64,000 nucleotides of DNA from Tistrella mobilis. GTDB taxonomy: Bacteria > Pseudomonadota > Alphaproteobacteria > Tistrellales > Tistrellaceae. The stretch lies in assembly GCF_041468085.1 (NCBI RefSeq), contig NZ_CP121017.1, positions 3,537,676 through 3,601,675 on the forward strand. The letters are read 5' to 3'. The number at the start of each line of letters is the position of its first letter. Position 1 is the first letter of the stretch. This document shows, piece by piece, positions 1 to 64,000 of the stretch. A model generated the notes under the pieces. The model was not told the origin of the DNA. It saw only the letters and a list, made by a program, of their open reading frames with translations, and made no database searches. A program made the position numbers and the translations under genes.

Positions 1-978
1 GAGCCCGAAAAGCTCTGGTCGCCCTGGAAGCTGCAGGGCGCGGACCTTATCGAGGGGAAACAGGACGCTCTGCGCGCGACCCTGTCCGAGCAGGAGCGTG
101 CGGGGATTGATATCGTCTCCGACGGTGAACAGACGCGTCAGCATTTCGTCACCACCTTCATCGAGCATCTGACCGGCGTCGATTTTGAAAAGCGCGAGAC
201 CGTGAAGATCCGCGACCGCTACGATGCGAGCGTGCCCACCGTCGTGGGGGCGGTGTCCCGCGACAGGCCGGTCTTCGTCGAGGATGCCAGGTTCCTGCGC
301 GCACAGACCGCCAGCCCGATCAAATGGGCGCTGCCGGGGCCGATGACGATGATCGACACGCTCTACGACGCCCACTATCGGAGCCGCGAGAAACTCGCCT
401 GGGAATTCGCCACGATCCTCAATCAGGAAGCCCGCGAGCTTGAAGCCGCCGGGGTCGATATCATCCAGTTCGACGAACCCGCCTTCAACGTGTTCTTCGA
501 TGAAGTGAACGATTGGGGCGTCGCCACCCTCGAACGTGCGATCGAGGGGCTGACATGCGAGACGGCCGTCCATATCTGCTACGGCTATGGCATCAAGGCG
601 AATATCGACTGGAAGAAGACCCTCGGATCGGAATGGCGCCAGTACGAGCGAACCTTCCCCAGGCTTCAGGCCTCCAATATCGACCTGGTTTCGCTGGAAT
701 GCCACAACTCGCATGTTCCGATGGACCTGATCGAGCTCCTCCGTGGCAAGAAGGTGATGGTCGGGGCCATCGACGTGGCGACCAATACCATTGAAACCCC
801 TGAGGACGTGGCCGAGACCCTGCGAAAGGCGCTTCGGTTCGTGGATGCGGACAAGCTTTATCCCTGCACCAATTGCGGCATGGCCCCGCTCTCCCGCGAT
901 GTCGCTCGCGGCAAGCTCAGGGCACTCGGCGCAGGCGCGGAGATTGTCCGGCAGGAACTCTCTGCCTCCCCGGCTTAA
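1..978 (+). CDS. Core methionine synthase (MetE C-terminal-like), 5' end outside window
   Basis: The open frame runs in from the left edge and ends at TAA 976-978, giving at least 325 residues. It matches the catalytic C-terminal barrel of cobalamin-independent methionine synthase. The sequence shows an SDGEQTR segment early, a VHICYG segment (the His-x-Cys zinc and homocysteine site of the family) and a late PCTNCGMAPL segment that carries the last zinc Cys. No N-terminal MetE half is visible, but the true start is missing, so a short 'core MetE' type is an inference. These enzymes move a methyl group to homocysteine in the cytoplasm. A methylcobamide:thiol methyltransferase of the same fold is a weaker alternative. 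Confidence 0.8.
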   Translation, partial: EPEKLWSPWKLQGADLIEGKQDALRATLSEQERAGIDIVSDGEQTRQHFVTTFIEHLTGVDFEKRETVKIRDRYDASVPTVVGAVSRDRPVFVEDARFLRAQTASPIKWALPGPMTMIDTLYDAHYRSREKLAWEFATILNQEARELEAAGVDIIQFDEPAFNVFFDEVNDWGVATLERAIEGLTCETAVHICYGYGIKANIDWKKTLGSEWRQYERTFPRLQASNIDLVSLECHNSHVPMDLIELLRGKKVMVGAIDVATNTIETPEDVAETLRKALRFVDADKLYPCTNCGMAPLSRDVARGKLRALGAGAEIVRQELSASPA

Positions 979-1010
979 GTAAATGCGAACAAGGATGACC
1001 TGTTCCTGCC

Positions 1011-1027
1011 CCCGGGATCTCCCCGGG
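1011..1027. terminator. Short GC hairpin between convergent genes
   Basis: CCCGGG, a five-base gap and CCCGGG form a self-complementary stem between the end of the methionine synthase and the end of the convergent DUF6064 gene. It could stop transcription from both sides. There is no T-run, so it is a weak call. Confidence 0.35.
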
Positions 1028-1708
1028 TTAGTCGGCCTTCTCCCGCGGCAACAGCGTCGCCGCCACAGCCGCCGCGGCGAGGGCCGGCAGGATCCAGGCG
1101 TCGGGCCAGTCCATGGCGATCTGGGTGAGGGTCGAGAGCAGGCACCAGAGCAGCGGCACCGGCAGGAGCAGCAGGCGCAGGCGGAGCGGTTTCAAGGCCA
1201 GCAGGCCCAGGGTGAAGAGCGCGGTGGCATCCGGGGTCACCCCCACCAGTTCGGCCGAGAGCCAGGGCCGGCCCGAAAGCGGGGCGGCGAGCGGCAGCAG
1301 GATCACGGCCGCGGCCATGACCAGCAGGCCGGCATCGCGGGCGGCGGGCGGGACACGGACATCCGGGGGCTGTTCCGGCTCGGCGAAGGCCGTCGCCAGC
1401 AGCAGAACGCCCTGCAGCATGAAGCCGGCGGCCGGCCAGACCGCCGCCCAGTTGATCTCGCCATAGCGCTGATAAAGGAAATCGGTGCCGATCCACACCC
1501 ACACCACCGCCAGGATCGGCAGGGCGATGCGCATCATCCGCGGCTCCACCCCGCCACGGCGCAGGATCAGCCAGGGGATCACCAGCATGGCGATGACGGC
1601 CGGGATCTGCAGCGGCCAGATCGCCTCGTGATAGCGGATGAACAGGCGCTGATAGGTCTCGGGGGCAAACAGCAGGAAGTCGTTCAGGGTGTAGCCGGTC
1701 CAGGGCAT
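1028..1708 (-). CDS. DUF6064 family multi-pass membrane protein
   Basis: A 226-residue protein beginning MPWTGYTLNDFLLF. It has about seven hydrophobic segments separated by short Arg-rich loops and a motif-like N-terminus (Y-x-x-LLFAPETYQRLF) typical of DUF6064. Its function is unknown; the seen layout is an inner-membrane protein with no large soluble domain. The ATG at 1706-1708 overlaps the stop of the upstream aldo/keto reductase gene in an ATGA, so the two are translationally coupled. The longer open frame further upstream lies inside the reductase gene and was not used. Confidence 0.7.
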   Translation of the reverse strand: MPWTGYTLNDFLLFAPETYQRLFIRYHEAIWPLQIPAVIAMLVIPWLILRRGGVEPRMMRIALPILAVVWVWIGTDFLYQRYGEINWAAVWPAAGFMLQGVLLLATAFAEPEQPPDVRVPPAARDAGLLVMAAAVILLPLAAPLSGRPWLSAELVGVTPDATALFTLGLLALKPLRLRLLLLPVPLLWCLLSTLTQIAMDWPDAWILPALAAAAVAATLLPREKAD

Positions 1709-2652
1709 CAGACTGCCGCCTCGACATCCGCGGCGATCCGCTCCCGCAATGTGCGGTCCGGCAGCGGCCCCGATGCCGCCGCCAGATTCTCGCGGACATG
1801 GTCGACGCGGGTCGTGGCCGGAATGACGCAGGTCACCGCCGGATGCGCCAGGATGAATTTGAGCAGGGCCTGCGCCCAACTCGACACGCCCAGCTCACGC
1901 GACCAGCCGGGCAGCGGCACCCCCTCCAGCCGGCGGGTCAGCGCGCCCTGGCGGAAGGGCCGGTTGACGATCACCGCCTGGCCGCGATCGGCCGCAAGCG
2001 GCAGGATCCGCGCCTCGACCTCGCGGTCGAGCGGGTTGTAGGTGACCTGGACACTGTCCAGCGGCTGCGTCGCCATCACCCGCTCGAAATCGCCGTGGCG
2101 CCGGCCTTCCGAGGTGGTGATGCCGACATGGCCGAGTCGGCCTTCGGCCTTCATGGCCAGAAGCGTCTCCAGATGATCCTGCCAGGCGAGAAGATTATGG
2201 ACCTGCATCAGGTCGAAACGCTTCACGCCCCAGAATGCGCGCGTCTCTTCGATCTGCTCCGGCCCGTCCCCGCCCGACGAGGTCCAGACCTTTTCGGCCG
2301 AAAACACGCGATCGCGGGCATCGAGTGCCGCGAGCCCCCGGCCGACCACCATCTGCGACGAGCCATACATGGGCGAGCTGTCGATCACGCGTCCGCCCCC
2401 CTCGAAGAAGGCACGCATCACCTCCGTGCAACCGGCAATCGCTTCAGGATCGCGGCCGACATTGAAGGTGATCCAGGTGCCGAGCCCCACGGCCGGCACG
2501 GCAAGGCCGCTTGACGGAATCACCCGGTTGAGCGGCCCGTCGGATGCCGCCGGAGCGCCGGCACCGGCCGCCACCGGCGACAAGGCAAGCGCCGCCAGCC
2601 CTGCGGCCGTGCGGGCCAGGAGCTGTCGGCGGGTAAGGCACATCTCCGTCAT
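1708..2652 (-). CDS. Tat-exported aldo/keto reductase
   Basis: A 314-residue protein. The N-terminus carries a twin-arginine signal (TRRQLLART followed by a hydrophobic stretch ending in AAGAGA), so export of a folded enzyme to the periplasm is likely. The remainder has the aldo/keto reductase tetrad in order: Asp in VIDSSPMYG, the Tyr of that segment, Lys in SAEKVW and His in LMQVHN. The substrate is not evident. ATG 2650-2652 was chosen; a second ATG nine bases downstream is equally placed before the RR motif. It is co-transcribed with the DUF6064 gene, suggesting a membrane-associated periplasmic function. Confidence 0.85.
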   Translation of the reverse strand: MTEMCLTRRQLLARTAAGLAALALSPVAAGAGAPAASDGPLNRVIPSSGLAVPAVGLGTWITFNVGRDPEAIAGCTEVMRAFFEGGGRVIDSSPMYGSSQMVVGRGLAALDARDRVFSAEKVWTSSGGDGPEQIEETRAFWGVKRFDLMQVHNLLAWQDHLETLLAMKAEGRLGHVGITTSEGRRHGDFERVMATQPLDSVQVTYNPLDREVEARILPLAADRGQAVIVNRPFRQGALTRRLEGVPLPGWSRELGVSSWAQALLKFILAHPAVTCVIPATTRVDHVRENLAAASGPLPDRTLRERIAADVEAAV

Positions 2653-2768
2653 CGCCGCGGACCTCCGAGAGGCGGTCTTGGTTCTGATACGTCTGTTCTG
2701 ATACGGATGTGTGCCGCAGACCCGACGCGGCAACCCCATTGCGCCATTCCGTTTGCGCCATCCCGGCC

Positions 2769-3449
2769 TCAGCTCCTGTCCTCCCGGTCGGGCAGGCGGG
2801 GCACCGGCAGCTGCCAGCCACGGCGGATCGCCATGACCCGCAATCCGAAACAGAGCGCCGCACCCGCCAGCATCGAGGGGGCCGCCGGCAGGTCGAGCGC
2901 ATGGGCCGTGACCACCACCCCGGCCCCGGCCAGCGCCGCGACCGCATAGAGATCGGCCTTCAGCACCGCCGGGACCTGGGCGACCAGCACGTCGCGCAGA
3001 ATGCCGCCACCGATGCCCGTCAGCATGCCGAGCAGCGCGGCCATGGCCGGCTCCAGCCCGGCCCCCAGTGCCTTCTGCGCGCCCGAGACCGCGAACAGCG
3101 CAAGCCCTGCCGCATCGCTCACCTGCACCGGGTTGCGGAAGCGTTCGATCAGGGCATGACGATAAAAGGCGAAAACCCCCGCCAGACAGGCGGTGAGCAC
3201 ATAGCGCGGCTGGCTGATCGCCGCCGGCGGCACCGCGCCGATCAGCAGATCGCGCAGAATGCCGCCCGCACTCGCGGCCGCAAAGGACAGCACCAGCACG
3301 CCGAACAGATCCAGCCGCCGGCGCACCGCCACCACGGCCCCCGACAGGGCAAAGACGAAGGTGCCGATCAGATCGAGTGCCGCCAGCACCGTGCCGGCGG
3401 TCAGGATGTCATCCACGACGCGCCCCGGCTCAGGCCCGCCCGGCCACAC
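2769..3449 (-). CDS. TRIC/UPF0126 family cation channel
   Basis: A 226-residue membrane protein with two repeated halves of three helices, each containing a glycine-rich kink: SAGGILRDLLIG and TGIGGGILRDVLV. These are signatures of the trimeric intracellular cation channel (UPF0126, YicG-like) family, which conducts K+ or other monovalent cations. The C-terminus has a GLRVMAIRRGWQLP tail as in relatives. The start at 3449 overlaps the end of the 56-residue gene by 20 bases; in-frame GTG codons soon after are possible starts. It is the last gene of a three-gene overlapping set. Confidence 0.85.
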   Translation of the reverse strand: MWPGGPEPGRVVDDILTAGTVLAALDLIGTFVFALSGAVVAVRRRLDLFGVLVLSFAAASAGGILRDLLIGAVPPAAISQPRYVLTACLAGVFAFYRHALIERFRNPVQVSDAAGLALFAVSGAQKALGAGLEPAMAALLGMLTGIGGGILRDVLVAQVPAVLKADLYAVAALAGAGVVVTAHALDLPAAPSMLAGAALCFGLRVMAIRRGWQLPVPRLPDREDRS

Positions 3450-3600
3450 GCAGCATCAGCCGCCACGGCCAGCTGAGCGCATTGATCACGCCGTCTTCGC
3501 CCCCTTTGGCGGCCAGGCTGCGGCGGGTCTGTTCCGCCATCCAGAAGATGACCGGCGCCCCCAAGACGACAAGCAGGAAGCTGATCAGGTCAGGCTGCAT
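3430..3600 (-). CDS. Small one-helix membrane protein, 56 residues
   Basis: The frame reads MQPDLISFLLVVLGAPVIFW, then a charged stretch (EQTRRSLAAKGGEDG) and ends LRVAGRA. One hydrophobic N-terminal helix is visible. The start ATG (3598-3600) overlaps the end of the upstream 151-residue gene by 11 bases and its stop overlaps the TRIC gene by 20 bases. This tight packing supports it being translated. No family was recognised. It could be a small partner or assembly factor for one of the two neighbours, which is inference only. Confidence 0.6.
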   Translation of the reverse strand: MQPDLISFLLVVLGAPVIFWMAEQTRRSLAAKGGEDGVINALSWPWRLMLRVAGRA

Positions 3601-4045
3601 GACGGTCCTCCCCGCTTTCCGAGACAGCGATCCTCATGTCCACGATATATGCCGTGAGCAGGACCAAAACAATCATGACCATGCCCAGCCGCCAGACCGC
3701 GAAGCTCACCTGTCCGCCCGAGACGGCCAGAACGCTGAAAAAGATCCACAGCAGCGTCGTGAACAGCACCAGCACCGCGAAAGACAGCATCACCCCATGT
3801 GTGGGCCATTTTTTCTGGCGCATGAAGTTCAGAAAAGAGGCGAGCGCCACTGATATGCCGACGAGCGAAAGGTGCCCCAGCCAGTTCTGGTCAAGGAACG
3901 GCAGGGCCCCGATTGCCACCACAAGATTTAATTCCACCAGGGCAGCAATCAACGCGTGTCCGAGGACAGGGATCAAGCCGAAGATCACCCCAACGAAAAA
4001 GATCGTCCGCTGTTCTTTCTTCGTCCGCTTCAGGTTGGACATCAT
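3590..4045 (-). CDS. Four-helix membrane protein of unknown function
   Basis: A 151-residue protein starting MMSNLKRTKKEQR, a basic cytoplasmic tail, followed by four predicted transmembrane segments (around residues 14-40, 55-75, 82-108 and 115-137) and a polar C-terminus. Its base composition is less GC-rich than neighbouring genes (for example ATTTTTTTC-type codons for Phe and Ile), hinting at different ancestry. First gene of the overlapping set with the 56-residue protein and the TRIC channel. No domain recognised. Confidence 0.6.
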   Translation of the reverse strand: MMSNLKRTKKEQRTIFFVGVIFGLIPVLGHALIAALVELNLVVAIGALPFLDQNWLGHLSLVGISVALASFLNFMRQKKWPTHGVMLSFAVLVLFTTLLWIFFSVLAVSGGQVSFAVWRLGMVMIVLVLLTAYIVDMRIAVSESGEDRHAA

Positions 4046-4123
4046 GGCTCTCGGGACATGTCTGTTTCCCGGATACTGGATGCCTCGCCACAGAAACTCA
4101 ACAGATTATAATACGCCCCATAC

Positions 4124-4909
4124 TCAATCCCTGATCCCCACCGCCTGAAACCCGCCATCGGCCGCGACGATCTGGCCGGTGACGTAGCCGGCGGCATCGC
4201 CGGCCAGAAAGCGGATCACGCTGGCCATCTCCTCGGGCGTGCCATAGCGGCCGAGCGCGACCCGCTCTTCCCACGAGGCGCGGACCTCGGGGCGGTGGAC
4301 GGCGCGGGTCAGGGGGGTGTCGATGGGACCGGGGGCGACGCAGTTGACCCGGATACCATATGGCGCCAGCTCCAGCGCCATCACCTGGGTCAGCAGATGC
4401 ACGGCGCCCTTCGATGCGCCATAGGCGGCCCGGCCGCGATTGCCGCGCAACCCCGAGACCGAGCCGATATTGACGATCGCGCCCGGCCGGCCCGCCGCGA
4501 TCAGGCCGCGGGCGACGATCTGGCCCAGCATCATCGTACCGCGCAGATTGACCCCCATGATCCGGTCGAGCAGCGCCGGATCAGTGTCGAGAAACGGCAC
4601 GTCGACGCCGATCCCGGCGCTGTTGACCAGCACCCGGACCAGGCCGTGATCGCGGGCGATGGCCGCCATGGCCCCGGCCACCGCCTCGGGCTCGGAAACG
4701 TCGAAGGCGGCAGAGGCTGCGCGCAGCCCCTGCCCCACCAGTTCCGCCGCGACCCGGGCGGCCCCGTCGGCATCGCGATCGGCGGCCACGACCATGGCGC
4801 CGGCCTCTGCCAGCGCCCGGGCCGCAGCCAGGCCGATACCGCTTGCCGCCCCGGTCACGACCGCGACGCGGCCGTCACGCAAGCCATGCTCATCGCGTTC
4901 AACGGTCAT
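4124..4909 (-). CDS. Short-chain dehydrogenase/reductase (SDR)
   Basis: A 261-residue classical SDR. Visible motifs are TGAASGIG (residues 19-26, NAD(P) binding), NSAG near residue 98, and the Ser-Tyr-Lys set in GSVSGLRGNRGRAAYGASKG. The C-terminus YVTGQIVAADGG is typical. ATG 4907-4909 follows an AGGGAGAGGG ribosome site, which excludes the longer frame. It lies 26 bases after the second SDR gene at the end of the TRAP operon, so it likely oxidises the imported hydroxy compound or a product of the neighbouring SDR. The exact substrate cannot be told. Confidence 0.85.
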   Translation of the reverse strand: MTVERDEHGLRDGRVAVVTGAASGIGLAAARALAEAGAMVVAADRDADGAARVAAELVGQGLRAASAAFDVSEPEAVAGAMAAIARDHGLVRVLVNSAGIGVDVPFLDTDPALLDRIMGVNLRGTMMLGQIVARGLIAAGRPGAIVNIGSVSGLRGNRGRAAYGASKGAVHLLTQVMALELAPYGIRVNCVAPGPIDTPLTRAVHRPEVRASWEERVALGRYGTPEEMASVIRFLAGDAAGYVTGQIVAADGGFQAVGIRD

Positions 4910-4935
4910 GACCCTCTCCCTCTTACGCTGCGGTC

Positions 4936-5730
4936 TCAGGCGGCACGGCAGGACAGCCCGCCATCGACCGGCAGGCAATGGCCGGTGATGTAGCCGGCAT
5001 CATCCGAGGCCAGGAACACCGCCGCCTTGGCGATGTCCCAGCCATCGCCCATCCGCCCGGTCGGACAGGCGGCATGGCGCTTCGCGATCATGTCCTCGGC
5101 ATCGGCATACTGGCCGACGATCTGGGTGCGGATCAGCGGCGTATCCATCATGCCCGGCATGATCGCATTGCAGCGGATGCCCTGCTTCGCATATTCGAGT
5201 GCGATGGCGACGGTCATCTGGTTCACCGCCGCCTTGGCCGCGTAATAGGCAAGATAGGGGTAGTTGGTCCAGCGGATCGCCGCCAGCGACGACACGTTGA
5301 CGATGGCGCCGCCGCCGCCCTTCAGCATCTCGGGGATGGCATGCTTGCAGGCCAGAAAGACCGAGGTGGCGTTGACGTCGATCGCCCGCCGCCAGCGCGC
5401 CTCGTCCAGTTCCACCGGCCCGCCCATCTCGGTGATGCCGACATTGTTGTGCAGCACGTCGAGCCGGCCGAAGGTCTCGACCGTCTTCGCCACCGCCGCC
5501 GCGATTTCGGCCGAAGAGGTGACGTCGGCGGTGACCGCGATCGCCTCGAAGCCTTCATCGCGGATGATGCCGGCGGTTTCTTCCGCCGCCTCGGCGACAC
5601 GGTCGACGCAGACCACCCGCGCGCCCTCGCGGGCGAAGAGCACGGCGGTGGCCTTGCCGTTACCCCAGCCCGGGCCGCTCGATCCGGCACCGAAGACGAG
5701 GGCGGTCTTGTTCTCCAGACGCTTGGTCAT
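4936..5730 (-). CDS. SDR oxidoreductase with unusual cofactor loop
   Basis: A 264-residue SDR starting MTKRLENKTALVFGAG. The catalytic Tyr-x-x-x-Lys (YYAAK) and the upstream Ser (NVSSLAAI) are present, and the end VDGG is usual. The glycine-rich loop is atypical: instead of TGxxxGIG it reads FGAGSSGPGWGNGKA, several residues longer. This suggests a distinct subfamily, probably with altered cofactor or substrate range. It begins 31 bases after dctM and precedes the other SDR, so both likely act on the TRAP substrate. Confidence 0.8.
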   Translation of the reverse strand: MTKRLENKTALVFGAGSSGPGWGNGKATAVLFAREGARVVCVDRVAEAAEETAGIIRDEGFEAIAVTADVTSSAEIAAAVAKTVETFGRLDVLHNNVGITEMGGPVELDEARWRRAIDVNATSVFLACKHAIPEMLKGGGGAIVNVSSLAAIRWTNYPYLAYYAAKAAVNQMTVAIALEYAKQGIRCNAIMPGMMDTPLIRTQIVGQYADAEDMIAKRHAACPTGRMGDGWDIAKAAVFLASDDAGYITGHCLPVDGGLSCRAA

Positions 5731-5761
5731 CGGAAAGCTCCAGTATTTCGGGCCCGCGGCC

Positions 5762-7048
5762 TCAGCCGGCGGCAAGGCCCGGCAGCAGCAGCGAGGCCTG
5801 CGGCACCAGGGTGACGAGCAGCAGCACGGCCAGCGCCGCCGCCAGGAAGGGCAGGATCGCGACCGAGCCGCGTTCCAGCGGCGATCGCGCAATCATGCAG
5901 GCGATGTTGAGGCAGAGCCCGACGGGCGGGGTGATCAGGCCGATGCACAGGTTCAGCACCACCACCACGCCGAAATGCACCGGGTCGACGCCCAGCGCGA
6001 GCGCGATCGGGTAGAGCACCGGCACCAGCATCACCAGCGCCGCATTGGCTTCCAGGAACATGCCGACGATCAGCAGCAGCAGGTTCACGACCAGCAGGAA
6101 GACCAGCGCATCGGAGACGTTGGCGAGCACGAAGGCCGAGACCGCCTGCGGCACCCCGGTATAGGCGAGCAGCCACGAGAACAGCTTGGCGGCACCGACC
6201 ACGATCATGATCACCGCGGTCGAGCGGCCGGCCGAGACCAGGGCGGCATAGATCCGCTTCAGATCCAGCTCGCGATGCACCACGCCACCCACGAGGAGGG
6301 CATAGACCACCGCCACGCCGGAACATTCGGTGATGTTGAACACGCCCATCCGGATGCCGACCAGAATGAAGACCGGCATCAGCAGCGCGAAGGCGGCACG
6401 GCCCAGCGCCCGGCGAACGGTGCCGGGCGGCCGCTTGCCCGTCCGTACCGCCGGCGCATCGCGGATCGCCAGCCGCCGCGCGATCCAGAGCATGGCGAGG
6501 GTGTAGAGCAGGCCCGGGATCACCCCGGCCAGAAACAGGTTGGTGATCGACTGATTGGTCAGCACCCCCATCACGATGAACGGGATCGAGGGCGGGATCA
6601 CCGGCGCCACCACATTGGCGGCCGCGATCAGCGAGGCGGCGAAAGCCGGCTTGTGGCCGACCTTGATCATGGCCGGGATCATGATCCGGCCCAGCGCCGA
6701 GGTATCGGCCACGGCCGAGCCCGAAATGCCGGCAAAGAGGGTGGAGGCGACCACGCCGCTCATGGCGAGCCCGCCCGGCTTGTGGCCGAGCAGCGCGTCG
6801 GCGAGCTCCAGCAGCCGCCGGGTCATGCCGCCCGCGGTCATCAGCGAACCCGCAAGCAGGAAAAAGGGAATGGCGAGCAGGGTGAAGCCGTCGATGCCGC
6901 CGAAGATCGATTGCGGCACCACCATCAGATTGATGTCGCCGATCCAGAGCAGCACGCCGACCACGCCCGCGATCACCGCAAAGCCGATCGGCACCGCGAT
7001 CGCCATCAGACCCAGGATCAGGATCAGCAGGATTTCGACCAGGGTCAT
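5762..7048 (-). CDS. dctM: TRAP transporter large permease DctM
   Basis: A 428-residue highly hydrophobic protein with about twelve transmembrane segments. The GGIDGFTLLAIPFFLLAGSLM segment (here near residues 50-70) and the LLLLIVGMFLEANAALVMLVP segment are hallmarks of the DctM family. It carries the substrate through the inner membrane using the sodium gradient. Its ATG overlaps the dctQ stop as ATGA (7045-7048). No truncation is visible. Confidence 0.93.
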   Translation of the reverse strand: MTLVEILLILILGLMAIAVPIGFAVIAGVVGVLLWIGDINLMVVPQSIFGGIDGFTLLAIPFFLLAGSLMTAGGMTRRLLELADALLGHKPGGLAMSGVVASTLFAGISGSAVADTSALGRIMIPAMIKVGHKPAFAASLIAAANVVAPVIPPSIPFIVMGVLTNQSITNLFLAGVIPGLLYTLAMLWIARRLAIRDAPAVRTGKRPPGTVRRALGRAAFALLMPVFILVGIRMGVFNITECSGVAVVYALLVGGVVHRELDLKRIYAALVSAGRSTAVIMIVVGAAKLFSWLLAYTGVPQAVSAFVLANVSDALVFLLVVNLLLLIVGMFLEANAALVMLVPVLYPIALALGVDPVHFGVVVVLNLCIGLITPPVGLCLNIACMIARSPLERGSVAILPFLAAALAVLLLVTLVPQASLLLPGLAAG

Positions 7049-7659
7049 CGACGGGCCTCTCCCTCACGCGCCGCTTCGGCGGCACGCATCGCCACCGGCA
7101 CGAAGCCCTCGCCCTCGTCTTCCACCGGGGCATCCGGATCGGGCAGCGCCCAGTCGGCGCCCGGCCGCGACAGGCGCGCGATCACCACCATGATCGCGAT
7201 CAGCACGCCGCCCACCGGCATCGCCATATAGGGCACCGACATCGGCACCTCGAAAGCGGGGCTGTCCTGGAAGGAATTGAGGTCGGCAAAGGCCAGGCCA
7301 TGGATCACCAGCACCGCCGCGACACCCAGCATCACCAGATCCCGGACGATCCGCAGCGCAGCGGCCGGACCGGATCCCAGGCGCTCGATCAGGGCGGTGA
7401 CGGCGACATGACCGCCGCCGCGCAGCACCGCGGCCGATCCGATCATGGCGATCCAGGGCATCAGGAAGCGCGCCAGTTCCTCGCTCCAGTACGGGGCGGC
7501 ATCCAGGACGTAACGGGCAAAGACCTGCCAGACGATCGCACCGGTCATGGTCGCGATCATAAGAGCGAGCACCCCGTCGAGCACGCGCTCGACGAGGCGC
7601 CCCAGACGTCCGGCCCCGGCGGCGACGCCGCCGGGGCCGGAGTCGCGCTGCGGGGTCAT
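7045..7659 (-). CDS. dctQ: TRAP transporter small permease DctQ
   Basis: A 204-residue protein with four predicted membrane helices. The second half of helix 1 reads GAIVWQVFARYVLDAAPYWSEELARFLMPW, the conserved DctQ signature (F-x-R-Y-x-L and W-x-E-E-x-x-R). The acidic C-terminal tail is cytoplasmic and not conserved. It lies 4 bases after dctP and overlaps dctM, in the usual P-Q-M order. Confidence 0.92.
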   Translation of the reverse strand: MTPQRDSGPGGVAAGAGRLGRLVERVLDGVLALMIATMTGAIVWQVFARYVLDAAPYWSEELARFLMPWIAMIGSAAVLRGGGHVAVTALIERLGSGPAAALRIVRDLVMLGVAAVLVIHGLAFADLNSFQDSPAFEVPMSVPYMAMPVGGVLIAIMVVIARLSRPGADWALPDPDAPVEDEGEGFVPVAMRAAEAAREGEARR

Positions 7660-7663
7660 GCGC

Positions 7664-8650
7664 TCACTTGACCGCGCGGATCTTCTCGACCCACGGCTTC
7701 AGATCGGGGAACTCGTCCGGCATATCGGCGAGCTTCGCCGCAAAGGCGTCACGGTCGACGGCGACGAAGGTCATGCCCTTGTCCTGAAGCCGCTTTTTGA
7801 TATCGGCTTCCATCGAGGCCATGCGATTGCTGGCATCGTTCATGGCCTTGCGGCCTTCCTCGATCACCACGGTGCGCACATCTTCCGGCAGGCGCTTCAG
7901 ACGCGCGTCGTAGAAGATGAAGGTCATGGCGCCCATCACATGGGCAGTCTCCATGACATGGCTCTGAACCTCGTCGTAGCGCATACTCTCGATGATCTCG
8001 AGCGGGTTCTCCTGGCCGTCGACGACCTTCTGCTGCATCGAGGTGAACAGCTCCGCCACGCCCATCGGCACGGGGCTCGCACCCAGCTTGGCCCAGGTCA
8101 TGGAATACATCTTGAGCGGCGGCACGCGCAGCTTCAGGCCCTTCAGATCCTCAACCGTCGGCACGGCGCGGTTGGCGCTCAGATGGCGGGCGCCACGATA
8201 GCCCGCACCCACGATGCGGAAACGGGTCTGGGTGGCGATCGCATCGGCCAGTTCGGCGCCGATCGGCCCGTCATAGACCTTCCGGAAATGATCGAGATCG
8301 CGGATCAGATAGGGAAAGGCCTCGACACCGGCCACGATGCCATAGCGGTCGAGCGTCCCGATCGACTGCAACACGATGTCGTTGGTGCCGATCGCCAGAC
8401 CTTCGATCGACTGCGGCCAGTCGCCGGTCGATCCGGAATCGGCGATCTGGATCTTCACCTTGCCCTGGGTCCGGGCCTCGACCGCCTTCTTGTAGGCTTC
8501 GGCCGTCTCGTACCAGATGTTGCCGGGGGTGTAGACATGCGCCATCTTGAGGACGATATCCTCGGCACGTGCAACACCGGTGGTTGCAAGTGCGATACCG
8601 AGTACGGTCGCACAGGTCGCGAGACCGCGACCGATCATGGTCCTGAGCAT
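7664..8650 (-). CDS. dctP: TRAP transporter periplasmic binding protein DctP
   Basis: A 328-residue precursor with a signal peptide (MLRTMIGRGLATCATVLGIALATTGVARA) and a mature part starting EDIVLKMAHVYTPGN. The segment PQSIEGLAIGTNDIV and the late EVQSHVMETAHV segment match the DctP family, which binds C4-dicarboxylates, sugar acids or related carboxylates through a conserved Arg. Start ATG 8648-8650 has an AGGGAGGA site seven bases upstream; the longer frame lacks one. It heads the five-gene operon dctPQM-SDR-SDR. The ligand cannot be assigned from sequence. Confidence 0.92.
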   Translation of the reverse strand: MLRTMIGRGLATCATVLGIALATTGVARAEDIVLKMAHVYTPGNIWYETAEAYKKAVEARTQGKVKIQIADSGSTGDWPQSIEGLAIGTNDIVLQSIGTLDRYGIVAGVEAFPYLIRDLDHFRKVYDGPIGAELADAIATQTRFRIVGAGYRGARHLSANRAVPTVEDLKGLKLRVPPLKMYSMTWAKLGASPVPMGVAELFTSMQQKVVDGQENPLEIIESMRYDEVQSHVMETAHVMGAMTFIFYDARLKRLPEDVRTVVIEEGRKAMNDASNRMASMEADIKKRLQDKGMTFVAVDRDAFAAKLADMPDEFPDLKPWVEKIRAVK

Positions 8651-8761
8651 CCGGGCTTTCCTCCCTGCGCCGGTTGCCATGGTGCGCGACCCGCTTCTTG
8701 TCCGGTCGTCGATCACCATGGCCGTGAGGGGTCAGCCTAACAGCCCCGGCCTGCATACGCA

Positions 8762-8790
8762 GAGGCCCGGGTCCGTCAAATGGACCCGGG
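8762..8790 (-). terminator. Hairpin terminator downstream of the cbb3 cluster
   Basis: A perfect 11-bp stem (GGCCCGGGTCC with GGACCCGGGCC) and a 7-base loop lie between ccoS and dctP. It sits about 90 bases after the last gene of the oxidase cluster in the direction of transcription. There is no clear T-run, so it may also act as an RNA-stabilising structure. Confidence 0.6.
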
Positions 8791-8878
8791 CCCCTATGAA
8801 ATCTTGAAGATCAGCCGCCTTTAAGGTGCCGGGACCATATCGCGGACCATCGGCACCGTCGGTGGAACCCTTGGTGGA

Positions 8879-9064
8879 TCAACGTCGCTTCCGGCTCTCC
8901 ACCGGCGGTTCGTCGGCGGGCTGGTCGTCGTCATCCATCAGGATGCGGTGGGCGGCTCCTTCGATATCGTCATACTGGCCGCTCTTCAGCGACCACAGGA
9001 AGGCGGCGAGCGCACCGCCTGCCAGCAGCAGGCTGGCCGGGATCAGATAGATGAGAACGTCCAT
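8879..9064 (-). CDS. ccoS: cbb3 oxidase assembly protein CcoS
   Basis: A 61-residue protein: MDVLIYLIPASLLLAGGALAAF is a single N-terminal membrane helix, then W-x-x-K-SGQYDDIEGAAHRIL, the conserved CcoS motif, and a charged tail. CcoS is needed for cofactor insertion into cbb3-type cytochrome oxidase. It follows ccoI by 27 bases, as in fixGHIS clusters. Confidence 0.93.
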   Translation of the reverse strand: MDVLIYLIPASLLLAGGALAAFLWSLKSGQYDDIEGAAHRILMDDDDQPADEPPVESRKRR

Positions 9065-9091
9065 GGGACGATGGCCTTCCGGAGGGGGACG

Positions 9092-11554
9092 TCAGGACCG
9101 CACGCCGCGGCCCAGCCGGACCGCGTTCAGGATCACGATCAGCGACGAGCCGCTCATGGCGAGCGCGGCGACCAGCGGTGTGACGAAACCGGCCACCGCC
9201 GCCGGCACCGCAATCATATTGTACACGATGGCCGCCGCGACATTCTGACGCGCGGTCCGTTCCGCGGCGCGCGCCATGACGAGCGTGGCGACCACGGCAT
9301 CCAGACGCTCGCCGCGGAACACCGCATCGGCAGCGCCCTGGGCGAGATCGGCACCGCCTGCGGGTGCAATCGAGGCAGCGGCCTCGGCCAGCGCCGGGGC
9401 ATCGTTCAGCCCGTCGCCGACCATCAGCACCTTGCGGCCCTCGCCCGTCAGCTCGCGGATGCGCCGGGCCTTGTCCGCCGGCAGGGCTTCGGCCGTCCAG
9501 CCGTCGATACCGACCGCCCGCGCGATCGCCGCCACCACTTCGGGCCGGTCGCCCGAGACCAGTTCCACGCCCATGCCGCGCGCCTTCAGCGCCGCCACGG
9601 TCTCCGCCGCGGCGGGCCTGAGCGGGTCGGCGAAGCGGATCAGCAGCGGCGCGGCACCGGGCTCGACATACCAGAGTTCCGGCCCGGGGATGTCGTCGCC
9701 GGCAAGCGGCGTTGCGGCCCGGATCCCCGCCGCCGTCTCGTCGCTCAGCCCGCAGAAAGCCGCCTTGCCGAGGCGCACGGGCCCGAGCGCCATGCCATGG
9801 CCGGCGTGTTCGACTGCCGTCTCGGCCCCCTCGCCCACCGGCAGCAGCGGCATCAGATCGGCCGGCACGGCCTGAGCCAGGGCCTGAGAAAGAGGATGGC
9901 GGCTCATTGATGCCAGTGCCGCCGCCCGGCCGAGCCGGGCGCGGACGCCCTCGTCGCCGGTCAGGGCGTCCAGCCCCACCGGCCGCGGCCGGCCGAGGGT
10001 CAGCGTGCCGGTCTTGTCGAGTACGGCATGATCCACCTGGCCCAGCCGTTCCAGTGCCAGCGGGCTTTGCAGCAGCACGCCGCGGCGGGCAAGGGCCGAG
10101 GCGGCGGCGACCTGGGTGGCCGGCACCGCCAGCGCCAGCGCGCAGGGGCAGGTGATGATCAGCACCGCCACCGCATGCGACAGCGCGTCATACCAGTCGA
10201 TCCCGACCAGCGCCCACCAGCCGAAAAAGGTAAGCAATGCCGCCAGATGCACCGTCGGTGCATAGGCACGCGACACCCGGTCGGCGAAGGCGACCCGGCC
10301 GGCGCGGCGCTGTTCGGCGGCCTCGATCAGCCGGGCCATTTCGGCCAGCTGGCCGTCCTCGCCCGCGGCATCGACCCGGATCTCCAGCGGTGCGCCCAGC
10401 ACCACGGCACCGCCGGTCACCCGGTCGCCGGGCACCACCATCCGCGGCAGGCTTTCGCCCGTCACCAGGCTCTGGTCGATCTCACCCTGGCCGCGCAGCA
10501 CCACGCCGTCGACGCCGATCCGCTCGCCCGCCGCCACCCGGGCGATCATGCCCGGCCGCACATCGGATGCCGCCAGCCGGCGCAGCGCGCCCGTGGCCTC
10601 GTCCAGGATCGACACCGGCTGGCGGGCCAGCGCGATCAGCTCCGCCACCGTGCGGCGGGCCTGACCGCGGGCGCGGGCATCCAGTACCCGGCCGATCAGC
10701 AGGAAGAACAACAGCATCGTGGCGCTGTCGAAATAGGCGTGCAGTTCGCCGCGCCAGGTATGGGCCAGAGAGGCCGCGGCGGTCAGGATCACGCCGATCG
10801 AAATCGGCACATCCATATTGGTCCGCCCGCGCGATACCGCAGCCCAGGCCGATTTGAAGAAGGGCCGGCCGGCATAGGCGATCGCCGGCAATGCGATCAG
10901 CGCCGACGCCCAATGCAGCAGGCTGCGGGTCGCCTCGCCCATGCCCGCGTCACCGGCCGCCCAGATGCCGATCGAGAGCAGCATCACATTGCCGGCGGCG
11001 AAACCCGCCACGGCCATGGCGCGGATCAGCTCGCGGCCCTGGGCGTCATCGGCGGCCGCCATGCGTTCGGCATCATAGGGCAGCAGGCGATAGCCCAGGC
11101 GCACGGCCGGGTTGACCAGCCGGTCGGCCAGTTCCGGCGCGCCCTGCCAGGCGACGCGCAGCCGCCGGGTGGTCATGTTCATGCGCGCATCCGCCACCCG
11201 GTCGTCGGCGGCGATCGCCCGCTCGATCAGCTGGACGCAGGCTGCACATTGCAGCCCGTCGACCATCAGGTCGATGGTGTTGCGGCCGCGATCATCGGTG
11301 CGGACATGAGAGGTCAGTTCGGGCAGGTCTTCGTCCGGCCGCGGCGGGCGGGCGGTCGGGTCCAGGGTGCGGCGGGCGTAAAGCCCGTCCAGCCCCAGTT
11401 CGCGGACCAGATCGGCCGCGGCGGCGCAGCCGGTGCAGCAATACCGTTTCCCGGCCGCATCCGCGGTTCCCCGCCCGATCACCGGCTGCCCGCAATGGGC
11501 GCAGGCGACCGCGGCCGCGTCCTCGCGGCCGGTACCGGTCAAGGGTATGCTCAT
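9092..11554 (-). CDS. ccoI: Copper-transporting P-type ATPase CcoI/FixI
   Basis: An 820-residue P1B ATPase. An N-terminal Cys-rich region (CAHC at 18-21, CCTGC at 39-43) precedes a heavy-metal domain with CAAC at 103-106. The transport motif CPC is at 469-471, the phosphorylation motif DKTGT at 513-517, TGES at 365-368, and GDGLNDAPA near 720. FixI/CcoI exports copper across the inner membrane for the CuB centre of the cbb3 oxidase. The start lies 8 bases after fixH, inside the maturation operon. Confidence 0.95.
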   Translation of the reverse strand: MSIPLTGTGREDAAAVACAHCGQPVIGRGTADAAGKRYCCTGCAAAADLVRELGLDGLYARRTLDPTARPPRPDEDLPELTSHVRTDDRGRNTIDLMVDGLQCAACVQLIERAIAADDRVADARMNMTTRRLRVAWQGAPELADRLVNPAVRLGYRLLPYDAERMAAADDAQGRELIRAMAVAGFAAGNVMLLSIGIWAAGDAGMGEATRSLLHWASALIALPAIAYAGRPFFKSAWAAVSRGRTNMDVPISIGVILTAAASLAHTWRGELHAYFDSATMLLFFLLIGRVLDARARGQARRTVAELIALARQPVSILDEATGALRRLAASDVRPGMIARVAAGERIGVDGVVLRGQGEIDQSLVTGESLPRMVVPGDRVTGGAVVLGAPLEIRVDAAGEDGQLAEMARLIEAAEQRRAGRVAFADRVSRAYAPTVHLAALLTFFGWWALVGIDWYDALSHAVAVLIITCPCALALAVPATQVAAASALARRGVLLQSPLALERLGQVDHAVLDKTGTLTLGRPRPVGLDALTGDEGVRARLGRAAALASMSRHPLSQALAQAVPADLMPLLPVGEGAETAVEHAGHGMALGPVRLGKAAFCGLSDETAAGIRAATPLAGDDIPGPELWYVEPGAAPLLIRFADPLRPAAAETVAALKARGMGVELVSGDRPEVVAAIARAVGIDGWTAEALPADKARRIRELTGEGRKVLMVGDGLNDAPALAEAAASIAPAGGADLAQGAADAVFRGERLDAVVATLVMARAAERTARQNVAAAIVYNMIAVPAAVAGFVTPLVAALAMSGSSLIVILNAVRLGRGVRS

Positions 11555-11562
11555 GATTCAGG

Positions 11563-12123
11563 TCACTCCGTCTCGCCCGCCTTCGCCCCGGCCTCGCCCG
11601 TGGCGGGCGCGATCCAGAGCCTGTGGGTCGAAATGTGGCGATCCTTGCCCCTGGTGACAATGACGTGCAGATCCCACTGCCCCGGGCGCACGCCGGGGCC
11701 GACCAGCCGCCAGGCGCCCGCGGGCCCGCCCGGGCGCGGCATCGCCATCAGCGTCACCCGTTCGCCATCCAGCGGCCTTTGCAGGCGGGCATCGACCGTG
11801 GCGTCGGCAAGCGGGCCGTCGGGACCGGCCAGCGTCAGCGCGAAATCGCTTTCGCCCGCAGGTGCCCCCGGCTCGACCGCGGTGGTGATCGTCCAGCCGA
11901 GACGTGCCTGGGCATCGGCGGCGGCGATCAGCCGGTCGTAATCCAGGCCGCGTTCAAAGGGCTTTTCCACCACCACGCCGGTGAAGCCGTCCAGCGCCTT
12001 GACGATCAGCGTGGCGTTCACCGCCACCACCACCAGGAAGCCGCCGACGAAGACCCAGGGGATCCAGGCGCTCCTGCGGCCGGAAGCGGCGGTGCGGGGC
12101 TGCATCGGAAGACTGCGGGCCAT
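11563..12123 (-). CDS. ccoH: FixH/CcoH cbb3 oxidase maturation protein
   Basis: A 186-residue protein with one membrane helix near the N-terminus (SAWIPWVFVGGFLVVVAVNATLI) and a periplasmic beta-rich domain containing NATLIVKALDGFTG and FERGLDYDRLI, typical for FixH. The end AWRLVGPG...GQWDLHVIV is also typical. ATG 12121-12123 has AGGAG 9 bases upstream; the longer frame is rejected. FixH acts with CcoI and CcoG in assembly of the oxidase. Confidence 0.92.
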   Translation of the reverse strand: MARSLPMQPRTAASGRRSAWIPWVFVGGFLVVVAVNATLIVKALDGFTGVVVEKPFERGLDYDRLIAAADAQARLGWTITTAVEPGAPAGESDFALTLAGPDGPLADATVDARLQRPLDGERVTLMAMPRPGGPAGAWRLVGPGVRPGQWDLHVIVTRGKDRHISTHRLWIAPATGEAGAKAGETE

Positions 12124-12200
12124 GGCTCGTCTCCTGGTTCTGAACGAAAGTCCAGGTGCCCGGGGGGCACCTGGAGGGGGCATCGAAGATGGTCGGGTGA

Positions 12201-13712
12201 TCAGGGCATCTGGACCGGGGCCACGCTGTTCGTGCGCTGGGTGCGGTCGCCGCCCGACGGCGGCGCCACGAAGACGGTGGCCACGCTCGCTTCCTCGCCG
12301 GTGGTGAGGTTGCGGATATGCACGTTGATCGGGGTCTGCTCTTCGGGGATCGCCTTGCGCGGCATGGCGATGAACATCCGGAGCGCGCCCTGCGTGTCGC
12401 CGCGCACCTCGACGCTGTCGGCCGGCAGTTCGCGGCCGTCGGGGGTGTGGACGGTGGCGATCAGACCTTCGGGGCCGTCGACGACGACCGCGAAATCAGA
12501 CCCTTCGGGCCGGCGGTTGGTGATCTTGAGCGTGTAGCCGTTGCGGATCGACCCGTCCGACAGGGTGACGAACAGCGGCGCCCGGTCGCGGATGACGGTG
12601 GCATCGACCCGGGTGCGGGTCAGCATGGCGGTCATCATCACCGCGCCCAGAACCACGATCAGGCCGGCATAGATCAGGGTGCGCGGACGGATGATCTTCA
12701 TGTGCCGCGGCGGCTCACCCTTGGCCAGCGCAGCCTGATTGGCGAAGGTGTCCCAGGTGATCAGGGCACTGGGCCGGTGCAGCTTGTCCATCACATTGTT
12801 GCAGGCGTCGACGCAGAGGCCGCAATTGATGCATTCCAGCTGAATGCCGTCGCGGATGTCGATGCCGGTCGGGCAGACCTGGACGCACTGGGTGCAGTCG
12901 ACGCAGTCGCCGCGCAGGTCGAAGCTTTCACCCTTGCGGTACTTGCCGCGCGGCTCCCCCCGCCAGGCCTGATAGGTGACGGTGACCGTCTGATCGTCGA
13001 GCATCGCCGCCTGGAAACGCGGCCAGGGGCACATATAGGTGCAGACCTGTTCCCGCGCCCAGCCCGCCAGCGTATAGGTGGTGATGGTGAACAGGGCGAA
13101 CATGGAATAGACCGTGGCCGAGGCCTGGCCGGTCAGGATCTCCATGGTGACGGTCGGCGCGTCACGGTAGTACATGATCCAGGCGCCGCCGGTAGCGGCC
13201 GCGATCAGCACCCAGGCGCCATGCTTGGCGACCTTGCGCCAGGCCTTGTCGAAGCTGAGGGCCGCCTTGTCGCGGCGGATGCGCTCGGCGCGATCGCCTT
13301 CGATCTTGCGCTCCACCCACATGAACAGATCGGTCCAGACCGTCTGCGGGCAGGCATAACCGCACCAGAGGCGGCCGTAGAGGCTGGTCACCAGAAAGAG
13401 CAGCACGGCGCCGAAGATCAGCAGGCCGGCCAGATAGTAGATTTCGTCGGGCCAGATCTCCAGATCGAAGAAATAGCCGCGCCGGCCTTCCAGGTCGAGG
13501 AGCAGGGCCTGATCGGGGCGTCCCGGCCCGCGATCCCAGCGGATCCAGGGCAGGATGTAGTAGACGCCGAGCATCACCACCAGCAGGGCCCATTTGATCC
13601 GGCGGACCGGACCCTGAACCGCCTTGGCATAGACCTTCAGACGGTTGGCGAACAAGGCGGGCGGTGCGGTGGTCTCGTCGTGACCGCCCATGTCGATGCC
13701 GGAGGTGGACAT
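12201..13712 (-). CDS. ccoG: cbb3 oxidase accessory protein CcoG/FixG
   Basis: A 503-residue inner-membrane iron-sulfur protein. About five transmembrane helices surround cytoplasmic CxxCxxC clusters: CVDCTQCVQVCPTGIDIR and CINCGLCVDACN are two 4Fe-4S sites. The LYGRLWCGYACPQTVWTDLF segment is the FixG/NapH-type motif. A C-terminal immunoglobulin-like periplasmic domain follows. CcoG has been shown to reduce copper(II) for oxidase assembly in related bacteria. The start has AGGAG 8 bases upstream. Confidence 0.95.
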   Translation of the reverse strand: MSTSGIDMGGHDETTAPPALFANRLKVYAKAVQGPVRRIKWALLVVMLGVYYILPWIRWDRGPGRPDQALLLDLEGRRGYFFDLEIWPDEIYYLAGLLIFGAVLLFLVTSLYGRLWCGYACPQTVWTDLFMWVERKIEGDRAERIRRDKAALSFDKAWRKVAKHGAWVLIAAATGGAWIMYYRDAPTVTMEILTGQASATVYSMFALFTITTYTLAGWAREQVCTYMCPWPRFQAAMLDDQTVTVTYQAWRGEPRGKYRKGESFDLRGDCVDCTQCVQVCPTGIDIRDGIQLECINCGLCVDACNNVMDKLHRPSALITWDTFANQAALAKGEPPRHMKIIRPRTLIYAGLIVVLGAVMMTAMLTRTRVDATVIRDRAPLFVTLSDGSIRNGYTLKITNRRPEGSDFAVVVDGPEGLIATVHTPDGRELPADSVEVRGDTQGALRMFIAMPRKAIPEEQTPINVHIRNLTTGEEASVATVFVAPPSGGDRTQRTNSVAPVQMP

Positions 13713-13784
13713 GGTCCTGGCTCCTCGGGGAAGAGGTCGGCCCGGCCGGCCCTTCTGACGGGACCGGCCGGACGGGGGGGGCGG

Positions 13785-14654
13785 TTATTCGCCGCCGCCC
13801 AGGCTGTGGACGTAGACTGCGAGCATGTTGATGGTGGCGTCGTCCAGGCGGCCGCCCCAGTTGGGCATGACACCGTGGCGGGGCTGCGCCACCTGGGCGG
13901 CAACCTGATCCAGGCTGCCACCATAGAGCCAGACCTGGTCCGCAAGATTCGGCGCACCGAAGTCGCGGCCACCCTGTCCGGTCTCGCCGTGGCAGGAGGC
14001 GCAGTTGTCTGCGAAGATCTGGGCACCCTCGGTCTTCACCGCCGGGGCCGGATCCGCTGCACCTGACAGCGACAATACATAGGTCGCGACGGTCTGGATT
14101 TGATTCCTGTCAAGAATCTCACCAAAAGCCGGCATCTGCGACGTCCGGGTATCCGCATCGGTGGCCGAGCGGATGCCGTGAAGCAGGGTCTGACGGATGG
14201 CGTGGATGTCGCCGCCCCACAGCCAGTCGTCGTCGCCCAGCGCCGGATAACCCGCCTGACCGGCACCGCCGGCGGCATGGCAGGCAGCGCAGTTCTCGGC
14301 GAAGGCGACCCGGCCGCCGGCCACCGCATAGGTGGCGGTCTCGGGGTCCTTCAGGATGTCGGACACGTCGGTCGAACGGATCTTCGCCAGAATATCCGCG
14401 CGGCCCGCCTCGACGGCTGCCAGGTTCTCGGCGTGCTCGACGCGGGTGGAATACCCAAGCACGCCCTTGAAGTAGGTGGTCCCAAGCGGGATACCGGGAT
14501 AGAGCACCACCCAGACCGCCGAGAAGGCGATGCAGGCGTAGAACACCCAGAGCCACCATTTGGGCAGCGGCGTGTTCAGCTCCTTGATCCCGTCCCACTC
14601 GTGGCCGGTGGTCATACGGCCCGTGGCCGTATCCTTTTCGATCTTGGTCGGCAT
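13785..14654 (-). CDS. ccoP: cbb3 oxidase diheme subunit CcoP
   Basis: A 289-residue subunit. An N-terminal helix follows GIKELNTPLPKWWLWVFYACI, then two class I c-type heme sites: CAACH near residue 120 and CASCH near residue 210, each with a distal Met-containing segment (TSQMPAFG and HGVMPNWGG). It passes electrons from cytochrome c to CcoO and the catalytic subunit. It lies 12 bases after ccoQ. Confidence 0.95.
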   Translation of the reverse strand: MPTKIEKDTATGRMTTGHEWDGIKELNTPLPKWWLWVFYACIAFSAVWVVLYPGIPLGTTYFKGVLGYSTRVEHAENLAAVEAGRADILAKIRSTDVSDILKDPETATYAVAGGRVAFAENCAACHAAGGAGQAGYPALGDDDWLWGGDIHAIRQTLLHGIRSATDADTRTSQMPAFGEILDRNQIQTVATYVLSLSGAADPAPAVKTEGAQIFADNCASCHGETGQGGRDFGAPNLADQVWLYGGSLDQVAAQVAQPRHGVMPNWGGRLDDATINMLAVYVHSLGGGE

Positions 14655-14666
14655 GGCGCCAGTCCT

Positions 14667-14834
14667 TCAGGCGTCGTCGTCGCGAAGCGGGATGCGGGAG
14701 GCACTGTCCATCGCGGCCTTCTGGCCGGGAAGGAAGGCCCTCACACCGATCACGACGAGCAGGATCATGACGGCGACGATCCACCACGAGCGGACGAACT
14801 GATAGACAGCGACCAGTTCCTCATAGCCAGGCAT
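14667..14834 (-). CDS. ccoQ: cbb3 oxidase small subunit CcoQ
   Basis: A 55-residue protein read as MPGYEELVAVYQFVRSWWIV followed by the rest of one hydrophobic helix and a tail ending PLRDDDA. One helix, the position between ccoO and ccoP, and the length fit CcoQ/FixQ, which stabilises the complex. The ATG is 13 bases after the ccoO stop, with a GGAGG on the coding strand just upstream. Confidence 0.88.
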   Translation of the reverse strand: MPGYEELVAVYQFVRSWWIVAVMILLVVIGVRAFLPGQKAAMDSASRIPLRDDDA

Positions 14835-14847
14835 GGATGTGGCCTCC

Positions 14848-15573
14848 TCACTGCTGCAGTTCGTCTTCCGTCAGGTCGTTGAACCGCACCATGGTGCCCA
14901 GGACCTGCAGGTAGGCGACGAGGGCGTCCATCTCGGTCAGCTTCGCGGTATTGCCGTCGAAGTCGTCGACACGAGCGCCGGGATAGCGGGCAAGCAGGCC
15001 CTCGGCATCGCTCATCGGGTCCGCCTGGGCGGCGAGATCGGCCTTGAGGCTGTCGATCATCTCCGCCGTATAGGGCACGCCGACCATGGCGTTGGCTTCA
15101 AGCCGCCCCTGAAGACTGGAGGTCTCCAGCGGCCGGTCGGCCAGGAAAGCGTAGGTCGGCATCACCGAGCCCGGCACCAGGGCGCGCGGATCGATCAGAT
15201 GCGCCACATGCCACTCGTTGGAGTACTTGCCGCCGACACGCGCCAGGTCGGGACCGGTGCGCTTCGACCCCCACTGGAAGGGATGGTCGTATTTGCTTTC
15301 CGCCGCCAGGCTGTAATGGCCATAGCGTTCCGCCTCGTCCCGGAAGGGCCGCACCTGCTGGCTGTGGCAGGTGTAGCAGCCTTCGCGGATGTAGATGTCG
15401 CGCCCGGCCAGCTCCAGCGGCGTATAGGGGCGGACGCCATCCACCGCTTCGACCGTGGTCTCGATGGTGAAGAGGGGGATGATCTCGACCATGCCGCCGA
15501 TGGCGACGGTGCCGAGGGTGAGGATGACCAGAAGCCCGGTGCGCTTCTCGATCTTGTCATGCGTGAGCGCCAT
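14848..15573 (-). CDS. ccoO: cbb3 oxidase monoheme subunit CcoO
   Basis: A 241-residue subunit with one N-terminal membrane anchor ([24 protein letters not shown]) and one heme c site CYTCH in the conserved [12 protein letters not shown]. The SVMPTYAFL segment supplies the axial Met. ATG 15571-15573 begins [11 protein letters not shown]; the longer frame overlaps ccoN and is rejected. It starts 4 bases after the ccoN stop. Confidence 0.95.
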
Positions 15574-15577
15574 CGGA

Positions 15578-17068
15578 TCAGGCCTCCACCGCTGCGGCGG
15601 CCGCGGGCTTGCGGGCAACGACCGGCTGGCCGGCACGCACCGTCATGATCAGGTTGTAGACCATGATCAGCGAGCCCACGAGGAACAGCACGCCGCCCAG
15701 GCCGCGGATAATGTAGAAGGGATGCATGGCCATGACGGTCTCGATGAAGCTGTACTGCAGGAAGCCCAGCTCGTCATAGGCGCGCCACATCAGGCCCTGC
15801 ATGATGCCCGACACCCACATCGAGGTGATGTAGAGCAGGATGCCGAGGGTCGAAATCCAGTAGTGCCAGGCGACCAGCGGCAGCGAATACAGCTCCTTCT
15901 TCTTCCACAGCGTCGGCACCAGCATGTAGATCGCACCGAAGGAGACGAAGGCGACCCAGCCCAGCGCACCGGAATGCACATGGCCGATGGTCCAGTCGGT
16001 ATAGTGGCTGAGCGCGTTGACCGCGCGGATCGACATGACCGGGCCTTCGAAGGTCGACATGCCGTAGAAGGCGACCGAGGTGACCAGGAAGCGGATGACG
16101 GGGTCGGTGCGCAGCTTGTCCCAGGCGCCGGAAAGCGTCATCAGGCCGTTGATCATGCCGCCCCACGAGGGCATCCACAGCATGATCGAGAACACCATGC
16201 CCAGCGTCTGCGCCCAGTCGGGCAGCGCCGTGTAGTGCAGGTGATGCGGACCCGCCCAGATGTAGAGGAAGATCAGCGACCAGAAGTGCACGATCGACAG
16301 GCGGTAGGAATAGACCGGCCGCTCGGCGCGCTTGGGGATGAAGTAGTACATGATGGCCAGGAAGCCGGCGGTCAGGAAGAAGCCCACCGCATTATGGCCG
16401 TACCACCACTGCACCAGCGCGTCCTGCACGCCCGAGAACACCACATAGCTCTTCGAGCCGACCAGGCTCGCCGGGATGGCGAGGTTGTTCACGATGTGCA
16501 GCATCGCGATGGTCACGATGAAGGCGATGTAGAACCAGTTCGCCACATAGATGTGGGGCTCGCGCCGGCGGACGACCGTGCCGATGAAGGCCACGAAGTA
16601 GCAGACCCAGACGATGGTCAGCCACAGGTCGATATACCATTCCGGCTCGGCGTATTCCTTGCCCTGGCTGAAGCCCAGCAGATAGCTGAGGGCGGCCTGG
16701 ACGATGAAGAAGTTGTAGCCCCAGAAGACGAAGCGGGCGAGCGCCGGGCCGCCGAAGATCGGCGCGCGGCAGGTCCGCTGCACCACGTGGAACGAGGTGC
16801 CGATCAGCACATTGCCGCCGAAGGCGAAAACCGCCGCCGAGGTGTGCAGCGGGCGCAGACGCCCGAACGAGGTGTATTCCAGGCCGAGGTTCAGCGAGGG
16901 GAAGGCCAGCTGGAAGGCGATATAGGTGCCCGCCAGAAAGGCCGCGACGCCCCAGAACATCGCAGCGATCACGAACAGACGCACGGTCTCTTCGTCGTAG
17001 CGGGCGGCGCTGCGCACGGGCGCGGATGCGCGCGTCGTGGCCTCGCCAAAGGTTGCGGTCATCGTCAT
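15578..17068 (-). CDS. ccoN: cbb3 oxidase catalytic subunit CcoN
   Basis: A 496-residue heme-copper oxidase subunit I of the cbb3 type, with twelve transmembrane segments. Conserved parts include [16 protein letters not shown] (heme ligand His), [14 protein letters not shown], the [13 protein letters not shown] copper-ligand pair and [15 protein letters not shown]. It reduces oxygen at low concentration and pumps protons. Two nearby ATGs (17068 and 17062) are possible starts. Confidence 0.96.
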
Positions 17069-17100
17069 TTGGTCACCGCTCCGGTGTCAGAGGGCGCGCG

Positions 17101-17358
17101 TCACAGATCGGGACCGTCGGCGGGGAGATGCCCCTCGCCATCGGTCTCGACCGCCGCGTAGTGCCGGTTGATCTCGCCGACGATGTAGACGATCGCCAGC
17201 ACGCCCAGGCCCAGGCCGAAGATGCGGATGCCCAGATCCATGGCGTGCCCCGCCATGAACAGGCCGACCACACCGGCCACCGTCAGCAGTGCGCCGATCA
17301 CGATCGAGACGCCATCGGCGCCGATCGGCCTCTTCTCGCCCTTGTCGCTGTTGCTCAT
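17101..17358 (-). CDS. Small two-helix membrane protein upstream of ccoN
   Basis: An 85-residue protein. A polar start (MSNSDKGEKRPIGADG) precedes two adjacent hydrophobic stretches (around 17-40 and 43-62) and a tail IVGEINRHYAAVETDGEGHLP. It lies 32 bases before ccoN in the same direction and next to the FNR-type box, so it is probably the first gene of the oxidase operon. No named family was recognised; a role in oxidase assembly is inference from position. Confidence 0.65.
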   Translation of the reverse strand: MSNSDKGEKRPIGADGVSIVIGALLTVAGVVGLFMAGHAMDLGIRIFGLGLGVLAIVYIVGEINRHYAAVETDGEGHLPADGPDL

Positions 17359-17505
17359 GCCCGTATCCTCGAGTCTTGGCCCATCTGCGGGTGCGGCGGC
17401 GTCAAGGGCCCGCTTCGCCCCGCCGGCTTTCAACGGAGCCCGGGGCACACGACGCCCCTGCCCGTCTCCATGGTCGGACCCTATTCCGGCGCGAAGCTCA
17501 CAGCC

Positions 17506-17519
17506 TTGACACAGGTCAA
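17506..17519. promoter_or_regulatory. FNR/FixK-type anaerobox
   Basis: TTGACACAGGTCAA is a TTGA-N6-TCAA dyad, matching the FNR/FixK/FnrN consensus in alphaproteobacteria. It lies between the divergent starts of the ccoN-leading operon (147 bases away) and the UreH/DsbD-like gene (37-112 bases away, depending on start). Low-oxygen activation of one or both is expected. Which promoter it serves cannot be told without a mapped transcription start. Confidence 0.8.
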
Positions 17520-17555
17520 GGCGGATCGTGACGGGGCTGGTGAGGATCGGTCAGA

Positions 17556-18464
17556 ATGGCGTTCAGGGCCGCGGCGGATGGTCGCACGACCGCCGCCCGC
17601 GCCCTGCGATCACCCGAACGGCCGGTCCCCATGTTCGATTTCGTCGATCTCGACACGCTTGCGGCGCTGTGCCGCCCGGCCTTCGCGGGCGATGCCGCGG
17701 GGCTGGGCGGGCTTGCGACGCTGGCGGGTGCGCTCGCCCTCGCCGGCCTTGCCGGCGGGCTGATGCACTGCGCGCCGATGTGCGGGATTTTTGTGCTGGC
17801 TCAGGTCGATGCCCGGCTCGCCCGGGTGCCGGTCGCCGCCATGTCGGAACGGAACCGGCTCCGCGCCGGGCTGCTGCCCGGCTATCATCTGGGGCGGATC
17901 GCGACCTATGCCGGGCTGGGCGCCGTGGCGGGGCTGGTCGGTCAGGGGCTGGGCGACGGGCTCGCGATGGTGGGCCGGCTGCGCGACTGGGCGGCGGTGC
18001 CCCTGGGGCTGGCCGGGCTGGTGCTGCTGGCCTCCGCCGCCGCACGGCTCGGCCTGTTCGGACAGCTGCATGTCAGGCCGCAGCTTGCGATCACCGGCAG
18101 CCAGCGCCCCCCGGCAGCCGGCGGCATCGCCGGCTTCGCCGCCCGCATGCTCACCCGGGTGCGGCCCTGGCTGGCCGGCGGCGGCTGCCGCGGCGTCGGC
18201 ACGGGGCTGGTGCTGGGCTTCCTGCCCTGCGGTCTGGTCTATGCGGCGCTGGCGGCGGCGCTCGCCTCGGGCCGGCCGCTGGCCGGTGCGCTCGCCATGA
18301 TCGCCTTCGGCCTCGGCACCGTGCCCGCCCTTTCGGCCGTGGGCCTGGGTGGGCAGGCGGTGCTGCGCCGCCGCCCGGCCCTCGCCCGCAGGGCCGCCCC
18401 GGCCCTGCTCGGCCTCGCCGCCCTGCCGCTCATCGCCGGGGCGGCGGTGATGATCGTGGGGTGA
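17556..18464 (+). CDS. UreH/DsbD-like transmembrane protein (sulfite exporter/copper family)
   Basis: Up to 302 residues with about six membrane helices. Two conserved Cys motifs are seen: GGLMHCAPMCGIF and GFLPCGLVYAALAAAL, which define the UreH/DsbD-2 transmembrane domain. Such genes often lie next to cbb3 oxidase clusters, where they are linked to copper supply or thiol transfer. The shared FNR box supports co-regulation with the oxidase. The ATG at 17556 has a GAGG 12 bases upstream; ATG 17631 (MFDFVDLDTL, 277 residues) is an equally credible start. Confidence 0.8.
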   Translation: MAFRAAADGRTTAARALRSPERPVPMFDFVDLDTLAALCRPAFAGDAAGLGGLATLAGALALAGLAGGLMHCAPMCGIFVLAQVDARLARVPVAAMSERNRLRAGLLPGYHLGRIATYAGLGAVAGLVGQGLGDGLAMVGRLRDWAAVPLGLAGLVLLASAAARLGLFGQLHVRPQLAITGSQRPPAAGGIAGFAARMLTRVRPWLAGGGCRGVGTGLVLGFLPCGLVYAALAAALASGRPLAGALAMIAFGLGTVPALSAVGLGGQAVLRRRPALARRAAPALLGLAALPLIAGAAVMIVG

Positions 18465-18470
18465 GTGCCC

Positions 18471-18713
18471 TTACGATCCGCGGGAGATCACCTGCCATGC
18501 AATCGGCATAGATGCCGGATCCGTCATCACCGGCTTCTGGAAGAAGAAGAAGCCGTTCTGATTGCCGCTCTGATTGTTGAAATTGATGGTGTAGGTCACG
18601 CCGCCGGCCTGATCCAGAGCCTCGTCGGGCAGGGCGTCATCGGTGGCGGGCCGATCGGCGGCGGCTTCGATGGCAGCTTCGGGGGCGATTTCGGGGGACT
18701 TTTCGGTGGTCAT
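18471..18713 (-). CDS. Small Asn/Phe-rich protein of unknown function
   Basis: An 80-residue protein. The first 40 residues are acidic and Ala-rich (MTTEKSPEIAPEAAIEAAAD); the second half is quite different: GVTYTINFNN, then SGNQNGFFFFQKP and a PIAWQVISRGS end. An AGGAG site lies 9 bases before the ATG, which supports translation. The end overlaps no other gene, and it faces the UreH-like gene tail to tail. The beta-prone YTI-F-N-N-S...FQ-P pattern recalls small proteins of unknown role found in several bacteria, but no function can be given. Confidence 0.6.
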   Translation of the reverse strand: MTTEKSPEIAPEAAIEAAADRPATDDALPDEALDQAGGVTYTINFNNQSGNQNGFFFFQKPVMTDPASMPIAWQVISRGS

Positions 18714-18807
18714 GTCGGCTACTCCTGAATCAGATGGCGGCCAGCATGGCCGGTTCAGCCACGCGCCGCCAGCCCCGATCGGGCCCGAAGTCGCCGGTCG
18801 TTGACCG

Positions 18808-19499
<692 letters not shown>

Positions 19500-19503
<4 letters not shown>

Positions 19504-20252
19504 GCCTCGTCCTCGCCCAGATAGGCCGCGATTACCCTGGGGTCGGCGCGGATGTCGTCGGGGCTGCCCGAGGCGATGGCATGGCCCGCCACCAGCACCG
19601 TCACCCGATCGGCCAGCGCGAACACCGCCTCCATGTCGTGTTCGACCATCAGGATGGTGGTCTCGTGCGCCAGCGCCCGGATCGTCGCGACCATGGCCGC
19701 ACTCTCATCGGGGCCGAGACCAGCCAGCGGCTCGTCGAGCAGCAGCAGGCGCGGTCGCTGCGCCACGGCCAGCGCGATTTCCAGCCGCCGCCGCTCCCCG
19801 TGGGAGAGCACCGCAGCCGGCCGGCGATCGGCGGGATCGAGCCCGAAACGCGCCAGCACCGCAGCGGCACGGTCCGCCAGATCCCGGTCCCGCGCCCGGG
19901 CGGCAAAGGGCCGCCAGACGGCGCGCGTCGGCGCCAGCAGCCCGACCTCGATGGTTTCCACCGCCGTCAGGCTGGGGAACAAAGCCACGATCTGATAGGC
20001 GCGCACCAGCCCGCGCCGGACGCGGGCGACCACGCCCAGGCCGCCGACATCACGGCCGTCGAAGCGGATCCGGCCGGCATCGGCCATGATCTCGCCCGAA
20101 ATCAGCGCGCAGGCCGTGGTCTTGCCGGCACCGTTGGGGCCGATCAGGGCATGGATCTGCCCGGGCATGACCTGAAGCGACAGGTCATCGGCGGCGGCCA
20201 GCGCCCCGAAGCGGCGGGTGACGCCGGCAAGTTCCAGCAGGGCCGCGGTCAT
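19500..20252 (-). CDS. livG: ABC transporter ATPase LivG
   Basis: A 250-residue ATPase starting MTAALLELAGVTRRFG. Walker A is GPNGAGKTT, the signature is LSHGERRRLEIALAV (Ser-His-Gly, as in many LivG) and Walker B is LLLLDEPLAG. The C-terminal EHDMEAVFALADRVTVL is typical. The ATG at 20250-20252 overlaps the livM stop; the longer frame belongs to livM. Confidence 0.92.
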
Positions 20253-21355
20253 CTCCGCCCCCTCCGCCGGATCCGGGCCCGGATCCGGGCCGCCGAGCCG
20301 GCAACCCCGCCCCGGTTGAAGATTGCCGCCAGCACCAGCATCGGCCCCAGGATCGCCGCCCAATGTTCGGTCCAGCGGCCGAGCATCTCTTCCAGCACCA
20401 CCATGATGGCGGCGCCGGCCACGGCACCGGCGGGCGTCGCCGCCCCGCCCAGCACCACCATCACCATCAGCTCGCCCGATGTCGTCCAGGCCAGCGGTGT
20501 CGGGCTCACGAAGCCGATCAGATTGGCGTTGAGCGCCCCCGCCACACCCGCCACCGCGGCTGCGGCGACGAAGGCTGCAAGCCTGAGGCCATAAGGGCTG
20601 CGGCCCAGCGCCCGAAGCCGGCGTTCGTCGTCGCGCGCCGCCGCCAGCACCAGCCCGTAACGGCTGCCCGACATGCGATGGGCGATGCCGAGCCAGAGGC
20701 CGAGCAGGGCGACGCAGATCCAGTGAAAGACGAGATCATCGCCGGTATCGAGGCCAAGCCCGCCGATGGCCGCGGTGTTGCGGCTCCACATCGACAGCCC
20801 GTCCTCGCCGCCGTAATCGGCGAAGGCGATGGTGACGAAATAGAGCATCTGCGAGAAGGCGAGCGTGATCATGATGAAATAGGCACCGCCGGTGCGCAGG
20901 CTGACCGCCCCGATCGGCAGCGCGATCAGCGCCGCCGCCAGCGCCGCCGCCGGCAGGGTGACCAGCAGGCTGTCCGAGCCGGCGCCGGCCAGGAAGCCCA
21001 GCGCCCCCTCCATGCCCTGGGCATGGTGGAAGGCGATGCCCACCGCATAGGCACCGATGCCGACGAAGGCGCCATGGCCGAGCGAGGGCAGGCCCGCACC
21101 GCCGATCAGCAATTGCAGGCTGGCGGCGGCCAGGCCCCAGATCGCGATCCGGGTGGTGAGCGATACCAGATACGAGGCGCCGGCCGCCTCGGCGAGGAGG
21201 GGCGCCACGGCCAGCAGTACCAGCAGGACGATCGCCGCGCGACCGCCGCGGCCGGGTGCGGCGATATGCATCGACGTCGATGCATCTGCACCACGGCCCC
21301 CGGCCGGATGCATCGATGTCGATGCAGTTTCAGGATGACGGTCAGTCCCGGCCAC
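20249..21355 (-). CDS. livM: ABC transporter permease LivM
   Basis: Up to 368 residues. The permease core (AAIVLLVLLAVAPLLAEAAG onward, eight or more helices, with LPSLGHGAFVGIGAYA and AVSLRTGGAYFIMITLAFSQ) is LivM-type. The GTG at 21355 overlaps livH; this start adds a 40-residue polar leader with a duplicated ASTSMH segment encoded by two palindromic repeats. The ATGs in these repeats (21313 or 21271) may be the true starts, which would make the leader non-coding. Confidence 0.85.
   Translation of the reverse strand: MAGTDRHPETASTSMHPAGGRGADASTSMHIAAPGRGGRAAIVLLVLLAVAPLLAEAAGASYLVSLTTRIAIWGLAAASLQLLIGGAGLPSLGHGAFVGIGAYAVGIAFHHAQGMEGALGFLAGAGSDSLLVTLPAAALAAALIALPIGAVSLRTGGAYFIMITLAFSQMLYFVTIAFADYGGEDGLSMWSRNTAAIGGLGLDTGDDLVFHWICVALLGLWLGIAHRMSGSRYGLVLAAARDDERRLRALGRSPYGLRLAAFVAAAAVAGVAGALNANLIGFVSPTPLAWTTSGELMVMVVLGGAATPAGAVAGAAIMVVLEEMLGRWTEHWAAILGPMLVLAAIFNRGGVAGSAARIRARIRRRGRR
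21267..21284. repeat. Perfect 18-base palindrome, copy 1
   Basis: TGCATCGACGTCGATGCA is its own reverse complement. With the near-identical copy at 21309-21326 it lies at the 5' end of livM, in the region where the start codon is uncertain. Each copy encodes Ala-Ser-Thr-Ser-Met-His if translated. Confidence 0.7.
21309..21326. repeat. 18-base near-palindrome, copy 2
   Basis: TGCATCGATGTCGATGCA differs from copy 1 at one position and lies 42 bases from it, that is four helical turns. The arrangement fits either a tandem operator or a small in-frame duplication. Confidence 0.65.
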
Positions 21356-22259
21356 CGAACACCCCCTTGGGACGGATGGCCAGCACCACCGCCATCAGCA
21401 GATAGATCGTCATCGATGCAAGTGCGGCCCCGATCTGGTCGGCCGCAGCCGGCGGCAGCAACTCGCGCGCGATCTGCGGCAGATAGGCCCGGCCCAGCGT
21501 GTCGGCGAGGCCGACGATGATGGCCCCGACGAAGGCGCCCTTCACCGAGCCGATGCCGCCGATCACGATCACCACGAAGGCCAGGATCAGCACCGGCTCG
21601 CCCATGCCGACCTGCACCGCCAGCACCGGCCCGGCCATGGCACCGGCAAGACCCGCGAGCAGCCCGCCCAGCGCGAAGAGCACGGCATAAAGCCGGCCGA
21701 TATCGACCCCCAATGCCGCCACCATCCGCCGGTTCTGGGCACCGGCACGGATCAGCATACCGAGGCGCGTGCGCTCGATCAGCAGAGCAAGGCCCCCCGC
21801 GACCACCAGCCCCGCCAGAATGATCGCCAGCCGCCAAGCCGGATAGGGCGTGCCGGGCAGCACCTCCACCGTGCCGGCAGCGAAGGCCGGCACGTCGAGG
21901 AACAGCGGCCGCGGCCCGAACAGGATCCGCACCATTTCATTGGCGAAGAGCACGATGCCGAAGGTGGCCAGCACCTGATCCAGATGATCGCGGGCATAAA
22001 GCCGGGCGATGACCAGCCGTTCGATGACGAAGCCGAGCAGGGCCGCCACCGGCAGCGCCGCCAGGATGCCGAGCGGCACCGAGCCGGTTTCGGCCGCGAC
22101 GAAGGCGGCGGCAAAGGCGCCGCACATATAGAGCGCGCCATGGGCAAGGTTGAGCACGCCCATCACGCCGAAGACCAGCGTCAGGCCGGCGGCGATCATG
22201 AACAGCATGACGCCGAGCTGCAGGCCATTCAGGACCTGCTCCAGGACAAGGGAAGACAT
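21342..22259 (-). CDS. livH: ABC transporter permease LivH
   Basis: A 305-residue permease starting MSSLVLEQVLNGLQLGVMLFMIAAGLTLVFGVMGVLNLAHGALYM, the diagnostic LivH N-terminus. The LVIGGIGSVKGAFVGAIIVGL cytoplasmic loop (here IVIGGIGSVKGAFVGA) couples to the ATPases. ATG 22257-22259 was preferred to a GTG six codons upstream. It follows livK after a strong hairpin. Confidence 0.92.
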   Translation of the reverse strand: MSSLVLEQVLNGLQLGVMLFMIAAGLTLVFGVMGVLNLAHGALYMCGAFAAAFVAAETGSVPLGILAALPVAALLGFVIERLVIARLYARDHLDQVLATFGIVLFANEMVRILFGPRPLFLDVPAFAAGTVEVLPGTPYPAWRLAIILAGLVVAGGLALLIERTRLGMLIRAGAQNRRMVAALGVDIGRLYAVLFALGGLLAGLAGAMAGPVLAVQVGMGEPVLILAFVVIVIGGIGSVKGAFVGAIIVGLADTLGRAYLPQIARELLPPAAADQIGAALASMTIYLLMAVVLAIRPKGVFGGRD

Positions 22260-22286
22260 GATCGGATGCGGGAACACCGCCGGCAG

Positions 22287-22325
22287 CCGTGGTGGGGACG
22301 GGGTCAGCCCCCGCCCCCACCACGG
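22287..22325 (-). terminator. Hairpin between livK and livH
   Basis: CCGTGGTGGGG pairs with CCCCACCACGG (11 bp), and an inner CGGGG/CCCCG stem extends it after a one-base mismatch. There is no T-run. In Liv operons such a structure between the binding-protein gene and the permeases often lowers downstream expression or protects the livK message; that role is inferred here. Confidence 0.6.
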
Positions 22326-22340
22326 CCGGCCGGTCCGGTA

Positions 22341-23528
22341 TCACATCTTGCAATCGGCCGCGTAGGCGTCGACGTGGTCGTCGAACACCTTCGAGACGAT
22401 GCGGTTCACCAGCCGGCCCTGATCGTCCTTCACCACCTCGCGGGCGTAGAGATCCTGGATCGGGTGCTGGTTGTTGCCGAAGCGGAATTCGCCGCGGACG
22501 CTGTCGAACTTCGCGGCCTTCATGCCGGCCCGCAGCCCGTCGCGATTGGCGACGTCGCCGCCCACCGCTTCCAGACCCGCGCCCATGATATGCGCCGCTT
22601 CATAGCCCTGCATGGCATAGACCGAGGGCAGCCGGCCATAGGCCTTCTCGAAGCCCGCCACGAAGGCCTTGTTGGCGGGGTTGTCGAGATCGGTCGACCA
22701 TTGCGCGCCGTTGATCACGCCCAGCGCCGCATCGCCCACCGCCGGCAGAACGTCCTGCGAGAACGAGAAGGCGGGGCCATAGAGCTTGATCTTGCCTTTG
22801 AGACCGGCCTGATCGAACTGCTTCACGAAGTTGATACCCATGCCGCCCGGCAGGAACACGAAGACGCCATCGGGTTCGGCAGCCCGGATGCTGGCGATTT
22901 CGGCGGCATAATCCAGCTGGCCCAGCTTGGTATAGACCTCCTGGACCACTTCGCCCTTGTAATAGCGCTTGAAGCCGGTCAGCGAATCCTTGCCCGCCGG
23001 ATAGTTGGGGGCCATCAGGAACATGCGCTTCAACCCGGCCTGCTCCACCGCGGCACCGGTCGCCTCGTGCAGATTGTCGTTCTGATAGGCGGCATTGAAG
23101 TAGTTCGGGCTGCAGCCGGCACCCGCCAGCTGCGAGGGGCCGGCATTGGAGCTGACATAGATCACGTCGTCGCGGGTGACCTTGGGCACCACGGCCAGCG
23201 CGAGATTGGAGAAGACGATGCCGGTCATCAGGCTGACGCCGTCTTCCTTGACCAGCCGGTCGGCCGCCTGCACGGCGGTTTCGGGCTTGCGGGCATCATC
23301 GACGGTCAGCACCTCCACCGGCACCCCGCCCAGCCTGCCGCCGGCCTCCGTCACCGCCAGCATGAAGCCGTCGCGGGTGTCGACACCCAGCCCGGCGCCG
23401 TCGCCGCTCAAAGTGGTGAGCAGGCCGATCTTCACCGGATCCGCCGCCTGAGCCGCGCCCAGACCGAAGCCCATCACGATACCCGTCGCCGCCGCGATCA
23501 TCCGCGAGGCCGCCTTGTTCGTCGTCAT
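22341..23528 (-). CDS. livK: Branched-chain amino acid-type substrate-binding protein
   Basis: A 395-residue precursor. A signal peptide (MTTNKAASRMIAAATGIVMGFGLGAAQA) is followed by ADPVKIGLLTTLSGDGAGLG, the type I periplasmic-binding fold of the LivK/AmiC group. Two Cys (GAGCSPNYF and the C-terminal DCKM) could form a disulfide. The ligand is not evident; aromatic or amide ligands are as likely as Leu/Ile/Val. First gene of livKHMGF. Confidence 0.9.
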   Translation of the reverse strand: MTTNKAASRMIAAATGIVMGFGLGAAQAADPVKIGLLTTLSGDGAGLGVDTRDGFMLAVTEAGGRLGGVPVEVLTVDDARKPETAVQAADRLVKEDGVSLMTGIVFSNLALAVVPKVTRDDVIYVSSNAGPSQLAGAGCSPNYFNAAYQNDNLHEATGAAVEQAGLKRMFLMAPNYPAGKDSLTGFKRYYKGEVVQEVYTKLGQLDYAAEIASIRAAEPDGVFVFLPGGMGINFVKQFDQAGLKGKIKLYGPAFSFSQDVLPAVGDAALGVINGAQWSTDLDNPANKAFVAGFEKAYGRLPSVYAMQGYEAAHIMGAGLEAVGGDVANRDGLRAGMKAAKFDSVRGEFRFGNNQHPIQDLYAREVVKDDQGRLVNRIVSKVFDDHVDAYAADCKM

Positions 23529-23619
23529 CTCCCGTCCCGTCCCTGCGAGGTGTGGCCAAGCCTTGCCCGGCAGCCCCGCGCTCCCCGCGGATCCGCCTGC
23601 CCGTTCCGGTGATCCGGAA

Positions 23620-23862
23620 TCAGGTGAAGGCCTTGAAGGTGATCATCGTGAAGGTGTCCTTGACGCCTGCAATGGCGTGGAGCTTCTCGTTCACGAAATG
23701 CCCGATATCGCGGCCCGGCGCCAGATAGCACTTCATCAGCAGGTCGTATTGACCCGAGATCGAATGCACCTCGGAAATCTCTTCGATCGTCGCCACCGCC
23801 TGATGGGCGACGTCATAGGCCTTGCCGAGTTCGCATTTGATAAGGACGAAGATGGTCTGCAT
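23620..23862 (-). CDS. Stand-alone Lrp/AsnC ligand-binding (RAM) domain protein
   Basis: An 80-residue protein without a helix-turn-helix. It matches only the C-terminal RAM domain of Lrp/AsnC regulators: MQTIFVLIKCELGKAYDVAHQAV, GQYDLLMKCYL and TFTMITFKAF. Such proteins bind amino acids and may modulate a full-length Lrp by mixed assembly. It lies 91 bases upstream of livK on the same strand and may be co-transcribed with it. Confidence 0.85.
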   Translation of the reverse strand: MQTIFVLIKCELGKAYDVAHQAVATIEEISEVHSISGQYDLLMKCYLAPGRDIGHFVNEKLHAIAGVKDTFTMITFKAFT

Positions 23863-24024
23863 GGGGCTCCGACCGGCATGAGATCAGGGAAAATGGGCCG
23901 GCGGCAGGGGCGCACACGGCCGTTTCGCCGACCGTACCCGGTTTTGGCCGCTTTGGGTAGCGGCAGCGCCCGCCACCCCTGCCCCGGGCAGGGATAAGAT
24001 CAGGGCCGGGACCGGAAACGACAA

Positions 24025-24053
24025 AAGCCGGCGACCGCAGACGGTGCCGGCTT
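24025..24053 (-). terminator. Terminator of tRNA-Leu(GAG)
   Basis: On the minus strand AAGCCGGC-ACCG, loop TCTG, CGGT-C-GCCGGCTT is followed by TTGT. This is a 12-bp interrupted stem with a short T-tract, 35 bases after the tRNA. Confidence 0.8.
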
Positions 24054-24087
24054 GATCCGATTTTCAGCTCCTCCGGATCCGGAAGAG

Positions 24088-24174
24088 TGGTGCGACCAGC
24101 AGGACTTGAACCTGCACGCCCTTTCGGGCACTAGCCCCTCAAGCTAGCGCGTCTACCAATTCCGCCATGGTCGC
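24088..24174 (-). tRNA. tRNA-Leu (anticodon GAG)
   Basis: An 87-base class II tRNA with encoded CCA. The acceptor stem is GCGACCA/TGGTCGC, the D-loop GAATTGGTAGACGCGC, the anticodon stem-loop CTAGC-TTGAGGG-GCTAG and the T-arm GCAGGTTCAAGTCCTGC. The variable arm GTGCCCGAAAGGGCG is typical of Leu. It reads CUC and CUU codons. Confidence 0.97.
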
Positions 24175-24195
24175 AGCGGTGTCGTGTGGTCCGTG

Positions 24196-24223
24196 GTTAT
24201 ACGCAAAACCGTCCCGGATGCAA
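24196..24223 (-). promoter_or_regulatory. Sigma70-type promoter of tRNA-Leu(GAG)
   Basis: TTGCAT, a 16-base spacer and TATAAC end about 22 bases before the tRNA 5' end. Confidence 0.6.
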
Positions 24224-24274
24224 GCATCGTCGTCAGAAAAACGACACAAGATCCGCCATTCCGGCCCTGCCAAC

Positions 24275-24299
24275 AAAAAACCCGCCGAACCGAGGCGGG
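24275..24299 (-). terminator. Terminator of tRNA-Leu(CAG)
   Basis: On the minus strand CCCGCC, a 7-base loop and GGCGGG are followed by six T. It lies 50 bases downstream of the second tRNA, before the promoter of the first. Confidence 0.85.
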
Positions 24300-24348
24300 C
24301 GTTTCGTTGACGATGACACTTCCCGATGGTCACCCTCCTTTTGGAGAG

Positions 24349-24435
24349 TGGTGCGACCGGTAGGACTTGAACCTACACGTCCGTACAGACACTAGTACCT
24401 GAAACTAGCGCGTCTACCAATTCCGCCACGGTCGC
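24349..24435 (-). tRNA. tRNA-Leu (anticodon CAG)
   Basis: An 87-base class II tRNA with encoded CCA. Acceptor GCGACCG/CGGTCGC, anticodon stem-loop CTAGT-TTCAGGT-ACTAG, T-arm GTAGGTTCAAGTCCTAC. It is strongly similar to the neighbouring tRNA-Leu in the D-arm and acceptor. It reads the CUG codon, which is the main Leu codon in this genome as seen in the genes here. Confidence 0.97.
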
Positions 24436-24459
24436 ATCGGGCGTCGTCGTCGTGGCGGT

Positions 24460-24489
24460 CTTATAGCCAATACTCCGGGAGGAGCGCAA
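24460..24489 (-). promoter_or_regulatory. Sigma70-type promoter of tRNA-Leu(CAG)
   Basis: TTGCGC, an 18-base spacer and TATAAG end 25 bases before the tRNA 5' end. Confidence 0.55.
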
Positions 24490-24658
24490 GAGGTCTTTTT
24501 CATGGGGACGCAACATTTCTGGAGTGCCCCGGGCTCGCCTGAATCCAAACCATTGACCTGTAATGAAAATGCCATATCCGCCCCCTCGAAAAAAAATGCG
24601 CGCGGCCCCCGCGCCCCTTCCGCACCCCCGTGCCGACCGCCGGTTTTTCCCGGAAACG
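24490..24658. other. Non-coding stretch between tRNA promoter and riboswitch promoter
   Basis: No gene is credible here. It includes a T-run at 24495-24499, an A-rich stretch at 24590-24597 and very GC-rich flanks. A second weak promoter-like pair (TTGACC at about 24553) points toward the riboswitch. Confidence 0.4.
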
Positions 24659-24687
24659 TTGACACCCGGGGCCCCCGCGGGTAATGC
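24659..24687 (+). promoter_or_regulatory. Sigma70-type promoter of the Mn riboswitch transcript
   Basis: A consensus -35 TTGACA, an exactly 17-base spacer and TAATGC. The expected transcription start (about 24694) falls just before the riboswitch P1 stem, which supports both calls. Confidence 0.75.
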
Positions 24688-24697
24688 TCAGCCCACT

Positions 24698-24847
24698 TCC
24701 GAGGGGGAGTAGCCGACCGCGACCGGGCAGACCTGCCCGGCAGGTACGGATCGTACGTCAACAGACTTGCCCGCCGGCCCTGTAAGCCGGCATCCGGCAT
24801 GGCGTACGAGCGACGGGGATCATCCCGGCGCCGGCGAGACCTTCGGA
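24698..24847 (+). promoter_or_regulatory. yybP-ykoY manganese riboswitch
   Basis: The 5' part holds GAGGGGGAGTAGCCGACC, the conserved GGGGAGUAG loop of the family; the middle holds CGTACGTCAACAGACTTG; and the 3' part holds GCGAGACCTT. P1 can form between TCCGAGG (24698-24704) and CCTTCGGA (24840-24847) with one bulge. In this class Mn2+ bridges the two internal loops and raises expression of Mn exporters. The gene that follows is a UPF0016 protein, the expected partner. Confidence 0.85.
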
Positions 24848-24981
24848 CGCGATCGCATCGACCGTCGACACCAGCGCGACGGGACGGCCGGACCGGCCGA
24901 TGCGTGTCGTGTCCGATCGTGCTCGCTGCTTGCGCGCCAGGAATGCAGGTCCGGCCGTCCACCCCGGAGGCAGATCACATC

Positions 24982-25560
24982 ATGGAAGCGCTCGCGGTCT
25001 CCACGCTCGTCGTGGCCCTGGCGGAAATCGGCGATAAGACACAGCTGCTGGCACTCGCGCTGACGCTGCGCTATCGCACCCCCTGGCCGGTGGCGGCCGG
25101 CATCCTGGTCGCAACGCTGGCCAACCACGCCGTGGCGGGCGCCGTAGGCGCGGCCGTCGCCGCCCATGTCGATCCGCAATGGATGCGCTGGATCCTGGGC
25201 GCCTCGTTCATCGCCATGGGCCTGTGGGTACTGGTGCCGGACAAGCTGGACGAGGATGAAGGCCCCCGCTCCACCGCCCGCGGCGCCTTCCTTGCCACGA
25301 CCCTCGCCTTCTTCGTGGTCGAGATCGGCGACAAGACCCAGGTCGCAACCGTGGCCCTTGCGGCCGATTACGCGCCGCTGATCGCCGTGGTCATCGGTAC
25401 GACCGCGGGCATGATGATCGCCAACCTGCCGGTCGTGTTCCTGGGCGACCGGATCACCCGGGTCATCCCGCTGAGCCTGGTCCGCAAGGCCGCCGCCACC
25501 CTGCTGATCGTTCTGGGCGTGCTCGCCCTGCTGGACGGCGGTGCGCTGCTGCACCTCTGA
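24982..25560 (+). CDS. UPF0016/GDT1 family manganese exporter
   Basis: A 192-residue protein with six helices and the two family signatures: EIGDKTQLLAL (near residue 12) and EIGDKTQVATVAL (near residue 115). These Glu-x-Gly-Asp sites bind the transported cation. Bacterial members (MneA type) export Mn2+; eukaryotic ones (TMEM165) move Ca2+/Mn2+. The manganese riboswitch in the leader supports Mn2+ export. ATG 24982 has GGAGG 13 bases upstream; the longer frame runs back through the riboswitch and is rejected. Confidence 0.93.
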   Translation: MEALAVSTLVVALAEIGDKTQLLALALTLRYRTPWPVAAGILVATLANHAVAGAVGAAVAAHVDPQWMRWILGASFIAMGLWVLVPDKLDEDEGPRSTARGAFLATTLAFFVVEIGDKTQVATVALAADYAPLIAVVIGTTAGMMIANLPVVFLGDRITRVIPLSLVRKAAATLLIVLGVLALLDGGALLHL

Positions 25561-25684
25561 CGGAAATGCAGGGCGGCCGTCCCGATCTTGCCACTTGAAC
25601 CGGCGTCGTCGGCGGTGAACATGTCAGGGCAAGACAGTTCTCTGCCATCCGGTGACGGCAGAGCCGGAACGGAGCCCGGGTGGC

Positions 25685-26908
25685 ATGGATGATGGCGGGG
25701 CAGGCAGATATGCGGCGGGTGTGGCGGCGGCATCGATCCCGCCCGCGGCACCGCGCCCCGCCATCGGTCTCAGGGATGCGACCCTTGCCGATATCGATGC
25801 GCTGGTGGCGATCGAGAACGCCTCGTTCATCCACGACCGGATCAGCCGCCGCAGTTTCCGCCACCTGCTGACCCGCGCCCATGCCGATACGGTGATCGCC
25901 GAAACCGCGGGCGCAGGCGGCCGGCCGGTGGTCGCGGGCTATGCCATGGTGCTCTACAACGCCGGCACCCGGCTTGCCCGGCTCTATTCCATCGCCACCG
26001 CCCCGGGCTGGCGCGGCGCCGGCATCGGCGGCCGGCTGCTCGCAGAGGTGGAGGCCCGGTCGCGGGCGGCCGAGGCCACCACCATCCGCCTGGAAGTCCG
26101 TGCCGACGCCCCCGATGTGGCGGCGATCTATGAACATGCCGGCTATCGCCGCTTCGGCCGCTATGTCGCCTATTACGAAGATGCGGTGGATGCCATCCGC
26201 ATGGAGAAGTCTCTGGCCCGGCGGCTGGATCCGTCGCGCGACCGCGTGCCCTATGTGGAGCAGAGCCTGCCCTTCACCTGCGGGCCGGCGGCGCTGATCA
26301 TGGCCATGCATGCGCTCGATCCCGAACGCGCCACCGGCCCCGAGGAGGAACTCAGGATCTGGCGCGAATCGACCACCATCTTCATGACCTCCGGCCATGG
26401 CGGCTGCTCGCCCCATGGCCTGGCGCTGGCGGCGGCCGCCCGCGGCTTCGGCGTCCGCCTGCATGTCACCGGCCAGGGCGTGCCCTTCGTCGACGGCGTG
26501 CGCAGCCCGGAAAAGAAGCGGGTGATCGAGATGGTCCAGGCCGAATTCGAGCGCGAGATCGCAGACGAACCGCTGATCGCCCTCGACGACCGCCCGGCCA
26601 CACTCGACGATATCGCCGCCGCCCTCGCGCGGGGCGAGATCCCGCTCCAGCTGGTCAGTTCCTGGCGCTTCGACCGGCAGAAGGCGCCGCATTGGGTGGT
26701 GGTGGTCGCGGTGGACGAGGCCTGCGTCCACATTCATGATCCCTTCGTCGACCGCGACGAAGGCCGCGCCCCCATCGACTGCATCCGCATTCCCGTCCCC
26801 CGCCGCGATTTCGAGCGCATGTCGCGCTACGGCCGCGCGGGCCTGCGTGCCACGCTGCTCATATCGTCCTCCCCCGTTCCGCCCGTCTCCCGAACCCCGG
26901 ATCCCTGA
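25685..26908 (+). CDS. GNAT acetyltransferase fused to peptidase C39-like domain
   Basis: A 407-residue two-domain protein. Residues about 28-175 form a GNAT N-acetyltransferase with an acetyl-CoA loop RGAGIGG at 110-116. Residues about 190-390 form a papain-like C39 domain with Cys199 in SLPFTCGPAA, His336 in APHWVVVV and Asp352 in HIHDPF. This fusion family is known to pair with RimK-type ATP-grasp genes, as here (4 bases apart). A role in making or trimming a small peptide is likely; the substrate is unknown. An in-frame GTG at 25652 is an alternative start. Confidence 0.85.
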   Translation: MDDGGAGRYAAGVAAASIPPAAPRPAIGLRDATLADIDALVAIENASFIHDRISRRSFRHLLTRAHADTVIAETAGAGGRPVVAGYAMVLYNAGTRLARLYSIATAPGWRGAGIGGRLLAEVEARSRAAEATTIRLEVRADAPDVAAIYEHAGYRRFGRYVAYYEDAVDAIRMEKSLARRLDPSRDRVPYVEQSLPFTCGPAALIMAMHALDPERATGPEEELRIWRESTTIFMTSGHGGCSPHGLALAAAARGFGVRLHVTGQGVPFVDGVRSPEKKRVIEMVQAEFEREIADEPLIALDDRPATLDDIAAALARGEIPLQLVSSWRFDRQKAPHWVVVVAVDEACVHIHDPFVDRDEGRAPIDCIRIPVPRRDFERMSRYGRAGLRATLLISSSPVPPVSRTPDP

Positions 26909-26912
26909 ACCA

Positions 26913-28418
26913 ATGCACCGGCATATCGTCATCGTCGACCGCCCCGAAGATCGGGCATCGGTACCTGCCGCCACGGGCCGCGTGGTGCTGACGGCGCGCG
27001 AATTCGTCGAGGCGCCGCCGCCGGAGAAGTCCGGCGCAAAGGTGGTGAACCTGGTGCGGGATCATCACTATCTCTCGCTCGGCTACTATGCCTCGCTGCT
27101 GGCGGAAGGCCGGGGCGACAGGGTCATCCCCACCCCGCATGCCCTGACCGAGATTTCCTCGAAGCGCATCTATGCCCATGCCCTGCCCGAGCTGACCGCG
27201 ATCGCCCGGCGCCATCTGCTGGCGCCGCTGGCCGGCGGTGCGGTCACCCGCACGGTGACGGTCATCTTCGGCGAGACCTGCGAGGCCGAGACCGCGGCGC
27301 TGGGGCGGCGGGCCTTCGAACTGTTCCGCCTGCCACTGATGGCGCTGCACCTGACCTATGGCGCATCGGAACCGGCCGCCGGCGGGCGGCTGGGCTGGAC
27401 GGTACGTTCCATGCGCAGCCGCAGCCTGCGCGGGCTGGATGCAGCCGAACGCCACCGGTTCGAAACCGCGCTGGAGCGCTTCACCTCGGACCGCTGGCGG
27501 GATCCGAAGCCGCGGCCCGGCAGCCGCTACAGCCTTGCCATCCTGCACGATCCCGACGACCCGCTGCCGCCGTCGAATCCCAAGGCGCTGGAACGGTTCC
27601 GCAGGATCGGCCGGAGCCTGGGCATGGAGGTGGAGCTGATCACCCGGCGCGACTATCCACGGCTGGCGGAATACGACGCGCTGTTCATCCGCGAGACCAC
27701 CCGGATCGATCACCACACCTTCCGCTTCGCAACCAGGGCCGCGCAGGAGGGCATGCCGGTGATCGACGACCCGCAGTCGATCGTCCGCTGCACCAACAAG
27801 ATCTATCTGGCCGAACTGCTGCGCACCCATAATCTGCCGGCGCCGCGCACCATGATCCTGCACCGCGACCGGCTGCTGGAGGCCGAAACGCTGGGCTATC
27901 CGGTGGTGCTGAAGATCCCGGACGGCGCCTTTTCGAACGGGGTCTTCAAGGCCGAGAACCGCGAGCAGCTCGTGGCCCTGGGCGCCCGGGTCTTCGCCCG
28001 CAGCGAGCTGGCGCTGGCCCAGTCCTTCGTCTACACCGCCTTCGACTGGCGGGTCGGCATCCTGAACCGGCAGCCGATCTATGCCTGCCAGTATTTCATG
28101 TCGCGCAACCACTGGCAGATCGTGAAACATGGCGGCGACGGCCGCATCGACGAGGGCCGCTTCCGCACCTTCGGAGTCGACGAGGCCCCGGCCGACGTGA
28201 TCGATGTCGCCCTGCGCGCCGCCGCCCCGATCGGCGACGGCCTCTATGGTGTCGACCTGAAGCAGAACGCCGAAGGCGTGTTCGTGATCGAGGTCAACGA
28301 CAACCCCAATATCGATGCCGGGGTCGAGGATGCGGTGCTGAAGGACGAGCTGTACCGCATCGTGCTGAAGGAGTTCATCCGGCGGATCGATGCCGCCCGG
28401 GCGGGCACTGCGGCGTAA
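26913..28418 (+). CDS. RimK-type ATP-grasp ligase with N-terminal RLAN domain
   Basis: A 501-residue protein. Residues 1-190 resemble the RLAN (RimK-like ATP-grasp N-terminal) domain; residues about 205-490 are an ATP-grasp fold with the ATP-binding Lys in VVLKIPDGAFSNGVFK (333-346) and the Mg ligands in VIEVNDNPNIDAG (near 460). RimK relatives form amide bonds between a carboxylate and an amino group. It starts 4 bases after the GNAT-C39 gene, so the two are an operon. The longer frame upstream overlaps that gene and is rejected. Confidence 0.88.
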   Translation: MHRHIVIVDRPEDRASVPAATGRVVLTAREFVEAPPPEKSGAKVVNLVRDHHYLSLGYYASLLAEGRGDRVIPTPHALTEISSKRIYAHALPELTAIARRHLLAPLAGGAVTRTVTVIFGETCEAETAALGRRAFELFRLPLMALHLTYGASEPAAGGRLGWTVRSMRSRSLRGLDAAERHRFETALERFTSDRWRDPKPRPGSRYSLAILHDPDDPLPPSNPKALERFRRIGRSLGMEVELITRRDYPRLAEYDALFIRETTRIDHHTFRFATRAAQEGMPVIDDPQSIVRCTNKIYLAELLRTHNLPAPRTMILHRDRLLEAETLGYPVVLKIPDGAFSNGVFKAENREQLVALGARVFARSELALAQSFVYTAFDWRVGILNRQPIYACQYFMSRNHWQIVKHGGDGRIDEGRFRTFGVDEAPADVIDVALRAAAPIGDGLYGVDLKQNAEGVFVIEVNDNPNIDAGVEDAVLKDELYRIVLKEFIRRIDAARAGTAA

Positions 28419-28461
28419 TGTCGCAGATCTGAGAGACGCCGCGCATCCCTACACTGCGCCG

Positions 28462-28896
28462 ATGACGGGGCATCGGCGGCGAACCGCACACCAAGGCAGG
28501 CATGATCGACGGCCGGCGCGGCAGGTTCTGCGGCGCCTGGCCGGTTGGCTTGCGCTTGCAGCCCTGCTGGTGACCCAGCCGGCCATGCTGGCCGGCATGA
28601 CCATGGCGGAGGCCGGCCAGGCGGTGGCACGTGCCGCCGGCCTGCCCGACGGCTTGTTCGATCCGGCCTCCATCTGCCATGTGCCCGATGCCTACGGCGA
28701 TCCGGCCGACCCCGCCCGGGACGATGCCGCGGGCCATCATTGCGCGCTCTGCACCGCCGTTACCCCGGCCCCGTCGCCATGGGTGCCGCAGCCCGCAAAG
28801 GCATGCGGCCGTGCCGCCAGGACAGCCCGCCCCGCCAGCCGTCACCGGCCGGCCCGCCGCCGGCGCCGCCGTCCGCGTGCGCCCCCTGCCCCCTGA
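28462..28896 (+). CDS. DUF2946-like small protein, possible copper-responsive upstream ORF
   Basis: A 144-residue protein with an Arg-rich start, one hydrophobic segment (residues 26-42), a His-His-Cys-Ala-Leu-Cys motif at 92-97, then a Pro-rich part and an Arg-rich C-terminus with six Arg in a row. The Cys motif and layout are those of DUF2946. It ends 42 bases before a TonB receptor. DUF2946 proteins (CruR in Bordetella) are described as copper-sensing upstream ORFs that control TonB receptor genes; the same use here is inferred. Confidence 0.65.
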   Translation: MTGHRRRTAHQGRHDRRPARQVLRRLAGWLALAALLVTQPAMLAGMTMAEAGQAVARAAGLPDGLFDPASICHVPDAYGDPADPARDDAAGHHCALCTAVTPAPSPWVPQPAKACGRAARTARPASRHRPARRRRRRPRAPPAP

Positions 28897-28938
28897 TCCA
28901 CGCAACCTTTCCGGTTTCCAGGATCAGGACCAGACCAG

Positions 28939-31011
28939 ATGATGACCCGTCTTCCGCCCCGTGGCGGCCGCACCCGGCCGGCCATGCACGGCCTGCTGTC
29001 GGCCACCGCCCTCACCGCCCTCGCGCCCATGGCCGCCGCCGCAGACAATGCCACCCCCCTGCCCCGGCTTCAGATCGAGGCACCGGCCACGGCCTCGCGC
29101 ACGGCACCCGATGCCGCAACCCGGCAGGCCGAGCTGGAGGGCCGCCTGCCCGGCAGCTTCGCCGTGCTGCCGGCAGCCGCGTTCGAGAACAGCCGCGCCT
29201 TCACCCTGGGCGACATGATCGCGACCGTGCCCGGCGTCTATGCCCAGTCGCGCTTCGGCCAGTCCGAAACCAAGCTGTCGATCCGCGGATCCGGCCTCAG
29301 CCGCAATTTTCACATGCGCGGCGTGAAGCTCAGCCTCGACGGTCTGCCGATCAACACCAATGACGGCGCCGGCGATTTCCAGCAGATCGACCCGCTGACC
29401 CTGCGCCAGGTGGAGGTGCTGAAGGGCGCCAACGCCATGTCGGACGGCGTGTCGATGCTGGGCGGCGAGATCCGGATGGAAAGCCGGACGGGGTTGAGCG
29501 ATCCGGGCGTCACCGCCCGGGCCGAGACCGGCAGCTTCGGCTTCGTGCGCAGCCATGCGGGTTTCGGCGTGGCCGAGGGGCGGATGGACGCCCATCTGTC
29601 GGCAACGGTCAACCGCGAGGACGGGTTTCGCGCGCATTCGGCCCATGACAACAAGACCTTCGCCGGCAATCTCGGCTGGCGGCTGAGCGATGCGGTCGAG
29701 ACCCGGCTCTATCTGGGCTATGACGATCTCTGGCAGGAACTGCCGAGCGCGCTCACCCTGGATCAGGCGCTGAACCGGCCGCGGAGCACGGCGGCCGGCA
29801 ACATCACCGGCGACCAGCGCCGCGACATCACCTCGGTCCGGCTGGCAAATCGCTGGTCGATCTCGCTGGGCGAGGCGACGGAACTGGAACTCGGCGGCTG
29901 GGTGCTCGACAAATCGCTCTATCACCCGATCTTCCAGGTGCTCGACTACGACTATCTGGATGGCGGCGTGCAGGCGAAGCTTTCCACCACCACCGAGCTT
30001 GCCGGCATGTCGCACGGTCTCACCTTCGGCATGCGGCTGGCCGGCGGCGAGACCGATGCCCGGCGCTATGTGAATATCGGCGGCAGCCGCGGCGCGTTGA
30101 CCGCCGAAGGCACCGAGCGCGGCCGCACTTACGAGGCCTGGGCGGAAGACGCGATCGGCCTCACCCCCTCCCTCACCCTGGTGCTGGGAGTGCAGGCGAT
30201 GCATGCGACCCGCGGCTATGACGATGCCTTCCTGTCGGATGGCGACGATTCGGGCGAGGCGCGCTATGACGAAGTCAACCCCCGCCTGGGGCTGATCTGG
30301 CAGGCGGCGCCGGACTGGCAGCTTTATGGCAATCTGTCGCGCAGTGCCGAGCCCCCGACCCTGTCGGAGGTGAATCCGAGCACGGCCCCGGGCTTCGCCG
30401 ATATCGACGCCCAGACCGCCTGGACGCTGGAAATCGGCAGCCGCGGCCGCATCGGCCGGCTGGGCTTCGATGTGGCGGTGTTCGAATCGCACCTGCGCGA
30501 CGAACTCCAGACCTTCGGCACGATCACCGGCGGCACCACCACCATCAATGCCGACCGCACGATCCATCGCGGGCTGGAAGCCGGTTTCGACCTGACGCTG
30601 ACCGAGGTGCTGGCGCTCAAGGCCTCGTATACCTGGTCGGATTTCCGCTTCGACGGCGACCCGACCTATGGCGACAACGCCCTGCCCGGCGTGCCGCCGC
30701 ACCGGGTGTATGGCGAACTGCGCTGGCAGCCGGTCCAGGGCGCCTGGATCGCGCCCAATGTCGAATGGGTACCGGTCGATTATGCCGTCGACAATGCCGA
30801 AAGCCTGGACGCCCCCGGCTATACCCTGCTCGGCATCCGCGCCGGCTGGGAACCGGTCGCCGGGGTGACCCTGTTCCTGGACGGCCGCAACCTGACCGAC
30901 GAGAACTACATCGCCACCACCAGCGTCGCCCCCACCGCGGATGCCGACGCCGCCCTGTTCTATCCGGGCAACGGCGCCGCGATCTATGGGGGGATTTCGT
31001 ACCGCTTCTGA
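28939..31011 (+). CDS. TonB-dependent outer-membrane receptor
   Basis: A 690-residue receptor. A signal peptide ends at PMAAAA; the plug domain follows (DMIATVPGVYAQSRFGQSETKLSIRGSGLSRNFHMRGV and LRQVEVLKGANAM). The 22-strand barrel ends in the aromatic GGISYRF. It is FecA-like and lacks an extended signalling domain. The ligand may be a metal chelate; the upstream DUF2946 gene suggests copper. The first ATG pair at 28939/28942 has an AGGA site. Confidence 0.9.
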   Translation: MMTRLPPRGGRTRPAMHGLLSATALTALAPMAAAADNATPLPRLQIEAPATASRTAPDAATRQAELEGRLPGSFAVLPAAAFENSRAFTLGDMIATVPGVYAQSRFGQSETKLSIRGSGLSRNFHMRGVKLSLDGLPINTNDGAGDFQQIDPLTLRQVEVLKGANAMSDGVSMLGGEIRMESRTGLSDPGVTARAETGSFGFVRSHAGFGVAEGRMDAHLSATVNREDGFRAHSAHDNKTFAGNLGWRLSDAVETRLYLGYDDLWQELPSALTLDQALNRPRSTAAGNITGDQRRDITSVRLANRWSISLGEATELELGGWVLDKSLYHPIFQVLDYDYLDGGVQAKLSTTTELAGMSHGLTFGMRLAGGETDARRYVNIGGSRGALTAEGTERGRTYEAWAEDAIGLTPSLTLVLGVQAMHATRGYDDAFLSDGDDSGEARYDEVNPRLGLIWQAAPDWQLYGNLSRSAEPPTLSEVNPSTAPGFADIDAQTAWTLEIGSRGRIGRLGFDVAVFESHLRDELQTFGTITGGTTTINADRTIHRGLEAGFDLTLTEVLALKASYTWSDFRFDGDPTYGDNALPGVPPHRVYGELRWQPVQGAWIAPNVEWVPVDYAVDNAESLDAPGYTLLGIRAGWEPVAGVTLFLDGRNLTDENYIATTSVAPTADADAALFYPGNGAAIYGGISYRF

Positions 31012-31027
31012 GCCGTCAGCCGGCGTG

Positions 31028-31051
31028 GGGCCTGGCCATGAGGTCAGGCCC
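31028..31051. terminator. Hairpin after the TonB receptor
   Basis: GGGCCTGGCC, loop ATGA and GGTCAGGCCC form a 10-bp stem with one G-U pair, 17 bases after the receptor stop. It has no T-run and overlaps the end of the convergent short gene. Confidence 0.5.
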
Positions 31052-31262
31052 TGCCCTCTTCATGCCCCGGAGCCTGCATACCCACTTCCTCAGCCGGCCC
31101 GTTTCTCGTCATGAGCAGACGCCTCGCGCGGGCAGCGACACACCGGGCATTGGCGATATAGGCCGCATCGCCCGTTTCCAGCGCCTCCGCCACGAACAGC
31201 GCGATACCGTCCTCGGAAAGCAGATCTTCTGCCGGATCATAAAGGCTCGGCACCTGGGTCAT
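31044..31262 (-). pseudogene. Truncated HigA-type antitoxin (COG3636 family)
   Basis: About 72 residues. MTQVPSLYDPAEDLLSEDGIALFVAEALETGDAAYIANA and the following VAARAR match the N-terminal half of the COG3636 addiction antidote family. In intact members this is followed by a helix-turn-helix starting MSQ-A-x-x-T-G-L-S. Here the reading changes to LLMTRNGPAEEVGMQAPGHEEGRA and stops, so the DNA-binding half is lost. No partner toxin lies next to it. It is likely a remnant. Confidence 0.6.
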
Positions 31263-31349
31263 GCGCATCTGTCGGTTTGAGGGAAGAGCCGAAACGTCAG
31301 GGCATGCGGCAACTGTGCCACGCACCGCCTGCAAGACGCCAGAGCGGCC

Positions 31350-31859
31350 TTACGCCCCAAACACCGTCTTGGTGATCCGCGCCGCGGCGTAGACCGTGTC
31401 GCCCAGCCGGGCCTCGGCGTCGAGGAAGGCGACGCGGCGGCCGCTGCGGATGACGCGGGCGTGGAAACGCAGATCGGCGCCGATGGGGGCCGGGCGCATC
31501 ACGCTGACGAAAATGTCGTGGGTGGAGGCGTTGGCACCCTCGGGCAGATGGGGCAGCAGGGCCAGATAGGCGGCAGGATCCAGCAGGCCGTAGAGCACGC
31601 CGCCATGGACCGTGCCGGCGGGGGTGGCATGGCGGGCATCCAGGCGCAGGCGCGATTCGGCACCGTCGCGGGTGATGCGCACCAGTTCGAACCCCATCAG
31701 CCGCTGAAAGGGCAGGCTCAGCACCAGTTCGACATCGGCGCGGCGGGCGGCCGGAAAGTCGGGGCCGAGCGCACCTTCGGGGATCAGCGGGCCCGGATGT
31801 TCGACGGAGGCGGCCGCGGCGGCAAGCGCCGCGGCCAGATCGGGGAGAGGTCGGGTCAC
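31350..31859 (-). CDS. PaaI-type hotdog thioesterase
   Basis: A 169-residue hotdog-fold protein with ATPAGTVHGGVLYGLLDPAAYLAL, which carries the HGG active-site segment of PaaI thioesterases. A GTG start (31857-31859) is used because no upstream ATG exists in frame. It lies 40 bases after the acyl-CoA ligase gene and probably releases CoA from stalled aryl- or acyl-CoA intermediates. Confidence 0.83.
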   Translation of the reverse strand: MTRPLPDLAAALAAAAASVEHPGPLIPEGALGPDFPAARRADVELVLSLPFQRLMGFELVRITRDGAESRLRLDARHATPAGTVHGGVLYGLLDPAAYLALLPHLPEGANASTHDIFVSVMRPAPIGADLRFHARVIRSGRRVAFLDAEARLGDTVYAAARITKTVFGA

Positions 31860-31899
31860 GAGGACGGTGTTCCGTGGCTGTCTTCGATATCGATCGGCA

Positions 31900-33558
31900 T
31901 CAGGCGGCCGCTTCGGCGAGCGCCCGGTCGCGCAGATCGCGCTTCAGCAGCTTGCCGTTGGCATTGCGCGGCAGCGGGTCGGCGCCGAAGGTGAAATAGT
32001 CGGGCACCTTGTAGTCCGACAGCCGGGCGGCGAGGAAGGATTTCAGGGTGGCGGCCACCTCGTCCTCACTCTTCTCCAGCCCCTCGCCCTTCAGCATCAC
32101 GAAGCAATGGGTGCGCTCTCCCAGCACCGGGCAGGGCCGCGAGACGATGGCGCTTTCCGACACCCAGGGATGGAAGGAGAGTTCGCTTTCGACCTCGGCC
32201 GAGAAGATCTTGTAGCCGCCGCGATTGATCATGTCCTTGCGACGGTCGAAGACCTTCACATAGCCGGCCTCGTCCATCGAGCCGATATCGCCCGAGCGCC
32301 AGAAGCCCGAGACGAAATTCTCGGCATTGGCATCCGGCCGTGCCCAATAGCCCTTCACCACCATCGGCCCGCGAATCCACAGCTCGCCCGCTTCGCCCGG
32401 GCCCACCTCGCGGCCGGCTTCGTCCATGATCCGGATTTCGGCGCAGCGCACCGGCCGGCCGACGGTGTCGCCCCGGGTGGCACCTTCACCCAGCGGCATG
32501 ATCGTGCTGGGCGAGGTGGTCTCGGTCGCGCCATAGGCATTGACCAGGATCAGCCCGGGCAGCAGTTCCGCCAGACGGCTGATGGTCGCCATCGGCATCG
32601 GCGCGCCGCCATAGCCGCCGATCCGCCAGGCGGCGAGGTCGTAGCCGGCGAAATCGGGCTGGAGCAGGCAGAGATTGTACATCGCCGGCACCATGATCCC
32701 ATAGGTCATGCGCTCGGCTTCGGCGAGCTTCAGAAAAGCGGGCGCCTTGAAGGCGCGCATCATCACCGTCGCACCGCCGACCCGGATCATCAGCGCGACC
32801 ACCGCCACCAGCCCGGTGACATGGGTCGCCGGCACCGCCAGCACCGACCGCTCGCGCCCGTCCATGGTGAGCGCCATGTGGTCGACGTAATGCTCGCAGG
32901 AATGGACGATGTTGATGTGCGACAGCTCGGCACCCTTGGGCTTGCCCGTGGTGCCCGAGGTGTAAAGGATGACCGCGGTGTCGTCTTCGCCGACCGCCGC
33001 CCAGCCGCCGAAGGGCCGGCCCGCCTCGATCTCCGCCCAGGGCAATGCACCCGCCGGGGCCGGGACCTCGCCGTCGCCCATGGCGACACGCAGGGTGAGC
33101 GCCGGCACATCCGCCGCATCGGGCAGGCGGTCGGCCAGTTCGTCCTCGAAGATCACCGCCTTCGCGCCGCAATTGCCCAGCACATAAGTGAGTTCGGGCT
33201 TCTGCTCGCGGGTGTTGAGCGGCACCGCGATCGCCCCCAGCCGGATGCAGGCCACCCAGGCGGTCACGATCTCGGCGCGATTGCCGAGCAGCAGACCGAC
33301 CCGGTCGCCCTGAGCCACGCCAGCCGCCGCCAGGGCACCCGCCACCCGGTCGGAAGCGGCTTCGAGCCCGGCATAGGTCATCCGCCGGTCGCCGTCGATC
33401 ACCGCCTCGGCCTCGGCCATGCGGGCGAAGGTCGCGCGGACCAGCGCACCAAGATCAGCGGGGCGGTCGGCATAGCAGGGCACGACGCGGTCGCCGAAAT
33501 GGAGTTCACGCCGGAGCGTCGGGGCGGAGGCGGGAATGGTCTGGTCGGTCTGGGACAT
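31900..33558 (-). CDS. AMP-forming acyl-CoA synthetase
   Basis: A 552-residue ANL-family ligase. Motifs are ILYTSGTTGKPKGAELSH (P-loop), NAYGATETTSP, SGDIGSMDEAGYVKVFDRRKDM and the C-terminal catalytic Lys in NANGKLLKR. It activates a carboxylic acid to acyl-AMP and then CoA thioester. Being downstream of a Liv-type transporter, it most likely activates the imported acid (medium-chain or aromatic). Confidence 0.9.
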   Translation of the reverse strand: MSQTDQTIPASAPTLRRELHFGDRVVPCYADRPADLGALVRATFARMAEAEAVIDGDRRMTYAGLEAASDRVAGALAAAGVAQGDRVGLLLGNRAEIVTAWVACIRLGAIAVPLNTREQKPELTYVLGNCGAKAVIFEDELADRLPDAADVPALTLRVAMGDGEVPAPAGALPWAEIEAGRPFGGWAAVGEDDTAVILYTSGTTGKPKGAELSHINIVHSCEHYVDHMALTMDGRERSVLAVPATHVTGLVAVVALMIRVGGATVMMRAFKAPAFLKLAEAERMTYGIMVPAMYNLCLLQPDFAGYDLAAWRIGGYGGAPMPMATISRLAELLPGLILVNAYGATETTSPSTIMPLGEGATRGDTVGRPVRCAEIRIMDEAGREVGPGEAGELWIRGPMVVKGYWARPDANAENFVSGFWRSGDIGSMDEAGYVKVFDRRKDMINRGGYKIFSAEVESELSFHPWVSESAIVSRPCPVLGERTHCFVMLKGEGLEKSEDEVAATLKSFLAARLSDYKVPDYFTFGADPLPRNANGKLLKRDLRDRALAEAAA

Positions 33559-33600
33559 CGGTCTGGCTTCGCATCTGACTGGGGAGCGGAGGGCGGCAGC

Positions 33601-34260
33601 TCAATGCGCCGCGGCACCGGCCGCGGCATTGGCGCCGCGTTCGATGACGGTCACGTCGTCGTAGAGCGATTTGTCGTGGTTCATGTCGGAATGCGAGATC
33701 AGGATGGATTGCCGCTCGGCACGCAGCCGGCCGATGACATCGGCCAGCCGCTGGGCCAGCGCCGGGGCAACCCCCTCGAAGGGCTCGTCCAGCAGCAGAA
33801 GTTTCGTGCCCACGGCCAGCGCGCGCGCCAGCGCCACCAGCTTCTGCTGGCCGCCCGACAGCTGCAAGGCCCGGCGATCGCGCATCTCCGTCAGCTCGGG
33901 CATGTAGCCATAGACCAGGTCGAGCCGGGGTTTCGGCTTCAGGCTCTTCGACACCCAGACCGGCAGCAGGATGTTCTCTTCCACCGTGAGTTCGGGGACG
34001 AGACCGCGATCCTCCTGCATGAAGCCGATGCCGAGCGCCGCCCGGCCATGCTTGGGCAGGGCGGAAAGATCGGCGCCATCGAAGGTGATGCGCCCGCCGG
34101 TCACCGGCAGGTGGCCCATCACCGTGCGCATCAGGCTGGTTTTGCCGGCGCCGTTGCGCCCGACCAGCCCGACCATATGGCCGGTGCCGACGGTGAGGTT
34201 GACATCGCGCAGCACCCGGACCGAGGCGATGGCGGTGGAGACGTGATCGATCTGGAGCAT
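33601..34260 (-). CDS. ABC transporter ATPase, LivF-type (second cluster)
   Basis: A 219-residue ATPase: Walker A GRNGAGKTS, signature LSGGQQKLVALARALA, Walker B LLLLDEPFEGVAP. It is shorter than most LivF and has a VWVSKSLKPKPRLDLVY insertion before the signature. A GGAGGAGGG site precedes the ATG. It lies between livG and the acyl-CoA ligase gene. Confidence 0.9.
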   Translation of the reverse strand: MLQIDHVSTAIASVRVLRDVNLTVGTGHMVGLVGRNGAGKTSLMRTVMGHLPVTGGRITFDGADLSALPKHGRAALGIGFMQEDRGLVPELTVEENILLPVWVSKSLKPKPRLDLVYGYMPELTEMRDRRALQLSGGQQKLVALARALAVGTKLLLLDEPFEGVAPALAQRLADVIGRLRAERQSILISHSDMNHDKSLYDDVTVIERGANAAAGAAAH

Positions 34261-34279
34261 GGGGATCCCTCCTCCGCCG

Positions 34280-35029
34280 TCAGTGGCCGGTGACGTGCCG
34301 GCGCACGCCCTCGTCGGCCATCACCAGGTCCGGGGCGCCATCGGCGATGATCTGGCCGGCATAGAAGGCCAGAACCCGGTCGGCATAGGCACCGACGATG
34401 TCCATGTCGTGTTCGACGAACAGCACGGTCACCCCGTCCTGATCCAGCGCCGCCATGATCCGGTCCATGAACGGGAATTTCTCTTCCGCCGACACGCCGC
34501 TGGTCGGCTCGTCCAGCATCAGCAGCTTGGGCCGGCCGGTCATGGCGAGGGCGATGTCGAGCAGCTTGCGGGTGCCGCCGGCCAGTTCCAGGACCGGCCG
34601 GTCGGCGATCGACGCCAGACCGAACCGCTCCAGCACCTCAAGGGCGGCATCGCGTGCCGCGGCCGAACGCGCCGGGCGGAAGAAGGGCAGCCCGCCCTCG
34701 GCCGCGGCCCTGGCCACCAGCATGTTCTCAAGCGCCGTCAACTCGGCGCAGAGCTGGGGGATCTGGAAGGACCGGGCGATGCCGCGTCGGGTCAGCCGCC
34801 GCGGATCCAGCCGGGTGACGTCTTCCCCCGCCAGCAGGATCGACCCCTCGTCGGGCTTGAGGTAGCCGGTGACCATGTTGACGAAGGTCGTCTTGCCGGC
34901 CCCGTTGGAGCCGATGACGCTGAGCCGGGTGCCGGCCTCGACCGCAACCGAAATGTCGCGCGCAGCGGTGACGGCACCGAAGGATTTCTGGAGATTGCGG
35001 GTCTCCAGCACCGGGATCGCCTTGTTCAT
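34280..35029 (-). CDS. ABC transporter ATPase, LivG-type (second cluster)
   Basis: A 249-residue ATPase starting MNKAIPVLETRNLQKSFG. Walker A GSNGAGKTT, a truncated signature (LAGGTRKLLDIALAM) and Walker B LLMLDEPTSGV. The start overlaps the livM stop by 4 bases (ATGA 35026-35029). The signature reads LAGGT rather than LSGGQ, as in several LivG proteins. Confidence 0.9.
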   Translation of the reverse strand: MNKAIPVLETRNLQKSFGAVTAARDISVAVEAGTRLSVIGSNGAGKTTFVNMVTGYLKPDEGSILLAGEDVTRLDPRRLTRRGIARSFQIPQLCAELTALENMLVARAAAEGGLPFFRPARSAAARDAALEVLERFGLASIADRPVLELAGGTRKLLDIALAMTGRPKLLMLDEPTSGVSAEEKFPFMDRIMAALDQDGVTVLFVEHDMDIVGAYADRVLAFYAGQIIADGAPDLVMADEGVRRHVTGH

Positions 35030-36036
35030 CGGCCGCTCTCCTTCGCAACCAGCTCCTCGGCAACAGGCTCGTCGGCGGCAGGGCCGCGGTGGCGTGCGGG
35101 GCCGCGATGCCAGATCGACCCGATGCCCTTGGGCAGGAACAGGATCACCGCCAGCAGGAAGGCGCCCAGCGCCAGCTGCCATGTCTCGGGGAAGTAGAGA
35201 TTGGCGAAGGAGCGCACCAGCTCCAGGATCAGCGAGGCCACGAACACCGCCACCACGCTCACCTGGCCCGACAGGATCGCCAGGAACACGATTTCGCCCG
35301 AGGTGGTCCAGTAGGCGAAGGTCGGCTCGATATGGCCCAAGGCAATGGCGGCGAGCGCGCCGCCGATGCCGCCATAGACCGCGGCGACGATGAAATTCAC
35401 CGCCATCATCGACCGCACCGAGGCGCCCATATATTCGACGCGGAGTTCATTCTCCTTGACCGCAAGCGACATCAGCCCGCGGACCGAGTTGAAATGCGCC
35501 GCCGCGATCGCCGACAGGATGCCGGCGGTGACGATGGCGAGCAGGAACAGCGCGTAATCGGCAGAGGCGGCCGTGGGTTCGACGCCCAGGATCGCAGGCC
35601 GGGCGATGTTGAGGCCGTCGGAGCCGCCGAGCGCCGTCGCCTTGACCAGCAGGCCGTAGAGCACCATCGACAGGGCGAGTGTGAGCATCGCGAAGAAGAT
35701 GCCGCGATAGCGGGCGAGCAGCGGGCCGAACACGGCCGCGACCGCACCGGCGGTGATGCCGCCCAGGATGAGCAGCCAGACCGCATCGGCAAGGCCCAGC
35801 CACGGCCCCGCCAGGCCGGCGGCATAGGCGCCCAGGCAGAAGGGCAGCCCCTGGCCGAAGGAGACCAGGCCGCCGCGCATCATGAAGACGAGACCAAGCG
35901 CCACCACCGCATGGGCGATGGCCATCGTGGTAAGGAACAGCAGCCAGGAGGGTAGCACCAGGCCGGCTGCGGCCAGGGCCGCCACCACCAGGGCGGCGGC
36001 CCCAAGCGGGCGCAGAACGGCGGATCGGGTCGACAT
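35026..36036 (-). CDS. ABC transporter permease, LivM-type (second cluster)
   Basis: A 336-residue permease with about nine helices. VSFGQGLPFCLGAYAAGL and GIFFAMLTLALSMVLYGLL are the LivM signatures. ATG 36034-36036 (MSTRSAVLRPLG) was chosen; a GTG three codons upstream is possible. Its C-terminus extends past the last helix into a charged tail (PVAEELVAKESGR). Confidence 0.9.
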   Translation of the reverse strand: MSTRSAVLRPLGAAALVVAALAAAGLVLPSWLLFLTTMAIAHAVVALGLVFMMRGGLVSFGQGLPFCLGAYAAGLAGPWLGLADAVWLLILGGITAGAVAAVFGPLLARYRGIFFAMLTLALSMVLYGLLVKATALGGSDGLNIARPAILGVEPTAASADYALFLLAIVTAGILSAIAAAHFNSVRGLMSLAVKENELRVEYMGASVRSMMAVNFIVAAVYGGIGGALAAIALGHIEPTFAYWTTSGEIVFLAILSGQVSVVAVFVASLILELVRSFANLYFPETWQLALGAFLLAVILFLPKGIGSIWHRGPARHRGPAADEPVAEELVAKESGR

Positions 36037-36050
36037 CAGAGGCACCCCCG

Positions 36051-36947
36051 TCAGATCTTGCGCGCCTGGACGCGGGCGAACAGGCCTTCCGGACGGAAAA
36101 CCAGCACCGCGGCCATCACGAGATAGATGATGAACAGCTCGGCATCGGGCATCAGATGCACTGCACCGGCCCGGGCCAGCCCCACGATCAGGGCGCCGAC
36201 CGCGGCGCCTTCGATCGACCCCAGCCCGCCGATGATCACCACCGCAAAGCTCAGAATGATCACGCCGACGCTGAGGCCCGGCTGTACCGAGATCTGCGGC
36301 GCGGTGAAGGCACCGCCGAGCGCCGCCAGAAACACGCCGCAGAGAAAGGCGCCGACATAGACCCGGTTGATGTTGACGCCCATCGAAGCCGACATCTCAG
36401 GGTTGTGGATGACGGCGAGGACGATCTTCCCGATGGTGGTGCGATTGAGCCCGAACCAGACGGCGAGACCGCAAAGCACGGCAAGCCCGATCAGGGCGAT
36501 GTCGTAACCCACATAGAACAGCGGCCCGGCCTCGATATTGCCGAACAGCATGTAGGGCTCCGACACGTAATAGGGATCGACGCCCCAGACCAGCTTGACC
36601 AGGTCTTCGAGCATCAGGAACAGCGCATAGGTGACCAGCACCAGCAGCACCTCGTCACGGCCGTAGAACAGCCGGAGCAGGCCGCGTTCCAGCAGCGGCC
36701 CCAGCAGCGCCGCGACACCGGCGGCCGCCAGCAGCATGGCCAGCAGCGACCATTCGGGGGCCAGCCCCAGGCTCACGAACCAGGCGACGGTGGAGGCGGC
36801 GGCATAGGCGCCGATCGCATAGAAGCTGCCATGGGCGATGTTCAGGATCTTCAGCACGCCGAAGACCAGGGTCAGCCCCAGTGCCACGATGAACAGCCAG
36901 GCTGCATAGATCAGCCCGTCCACGAGGACGGTGAGCAGAAGCTCCAT
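36051..36947 (-). CDS. ABC transporter permease, LivH-type (second cluster)
   Basis: A 298-residue permease. VDGLIYAAWLFIVALGLTLVFGVLKILNIAHGSFYAIGAY is the LivH N-terminus; VVIIGGLGSIEGAAVGALIVGL is the ATPase-coupling loop. It lies 114 bases after the binding-protein gene and 14 before livM. Confidence 0.9.
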   Translation of the reverse strand: MELLLTVLVDGLIYAAWLFIVALGLTLVFGVLKILNIAHGSFYAIGAYAAASTVAWFVSLGLAPEWSLLAMLLAAAGVAALLGPLLERGLLRLFYGRDEVLLVLVTYALFLMLEDLVKLVWGVDPYYVSEPYMLFGNIEAGPLFYVGYDIALIGLAVLCGLAVWFGLNRTTIGKIVLAVIHNPEMSASMGVNINRVYVGAFLCGVFLAALGGAFTAPQISVQPGLSVGVIILSFAVVIIGGLGSIEGAAVGALIVGLARAGAVHLMPDAELFIIYLVMAAVLVFRPEGLFARVQARKI

Positions 36948-37061
36948 CGGAGAGGTCTCCGGGAAGACGACGGGTGGGGCTTGCGCCCGAGACGGAACGG
37001 CCGGTCCGGGCGGCGGGGCGGATTGCCCACCGGCCGGACCGGCCGCGGAGGACGGGTCGGG

Positions 37062-38364
37062 TCAGTTGCACTCTGCGCCGGGGAAACCGGCCTTGATCCA
37101 GTCGATCGCCTTCATGTCGGCGGGCGGGTTCACGCACTTCGCCGGATAGCGGCCGATATCCTCGATCACCACCATCTTCTTGTCGGCGTCATAGCGGGTG
37201 CGGCCGAAGGCGATGTCCTGGATCGCCTGATGGCCGTCGCCATTGGCCATGGTGATGGTGCCGGCCGGGCTTTCCCAGCTGGAGCCCTTGAGCGCCGCCG
37301 CGATCTCGTCCGGGGTCGGCTTCTTGCCGCCATTCGACGCCATCGCCTTCTCGACCGCGGTCTTCAGACCAAGCAGCGCCTGCGCCATGCGGTACGGGGC
37401 CTGGACGGGGTAGACGCCATGCTCGGCGGTGTAGGCCTTCTGCCACCAGTCATTGAGCGGGCTCGGCTGGCTCATCAGACCATAGGCGCCGCGGGCGCCG
37501 ATGATGGTGCCGTCGGGCATCTTGTCGCCTAGCGCCGGCAGCACATGGTCGGCGGCGGACAGTACCACCTGGCTGCGCTTGAACAGGCCGCGCGGACCGG
37601 CCTGCAGGATCAGCGCCTGAAGATCGCCGCCCCAGTTGCTGGAATAGACCAGATCCGACCCCTGACGGAGCAGCGCCGAGACTTCGGTGCCGTACTGGCC
37701 GGCGCCGAACTTCGGCAGCAGATCGGCTTCGAACTTCGCCTCGGGATAGAGCTGCCCCATGGAGGCGACGAAGTCGTTGCGGCTGTCATGGCCCCAGGCA
37801 TAGTCCTGGTTGATCGCACTGTAGGTGCCGACCTTGACGCCCTTGTCCTTCATGTAGCGGACAAGGCCGACGTTATCCATCGTCGCATGCGCGGCGGTGC
37901 GGAAGACATAGCTGAACTTGTTGTCTTCGAAGATCCGCGGCGTGCCGCAGTCGAACAGGATCAGCAGCGCCTTCAGCTCTTCCGCCACCGGCCCCACCGC
38001 CAGACAGTCGCCCGAGCTGATATAGCCCACCACCGCGTCCACCTGTTCACGCTGGATCAGGTTACGCAGCTCCTGCACCTGCTTGGTGGCGCCGCCGGCC
38101 TCGTCGATGATCACCGGCTGGATTTCGAGCCCGCCGAAGCCCTTGGTCGCATAGGGGGCCGGCGTTCAGCCCGGCGATCATGGTCTTGGCGCCGTTCGCC
38201 GCCGGCACGCCGAAGGCTTCCGCCGCCTGGCCGGACAGGAAGGTGACGATGCCGAGCTTGAAGGTCTCGGCCGAGGCGGGAGCCGCCCCGAGGGCAAGGG
38301 CCGCGGCGGCGACGCCGCCGGCCAGGCCGCAGACGAAGCGGCCCAGGCGCGTGCGCATGGTCAT
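37062..38364 (-). pseudogene. Liv-type substrate-binding protein gene with a frameshift
   Basis: Two overlapping frames together make one binding protein. The first (from ATG 38364, AGGGAGGA site) gives the signal peptide and mature start AETFKLGIVTFLSGQAAEAFGVPAANGAKTMIAGLNAG; reading then leaves frame at a run of five G (38154-38158, plus strand). The second frame continues with VIIDEAGGATKQVQELRNLI through the rest to the stop at 37062. Removing one base restores a 433-residue protein. It is either a recent pseudogene or a sequencing error in the homopolymer. Confidence 0.8.
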
Positions 38365-38417
38365 TGGTGGTTCCTCCCTTCAGGCGCCGTCCGGGAGCGT
38401 CCCGCCGGCCCTGCCGT

Positions 38418-38440
38418 TTGTTCGAACAAGCGTCCGTTCG
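38418..38440. promoter_or_regulatory. Candidate repressor operator upstream of the Liv/acyl-CoA ligase operon
   Basis: TTGTTCGAACAA (38418-38429) is a perfect palindrome, overlapped by an imperfect dyad CGAACAAGCGTCCGTTCG (38423-38440). It lies 54-76 bases before the binding-protein start. Size and form suit a TetR-type operator. No TetR gene is in the window near it. Confidence 0.5.
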
Positions 38441-38529
38441 ATGCATCGGCCGCCGATCCCGCCATCCCATGTCCCAAGGCGCCACATTCCGGTTACCTCC
38501 CGGATGGCGCCTCAAACAGTGTTCGGATG

Positions 38530-38813
38530 TCGACTCGGCCGCTCTTTTTGTAAGGATATTGCCGGGCCATCTTAGGAGCCTGAGACAGGGCGGGTCAATG
38601 GATCAGGTCGGATGGTCTGTTATATGGACCTGTTGTGCAGGTGCAGCATTCGGAACATCGGGCTGAAAGCCCCAGAATTCCTGGAGTCCGACGGCATGCC
38701 GTCTGCAAAAAAATTTTCTTATCTCGTGCGAAACTGCACATCATCACGACGGATTGTCGGACCATCGGACAATTTGAGCCACAACCTGGCCGGGATGAAC
38801 GACGGTTTCGCAC
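38530..38813. other. Non-coding, less GC-rich stretch
   Basis: This segment between the Liv operon promoter region and the DUF2239 terminator holds no convincing gene. It contains two A/T-rich patches (AAAAAAATTTTCTTAT near 38706 and AAAAAAA at 38814). The plus-strand frame at 38612-38992 runs through the terminator hairpin and has no family match, so it was not called. Confidence 0.4.
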
Positions 38814-38855
38814 AAAAAAATGGCGTGCAGCCGCCGGAGGGGACGACTGCACGCC
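38814..38855 (-). terminator. Rho-independent terminator of the DUF2239 gene
   Basis: On the minus strand GGCGTGCAGTCGTC and GGCGGCTGCACGCC form a stem of 9 perfect pairs plus extension, followed by ATTTTTTT. It is 125 bases after the DUF2239 stop. Confidence 0.85.
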
Positions 38856-38979
38856 GGGAACGCCCCTCTGCCGGCAGGGGCCGCCGGCCTGGGGATGACG
38901 GGCGTTCCGATCACCTGGAACGGCCCGATCTTCCTGCACCCGGCCCGCCCCCGCAAACGAGGCTTTCTCGGGGTGAGGG

Positions 38980-39585
38980 TCAGGAGGATTGACCCTTTTC
39001 GGCCGCCCCCTCGTCCAGGGCACCCGCGGCCAGGCGGGACGCATGCCGGGCGATATCGGCGGGCCAGCCGGCCGTCGCTGCGTCGAAACCCGCGCGGTCG
39101 CCCGCATGCAGCGCCCTGAGCGCCGCCTCGTACCCCGGCAGATCGCCGGCCATGGCGGTCATGAAGCGGTGGGCGGCGGCCTGGGCCGCGCGGATGCGCG
39201 CCGGGCCGGCATCGCGGCGGCGCGCCTCTTCCACCAGCCGGCGCAGGGCGACGGAAGCGCCGCCCGGCTGGTCCGCCAGCCAGTCCCAGTGCCGCGGCAG
39301 CAGGGTCACTTCGCGCGCGACCACCCCCAGCTTCGGCCGGCCGCGGCCGCGCGGGGCCTCTTCCGGCACCGGATCGGGGGCAAGGCGTGCCACCACCTCG
39401 TCGGCCGAGCCGCGCAGATCCAGATCGATCACCGCGCCGCTCCGGTCGTCGAAGACCAGCACAGGACCGCCCGCCCCGGCCTCCATCGCGGCCGTCACGG
39501 CCGCGGCGACGCGGGCGAGAGGACCGGCGGCTATGCGGCGCGGGCCGTCGAAGGCGGTGCAGGGGGTGGAGGCGGTGACGGGCAT
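38980..39585 (-). CDS. DUF2239 family protein
   Basis: A 201-residue cytoplasmic protein beginning MPVTASTPCTAFDGPRRIAAG. The block RGRPKLGVVAREVTLLPRHWDWLADQPGGASVALRRLVEEAR is the family hallmark and resembles a DNA-associated helix set. The function is unknown. It is divergent from a GIY-YIG gene with a shared promoter region holding two identical 10-base palindromes. The longer frame upstream crosses that region and is rejected. Confidence 0.8.
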   Translation of the reverse strand: MPVTASTPCTAFDGPRRIAAGPLARVAAAVTAAMEAGAGGPVLVFDDRSGAVIDLDLRGSADEVVARLAPDPVPEEAPRGRGRPKLGVVAREVTLLPRHWDWLADQPGGASVALRRLVEEARRRDAGPARIRAAQAAAHRFMTAMAGDLPGYEAALRALHAGDRAGFDAATAGWPADIARHASRLAAGALDEGAAEKGQSS

Positions 39586-39618
39586 CGGCCAAGCCTTTCG
39601 GTGAGCGAGGCCGATTTT

Positions 39619-39630
39619 ATACCCGGGTAT
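39619..39630. promoter_or_regulatory. Palindromic operator, copy 1 (core TACCCGGGTA)
   Basis: ATACCCGGGTAT is a perfect palindrome 34 bases before the DUF2239 start. The core is identical to copy 2, whose centre is 52 bases away, close to five helical turns. Confidence 0.7.
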
Positions 39631-39667
39631 TATTCTCTTGGCAAACCGCGCGCCGGATGGTATCGCA

Positions 39668-39685
39668 TTTTTACCCGGGTAAAAA
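39668..39685. promoter_or_regulatory. Palindromic operator, copy 2 (core TACCCGGGTA)
   Basis: TTTTTACCCGGGTAAAAA is an 18-base perfect palindrome 20 bases before the GIY-YIG start, where it would cover the promoter or ribosome region. It probably binds the same dimeric regulator as copy 1. Confidence 0.75.
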
Positions 39686-39705
39686 ATATCGGAAAGGACG
39701 ATGTG

Positions 39706-40050
39706 ATGGACCGACAGGATCGCAAGGCGGCGATCAGCGCCTGGAAAGAGCGCAGGAATGCTGCGGGCATCTATGCCCTGCGTTCCGCCACGACCGGTGC
39801 GGTCTGGGTGGGCGCGGCGCCGGATGTGCGGACGATCCGCAACCGGATCCTGTTCACGCTGCGCCATGGCAGCCACCGGGCGCGCGATCTTCAGGCCGCC
39901 TGGGCCGGCGACGGCGAGGCGGGGCTGGGCTTCGAGGTGCTGGAGGTGATGGATCCGGGCGAGGAAACCCCGGCGCCCTATGTCGTCACCGACTGGCTGA
40001 AGGCCCGTACCGCCCATTGGCGGGCGGCGCTGAAGGCCCACCCCCTCTGA
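39706..40050 (+). CDS. GIY-YIG nuclease-like protein
   Basis: A 114-residue protein. The N-terminal part reads GIYALRSATTGAVWVGAAPDVRTIRNRI: GIY is present and the YIG half is WVG. The spacing fits the small stand-alone GIY-YIG family. ATG 39706 has GGAAAGGA upstream; a GTG one codon earlier is possible. Divergent from DUF2239. Loss of the Tyr in the second half makes nuclease activity uncertain. Confidence 0.72.
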   Translation: MDRQDRKAAISAWKERRNAAGIYALRSATTGAVWVGAAPDVRTIRNRILFTLRHGSHRARDLQAAWAGDGEAGLGFEVLEVMDPGEETPAPYVVTDWLKARTAHWRAALKAHPL

Positions 40051-40068
40051 AGGCCCCCCTCTGACGGT

Positions 40069-40713
40069 TCAGCGCCTGGGCATCGCGAACGGGAACAGCG
40101 CCAGCCCGGCCAGGAAGCCGCCGATATGGGCGACCCAGGCCACCGATTCACCCTCTGCCCCCGGCGTGCCCCAGATGCCGGTGATCACCGCGGTCGCGAT
40201 CCAGAGCAGGGCCAGCGGCAGAATGGCACCGCCGCTGGCGCGATGGCGGCGCATGATGATCAGCACGCCCGCGAACAACCCGCTGATGCCGGCCGAAGCG
40301 CCGATCATCGGCACCATGCTCTCAGGATAGAGCAGCACATGGGCAAGCGCACCGGCCCCGCCGCAGACCAGATAGAACACCACCATGCGCAACGGGCCGA
40401 TCGCCCGCTCGACCCCCGCCCCCCAGGCCGCCAGCAGCGCCATGTTCATCAGCAGATGCAGGAAGCCGCCATGCAGGAACTGGAAGGTCAGCGGCGCGAT
40501 GATCGACGGCAGATCGAAACCGGGGCCATAGGTATAGCGGGCGGGAATGACCGCGCCATTGGCGATCAGCTCCCAATCGGTGGCCTGAGGCAGGATCTGG
40601 CGCACCAGATGCACGATCACATTGATGGCGATCAGGATCTGCGTCGCCCGCGGCAGGTTGAACATCGGCTGCCGGCGGCGCAGCTGCTCGGCCATGCGGG
40701 GATCGTGCTGCAT
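40069..40713 (-). CDS. Rhomboid family intramembrane serine protease
   Basis: A 214-residue six-helix protein. The catalytic Ser is in MIGASAGISGLFAG (GxSx) and the catalytic His in SVAWVAHIGGFLAG. The LHGGFLHLLMNMALLAAWG segment is the family HxxxHxxxN helix. ATG 40711-40713 is used; a TTG two codons upstream has better ribosome-site spacing. Substrate unknown. Confidence 0.9.
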   Translation of the reverse strand: MQHDPRMAEQLRRRQPMFNLPRATQILIAINVIVHLVRQILPQATDWELIANGAVIPARYTYGPGFDLPSIIAPLTFQFLHGGFLHLLMNMALLAAWGAGVERAIGPLRMVVFYLVCGGAGALAHVLLYPESMVPMIGASAGISGLFAGVLIIMRRHRASGGAILPLALLWIATAVITGIWGTPGAEGESVAWVAHIGGFLAGLALFPFAMPRR

Positions 40714-40761
40714 GCGCAAGTCTCGTCTCTCCTCTGCGGGGCCCGCGAAGAGGGCGGGACC

Positions 40762-40788
40762 GGGGCGCCGGCAGGCATCCGGCGCCCC
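40762..40788 (-). terminator. Hairpin after the SDR gene
   Basis: GGGGCGCCGG, loop CAGGCAT and CCGGCGCCCC form a perfect 10-bp stem 68 bases after the SDR stop and before the rhomboid gene. It has no T-run. Confidence 0.5.
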
Positions 40789-40856
40789 AGCATGTCGGCG
40801 ATCGGGCCGCCGCTGTCAATGGTGGCGGCCCGCCCGGCTTTCGACCCGACCCCGGA

Positions 40857-41606
40857 TCAGATCACGTTCAGCCGGTTCCAGGTCGGGCTGATCAGGATCT
40901 CGTTCAGGCAGACATGGGGCGGCATGGTGGCGACGAAGCGGATGGTCGCCCCCAGATCTTCCGACTGGAGCATCCGCGCCTTGTCTTCGGCCGATACCGG
41001 CACCGGGCGGCGGTCCAGGATCGGGGTGTTGACCTCGCCCGGGCAGATCGCGCAGGCGCGGATGCCGTTCTGGCCTTCCTCGATGTTCAGGCTGGCATTC
41101 ATCGCCAGCATGGCGTGCTTGGCGGAGTTGTAGGCCGGCCCCGTGAGGCGGGTGTCGTAGCGCCCGGCCCAGGACGACACATTGATGATCAGCCCGCCGC
41201 CGGCCTTGCGCATCGCCGGCAGCACAGCATGGGTGCAATAGAAGGCGCCGTCCAGATCGACCCGGATCACCTGATCCCAGCCTTCGGGCGACACCACGTT
41301 CCAGGCGCGTTCCGGCACGTTCAGCCCGGCGCTGTTGATCAGGATGTCGATCCGGCCCTGGGCGGCCAGGATCTCGTCCGCCACCCGCTTCACCTCGGCC
41401 TTGTCGGCCACGTCGAGCAGGGCGATCAGGGCCTGGCCACCGGCATCGCGGATCCGCCCGGCCACCGCCTCCAGCGGCTCGGCCCGCCGGCCGCTCAGAT
41501 AGACCACCGCACCGGCTTCGGCCAGCGCCACGGCCCCGGCCTCGCCGATGCCGCTGCCGGCACCAGTCACCCAGACGACCTGGCCGCTCAGGGGTTGGTC
41601 AGTCAT
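40857..41606 (-). CDS. Short-chain dehydrogenase (SDR)
   Basis: A 249-residue SDR starting MTDQPLSGQVVWVTGAGSGIG. The Ser-Tyr-Lys set is in NVSSWAGRYDTRLTGPAYNSAKHAML. The ATG at 41606 is chosen because a GAGAGGAG site sits 9 bases before it; the upstream ATG (41615) would abut the site. The C-terminus ISPTWNRLNVI differs from the usual VDGG, as in the CsgA/oxidoreductase SDR subgroup. Confidence 0.82.
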   Translation of the reverse strand: MTDQPLSGQVVWVTGAGSGIGEAGAVALAEAGAVVYLSGRRAEPLEAVAGRIRDAGGQALIALLDVADKAEVKRVADEILAAQGRIDILINSAGLNVPERAWNVVSPEGWDQVIRVDLDGAFYCTHAVLPAMRKAGGGLIINVSSWAGRYDTRLTGPAYNSAKHAMLAMNASLNIEEGQNGIRACAICPGEVNTPILDRRPVPVSAEDKARMLQSEDLGATIRFVATMPPHVCLNEILISPTWNRLNVI

Positions 41607-41635
41607 CAGGCGCATCTCCTCTCCCGGATGATCGT

Positions 41636-41654
41636 CCGGACACGGACTGTCCGG
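41636..41654. promoter_or_regulatory. Candidate operator, 7-base inverted repeat
   Basis: CCGGACA-CGGAC-TGTCCGG is a perfect inverted repeat 30 bases before the SDR start, in the divergent region shared with the plus-strand dienoyl-CoA reductase-like gene. A dimeric regulator is likely; none is encoded next to it. Confidence 0.5.
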
Positions 41655-41773
41655 TTGCGGATGAAATCATGCAGGAGCCGGCCGCCGACCGCCATGCCAA
41701 CGCGGCTTGAAACCGGGTTGGACACGCCGGAGCGCTTCCAGCCGTCCGCCTGCCCGCCTATGCTGAACGCCCT

Positions 41774-41800
41774 GCCCCATAAGATGCCGGCCCCATAAGA
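41774..41800. repeat. 11-base direct repeats
   Basis: GCCCCATAAGA occurs at 41774-41784 and 41790-41800, sixteen bases apart, in the same divergent intergenic region. Confidence 0.45.
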
Positions 41801-41867
41801 CATCGGGCGGAACCGGCGCACACCCGCGGGGCATCCGCAGGGACGGACAGGAGAGGAGATCCGGCAG

Positions 41868-42674
41868 ATGACCGGTTTCAGTTTCGATTTTACCGGCAAG
41901 ACCGTCTTCGTGATGGGCGGCACCTCGGGCATCAATCTGGGCATCGCCCATGGCTTCGCCCGGGCCGGTGCCGCGGTCGCCGTGGCAAGCCGCAAGCCCG
42001 AGAAGGTTCAGGCCGCCGTCGCCGACCTCGCCACCCATGGCGGCGCGGTCGAAGGCTATCAGTGCGATGTCCGCGACGTGGCCCAGGTGCGCGCGGCCTT
42101 CGAAGGCGCGGCCGCGGCGCTGGGCCCGATCGACGTGCTGATCTCGGGTGCCGCCGGCAACTTCCCGGCCCCGGCGCTCGGCATCTCGCCCAACGGCTTC
42201 CGGAGCGTGGTCGATATCGACCTGATCGGCACCTTCCATGTGATGCGCGAAGCCCATCCGCATCTGCGCAAACCGGGGGCCGCGATCGTCAACATCTCGG
42301 CCCCGCAGGCCTTTCAGGCCATGGAGCTGCAGGTCCATGTCTGCGCCGCCAAGGCCGGCGTCGACATGATCACCCGGGTGCTGGCCCAGGAATGGGGCCC
42401 GCAGGGCATCCGCATCAACAGCCTGGTCCCCGGCCCGATCGCCGGAACCGAGGGCATGGCGCGCCTTGCCCCCACGCCCGAGGCCAATGCCATGGTCGAT
42501 CGCAGCGTGCCGCTCCGCCGCCAGGGCAGCCCCGAAGACGTCGCCCGCGTCGCCCTGTTCCTGGCCTCGGACGCGGCATCCTATGTCAGCGGCGTGGTCC
42601 TGCCGGTCGATGGCGGCTGGTCGGCCGGCGGCGTGCCGCAGCTGACCCAGGGCTGGGGGCATGGCCAGGGCTGA
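41868..42674 (+). CDS. 2,4-dienoyl-CoA reductase-like SDR
   Basis: A 268-residue SDR beginning MTGFSFDFTGKTVFVMGGTSG. The YxxxK Tyr is absent: the region reads LQVHVCAAKAGVDMITRVLAQEWGPQGIRINSLVPGPIAGTEG. This agrees with peroxisomal-type 2,4-dienoyl-CoA reductases, which have LQVHAGSAKA at this site and use Lys/Asp chemistry. AAGNFPAPALGISPNGFRSVVDID matches the same group. It probably reduces unsaturated acyl-CoAs in beta-oxidation. Confidence 0.8.
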   Translation: MTGFSFDFTGKTVFVMGGTSGINLGIAHGFARAGAAVAVASRKPEKVQAAVADLATHGGAVEGYQCDVRDVAQVRAAFEGAAAALGPIDVLISGAAGNFPAPALGISPNGFRSVVDIDLIGTFHVMREAHPHLRKPGAAIVNISAPQAFQAMELQVHVCAAKAGVDMITRVLAQEWGPQGIRINSLVPGPIAGTEGMARLAPTPEANAMVDRSVPLRRQGSPEDVARVALFLASDAASYVSGVVLPVDGGWSAGGVPQLTQGWGHGQG

Positions 42675-42898
42675 TCCGCCCGGCCGCAGAGCCCCCTGCC
42701 CTCCAAAGACCAGAAACAGCCCGGCGCATGTCCTGCAATGGCCGAAAACGCCGGAAATCCGCCCTTGTGGACATAATCCCGCCCCCTTAGCCTCGTTCGG
42801 ATAAGACGGCCCGATCAGAAGACGCAGGATCAACTTGCCGATCGGGCCGCATACGCAGGGGAAGACTGCGGAAACGGACCTCACAGGGGGACCACGAC

Positions 42899-44173
42899 AT
42901 GACGAGGAAGACGGACGACAGGTGCGTGTCGACAAGACACGGCCTGGCCGGTCGGCTGTTGGCCGCTGCCGCCATGACCATCGCCGCAGCCGGGCCGGCG
43001 GCCCTGCCGGCAATGGCGGCCGGGATTTCGGGCGATGTGGTCAGGATCGGTGTGGTCAACGACCAGTCGGGGCCGCTGTCGGATCTGGCCGGCGCCGGAT
43101 CGGTGGTCGCGGCCGGGCTGGCGGTGGAGGATTTCAAGGCACTGGCGCCGTCGCTCAAAGTCGAGATCGTCGCGGCCGATCACCAGAACAAGGCCGATAT
43201 CGGCGTCGAGGTGGTGCGCAAATGGTACGAATCCGACGGCGTCGACATGGTGGTCGATGTCGGCAATTCGGCGGTCGCGCTGGCCGTGCAGTCCATCGCC
43301 CGCGAGCGGAACAAGCTGGTGGTCTATGCCGCGGTCGGCACCACCGACATCACCGGCAGCCAGTGTTCCCCCACCGGCCTTGCCTGGCTGCACGACAATT
43401 ACAACCTGGTCAGCGGCCCGATCCGCCGGCTGGTGGCGCAGGGCCAGGACAAATGGTTCTTCATCGCCGCCGATTATGCCTTCGGGCAGAACATGGTGAA
43501 GGAATCCGAAAGCGCGCTGAAGGCCGCCGGCGGTACCTCGACAGGCGCCGTCTTCCACCCGCTCGGCACCACCGACTACGCCTCTTTCCTGCTCCAGGCG
43601 CAGAGTTCCGGCGCGGATGTGATCGCCTTCGCCAATGCCGGCGCCCAGCTCGTCACCTCGATGAAGCAGTGGAACGAATTCGGCATGAGCACCGGCCCCC
43701 AGCGTGCGGTGGCGGAGCTGATGTTCCTGACCGACATCCACGGCATGGGGCTGGAAACCGCCCAGGGGCTGACCGGCGTCACCGCCTGGTACTGGGATCT
43801 GAACGACGGCACCCGCGCCTTTGCGCAGCGCTTTTTCGACCGGCACGGCGCCATGCCCACGGCACCGCAGGCCTCGGTCTATTCGGCGGTCCTGCACTAT
43901 CTGAAGGCGGTGGCGGCAACCGGCACCGACGAGACCGGGCGGGTCGTCGCCCATATGCGCGCGACGCCGGTCGACGACATCTACGCCCCCGGCGCCCGGC
44001 TGCGCGCGGACAACAAACTGGTCCACGACTTCTACCTCGTCCAGGTGAAGCAGCCGGGCGCGCTGGACAAGCCCTGGGCCTATTACAACGTGCTGGAGAC
44101 GATCCCGGCCGCCTATGCCTATCGTCCGCTCAGCGAAAGCGATTGCAGCCTGGTCACCGCTGCCGGCAAGTGA
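42899..44173 (+). CDS. Orphan Liv-type ABC substrate-binding protein
   Basis: A 424-residue precursor. A long signal peptide (to AALPAMAAG) precedes ISGDVVRIGVVNDQSGPLSDLAGAG, the type I binding-protein fold. Cys pairs occur at SQCSP and SDCSL. No permease or ATPase gene is next to it. The family is used for aromatic or amide ligands in related bacteria. An AGGGGG site precedes the ATG. Confidence 0.88.
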   Translation: MTRKTDDRCVSTRHGLAGRLLAAAAMTIAAAGPAALPAMAAGISGDVVRIGVVNDQSGPLSDLAGAGSVVAAGLAVEDFKALAPSLKVEIVAADHQNKADIGVEVVRKWYESDGVDMVVDVGNSAVALAVQSIARERNKLVVYAAVGTTDITGSQCSPTGLAWLHDNYNLVSGPIRRLVAQGQDKWFFIAADYAFGQNMVKESESALKAAGGTSTGAVFHPLGTTDYASFLLQAQSSGADVIAFANAGAQLVTSMKQWNEFGMSTGPQRAVAELMFLTDIHGMGLETAQGLTGVTAWYWDLNDGTRAFAQRFFDRHGAMPTAPQASVYSAVLHYLKAVAATGTDETGRVVAHMRATPVDDIYAPGARLRADNKLVHDFYLVQVKQPGALDKPWAYYNVLETIPAAYAYRPLSESDCSLVTAAGK

Positions 44174-44186
44174 CGGCCGGGCAGCT

Positions 44187-44888
44187 TCATTGCGGGCGGG
44201 GCGAATGTCCCGCCCGGATCCGCCGCACCAGATCCATCCGCTGCTGCCGGGCCAGCCGGAACCTGTCCTCCATCACCGCCAGCACCGCCGCCGGGGCCGT
44301 CTCGGGGGAGCCGGCATCGAAGGGCGGCGCCGGGTCGTATTCCATGCGCAGCTGGATCGTCTCGGCCGCCTCACGGTCCAGCAATCGGGCGATGATGCCG
44401 AGGCCGAGATCGATGCCGGCCGTCACCCCGCCGCCGGTCATGCGATTGCGATCGATACAGACCCGCTCCCGCGAGACCGTCACGTCGAACAGGGCCAGTG
44501 CCTCCACCGCACTCCAATGGGTCGCCGCCCGATAGCCGTCGAGCAGCCCGGCCGCGGCCAGGACCAGCGATCCCGTGCAGACCGAGGTGACGTATTGCGC
44601 GCCCGCGGCCTGACGGCGCAGGAAATCCAGCACCCCGGCATCGGCCATCAGCGCATCGGTGCCATAGCCGCCCGGCACGCAGATCACGTCGAGCTGCGGG
44701 CAGTCGGCGAAAGTGGTCGTGGGCGTGATCGACAGAACCCCGTCGCTCTGCACCGGATCCGTCGTCTTCCAGACCAGATGAACCTCGGCCCCCGGCAGAA
44801 ACGAGAAGACCTGAAGCGGGCCGGTCATGTCCAGCTGGGTGATATTCGGAAAGACCAAAAGGCCGAACCGCAAGGGCTTTGACATCAT
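44187..44888 (-). CDS. DJ-1/PfpI family protein, isonitrile hydratase-like
   Basis: A 233-residue protein. The active Cys is in YVTSVCTGSLVLAAAGLLDGYRAATHW, and an Asp near residue 20 (ITQLDMTGPLQVF) matches the isonitrile hydratase (InhA) pair. It could hydrate isonitriles to N-formamides or act on another small molecule. Divergent from a GlxA regulator that has a related domain. The hairpin at 44193-44216 lies within its 3' end. Confidence 0.8.
   Translation of the reverse strand: MMSKPLRFGLLVFPNITQLDMTGPLQVFSFLPGAEVHLVWKTTDPVQSDGVLSITPTTTFADCPQLDVICVPGGYGTDALMADAGVLDFLRRQAAGAQYVTSVCTGSLVLAAAGLLDGYRAATHWSAVEALALFDVTVSRERVCIDRNRMTGGGVTAGIDLGLGIIARLLDREAAETIQLRMEYDPAPPFDAGSPETAPAAVLAVMEDRFRLARQQRMDLVRRIRAGHSPRPQ
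44193..44216. terminator. Hairpin at the convergent gene ends
   Basis: CGGGCGGG, an 8-base loop and CCCGCCCG form a perfect 8-bp stem between the orphan binding-protein gene and the end of the DJ-1 gene. It lies inside the last codons of the latter. Confidence 0.45.
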
Positions 44889-44922
44889 ACACCTCTAAAT
44901 GACTTGACGGGGCTACGGTGCC

Positions 44923-45915
44923 ATGCTCGCATTCAATCCGAAATGCCGTAGTTCCCTCGTTTACGGACAGACCCCGGTGATCGGCATCCTGATCTTTCCC
45001 GACTTTCAGCTTCTGGATGCGACCGGGCCGGCGTCGGTCTTCGAGATCGCGCAGCGTCTGGTTCCGTGTGCGGCGACGACGCGGATGATTGCGGTGCAGG
45101 CCGGCGCGGTACGCAGCTCGTCGGGTGTCGAGGTTGTGGCGGCAGAGCTGCAGACGGCAGAGGCCATGACCACCCTGGTCGTCGCCGGGGGCCTGGGTGT
45201 CGATCAGGCCATCGGGTGCCGCACCACCCTCGCCCTGCTGCGCGACCTGGCCCGGCGCGGGGTGCGGATCGCCAGCGTCTGCTCGGGCGCCTATGTTCTG
45301 GCGGCGGCCGGGCTGCTCAACGGCCGCAAAGCGACGACGCACTGGTGCCGCACCCAGGATTTCGTGACTCGCTATCCCGAGGTCCGGCTGGATCCCGACC
45401 GGATCTTCCTGTGCGACGGCAATATCTGGACCTCCGCCGGCATCACCGCCGGGATCGACCTGGCGCTCGCCCTGATGGCCGAGGATCATGGCGATGCGGT
45501 GGCGAAGGCCATCGCCCGGCAGCTGGTGCTCTATCACCGCCGCGGCGGCGGCCAGTCGCAGTTCTCGTCTCTGCTGGAGCTGAAGGCGCCCGACGGGCGT
45601 TTCGGCGCGCTGCTCTCCTGGGTGCGGGAGAATCTCGACAAGCCGCTCACGGTGGAAAGCCTGGCCGAACGTGCGGGACTGAGCCCGCGCCACTTCGCCC
45701 GGACCTTCACCGCCGAGACCGGCTCCACCCCATCGAAGGCGATCGAGCGTCTGCGGCTGGAGGTCGCGCGCGAGCGGGTCCAGTCCTCGGGCGAATCGAT
45801 CGAGCGGGTCGCCGAGACGACCGGTTTCGGCGATGCCGAACGCATGCGACGGGCCTTCGTGCGTGCCTTCGGCCACCCGCCGCAATCGGTGCGCCGGACG
45901 GCGCGGCTGTCCTGA
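44923..45915 (+). CDS. GlxA family transcriptional regulator
   Basis: A 330-residue protein. Residues about 18-200 form a DJ-1/PfpI-like domain (GILIFPDFQLLDATGPASVF and IASVCSGAYVLAAAGLLNGRKATTHW). Residues about 220-325 are an AraC-type DNA-binding domain with two helix-turn-helices (LTVESLAERAGLSPRHFARTF and IERVAETTGFGDAERMRRAF). It probably regulates the divergent isonitrile hydratase-like gene, 34 bases away. A GTG near 44974 may be the true start. Confidence 0.88.
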   Translation: MLAFNPKCRSSLVYGQTPVIGILIFPDFQLLDATGPASVFEIAQRLVPCAATTRMIAVQAGAVRSSSGVEVVAAELQTAEAMTTLVVAGGLGVDQAIGCRTTLALLRDLARRGVRIASVCSGAYVLAAAGLLNGRKATTHWCRTQDFVTRYPEVRLDPDRIFLCDGNIWTSAGITAGIDLALALMAEDHGDAVAKAIARQLVLYHRRGGGQSQFSSLLELKAPDGRFGALLSWVRENLDKPLTVESLAERAGLSPRHFARTFTAETGSTPSKAIERLRLEVARERVQSSGESIERVAETTGFGDAERMRRAFVRAFGHPPQSVRRTARLS

Positions 45916-45952
45916 TCCGGCCCCTGCTGCCGTTCCGAACCAGGCCCCGGTT

Positions 45953-47431
45953 CTAGAAATCGAAACCCAGCTGCCGCGGATCGACCGGCTTGCGGCGGCC
46001 GCGGCGCGGGGGTGGCGGAGGTGTGGCGGCATCGGCGGGTGCCGCAACCGCCGTGATCTGGAGACGGAGGCGTGCGGCGCGGAGGGTTGCCGCGGGGTCG
46101 GCGACCGGGTGGGGGTAGTCGCGCCCGGGCGTGATGCCGGCCGCGGCCATCACCTCGGCCGGGGCCGTCCAGGGCGCATGCAGCCAGGCGGCGGGCAGGC
46201 GGGCGAGTGCCGGCAGATGGGTGCGGATGAAGCGGCCGTCGGGGTCGTGGCGCTCCGAGAAGCGCACCGGGCTGCCCGGGCGCGGCATGCCGCCACCGGG
46301 CTGCCCGGTGGTCTGGTCGCGCAGGCGGCGCCAGTGCACCGCCGGCTCGTAGTCGACCAGTCCGCGGGCCAGCACCATGCCGGTACCGACGGGATCCAGC
46401 TCCAGATGCAGCACCGCCACCTGGATAACCAGCGCCCGTAAGGTAAAGGGCAGCCAGCCGTCGCGGGCCAGCGCCTTCATTGCCGCATCGATGATCGGCC
46501 AGCCGGTCTCCCCCCGGCTCCAGGCCTCGAAAAGCGGGCCGGCGCCGGGCAGTGGGGCAGCGCCGTCGGGCAGGTCGGCCGGCGGGTCGGCCAGGGCGGC
46601 GGCGCGCAGGTTCAGCCGTTCGCCGAACACCTCCAGCGCCCGCGGCCGGCCGCCGGTGATCGCCTCGGGCAGGTCGCGCAATTCGTCGCGGCGCCGGGCC
46701 GCCGCCGCCCGCACCTCGCCCGCCGACAGCGTGCCCCAGGCCAGATGCGGCCCCAGCCGCGACACCGCCTCTCCCGCAACCGCCGGGATCGCCTGGTCGC
46801 GCAGATAGCGCGGCAGACGCCGCTCCAGAAAGCGGGTGGTGGCGGCAAGCCCGGCACGCCTGCCCCCGGCCGGGCGACCGGGGCAGGTATCGGGCAGCCA
46901 GCCCGGCACACGATCGCCCATCACCCGGTCGATCGTCTCGGGGATCGCCCCCGGCTCGATACCGGCAACCGGCGGCAGCGCGTCGGGGACCGGCAGCGGC
47001 GCCCTGGCGGCCGGGCCGGGCGTCGTCACCCGCCAGGGGATGCCCTCCCCCGCCGCCCAGGCGGCCACCGCGGCATCGCGATCGCGGGTGCGCGGCGTGC
47101 CGTCATCGGCATGGGCCCAGAGCCCGGCGATGCCGTGGCTGCGGTGCAGCGCCGCCAGCACCTGCACGGCGGGGCCGGTGCGCAGCACCAGCGGCTGGCC
47201 GAGCGCCGCCAGATCACGCCGCAGATCGACCAGCGCCTCGCGCAGAAAGGCCCAGTGGCGCCCGGCCAGATCGGCCCGCCGCCAGAGATCGGGGTCGAAG
47301 ACATAGAGCGGCAGCAGGCCGGCGCCCGCCGCCCGCGCCGCCTCGGCGGCCGCCGTCAGCGGCGCATGATCGGCCGGGCGCAGATCGCGCCGGAACCAGA
47401 CCACCTGCACGCCTGCTGCCGTTCCGGCCAT
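45953..47431 (-). CDS. Deoxyribodipyrimidine photolyase/cryptochrome family protein
   Basis: A 492-residue protein. VVWFRRDLRPADHAPLTAA is the family N-terminus; the FAD-binding half shows GETGWPIIDAAMKALARDGWLPFTLR and HWRRLRDQTTGQPGGGMPRPGSPVRFSERHDPDGRFIR. The C-terminus is a Pro/Arg-rich linker ending DPRQLGFDF. It repairs UV dimers or senses light. ATG 47429-47431 has a GGGGGG site. The GTGQPG segment in place of usual W-R-W-x-x-G makes this a distinct subgroup. Confidence 0.82.
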   Translation of the reverse strand: MAGTAAGVQVVWFRRDLRPADHAPLTAAAEAARAAGAGLLPLYVFDPDLWRRADLAGRHWAFLREALVDLRRDLAALGQPLVLRTGPAVQVLAALHRSHGIAGLWAHADDGTPRTRDRDAAVAAWAAGEGIPWRVTTPGPAARAPLPVPDALPPVAGIEPGAIPETIDRVMGDRVPGWLPDTCPGRPAGGRRAGLAATTRFLERRLPRYLRDQAIPAVAGEAVSRLGPHLAWGTLSAGEVRAAAARRRDELRDLPEAITGGRPRALEVFGERLNLRAAALADPPADLPDGAAPLPGAGPLFEAWSRGETGWPIIDAAMKALARDGWLPFTLRALVIQVAVLHLELDPVGTGMVLARGLVDYEPAVHWRRLRDQTTGQPGGGMPRPGSPVRFSERHDPDGRFIRTHLPALARLPAAWLHAPWTAPAEVMAAAGITPGRDYPHPVADPAATLRAARLRLQITAVAAPADAATPPPPPRRGRRKPVDPRQLGFDF

Positions 47432-47534
47432 GCCGATTTCCCCCCTCGGTTCCAGTCGCAGGATAGCGCAGCCGCGACATGAGTCCATGACAGCCGGGAT
47501 CGCAGGGCCCCGAGGCCGCCCGCCGGTTCGTCCA

Positions 47535-47564
47535 TTGATCCCAAAGCGGGTTCTCTTCTATAGT
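47535..47564 (+). promoter_or_regulatory. Promoter of higBA, predicted leaderless
   Basis: TTGATC, an 18-base spacer and TATAGT. The -10 ends 7 bases before the higB ATG (47572), so transcription would begin at or just before the start codon. No ribosome site exists for higB. Confidence 0.6.
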
Positions 47565-47571
47565 TTCGCCC

Positions 47572-47997
47572 ATGAGGATCATCGCCCGCAGCACGCTTCA
47601 CGATCTGATCACCGACCTGAAGGGCCACAGGGACCGACGGGCGGTGAGAACCGCGCTCGACATCTGGCTCGCCGAAGTTTCGGCGGCAGACTGGCCGGAT
47701 GCGGCGGCGATGGCCCGGCAATATCCGGCCGCAAGCCTGACCGGCGTCGACCGGGTCGTGTTCGGCATCAAGGACGGCGGCTATCGGCTGGTTACCGCGG
47801 TCGACTTCGACAGGGGCATCGTCTGGATCCGCTGGGCGGGCCGGCACCGCGCCTTTGATAAAATCGACGTCATGGAGGTGAACCATGTCCGCGAGCCTGA
47901 AGCCCATCCGCACCGGGGCGGACCACGCGGCGGCGCTCGCCGAGCTGGAGCAGCTGTGGGGCGCCCCGGCCGGCAGCCCCGAGGGCGACCGGCTTGA
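47572..47997 (+). CDS. higB: HigB-type mRNA interferase toxin with C-terminal extension
   Basis: A 141-residue protein. The first ~100 residues match HigB: MRIIARSTLHDLITDLKG, DWPDAAAMARQYPAASL, VVFGIKDGGYRLVTAVDFDRGIVWIRWAGRHRAFDKID. Usual HigB ends near this point; here the frame runs on 38 more residues, rich in Gly and Arg, inside higA in another frame (overlap 113 bases). It cleaves mRNA on ribosomes when free. Read-through of a lost stop is the likely origin. Confidence 0.8.
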   Translation: MRIIARSTLHDLITDLKGHRDRRAVRTALDIWLAEVSAADWPDAAAMARQYPAASLTGVDRVVFGIKDGGYRLVTAVDFDRGIVWIRWAGRHRAFDKIDVMEVNHVREPEAHPHRGGPRGGARRAGAAVGRPGRQPRGRPA

Positions 47998-48295
47998 GGT
48001 TCTGAGCATCCTGATCGAGGCTTACGAGGCGCAGCATTTCGCGCGGAACCACCCCGATCCGATCGATGCCATCCTGTTCCGCATGAACGCCCTGGGGCTG
48101 AAGCGCAAGGATCTGGAGCCGATGATCGGCACCCGCGGCCGGGTGGCCGAGATCCTGAACCGGCGCCGCCCGCTTTCGATCGAGATGATCCGCAAGCTGC
48201 ACGAGGCGCTGGAAATCCCGGCCGAGGTGCTGATCCGCCAGACCGAAATCGTGCCGCCCACCCCCCTGGCGTCGACCACCTCCGACAGCGACTGA
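47885..48295 (+). CDS. higA: HigA-type antitoxin
   Basis: A 136-residue protein. The C-terminal helix-turn-helix is GLKRKDLEPMIGTRGRVAEILNRRRPLSIEMIRKLHEALEIPAEVLI. The N-terminus HAAALAELEQLWGAP is the HigA-type. Its ATG is preceded by a strong GGAGGTGA site inside higB. It should neutralise HigB and repress the promoter. Confidence 0.88.
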   Translation: MSASLKPIRTGADHAAALAELEQLWGAPAGSPEGDRLEVLSILIEAYEAQHFARNHPDPIDAILFRMNALGLKRKDLEPMIGTRGRVAEILNRRRPLSIEMIRKLHEALEIPAEVLIRQTEIVPPTPLASTTSDSD

Positions 48296-48311
48296 ACGAC
48301 AGCCGCCGCCC

Positions 48312-49778
48312 TTACGTGCCGCAGAAGGTCCGGTAGCGGCCGCTGCCCGCAGGCGGCGGCGCCTCATAGGCTTCAAGGCCGGCCCGCGCCTCATAGGGGC
48401 GGGACACCACCTCCAGCAGGCGGCGGAACGGGGTGAGGTTGCCCTCTTCCGTCGCGGCGGCCAACGCCATTTCCACCTGATGGTTGCGGGGGATATAGAC
48501 CGGGTTGGCCGCCGCCATGGCTGCCTGCTGCTCGCCCTCGGGCGCGTCATCGGCCGCGCGGCGGCTGCACCAGCGTGCGTGCCAGCCGCGGAACCCCTCA
48601 TCGGCCCAGACCCCTTCTTCCGGCAGGGTGCCGGTGGTCAGGTGGCGGAAGGTCAGCGTGTGGTCGGCGCCGCGATCGACCATCCAGGCGATCAGATCGC
48701 CGATGAGTGCCGCATCGCCCGGCTGTTCCGACACCAGGCCCAGCTTGCGGCGCATCATCGCCTGCCAGGCGGTGGTGTACAGCGTCTCGAACCCCTGGAT
48801 CCGCTCCTGCGCCACGGCCACCGCCGCCTCCTGGTCGTCGTCGATCAGCGGCAGCAGGGCGCCGGCCAGGCGGGCCAGATTCCACTGGGCGATGGCCGGC
48901 TGGTTGCCATAGGCATAGCGGCCGCCGCGATCGATGGAGCTGAACACCATCGCCGGATCGTGGGCATCGATGAAGGCGCAGGGGCCGTAATCGATCGTCT
49001 CGCCCGAGATGGTCATGTTGTCGGTGTTCATCACGCCGTGGACGAAGCCGACCCGCATCCAGTCCACGATCAGCGCCGCCTGGCGCCGGATGACGTGATC
49101 GAGCAGCGCCAGCGCCGGCACCCGGTCGAGGGCGGCATCCGGATCATGGCGGGCGATGGCATAGTCGAGCAGCGCCTTCAGCCCGGCGAGGTCGTGGCGG
49201 GCGGCGGCATATTGGAAGGTGCCGACCCGCAGATGGCTGGCGGCGACCCGGGTCAGGATCGCGCCGGCCAGCACCTCTTCGCGATAGACCGGCTCGCCCG
49301 TCGCCACCACCGCCAGGCTGCGGGTGGTGGGGATGCCGAGGGCATGCATCGCCTCGCTGATCAGATATTCGCGCAGCATGGGCCCGAGAGCGGCCCGGCC
49401 GTCGCCCATCCGCGAATAGGGGGTGGGGCCCGATCCCTTGAACTGGATGTCGACCCGGTGGCCATCGGGGGTCAGATGCTCCCCCAGCACGATCGCGCGG
49501 CCGTCGCCCAGCATGGTGAAACCGCCGAACTGATGGCCGGCATAGGCCTGGGCCAGGGGTTCGGCACCATCGGGCAGGCGGTTGCCGGCAAAGAGCGCCG
49601 CCAGCTCCGGAGACCGGTCGTCGATCCCGCCCGGCGGCACCAGCCCCAGCGCATCGGCAAGCCCCTGATTGAACATCACCATCACCGGCGCCTCCACCGG
49701 TGTCGGCCCCTGCCGGGTGTAGAAGGCCCCGGGCAGACGCGCATAGCTGTTGTCGAACCGCCAGGTAAGAGCCGTCAT
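48312..49778 (-). CDS. selO: SelO/YdiU family protein adenylyltransferase
   Basis: A 488-residue pseudokinase-fold protein beginning MTALTWRFDNSYARLPGAFYTRQ. Segments QAYAGHQFGGFTMLGDGRAIVLGE, DIQFKGSGPTPYSRMGDGRAALGPMLREYLISEAM and GFVHGVMNTDNMTISGETIDYGPCAF are SelO signatures. Known SelO proteins transfer AMP to protein Ser/Thr/Tyr and protect against oxidative stress. The C-terminus ends FCGT with the conserved Cys (Sec in others). A GAGGA site precedes ATG 49778. Confidence 0.93.
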   Translation of the reverse strand: MTALTWRFDNSYARLPGAFYTRQGPTPVEAPVMVMFNQGLADALGLVPPGGIDDRSPELAALFAGNRLPDGAEPLAQAYAGHQFGGFTMLGDGRAIVLGEHLTPDGHRVDIQFKGSGPTPYSRMGDGRAALGPMLREYLISEAMHALGIPTTRSLAVVATGEPVYREEVLAGAILTRVAASHLRVGTFQYAAARHDLAGLKALLDYAIARHDPDAALDRVPALALLDHVIRRQAALIVDWMRVGFVHGVMNTDNMTISGETIDYGPCAFIDAHDPAMVFSSIDRGGRYAYGNQPAIAQWNLARLAGALLPLIDDDQEAAVAVAQERIQGFETLYTTAWQAMMRRKLGLVSEQPGDAALIGDLIAWMVDRGADHTLTFRHLTTGTLPEEGVWADEGFRGWHARWCSRRAADDAPEGEQQAAMAAANPVYIPRNHQVEMALAAATEEGNLTPFRRLLEVVSRPYEARAGLEAYEAPPPAGSGRYRTFCGT

Positions 49779-49852
49779 GACGTCGGGTCCTCGCTGAAGA
49801 TGGCAGCCCCCGGAGGGGTGCCGACTGCACCCACCCTGCCTGGACTGGCCGG

Positions 49853-49883
49853 TGCCTGTCCACCTGCATGCCTGTCCACCTGC
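49853..49883. repeat. 15-base tandem direct repeat
   Basis: TGCCTGTCCACCTGC occurs at 49853-49867 and 49869-49883. It lies between selO and the Phd antitoxin gene and may be an operator for antitoxin autoregulation, though it could also be a chance duplication. Confidence 0.5.
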
Positions 49884-49966
49884 CGTTTTGGGGCGGGAGA
49901 GCAGCTTGCATTTCCCGGACGCTGCAGCAACATAGCTACACGACACGCCTTTGCCGGAGGCCGCCC

Positions 49967-50218
49967 ATGACCATCACGACACTGTCCAGCCGGGAACTGA
50001 ATCAGGATGTCAGCCGCGCCAGAAACGCGGCCAGCAACGGACCTGTCTTCATCACTGATCGCGGCAAGGTCGCGCACGTCCTGCTGACCATCGAGGACTA
50101 TCAGAAGCTTACGCAACAGCGCCGCAGCATCGCAGACCTTTTCGCAATGGGCGAAGCGGCAGAGATCGATTTCGATCCGCCGCGCATGGGCCTCGGCACG
50201 CCGCCGGCAGAGTTCTGA
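49967..50218 (+). CDS. Phd/YefM-type antitoxin
   Basis: An 83-residue protein: TITTLSSRELNQDVSRARNAASNGPVFITDRGKVAHVLLTIEDYQKL is the Phd/YefM fold, which binds DNA and the toxin through its C-terminus (IDFDPPRMGLG). A GGAGG site lies before ATG 49967. It is 2 bases upstream of a VapC-like gene that carries an internal deletion. Confidence 0.88.
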   Translation: MTITTLSSRELNQDVSRARNAASNGPVFITDRGKVAHVLLTIEDYQKLTQQRRSIADLFAMGEAAEIDFDPPRMGLGTPPAEF

Positions 50219-50220
50219 CA

Positions 50221-50424
50221 ATGTACATCCTCGACACCAACGTGGTGCCCGAGCTGCGCAAGGTCCGCACCGGCAAGCGGAACGAACACGATGCACTGAT
50301 CGCAGCCACAGCCCTCGTCCATGGCATGACGGTCGTTACCCGGAACGTTGCCGACTTTCAGCCCACCGGGGTCACCATTCTCAATCCCTGGCAGCCGGCG
50401 AGAGCCGGCTGGATCTGCCCATGA
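50221..50424 (+). pseudogene. VapC-type PIN toxin with internal deletion
   Basis: 67 residues. MYILDTNVVPELRKVRTGK is the start of a VapC PIN domain with the first catalytic Asp; RNEHDALIAATALVHGMTVVTRNVADFQPTGV is its end. Usual family members are about 140 residues; the central ~70 residues with the catalytic Glu and a further Asp are missing, joined in frame. The product is very likely inactive, while the antitoxin is intact. Confidence 0.75.
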
Positions 50425-51651
50425 TCAAACGACGAACCAAAGCAGCGCCAGCCCCATCCCGGCCAGGGTCATCGGCACGCCCGATCGGGCATGGGTCGCG
50501 AAATCCACCACCAGCCCCAGGCTGCGGACGCGTTCGACCGCGATGATATTGGCAAGGCTGCCGACCACCAGAAAGTTCCCGGCGAGCGTCGAGAGCACGG
50601 CAAGTGCGGTCAGCGCCGCCGGCGACCAGTCGGGCTGGATCGCCAGCAGCAGCATCACCAGCGGCACATTGCCGATGGTGTTGGAACCGGCAAGCGTCAG
50701 CGGGGCCATCACCGCCAGCCGGTCCGGCGCGATGCCGGCGCTCGCGAGCCAGGCCAGCGCCTGCCCCGGCAGACCGGTGGCCGCAAAGGCGCCGGTCACC
50801 ACGAACAGGCCTGCGAAGAGCAGCAGCAGCGACCAGTCGACCTCGGCCAGCAGGCGACGGGTTTCGATCCGGCGGCTGATCATCAGCGCGGCGGCGATCG
50901 CAACCGCGGCCTCGACATGGGGCACGGGGGTCGAGAAGGCGACCAGCACCGCAAGCAGCGCCACCACCGCCTTGATCAGCGCCGGGCGATCGACCGCCGG
51001 CGCCATCCCCATGTCGGGGGCCGTCCCGGACAAGCTGTCCGCCGCCAGATGCCAGCGCCGCCGCCAGACCAGGACGATGGCGAGATGCACGGCCACCAGG
51101 GCCGCGAGCGAGGGCACGGCCGCCGCCGCGGCATAGCTCCAGAAATCGAGCCCGCCCAGCTGACCGATCAGGATGTTCTGCGGATTGCCGATCAATGTCA
51201 GAGCCGAGCCGGCATTGGCACCGCCCGCCAGCCCCAGCACGAAGGGCCGGGGATCGAGCCCCCGCCCCCACACCCCGCGGGCCAGCGGCAGGGCGAGTGC
51301 GAAGACCACGACGTCGTTCGACAGCACGGCCGAGGTAAGCCCTGAGACCGCCACCACCAGCCCCAGCAGCAGGGCCGGCCCCACCCTGCCCGCCGCCAGC
51401 CGCGCCGCCGCCCGGTCGTAGAAGCCGGCGAGTGCAAACTGCGCCGACAGGATCATCAGCGCGAACAGCAGGATCAGCGTCGGCCAGTCGATCAAGGCCA
51501 GCGCCGCCTCGGGCGTCACCGCCCCGCTGATGACCATGGCCAGCCCGCCGATCACGGCGATCCCCGTGCGATCGACCGCCAGCCCCGGCCAGCGCCCGGC
51601 CGCCATGCCGGCATAGACGGCCAGGAAGATGGCGAGGGTGAGCCAGGTCAT
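50425..51651 (-). CDS. SLC13/ArsB-NhaD superfamily transporter
   Basis: A 408-residue membrane protein with about eleven helices. It shows TSAVLSNDVVVFALALPLA and NAGSALTLIGNPQNILIGQLGG in the first half and TLAGSNTIGNVPLVMLLLA in the second: the paired hairpin motifs of the ion transporter superfamily. Ligand may be dicarboxylate, sulfate or arsenite; arsenic resistance genes are not near. It ends at the VapC remnant. Confidence 0.8.
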   Translation of the reverse strand: MTWLTLAIFLAVYAGMAAGRWPGLAVDRTGIAVIGGLAMVISGAVTPEAALALIDWPTLILLFALMILSAQFALAGFYDRAAARLAAGRVGPALLLGLVVAVSGLTSAVLSNDVVVFALALPLARGVWGRGLDPRPFVLGLAGGANAGSALTLIGNPQNILIGQLGGLDFWSYAAAAAVPSLAALVAVHLAIVLVWRRRWHLAADSLSGTAPDMGMAPAVDRPALIKAVVALLAVLVAFSTPVPHVEAAVAIAAALMISRRIETRRLLAEVDWSLLLLFAGLFVVTGAFAATGLPGQALAWLASAGIAPDRLAVMAPLTLAGSNTIGNVPLVMLLLAIQPDWSPAALTALAVLSTLAGNFLVVGSLANIIAVERVRSLGLVVDFATHARSGVPMTLAGMGLALLWFVV

Positions 51652-51779
51652 CGGCGGACCGGCTGGTCGTAGGCGGAACCGGCAGAGGCCATCGGCACGC
51701 TCGCGGCGGAGAGGACGGATCTCCGTCTATCGGCCGGCCGGGGCCGGAGGTCAAGCCTGTCAGGATGTGAACCGCCCGT

Positions 51780-53141
51780 TCAGATCCGCTCGAACGTCAC
51801 GAAGGGGGAGAGCAGCGAGATCAGGAAAGCGGCCGGGTTGAGCAGCGGCGGGGCATCGTGGAGCAGCGGTTCGGCGTGGGCGGCGGCATCGATGTCGACC
51901 GCGTCCCCCGTGCCGGGGACCAGGGCATCGGCCAGCGCACGGGCGATCAGGGCCTGGCCGGCACCATTGAGATTGAGGTTGTCGATGCCGTAAAGGCCGG
52001 GCGTTTCGGGGTCGAGGATCAGATTGCCGAGGGCGAGACGGCGGCCGCCGACATCCACCGGCAGGCCCTCGCCGCCATGCTTCTGATCGTAGGGCGCCAG
52101 CACCGCGGCGGGATCGACCTCGATCACCCGGTCGGCCGTGCGGCCGATGGCGCCGCGGAAGGCCTCCACCGCCTTGCGCCAGGTTTCGGCGGCATGGGCG
52201 TCGAATTCCACCACCTCGCGGCCGGTCATGTCGCCGCGCATGGCCAGGAAGCCGACATAGCGCCGCCAGTGGTCGCGCGCCTTGGGGTCGCGGCCGGGAT
52301 CCTGCTCGTCCGGATGCAGGGTTTTCGGGCGGAGATTGGCAACCAGGCCGGGCCGGGGCAGACCCAGCAGAACCACGCGCTGCGTCTCTTCCAGGCCCGG
52401 CGCCAGAGCCTCGCCCAGCCGGCGCATCGCCTCGGGCAGGCGGGCGAGACGGCGGTCGAAAACGTCGATCCGCTTGCCGGCCATGATCGCGCTCACCAGC
52501 CCGTCATTCTGGCCGATACCGATCACCAGCCGCTTCGGCCGGCGCAGATCGACCTGGTCGACCTGGGTCAGCCCGTCGAGCTCGGCCAGGCCGCGCGGGT
52601 TGAGGGTATGGACGGTTTCCACCCCCATATGGATCTCGACCAGCTCGTCACCGGGCAGGCCCGAGGCGGCGCGGAAACGCTTCGCAGCCCCGGCCAGCAT
52701 CCGCCGCGCGCCACCGGCACTGCCCGAGGCCGGATCGGTGAGATCGCCCACGGCAGCCCCCGAAATCGCGAGCACGTCGAACCAGGCCGGGCCCTCGGCT
52801 TTCGGGCCGGCCAGATCCGCCTCCCACAGCGCCAGATCGCCCAGGATGCGCTCGCGGAAGCCGGCGACGTTCAGGGCACCCGCCGCCAGATCGCGGCAGG
52901 CCTGTTCCATATCGGCCAGCACGGCGCGGGGCAGCGCCACCGGCCGGATCGGCAGCCCGGCGGCGGCGGCGGCCAGCACCGGCGGTGCCGCCGCCGCGCG
53001 GCGGCCATCGATGGTGGCGGAACTCATCCCGTTGAGCGCGTTGTCGCCGATCACCATCAGTTCGGGCGACCGGAAGCCGCGCCCGTCGATGGCATCGATC
53101 ATCTCTGCCAGCGCAGACCGCGCCGCGGGTTCGAGGGCCAT
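51780..53141 (-). CDS. SGNH/GDSL-like protein with altered nucleophile site
   Basis: A 453-residue protein. ELMVIGDNALNGMSSATID aligns with GDSL block I, but the Ser nucleophile is Asn. VIGIGQNDGLVSAIMAGKRIDVF carries the GxND oxyanion block. The C-terminal DxxH is replaced by NLNLNGAGQALIARALADAL. The enzyme may use another Ser (GMSS), or have become a binding protein. AGGGAGGAGA lies before ATG 53139-53141, which fixes the start against a much longer frame. Confidence 0.7.
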   Translation of the reverse strand: MALEPAARSALAEMIDAIDGRGFRSPELMVIGDNALNGMSSATIDGRRAAAAPPVLAAAAAGLPIRPVALPRAVLADMEQACRDLAAGALNVAGFRERILGDLALWEADLAGPKAEGPAWFDVLAISGAAVGDLTDPASGSAGGARRMLAGAAKRFRAASGLPGDELVEIHMGVETVHTLNPRGLAELDGLTQVDQVDLRRPKRLVIGIGQNDGLVSAIMAGKRIDVFDRRLARLPEAMRRLGEALAPGLEETQRVVLLGLPRPGLVANLRPKTLHPDEQDPGRDPKARDHWRRYVGFLAMRGDMTGREVVEFDAHAAETWRKAVEAFRGAIGRTADRVIEVDPAAVLAPYDQKHGGEGLPVDVGGRRLALGNLILDPETPGLYGIDNLNLNGAGQALIARALADALVPGTGDAVDIDAAAHAEPLLHDAPPLLNPAAFLISLLSPFVTFERI

Positions 53142-53219
53142 GATCCTTGTCTCCTCCCTGGACGCGGGGCCGGGGTGATCATCCGGGCGTGACTGCATCG
53201 CACGCCATCGAATGCGCGC

Positions 53220-53262
53220 CATCCGCGCTTTTCTTATGATGATAAATATACCATGAAGAGAA
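53220..53262. promoter_or_regulatory. AT-rich promoter region between SGNH and fic genes
   Basis: The patch TTATGATGATAAATATACC (from about 53234) is the most AT-rich segment near the SGNH gene. It may carry its promoter (TATATTTATCATC on the minus strand); no clear -35 can be named. Confidence 0.35.
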
Positions 53263-53319
53263 ACGATACGGCTACGGTCGCGCCGGGGATGCAGGAGCAG
53301 AGTGGCGGCAGCGCCTGGC

Positions 53320-54867
53320 CTAGCTTCGTTCACCGAAGATATCGGCATAGAGCGCCTCCACCGCGGCCGCCTCGGCGTCGGTGAGGGCCTGGAACTCCCT
53401 GCGGCGCGCCCGGCCCGAAAGCTGCCCATTACCCTGGAGAATAAAGCGGAACAGCAGATCGATCATGCGGTCGGGCATGTCGACGATCGCTGTCACCCCG
53501 TCGCGGAAGCTGTCATAGCGCCGCAGAAAGGCCGCTTCGTCAGGCAGGTCGACCTCAATGGTCTGGATAACGCACGCCTGGAGAAATTCGGCATGGGGGG
53601 TCGCGTCGAAGAACCGGTAGAAGTCGGCTGTGTCGTTCAGAACCTGGATATTGTGCCGCGCGGTCGGCAGCCACTCGACAGCCGGCAGCAGCCGCTCGGA
53701 ATAGCTTTCCAGCGCGCGGCGATAGGCCTCGATATGCCTGAGGATTGCCGCCGAGACCGGAAATACCACGCCGGGTGGATTGAACCCGCGCGCTGCCAGC
53801 GCGTGATGAATGAGATAGCGATGCAGCCGGCCATTGCCGTCCTCGAAAGGATGGACATAGACGAAGCCGAAGGCGAGCACCGCTGCGGCGATGACCGGGT
53901 CGAGCGCCGCAGCAGGGCCGTTGGCGAAAGCCAGCAGCCCGCCCAGCAGCGACGCCAGATCCTCCGGCCGGGCGCTCACATGACCTGGCAGAGGCAGGCG
54001 GGTCTCGCGATCATGCTCTCCGACGAAACCGCCTTCTCTGCGAATGCCGAGACGCACGAAGCGGGCGTCCCCGATCACCAGCCGCTGCAATCTCAGAAGA
54101 TCCTCCAGATCCAGCGGATGTCGGCCGGCCTCGCCGATCGCACGCCCCCAGCGCTGGATGCGATCCTGCGGTGGATGCTCTCCTTCGATCGCATAGCTGG
54201 ACCGCGAATCTTTGAGCAGCAGGAAGGCCGCCGTGCGCGCCAGAAGATCCCGCGGCACCTGCGCCACAACGGCGCGGGCACGGCTGGCCAGATCGCCGGC
54301 GGCAAGCCGCTCCAGTGCCTCGGTCCGGAAGACCAGCGGGCAGAAATCCGGTGTCCCCGGAAGATTGTCCCGGACCCTCTGGCGCCGGATGCTGCGGGCC
54401 TCGCCGGGAAACTGGATCCGGGGGTCCAGTACGGCGACATATGCGCCGGCAGACGCATCCGGAAGATCCAGAAGGCGGCCGGTCAGCCACTCGTACAGAA
54501 ACCAGATCCTGCGGGCATGGGCACCGGTGGGCGCGGCACGCACAAGCGCCTCGACCGGCTCAGGGCCGATGCAGAGGAACAGCCGCTTGAGGACGGCCAG
54601 ATCCAGGCCCTCATAGCGGAGCGCAAACACCAGATGGCCCGTCAGATCGCCGGCCGGCGCATGTCGAGGGGTCAGCAGACGCCAGGCATCGTCCTCCACG
54701 ATCCGATGGCGGATGCCGATCGCGAACAGGCGGCGCGGCAGAGGCACGTTCAGCCGGTACGCCTCGATCAACGCTGCATACCCCGCCGGTGTTGCGGGCG
54801 CCGGCAGACGCCGATCCCGGAAGACCGTCACACGACCGGGAAAGGCGGCATCCGATGCGGCATGCAT
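53320..54867 (-). CDS. Class II Fic family protein (AMPylator)
   Basis: A 515-residue protein. The Fic motif HPFEDGNGRLHR is at residues 339-350, and the inhibitory helix motif SSYAIEGE at 223-230 places it in class II. The N-terminal 200 residues are a large domain not recognised. A C-terminal part (residues ~390-515) has SRAR-type basic residues. ATG 54865-54867 has GGAGG 7 bases upstream. Three near-identical repeats lie 18-86 bases upstream. Confidence 0.9.
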   Translation of the reverse strand: MHAASDAAFPGRVTVFRDRRLPAPATPAGYAALIEAYRLNVPLPRRLFAIGIRHRIVEDDAWRLLTPRHAPAGDLTGHLVFALRYEGLDLAVLKRLFLCIGPEPVEALVRAAPTGAHARRIWFLYEWLTGRLLDLPDASAGAYVAVLDPRIQFPGEARSIRRQRVRDNLPGTPDFCPLVFRTEALERLAAGDLASRARAVVAQVPRDLLARTAAFLLLKDSRSSYAIEGEHPPQDRIQRWGRAIGEAGRHPLDLEDLLRLQRLVIGDARFVRLGIRREGGFVGEHDRETRLPLPGHVSARPEDLASLLGGLLAFANGPAAALDPVIAAAVLAFGFVYVHPFEDGNGRLHRYLIHHALAARGFNPPGVVFPVSAAILRHIEAYRRALESYSERLLPAVEWLPTARHNIQVLNDTADFYRFFDATPHAEFLQACVIQTIEVDLPDEAAFLRRYDSFRDGVTAIVDMPDRMIDLLFRFILQGNGQLSGRARRREFQALTDAEAAAVEALYADIFGERS

Positions 54868-54885
54868 AACAAATCCTCCGGCTGT

Positions 54886-54952
54886 CGTGAAAAACGATTC
54901 CACGCCGTGAAGACCGATTCCTCAAGCCCCTTGATCGTGAAAAATGATTCCA
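54886..54952. repeat. Three direct repeats upstream of fic
   Basis: CGTGAAAAACGATTCCA (54886-54902), CGTGAAGACCGATTCCT (54906-54922) and CGTGAAAAATGATTCCA (54936-54952). Starts are 20 and 30 bases apart. The consensus is CGTGAAAAAYGATTCC; read on the gene strand it is GGAATCRTTTTTCACG. They span the likely promoter and are candidate operators. Confidence 0.75.
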
Positions 54953-54983
54953 AAGACCTTCGCCGCTGTCAGCGCGCCCAACA

Positions 54984-55012
54984 GAAAACCGCCGGGCATC
55001 GCTGCCCGGCGG
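54984..55012 (-). terminator. Terminator of the YajG-like lipoprotein gene
   Basis: On the minus strand a CCGCCGGGC/GCCCGGCGG stem ends in TTTTCTG. The core sequence is the same as the thrS terminator 1.3 kb away. Confidence 0.8.
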
Positions 55013-55040
55013 CGGGGTGGGTCGGCGGGGTGAGGCGGCG

Positions 55041-55628
55041 TCACTTCGCGGCGAGCAGGGCCGCCTGAAGCGCCTTGTCCTGCACGACCTGGCGGACCGC
55101 CTCACGCAAGGCCTCTTCCAGCGCCGGCGCGGCGTTGTCACCCGAGAACATCATGATGTCCTTGTTCATGCCGACGGCCCGGTAGGCGCGGCTGTAGACC
55201 AGGGTGCCGTCGGGCTTCGTCGCGGTCAGCATGAAGGCGACCTCGGCCACGGCTTCGCCGCTCCAGAAGCCGGTCTTGAAGTCGTTGTAGAAGGTCTGGG
55301 TCTCGATCACGACATGAATGCCGCCCTCGCCGATGGTGAAGCCCAGCGACTGCAGCTCGGTGCGCACCGCGTTCGCGACCTCGGCGACCACGTCATTGGC
55401 GGCCAGGATGCGGGCGGTCTCCATGCCATAGCCGTTCTTCTTGCTGGAGATGCGGTCGCGATTGGACACGCGGCCATCCTGGCCCACGACCTCCAGCGTC
55501 ACGTCCGATGCCCCCTGCACCAGCTCCAGATTGGCCGGGGCGGTGTAGTGGACGGGGATCGAATCCTCGGTGAAGGCGCAGGCGGAGAGCATCAGCAGCC
55601 CCAGGGCCACGGTGATCAGCTTCTTCAT
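55041..55628 (-). CDS. YajG-like lipoprotein
   Basis: A 195-residue lipoprotein: MKKLITVALGLLMLSACAF has a lipobox LSAC. The domain (VTLEVVGQDGRVSNRDRISSKKNGYGMETARILAANDVVAEVANAVRTELQSLGF and VSGEAVAEVAFMLTATKPDG) resembles YajG, an outer-membrane lipoprotein of unknown function. It follows the glycine-zipper lipoprotein gene by 43 bases and likely shares its transcript. Confidence 0.82.
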   Translation of the reverse strand: MKKLITVALGLLMLSACAFTEDSIPVHYTAPANLELVQGASDVTLEVVGQDGRVSNRDRISSKKNGYGMETARILAANDVVAEVANAVRTELQSLGFTIGEGGIHVVIETQTFYNDFKTGFWSGEAVAEVAFMLTATKPDGTLVYSRAYRAVGMNKDIMMFSGDNAAPALEEALREAVRQVVQDKALQAALLAAK

Positions 55629-55671
55629 GGCAGGTCCGGCTTTCTTCGGGGTGTCGGATGACCGCGCGGGG

Positions 55672-56199
55672 TCAGTCGACGATCTTCACTTCCTTGGGGC
55701 GCGACACTTCCGACGGCAGATTGGCGGTGGAGAGCACGCGCTGATAGCTGCCGCTGGTCTGGATCATCACCGGGGCGCCGGGGGCGAAGATCTCGTCGCC
55801 CTCGTCCTGTTCCTGGACCACGGTGATGGTCTTGCCATTGGCCAGGATCAGCACGTATTCGATGCCGACCCGATCAGCCGCCGCCTGCTCGATCACCGCA
55901 CCCGCAACCGCGCCGACCAGCGCACCGCCCAGAATCGCCGCGACATTGCCGGTGCCGCTGCCCACATTCGACATCGCAAGCCCGCCGGCGGTACCGCCGA
56001 CCACGGCGCCGGCGCCGGTGTTCTGGCCGGTGATATCCACCTGGCGCGACGACAGCACCGTGCCGAAGGCCACCTCGCTCGCCCGGCCGACATCCTTGTA
56101 GCTGTAGCGGCTCTGCCCCTGCGTCGCACAGCCACCGAGTGCCATGGCCGTCCCGGCCATCAGCGCGATCCCGACGATTCCAGTCCTCGCCCGCCTCAC
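55672..56199 (-). CDS. Glycine-zipper outer-membrane lipoprotein (SlyB-like)
   Basis: A 175-residue lipoprotein. The lipobox is LGGC. The centre TGAGAVVGGTAGGLAMSNVGSGTGNVAAILGGALVGAVAGAVIEQ is a glycine zipper as in SlyB/Pcp, and the end is a short beta domain (VLILANGKTITVVQEQDEGD). GTG 56197-56199 was chosen because an AGAGGAGG site lies 5 bases before it; the upstream GTG 56203-56205 overlaps the site. Confidence 0.82.
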   Translation of the reverse strand: MRRARTGIVGIALMAGTAMALGGCATQGQSRYSYKDVGRASEVAFGTVLSSRQVDITGQNTGAGAVVGGTAGGLAMSNVGSGTGNVAAILGGALVGAVAGAVIEQAAADRVGIEYVLILANGKTITVVQEQDEGDEIFAPGAPVMIQTSGSYQRVLSTANLPSEVSRPKEVKIVD

Positions 56200-56312
56200 G
56201 CGCACCTCCTCTGAGAGATGTCATTCCCTGAAAACGCGCGAAGGTTATGCGGATGCCATGGTTAATGCAACAATGTGCCCGCGATTTGTCGCCAAGGGTT
56301 TACTCCAGAACG

Positions 56313-56344
56313 AAAAAACCGCCGGGCATCGCTGCCCGGCGGTT
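56313..56344 (-). terminator. Rho-independent terminator of thrS
   Basis: A stem of 11 bp with a 6-base loop, followed by six T on the minus strand. The stem core is identical to the terminator at 54984-55012. Confidence 0.85.
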
Positions 56345-56379
56345 CTGGTGCGATCCCGGTTGCCCGGGAAGGCGATCGG

Positions 56380-58263
56380 TCACTGTGCCGTGGCGTCGGC
56401 CGCAGTCTCGATCGCCGGCAGTTCGATGTCGCGGCGGTTGACCACCTCGTCGCGCATGCGGGCGATGACATCCGCGATCGGCATGGCCCCCAGATCGGTA
56501 CCGTTGCGCAGGCGCACGGCCACGGTCCGGGTCTCGGCCTCCTTGTCACCCACCACCAGGATGTAGGGGATCTTCTCCAGCTGGGCGTTGCGGATCTTCT
56601 TCTGCATGCGCTCGGTGCTGGTATCCACCTCCACCCGCAGGCCACCGGTGCCGGTCGGCACATCTGCGTCGAACAGCAGGTTGCGGACCTCTTCGGCATA
56701 GGCGTTATGCCGGTCGGCGATCGGCACCACCATGGCCTGCACCGGGGCAAGCCAGGTGGGGAAGTTGCCGGCGTAATGTTCGATCAGGAAGGCCACGAAC
56801 CGCTCATGGCTGCCCAGCGGCGCCCGGTGGATGACGTAGACCGGGTGTTCCTTGCCGTCCTCGCCGATATAGGTGAGGTCGAAGGTCTGGGTGGCCAGGA
56901 AGTCGAGCTGATTGGTCGAGATGGCGTATTCGGTGCCGATGACCGACTTGATCATGAAGTCGACCTTGGGCCCGTAGAACGCCGCCTCGCCTTCCACCTC
57001 GCGGAAGGGATAGCCCGATTCGATCATCGCCTCGCGGATGATCTTCAGCGCCGCCAGCCACTTCTCGGGTTCGTCGACATATTTGTCGAGCTTGTCGAGA
57101 TCGGGCAGCGACAGGCGCATGTAATAGTCCTTGATCCCGAACAGGTCGTAATAGCGGGCATGGAGCCGCATGACCTTCAGGAACTCGTCCTTGGCCTGAT
57201 CGTACCGGCAATAGATATGGGCGTCGTTCTGGCAGAAGCCGCGCACCCGCATCAGGCCCGACAGCGCGCCGCTCGCCTCGTAGCGATAGACCTGGCCGTA
57301 TTCCGACAGGCGCACCGGCAGATCACGATAGCTGTGCTTCTCCGCCAGATAGACCTGGTGGTGATGCGGGCAGTTCATCGGCCGCAGATAGAAACGCTCG
57401 CCATCGATCTCGAAGGGCTTGTACATATCCTCGGCATAATAGGGCAGATGCCGGGACCGGTAATACAGCTCTTCCTTGGTGATCTGTGGGGTGACGACAC
57501 GCAGATAGCCGTCGCGCCGCTCTTCCTTCTGGGCCAGGAATTCCAGCTCGTCACGCAGCGCCGTGCCGCGGGGCAGCCAGAGCGGCAGGCCCGCACCCAC
57601 CTCGGGCGAGAAGCGGTAGATCTTCAGCTCGCGGCCGATCTTGCGATGATCGCGCAGCTTGGCCTGCTCCATCTGCCACAGGCAGTGCTCCAGCTCCTCC
57701 TTGGTGGGGAAGCAGAGACCGTAGATGCGCTGCAGCTGCGGGCCGTCGCTGTTGCCGCGCCAATAGGCGCCGGCAATGTTGATCAGCTTGAACTCGCCGC
57801 ACTGGGCGGTGTTCTCGACATGCGGACCCCGGCAGAGGTCGACGAAATTGCCGGTGGTGTAGAACGAAACGCTGTCCACGCCCGCCTGATCGCCCCCGAC
57901 GGCGGTGTCGTCGCCCGTCTCCTTGGCGATGGCGGTGGTACCGCGATCCCGCAGCAGCTGGAGCAGCTCGACCTTGTAATCCTGGTGATGCTCGCGCATG
58001 AAGCCGATCGCATCCTCGATCGGCAGTTCGCGGCGTTCGAAACGCAGCTTCTTCTTGCGCAGCTTGCGCATCATCTGCTCGATCTTCTGCAGATCGTCGA
58101 GCTTCAGCGCCTCGGGCAGATCGATGTCGTAATAGAAACCGGTCGCGGTCGGCGGCCCCACGCCGAATTTGGCTTCGGGATAGAGTTCACGGATCGCCGC
58201 TGCCATCAGATGCGCACAGGAATGGCGCATTGCATAGACGTCCGGCGCGATCTCGCTCGCCAT
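56380..58263 (-). CDS. thrS: Threonyl-tRNA synthetase
   Basis: A 627-residue class II synthetase that lacks the N-terminal TGS domain. The editing domain has HSCAHLMA near residue 14. Motif 2 is FYLRPMNCPHHHQVY; the catalytic core shows YQVYRYEASGALSGLMRVRGFCQNDAH; the C-terminal anticodon-binding domain follows (APVQAMVVPIADRHNAYAEEV). Editing is likely intact (HxxxH). ATG 58261-58263 has a GAGGA site nine bases upstream. Confidence 0.97.
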   Translation of the reverse strand: MASEIAPDVYAMRHSCAHLMAAAIRELYPEAKFGVGPPTATGFYYDIDLPEALKLDDLQKIEQMMRKLRKKKLRFERRELPIEDAIGFMREHHQDYKVELLQLLRDRGTTAIAKETGDDTAVGGDQAGVDSVSFYTTGNFVDLCRGPHVENTAQCGEFKLINIAGAYWRGNSDGPQLQRIYGLCFPTKEELEHCLWQMEQAKLRDHRKIGRELKIYRFSPEVGAGLPLWLPRGTALRDELEFLAQKEERRDGYLRVVTPQITKEELYYRSRHLPYYAEDMYKPFEIDGERFYLRPMNCPHHHQVYLAEKHSYRDLPVRLSEYGQVYRYEASGALSGLMRVRGFCQNDAHIYCRYDQAKDEFLKVMRLHARYYDLFGIKDYYMRLSLPDLDKLDKYVDEPEKWLAALKIIREAMIESGYPFREVEGEAAFYGPKVDFMIKSVIGTEYAISTNQLDFLATQTFDLTYIGEDGKEHPVYVIHRAPLGSHERFVAFLIEHYAGNFPTWLAPVQAMVVPIADRHNAYAEEVRNLLFDADVPTGTGGLRVEVDTSTERMQKKIRNAQLEKIPYILVVGDKEAETRTVAVRLRNGTDLGAMPIADVIARMRDEVVNRRDIELPAIETAADATAQ

Positions 58264-58582
58264 GGGTCATGTCCTCATCTGCGAGGCGCGCCACCCGCAC
58301 CCGCATACGACACGGGTGGGCCATGAACGCGCCTTTCCGAGAAAGGGGTATAGGGCCCGCCAGGGGCCGTGGTCAAGGACCGCAGATGTCGCAACACCCC
58401 GACATCTTTTCAAGCGAGCCCGGTACTTATGGCAGTGCGGCGGGGCATGCATACCTGCGCCTGCGCGCTCCGGCTGCATGCGGCGGCGCGTTTTCGCGGT
58501 AGAGTTACTACCATAAGTTCGAAATCATGATTAAGCTCCCGGTCGAGTTGTTATCCCTCTCCTCCGACCGACCAGGAGCCCG
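58264..58582. other. Intergenic region between thrS and the thermonuclease gene
   Basis: It contains the thrS leader and promoter, then about 200 bases with no gene. A GGTAG-AGTTA-CTACC inverted repeat lies at 58498-58512, close to the thermonuclease promoter. No T-box-like leader is evident for thrS. Confidence 0.4.
58347..58376 (-). promoter_or_regulatory. Sigma70-type promoter of thrS
   Basis: TTGACC, an 18-base spacer and TATACC. The -10 lies about 84 bases before the thrS start. Confidence 0.6.
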
Positions 58583-59326
58583 ATGTTCCCCCGTCTCGCT
58601 TCCGCGGCTGCCGCCCTCATCATCCTTCTGGCCCTGCCGGGGGGGATCGCGCCCGCGCTCGCTGCCGACATCACCGGCCGTGCCAGCGTGATCGACGGCG
58701 ACACGCTCGACATCCACGGCACCCGCATCCGCATGTTCGGCATCGATGCGCCGGAAAGCGCGCAGATCTGCGCCGACGCACAGAACCGCGCCTGGCGCTG
58801 CGGCCGCGACGCCACACAGCTGCTGGACCGGCTGACCGCCGGCCGCACCGTCGCCTGCGAGATCGTCGACCGCGACCGTTACGGCCGGGTGGTCGGGCGC
58901 TGCGCGGTCAATGGCGAAGACATCAACCGGCGCATGGTCCAGGACGGTCTGGCGGTGGCTTACGTCAATTACGGCCGCGACTACGTCCCGGCCGAGACCG
59001 AGGCGAAGGCGGCGAAGCGGGGGCTGTGGTCCGGCCGTTTCGTGATGCCCTGGGACCATCGCAAGGGCGTGAAGCTGAACCCGCCGCCGGGCGCACTGGC
59101 CCCCGCCACGCCCGGGCGCACACCGGCCACGCCGGCGACCGGCGATGGCGGCCATCCGAAGGGCTGCGACATCAAGGGCAACATCTCCAAAGACGGCCGC
59201 CGGCTGTATCACGTACCGGGCAGCCGGTCCTATGAGCGCACCCGCATCGACGAGGGCGACGGCGAGCGCTGGTTCTGTTCGGAAGCCGATGCCCGTGCGG
59301 CCGGCTGGGAGAAAGCCGGCGGCTGA
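58583..59326 (+). CDS. Secreted thermonuclease (SNase-like) with C-terminal Cys domain
   Basis: A 247-residue protein. A signal peptide ends at PALAAD; the SNase fold has VIDGDTLDIHG, IRMFGIDAPESAQ and VDRDRYGRVVGRC (the catalytic Arg and Asp). From about residue 188 a small domain GCDIKGNISKDGRRLYHVPGSRSYERTRID...WFCSEADARAAGW has two Cys, as in other proteobacterial thermonucleases. It degrades DNA or RNA outside the cytoplasm. An AGGAG site precedes the ATG. Confidence 0.88.
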   Translation: MFPRLASAAAALIILLALPGGIAPALAADITGRASVIDGDTLDIHGTRIRMFGIDAPESAQICADAQNRAWRCGRDATQLLDRLTAGRTVACEIVDRDRYGRVVGRCAVNGEDINRRMVQDGLAVAYVNYGRDYVPAETEAKAAKRGLWSGRFVMPWDHRKGVKLNPPPGALAPATPGRTPATPATGDGGHPKGCDIKGNISKDGRRLYHVPGSRSYERTRIDEGDGERWFCSEADARAAGWEKAGG

Positions 59327-59496
59327 CACCCGGCCGCGGCGACGGGCAAGATCACAGCATGGCGGCCGCCGCTCACAGTTCGTACATCGGCTGATCACAC
59401 CCGCAGGCCGATTACCTGCGCCATCATCGGAACAGGGTCCCGGCACATGGAGGGGCCTCGACCCGCCCGGCCTCGACCCGATGGAGCAGACCTCTC

Positions 59497-59787
59497 ATGC
59501 GCAACCGCGCCAGGCACCACCCCCCACGCAGACATCGCCGGATCGTCGTCAGCGTCGCGGCCGGCACGGCCCTTGCCGCGATGCTGGGCACCCCCGCCAT
59601 GGCCGGCGATGGCGGACGGCGGGTGATCGCGGCGGTGCCGGGGCTTGAGGTCACCCTGGAAATGCCCGGGCCGCCGGCAACCCACCGCGCCGTCGGCCGC
59701 TATGACGACCGCTATGGCGGCGGCTTCGACGGTCCGCAGGGCGCCGAGGCCGAGCTGTGGTCGGAATGGGATGAAGTCGATGTCTGA
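59497..59787 (+). CDS. Secreted small protein of unknown function
   Basis: 96 residues. A signal peptide MRNRARHHPPRRHRRIVVSVAAGTALAAMLGTPAMA is followed by a short mature part (VIAAVPGLEVTLEMPGPP and RYDDRYGGGFDGP). The stop overlaps the start of the next gene by 8 bases, so both are co-translated. No family recognised. Confidence 0.55.
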   Translation: MRNRARHHPPRRHRRIVVSVAAGTALAAMLGTPAMAGDGGRRVIAAVPGLEVTLEMPGPPATHRAVGRYDDRYGGGFDGPQGAEAELWSEWDEVDV

Positions 59788-60325
59788 GCACCTGTTCATC
59801 CGGCAGCGGCCGATGGCGCGCCGTCTGGCCGTTCTGGCCATATCCCTGATCGCCCTGCCCGGTGTCATGGCCGGGGCCGGCGCCTTCAATTCCGCCCTGG
59901 CCGACCCGCCCCCGCATGCAAAGGGCGGCGGGCCGAAGCATGACAAGGATGAACGCGACCATCGCCATCATCATCGTGGCCCCGACCAGGACGACCACCG
60001 GTACGACCACCGCCATGACGATCGCGCACCGGCCCTGATCAATGTGAACATCATCACCGGCGACGAGCGCCGGATCATCACCGACTATGTCGGTCACCAT
60101 CACGGCCAGTTCGGCTACGAACCGCTGCCGCCGGGCATCGCGCGCAATCTGGCGCGGGGCAAACCGCTGCCGCCGGGGGTCGCGAAGAAGCGCCTGCCGC
60201 CCCCTCTCTACGATCGCCTGCCCCGGCGCGAGGGCTATGAATGGATCCAGGCCGGCCGCGACATCCTGCTGATTGCAGCGGCGACCGGCGTGATCGTCGA
60301 TATCCTGAACAACGCCGTCGACTGA
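59780..60325 (+). CDS. RcnB-like periplasmic protein
   Basis: A 181-residue precursor with a signal sequence ending at SALADP. A His/Asp-rich stretch (RDHRHHHRGPDQDDHRYDHRHDDR) follows, then the RcnB-type region LPPGVAKKRLPPPLYDRLPRREGYEWIQAGRDILLIAAATGVIVDIL. RcnB proteins take part in Ni/Co homeostasis. The His cluster could bind metals; the specific metal is unknown. Confidence 0.78.
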   Translation: MSEHLFIRQRPMARRLAVLAISLIALPGVMAGAGAFNSALADPPPHAKGGGPKHDKDERDHRHHHRGPDQDDHRYDHRHDDRAPALINVNIITGDERRIITDYVGHHHGQFGYEPLPPGIARNLARGKPLPPGVAKKRLPPPLYDRLPRREGYEWIQAGRDILLIAAATGVIVDILNNAVD

Positions 60326-60349
60326 GCCGGCGGCGGACGGCGCACCCGC

Positions 60350-60829
60350 TTACATGCGTGCCCGGCTGCGGTGTTCCGTGACCAGCAGGGCGTGGATCAG
60401 CGCCGCCTGACCCAGCGCCCGCTGCCAGTGGCGCCAGCAGGTGGTGCGGTCCAGCCCCAGATCGCCGGCGATCACCTTCCACAGCCGGCCTTCCGCCCGC
60501 GCCCAGATGATCCGCCGGTGCACCGGCTCCAGCCGCAGGCTGATCTCCAGTGCCAGATCCAGGCGCGAGATCTGCGCCGGATCGGGGGCGAGCCCGCGGC
60601 CCCCGGCCTCGCGACGCCCACCCGCGGGGCGGCCGCTGCCGACCCCCAGATCATCCCACGAGATCCGCGCCCGCTGCGGCCGCTCGGCCGGCGGCAGCCG
60701 GCGCAGCGTCTGCGCCGCCTCGTCGAACAGCGCCTTCACCGGCGCCAGAAGGTCCTGCGCGCGGGGCGCGCCGAACATGCCCCCCTCCATCTCGTCGAGG
60801 GATCCCAGGGCTTCAGGGCTGCGTGCCAT
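60350..60829 (-). CDS. DUF6362 family protein with HTH-like C-terminus
   Basis: A 159-residue protein. The conserved end SLRLEPVHRRIIWARAEGRLWKVIAGDLGLDRTTCWRHWQRAL looks like a sigma-region-4-type helix-turn-helix. Such proteins are common in alphaproteobacterial phages and prophages. GGGAGG is 8 bases before the ATG. It is divergent from an S24 repressor, separated by 113 bases. Confidence 0.68.
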   Translation of the reverse strand: MARSPEALGSLDEMEGGMFGAPRAQDLLAPVKALFDEAAQTLRRLPPAERPQRARISWDDLGVGSGRPAGGRREAGGRGLAPDPAQISRLDLALEISLRLEPVHRRIIWARAEGRLWKVIAGDLGLDRTTCWRHWQRALGQAALIHALLVTEHRSRARM

Positions 60830-60942
60830 CGTATTGCCTCCCGTTTCGGTTGCGTCCCCCAAGATTGACCATGGCCACCCCTCTGATCAAGCGAAATATG
60901 TCCGTTTTGGCCATTGCACTTTGCGGCCACATCGACCATTTT
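60830..60942. promoter_or_regulatory. Divergent operator region between DUF6362 and S24 repressor genes
   Basis: The region contains two close copies of a motif (ATTGACCAT near 60865 and ATCGACCAT near 60931), a TGGCCA palindrome near 60908 and the dyad CCAT-TTT-ATGG at 60936-60946 over the repressor start. The repressor gene lacks a ribosome site. Autoregulation is likely but unproven. Confidence 0.45.
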
Positions 60943-61674
60943 ATGGCCATGCAGAACCGCATCCGCGAGTGGCGCGAACGGCGCGGGCTGACCATGCATG
61001 AGCTGGGACAGCGCGTAGGAACCGAGGCGTCACAAATCAACAAGCTGGAAAAGGGCTCCCGCCGGCTGACCGCCGAGTGGATGAGCCGGCTCGCGCGGGC
61101 GCTGGATTGCGCGCCGGCCGATCTGCTGGTTTCGGACCACCCGCCCCCGGCGGCGGGTGAGCTCGGCGAACCGGCGGTTCTGCCCCCGTTGCCCCCCCAT
61201 CCCGCGGCAGTGCTCCATGCCGGCTTCGGTGTCGAACCGGCCCATGAGACGACAACGCCGCCCGGTGCTTCACCACGTGACCTTCCGGTCTATGGTGCAG
61301 CCATGGGCGGCGATGACGGGGCGTTCGATTTCAACGGTACGGTCAACGAATACGTCGCCCGGCCGCCGATTTTGGCCGGAGTGGCCAACGGCTATGCGGT
61401 CTATGTTCAGGGGGAGAGCATGGAGCCGCGCTATTTCGCCGGCGAACTGGTCCATGTGAACCCCAACCGGCCGATCACGCCCGGCTGCTTCGTGGTGGTC
61501 CAGATCCGCACCGGCGACCCGCATGTACCGACCCGCGGGCTGATCAAGCAGTTCGTCCGGCGCACCGCGACCCGGCTGCATCTGCGCCAGTTCAATCCGC
61601 AGGGCGAGCTGGAGCACGAGCTTGGTCAGGTGCTGAGCATCCACCGGATCGTCGGCGCCAGCGATTACGGCTGA
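60943..61674 (+). CDS. XRE/S24 phage-type repressor
   Basis: A 243-residue protein. Residues 8-60 form an XRE helix-turn-helix (LTMHELGQRVGTEASQINKLEKGSRRLT). Residues about 115-240 are an S24 (LexA/CI) domain with Ser159 in VQGESMEPRY and Lys202 in GLIKQF. It would repress divergent genes and be switched off by self-cleavage. Other ATG starts at 60871 and 60898 exist. It is the only phage-type regulator in the window. Confidence 0.85.
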   Translation: MAMQNRIREWRERRGLTMHELGQRVGTEASQINKLEKGSRRLTAEWMSRLARALDCAPADLLVSDHPPPAAGELGEPAVLPPLPPHPAAVLHAGFGVEPAHETTTPPGASPRDLPVYGAAMGGDDGAFDFNGTVNEYVARPPILAGVANGYAVYVQGESMEPRYFAGELVHVNPNRPITPGCFVVVQIRTGDPHVPTRGLIKQFVRRTATRLHLRQFNPQGELEHELGQVLSIHRIVGASDYG

Positions 61675-62045
61675 ACCGACGACCTCTGCGGTTTCGACCC
61701 GGCAGCGCGGGTGGCGAGCCGCGCTTCGACCATGCGGTCGAGCGTATCGGGGGCGATGGACAGGGTCTTGAGCGCCTGGGGCACGGTCTCGCGCAGATAG
61801 GCCGTAGCCACCGGCACCACCTCCCCTGCCGACTCCCCGCCTGCCGGCACCTGACCCAGCGCCCGGTCGACGGCACGTTCAAGCGCCGCCTCCAGATAGG
61901 CGCGCACCCGATCGTCGCGGGCGACACCCGCCCAGCCGGCGATGCGGCCCAGCGCCCAGGCGCCGGCCACCATCACCCCGGCGCCGGCCAGTTCGGCCAC
62001 GACACCGCCCAGGCGCGCCACGAGAAGATCGTCGATCCCGGTCAT
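61665..62045 (-). CDS. Phage-associated membrane protein
   Basis: A 126-residue protein. One hydrophobic segment (VVAELAGAGVMVAGAWALGRIAGWAG) is followed by an amphipathic helical region and YLRETVPQALKTLSIAPDTLDRMVEARLA, which resembles LLH-type phage holin tails. It overlaps the endolysin stop by 4 bases and the repressor end by 10. Confidence 0.5.
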   Translation of the reverse strand: MTGIDDLLVARLGGVVAELAGAGVMVAGAWALGRIAGWAGVARDDRVRAYLEAALERAVDRALGQVPAGGESAGEVVPVATAYLRETVPQALKTLSIAPDTLDRMVEARLATRAAGSKPQRSSVQP

Positions 62046-62620
62046 GCTGCGGCTCCTTCTTCGGTGGCGAGCGCCACGGCCCGCCCGTGAACATCCAGCA
62101 CCCGGCGGGTCCAGCCGCGCCCGAAGCGCGGAAAGCCGGGGCGGGTGGCATAGATCTGCAGGCGGCCTGCGGCCATGTCGGCCAGCGCCTGGGTCAGGCG
62201 CTGGGGCCGCTGGGCGGCGGCCCGGGCGGCATTGACGGTGCGCGGGCCCATGATGCCGTCGACATCGGCGCCGACCGCCTGTTGCAGCAGGCGCACAGCC
62301 CGCGGCACGCCCAGATTGACGGCGCTGTCGAAGGTGAAGAGGGCAAGCGGCGGCGGCAGCTGATCGCCGCGGATGGGCTGCCAGAATTCGCGGGCATAGA
62401 TCGCCGCCGCATCCTCGCGGCCGAGGGCGCGGATCCGGTCGGCCCCGGCCCCCGGTTCCAGCCGGCGCAGGAAGGCCAGGCTGATCCCCCAGCGGGTGAT
62501 GCCGCCGGGATCCATCGGATCGTCGGAGACGGTCTCACCGCCTTCCCAGGTCAGCACGACCTGAAGGCTCGCCTCGAACAGGCGGGAACGGAAGGCGGCA
62601 TCGGGAGAAGACATGTCCAT
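62042..62620 (-). CDS. GH108 family peptidoglycan hydrolase (endolysin)
   Basis: A 192-residue protein. The catalytic Glu is in VVLTWEGGETVSDDPMDPGGITRWGIS, the GH108 motif. The C-terminal part (GVPRAVRLLQQAVGADVDGIMGPRTVNAA) is a peptidoglycan-binding segment. No signal peptide is seen, so it needs a holin to reach the wall. The ATG at 62618-62620 has GGGAGG 7 bases upstream. Confidence 0.85.
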   Translation of the reverse strand: MDMSSPDAAFRSRLFEASLQVVLTWEGGETVSDDPMDPGGITRWGISLAFLRRLEPGAGADRIRALGREDAAAIYAREFWQPIRGDQLPPPLALFTFDSAVNLGVPRAVRLLQQAVGADVDGIMGPRTVNAARAAAQRPQRLTQALADMAAGRLQIYATRPGFPRFGRGWTRRVLDVHGRAVALATEEGAAA

Positions 62621-62633
62621 GGGGCGGCCTCCC

Positions 62634-62954
62634 TCAGCTGCGGCGCACGGCGATCAGCCGCACGATGACTTCTTCAAGGCCTCGCGGGCCCAGATAGGCG
62701 ATGGCCACGATGGCCGCGGTGCGGGGCGGGCCGGTCAGGCCCAGCTGATGGGCGATGCCGTCGGCGACGATGCCGATCGCGATCGCGGTCACCAGTTCCC
62801 ACAGGAGATGGGTGCTGAAAAAGCGCCGCCGGCCGCGCTGCACTTCGCCCACATGGACGAGCAGCCGGCCCAGATAGGCGGCAATCACGGTCAGGCCCAG
62901 GAGGTCGGCGGTTTCACGCATCGCCGACCACAGGCCCTGGAGAAGGTCGTGCAT
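62634..62954 (-). CDS. Phage holin-like membrane protein
   Basis: A 106-residue protein with about three hydrophobic segments: LLGLTVIAAYLGRLLVHVGEV, LLWELVTAIAIGIVADGIA and TAAIVAIAYLGPRGLEEVIV. Gene order with an endolysin 13 bases downstream suggests a LydA-type holin. ATG 62952-62954 was chosen over ATG 62990. Confidence 0.65.
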   Translation of the reverse strand: MHDLLQGLWSAMRETADLLGLTVIAAYLGRLLVHVGEVQRGRRRFFSTHLLWELVTAIAIGIVADGIAHQLGLTGPPRTAAIVAIAYLGPRGLEEVIVRLIAVRRS

Positions 62955-63128
62955 CGGATCAAGGGTCCTGTCGGATGGGGGATTACGCATGCGCCGGCAG
63001 GCGCAGGCAGCGATCCGTCATTCGACAGCATGCCGGCCGCCGGGCGGTCATGCATGGCCGGGAATGCGGCCACTTGCGGCCGCGCGCCCCGTAGTCGCCC
63101 TTATCGTCCCCGCCCCCTTGCCGTCGTC

Positions 63129-63169
63129 ATACTCACCAGTATATTCAGCTGATGATCGGTATACGATCA
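63129..63169. promoter_or_regulatory. Two inverted repeats upstream of the alcohol dehydrogenase gene
   Basis: ATACT-CACC-AGTAT lies at 63129-63142, and TGATCG-GTATA-CGATCA at 63153-63169. They precede the start codon by about 60-100 bases. Their form is that of GntR- or TetR-type operators. Confidence 0.5.
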
Positions 63170-63227
63170 CCAACGACGGGACGCGGCCAGTACGAGCCGG
63201 CGCCCGCCCAGGGAGGAGAGCCAGTTC

Positions 63228-64000
63228 ATGAACAAGGGTGTGATCGCCTGCGCGCCGATGGAGCAGGTGGTTTACGGAACGCCGGCCGCCGAGGCGGTGG
63301 CGGCGGAAGCCGCCCGGATCGGAGCCGGCCGGGTGTTTCTGCTGCATTCCGGCACGCTCGACCGCGAAACCGACGAGATCGCCCGCATCCGCGACGCCCT
63401 GGGTGACCGGCTGGTCGGCAGCAGCGCCGACATGCCGCCCCACAGCCCGCGCGCCCGGGTGATCGCACTTGGCCAGACCCTGCGGGAGAGCGGCGCCGAT
63501 CTGCTGGTCACCGTCGGCGGCGGCTCGATCACCGATGGCGGCAAGGTCGCCCGGCTGGCGGCGAAGATGGGCTGGACCGATCCGGCCGAAATGGAACCGC
63601 ATCATATGTACCCGTCGGAAGACGGCGGCATCGTGGTGCCGCAGGTCCCCGATCCCGACATCCCGCAGATCGCCGTGCCCACCTCTCTGTCGGGCGGCGA
63701 GTTCTTTCCGCTGGGCGGCAGCACCGACGAGGTGACCGGGCTGAAGCAGGGCTATCTCAGCCGCGGCATGGGGCCGCGCGTGGTGGTGCTGGACCCGGCC
63801 ATCACCCGCCACACCCCCGAATGGCTGTGGCTGTCGACCGGCGTGCGGGCGCTGGACCATGCCATGGAGACGCTGGGCTCCCTGCTGTCCAATGATTATT
63901 GCGACGGCATCGCCGCCTGCGCGCTGGAGCTGCTGGCCGAAGGCCTGCCGCGGGTGAAGGCCGATCCCGAGGATCTGGAGGCCCGGCTGAAATGCCAGAT
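63228..64000 (+). CDS. Iron-containing alcohol dehydrogenase, 3' end outside window
   Basis: At least 257 residues. GTPAAEAVAAEAARIGAGRVFLLHSG is the N-terminal nucleotide-binding part; LLVTVGGGSITDGGKVA is the GGGS motif; VVLDPAITRHTPEWLWLSTGVRALDHAMETL supplies the metal-binding His and Asp. The family includes maleylacetate reductases. A GGGAGGAGAG site lies before the ATG. The reading frame is open at the right edge. Confidence 0.88.
   Translation, partial: MNKGVIACAPMEQVVYGTPAAEAVAAEAARIGAGRVFLLHSGTLDRETDEIARIRDALGDRLVGSSADMPPHSPRARVIALGQTLRESGADLLVTVGGGSITDGGKVARLAAKMGWTDPAEMEPHHMYPSEDGGIVVPQVPDPDIPQIAVPTSLSGGEFFPLGGSTDEVTGLKQGYLSRGMGPRVVVLDPAITRHTPEWLWLSTGVRALDHAMETLGSLLSNDYCDGIAACALELLAEGLPRVKADPEDLEARLKCQ

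Follow-up and report, generated by a model that had tools for sequence, protein, structure and literature searches.

A GNAT-DUF3335 fusion beside an RLAN-RimK-type ligase in Tistrella mobilis: a candidate amidoligase pair with a near-constant acetyltransferase-ligase core

What could a bacterium make, or modify, with an acetyltransferase, a papain-like cysteine domain and an ATP-grasp ligase encoded in just two adjoining genes? The question is raised by a locus of Tistrella mobilis, analysed here within its window, the whole stretch of 64,000 nucleotides in which it lies (NZ_CP121017.1, positions 3,537,676 to 3,601,675). The 2009 amidoligase survey of Iyer et al. reportedly covers GNAT-DUF3335 fusions and RLAN ligases. 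The original prediction, a fusion of a GNAT with a cysteine domain followed after four bases by a RimK-type ligase, is confirmed by the ORF coordinates and by Pfam (Table 1). The longest ORFs begin further 5' (GTG at 25652 for gene 1, ATG at 26736 for gene 2); 25685 and 26913 are the likely starts.

Table 1. The gene pair and its domains, in window positions.
Feature	Position	Strand	Basis
Gene 1, GNAT-DUF3335 fusion, 407 aa	25685..26908	+	ATG at 25685 (likely start); stop ends 26908; profile matches
GNAT domain, about residues 26-182 of protein 1	25760..26230	+	profile match, structure search
DUF3335 domain (papain-like, C39-like), about residues 185-397 of protein 1; Gln193, Cys199, His336, Asp352	26237..26875	+	profile match, alignment
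Spacer, four bases, from the stop of gene 1 to the ATG of gene 2	26909..26912	+	ORF coordinates
Gene 2, RLAN + RimK-type ATP-grasp ligase, 501 aa	26913..28418	+	ATG at 26913 (likely start); stop ends 28418; profile matches
RLAN domain, residues 29-185 of protein 2	26997..27467	+	profile match
RimK/LysX-like ATP-grasp part, about residues 205-496 of protein 2	27525..28400	+	profile match, structure search

By its profile matches, the cysteine domain of protein 1 is DUF3335 and not Peptidase_C39 proper: PF11814 (DUF3335) is matched with 279.9 bits (E 1.4e-83, cut-off 25), whereas Peptidase_C39 (PF03412, 11.9 bits against 22) and Peptidase_C39_2 (PF13529, 20 bits against 24) stay below their cut-offs. 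The models proposed at the outset for RLAN, ATP-grasp and GNAT are thus all matched, but the C39 models are not, and the label "C39" survives in the sense of a papain-like, C39-like domain while its hint of a leader peptidase is lost. The catalytic residues Cys199, His336 and Asp352 stand at precisely the numbers first given. Across 79 aligned fused homologues, C199, H336 and Gln193, which we take to be the oxyanion residue, are each found in 79/79, and position 352 holds Asp in 74 and Glu in 5. The acetyl-CoA motif, which reads R110-G-A-G-I-G-G in protein 1, is looser in the fused forms (R110 in 72/79, G113 in 71/79) than in lone GNATs (33/33 and 32/33), suggesting that a few fused GNATs may be altered.

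The GNAT part matches Acetyltransf_1 (E 1.7e-9) and falls below the cut-off of the RimI equivalog TIGR01575 (57 bits against 86.4). In a search with the predicted GNAT-C39 model (mean pLDDT 90.2, pTM 0.86), the top structure match is Ard1 (4pv6, VIA Z 23.3, rmsd 1.3, 147 aligned), followed by RimI (5isv, Z 22.7), other Ard1 entries, Naa10 and NatC catalytic chains; the lists are filled by GNAT chains, and this ranking concerns the GNAT part alone. The GNAT profile also aligns with archaeal Ard1 across the YYxDG(E)DA stretch. By its nearest predicted fold and its acceptor-side sequence, the domain therefore resembles the protein N-terminal acetyltransferases of the Ard1 and RimI type.

Protein 2 matches RLAN (PF14401, 111 bits, E 5.2e-32, cut-off 25) and RimK (PF08443, 29 bits, E 9.5e-7, cut-off 21), and lies below the cut-offs of both the RimK glutamate ligase (TIGR00768, 70.3 bits against 143.4) and LysX (TIGR02144, 69.5 bits against 275.6); matches of the two proteins to further NCBIfam equivalogs are likewise below cut-off. 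The lysine and NDNPN residues that had been singled out are present and invariant: K334, E460, N462, D463, N464 and P465 are kept in 18/18 and 39/39 sequences of two alignments, and D448 is likewise invariant in the aligned sequences. The predicted ligase model (pLDDT 88.5, pTM 0.63) is matched by LysX (Z 27.9), LysX/ArgX (27.3), ArgX (27.3) and RimK (26.3), the first three being ties by the rule of the tool, and by D-Ala ligases at Z 23.9; the list concerns the ATP-grasp part, not RLAN's own fold. The modelled ligase thus most resembles LysX, ArgX and RimK.

A profile search of the host genome (6.3 Mb, 4 contigs) found one copy each of RLAN and DUF3335. Protein 1 shares 96.4% identity with a protein from the Tistrella mobilis plasmid pTM3, the DNA block carrying the gene pair is 92.4% identical to that plasmid, and dN/dS in the same comparison is 0.093 for gene 1 (369 codons) and 0.089 for gene 2 (500 codons). 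In the window, the pair is preceded by a GDT1-type cation antiporter gene and followed by DUF2946 and TonB-receptor genes; genes of the branched-chain amino-acid transporter type lie farther off, on the opposite strand. An Rfam search of the window returned two tRNAs and nothing else. As first stated, there is no transporter gene inside the pair's own transcription unit, and a rough small-ORF scan showed no precursor-like ORF near the loci that is shared across families.

The partners stay together well beyond this locus. Our main sample comprised 299 genomes of the phylum with 63 RLAN places, all 63 of which were read for neighbours. RLAN occurs in 60 of these genomes, DUF3335 in 51 and both in 50, a co-occurrence with a hypergeometric probability of 1.4e-45 if kinship is ignored, and of 5.8e-24 when counted by genus (27/28), with no phylogenetic correction beyond genus. 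Chance adjacency is ruled out by these statistics, genome-wise and genus-wise. Co-location, on which the original prediction had staked its case, is seen at 48 of the 54 DUF3335 places, which adjoin RLAN; gene order among the 48 is as in the window in 27, divergent in 16, reversed in 4 and convergent in 1. That the same partners recur in several gene orders argues for a functional link rather than for the shared ancestry of one locus. (Intergenic distances were measured between longest ORFs and may come out too short.) A second set of 80 named loci, the best 80 of 579 confirmed matches, includes 26 with Pseudomonas titles, and among the matches listed are fused proteins from metagenome-assembled genomes labelled Bacteroidetes, Spirochaetes, Sulfuricurvum and Bacteriovoracaceae.

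The three activities are not equally constant, however. In the phylum sample, 62 of the 63 RLAN ligases have an adjacent GNAT (the single exception is in G169): in 48 it belongs to a GNAT-DUF3335 gene, two of these with an extra GNAT, and in 14 it is a lone GNAT. Ten of the 60 RLAN genomes lack DUF3335 anywhere, and their ligases keep the lone GNAT neighbour; in one genome (G205, locus L086) the ligase even carries a GNAT as an N-terminal fusion, as supported by Pfam. Overall, 136 of 143 ligases have a GNAT within the stretch read, four of the GNATs lying more than 300 bases off. The seven ligases lacking one there are L072, L109, L119, L138, L168, L172 and L176, and L138, L172 and L176 are near contig ends. 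A Methylobacterium bullatum plasmid (locus L183) carries the same GNAT with no ligase detected by an HMM check in 8.4 kb. In a tree of 116 ligases built by a quick method, in which 37 of 113 inner branches are open, the 107 labelled rows call for no fewer than 12 changes between fused and lone GNATs, 8-9 of which are forced by the well-supported (starred) branches. In particular, the C39-like domain is missing from the Pseudomonas loci L130 and L142 but present in their close relative L132: in L130 and L142 the GNAT gene stops where the C39-like part of L132 starts, and no remnant was found in three frames of that strand. Together, the lone GNAT partners, the repeated switches and the absence from L130 and L142 suggest that GNAT and ligase form a near-constant core to which the C39-like domain is an optional extra. 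Three activities in two genes is thus an accurate description, three equal partners is not. In two genomes (G006 and G294) the ligase has a lone GNAT of its own, yet the GNAT-C39 protein retains its GNAT, so that the fused GNAT may there serve something else.

What the optional domain might do is hinted at by DUF3335 proteins that live apart from RLAN, five loci of which were read for neighbours. On S. meliloti pSINME02, DUF3335 is the last gene of an oligopeptide ABC operon (SBP_bac_5/oligo_HPY), beside phosphonate genes; on Microvirga pMVF16-1 it stands between an oligopeptide transporter of the same kind and phnG, phnH, phnI and phnJ; and G172 has two copies, one on either side of an oligopeptide transporter and a gene for an AstE/AspA-like deacylase. 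The other two loci are not next to peptide transport: in one (G008, L089) the genes on either side of DUF3335 encode a 2-oxoacid dehydrogenase acyltransferase and a protein resembling dihydrolipoamide dehydrogenase, in the other it is (G223, L088) close to DUF347 and amidohydrolase genes. Oligopeptide transporters next to DUF3335 in 3/5 loci hint at hydrolysis and lend slight support to a hydrolase. Of the two activities first offered, cysteine protease or transpeptidase, hydrolysis or recycling is accordingly a little likelier. A further neighbour is DUF2817, presumably M14-like, which occurs within 5 kb of RLAN or DUF3335 at 14 of 54 full-length places, 12 of them in one family, and in loci L114, L117 and L179; in G006 the GNAT-C39 gene is grouped with DUF2817 and DUF155, apart from the ligase.

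We favour, at a probability of about one half, a cytosolic two-gene amidoligase unit yielding an N-acetylated, amide-linked peptide, either free or on the end of a protein, which the C39-like domain would trim or recycle. Based on its fold and conserved residues, the ligase would turn the carboxylate of a peptide or amino acid into an acyl phosphate and, in the manner of LysX, ArgX and RimK, couple this to an amino-acid amine. The GNAT, being of the N-terminal-acetyltransferase type, would acetylate the free alpha-amine of the peptide, and the Cys199-His336-Asp352 triad of DUF3335 could then break a peptide or amide bond by hydrolysis, so that the product or its precursor is trimmed or recycled.

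Two narrower readings overlap with this unit as special cases, and the figures given to the several readings do not sum to one. It is possible, if tentative, that the substrate is a protein: the ligase would add amino acids to its C-terminus, the GNAT would acetylate its N-terminus and the C39-like domain would remove or expose the tail, much like a RimK/RimI pair with a target of its own. The closest folds do act on protein ends (Ard1, RimI and Naa10; LysX and ArgX on LysW; RimK on S6), RimK is opposed by the protease RimB in the same writer-eraser logic (PMC12239564, in the portion available to us), and at 13 of 34 places RLAN or DUF3335 has DUF155 (RMND1 family) no more than 5 kb away. However, 10 of these 13 belong to one family (f33), the Tistrella genome has neither DUF155 nor DUF2817, no target protein gene accompanies the pair, and the Z scores of LysX, ArgX and RimK are only a few units above those of the small-molecule D-Ala ligases. 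Slightly more doubtful is a free small solute such as N-acetylglutaminylglutamine amide (NAGGN), in which GNAT and ATP-grasp ligase would make an N-acetyl dipeptide that the peptidase recycles. Ngg carries out both the acetylation of one glutamine and its joining to another, and its P. aeruginosa operon has an aminopeptidase gene, according to the accessible part of PMC8070244; the GNAT-ligase fusion of G205 would suit such a product, as would the failure of the rough scan to find a shared precursor gene. Yet neither protein matches TIGR03103 at E 0.01, no amidotransferase gene adjoins the pair in the window, and the genome has a separate TIGR03103 enzyme elsewhere (867 bits), so that synthesis of NAGGN by the pair itself is rejected and the solute would need to be another.

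Alternatively, DUF3335 might not be a hydrolase at all but might complete the product by acyl transfer or transpeptidation, like BtrH and phytochelatin synthase, which we consider unlikely. The DUF3335 profile has only weak matches among PDB sequences, a BtrH_N chain (9quz, E 0.013) scoring about the same as the best, a C39 chain (6mpz, E 0.012), and the portion of PMC10318531 at hand places DUF3335 near Guanylate_cyc_2 and within one broad cluster that also holds BtrH_N and phytochelatin synthase; but the transporter-linked DUF3335 proteins point to breakdown of imported peptides, and a finishing enzyme would hardly be expected to be dispensable. We hold it still less probable that the pair cuts and caps: DUF3335 would cleave a protein or peptide, the fused GNAT would acetylate the new N-terminus and the ligase would extend the C-terminal side. 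This has a parallel in ACTMAP, a papain-like protease with a bacterial-like fold that acts before the N-terminal acetyltransferase NAA80 in actin maturation (PMC13367750, text available in part), and C19orf54 and DUF3335 both fall in papain-like cluster I in the section of PMC10318531 available. If true, the fusion would be a one-chain bacterial counterpart of ACTMAP and NAA80, tied to a RimK-like ligase. Hardly credible, and already disfavoured, is the idea of a RiPP cluster with the C39-like domain as its leader peptidase. The likeness is one of name, the C39 family proper being the one that cuts double-glycine leaders (PMC10318531, same portion), and it is countered by the PF03412 score given above and by the lack of an ABC exporter within the pair. 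The rough scan for small shared ORFs (18-75 aa, up to 1.5 kb from the loci) yielded sets confined to near relatives and none across distant groups, and in the largest set 6 of 7 members checked lie inside a longer ORF.

Proteins of this kind are widespread in the phylum, as the DUF3335 (51/299) and RLAN (60/299) counts indicate. A near-constant GNAT-ligase core, and a C39-like domain that differs among close Pseudomonas, give their bare annotation a form that can be put to experiment. The open-licence literature that we searched held no product of these proteins and no experimental study of the pair; nor, as far as its available text extends, did it mention the optional C39-like domain, the GNAT-ligase fusion or the transporter-linked DUF3335.

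The pair itself is of an already published kind: DUF3335-GNAT fusions appear in the available portion of PMC10318531, which cites Iyer et al. (2009), and by that route and by Pfam names the domain families of the amidoligase survey, and the fusion, are the same as here. With RimK-RimB (S6 glutamylation) and Pseudomonas RloABC the pair shares a RimK-type ATP-grasp ligase and an opposing peptidase, but its peptidase is papain-like and not a retropepsin, its ligase carries an RLAN domain and an acetyltransferase is added. A retropepsin partner as in RimK-RimB was rejected (0 PF05618 matches in the Tistrella genome), and a recurrent neighbour of 150-249 aa in 13 loci, considered as a retropepsin, proved to be the lone GNAT. 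NAGGN synthesis (Ngg/AsnO with an aminopeptidase) likewise combines acetyl transfer, ATP-grasp ligation and a peptidase gene in the operon, whereas the pair has neither a TIGR03103 match nor an AsnO-like neighbour, in a genome that keeps its own NAGGN enzyme. RimI and Ard1/Naa10 share with our GNAT the fold (Z 22-23) and the YYxDG(E)DA stretch; in contrast, the GNAT here is below the RimI cut-off, ligase-adjacent and often fused to DUF3335. LysX/ArgX, which work with the LysW carrier, are the closest solved structures to a ligase that is itself below the LysX cut-off. ACTMAP and NAA80, likened here by description, also join a papain-like protease with an N-terminal acetyltransferase, but they are eukaryotic, two separate proteins, and have actin as their target.

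The entire region around the pair (window 19747-28618) is also present in T. mobilis plasmid pTM3 (L182), lying there on a 1.13 Mb plasmid versus a 4.9 Mb contig in the window's own genome (G000). The window's two tRNA genes, 261 bases apart, have almost equal scores.

Features at the window, in its genome and at loci read for comparison (L numbers; G, surveyed genomes)
Feature	Location	Replicon, genome or detail
Two tRNA genes	window 24091-24174, 24352-24435	- strand
Separate N-acetylglutaminylglutamine amide (NAGGN) synthetase	C4 788906-790537	G000; TIGR03103, 867 bits
GNAT-RLAN/ATP-grasp ligase, direct fusion	L086 7553-9532	G205
Consecutive GNAT-DUF3335, DUF2817 and DUF155 (RMND1 family) genes	L090 6508-9809	G006
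Two DUF3335 proteins	L087 4633-5694, 13689-14897	G172 contig 15
DUF3335 protein without GNAT	L188 8938-9606	S. meliloti AK83 pSINME02
DUF3335 protein without GNAT	L189 8956-9654	Microvirga pMVF16-1

The arrangement of ligase, GNAT and DUF3335 genes varies: in G205, a separate GNAT-DUF3335 gene is convergent with the GNAT-ligase fusion gene; in G006, the ligase and its lone GNAT lie about 2.1 Mb from the consecutive genes; and three genomes carry two RLAN ligases each, one adjoining GNAT-DUF3335 and the other a lone GNAT (G058, L092/L093; G062, L216/L190; G139, L215/L191).

Some DUF3335 proteins accompany transporters. In G172 one lies on each side of a stretch with an oligopeptide transporter and a gene for an AstE/AspA-like deacylase. 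At L188 and L189 the GNAT-less form is the last gene of an oligopeptide-type ABC operon adjoining phosphonate genes (phnG-J in Microvirga), a gene order that reads as if phosphonopeptides were imported, then cut, before C-P cleavage.
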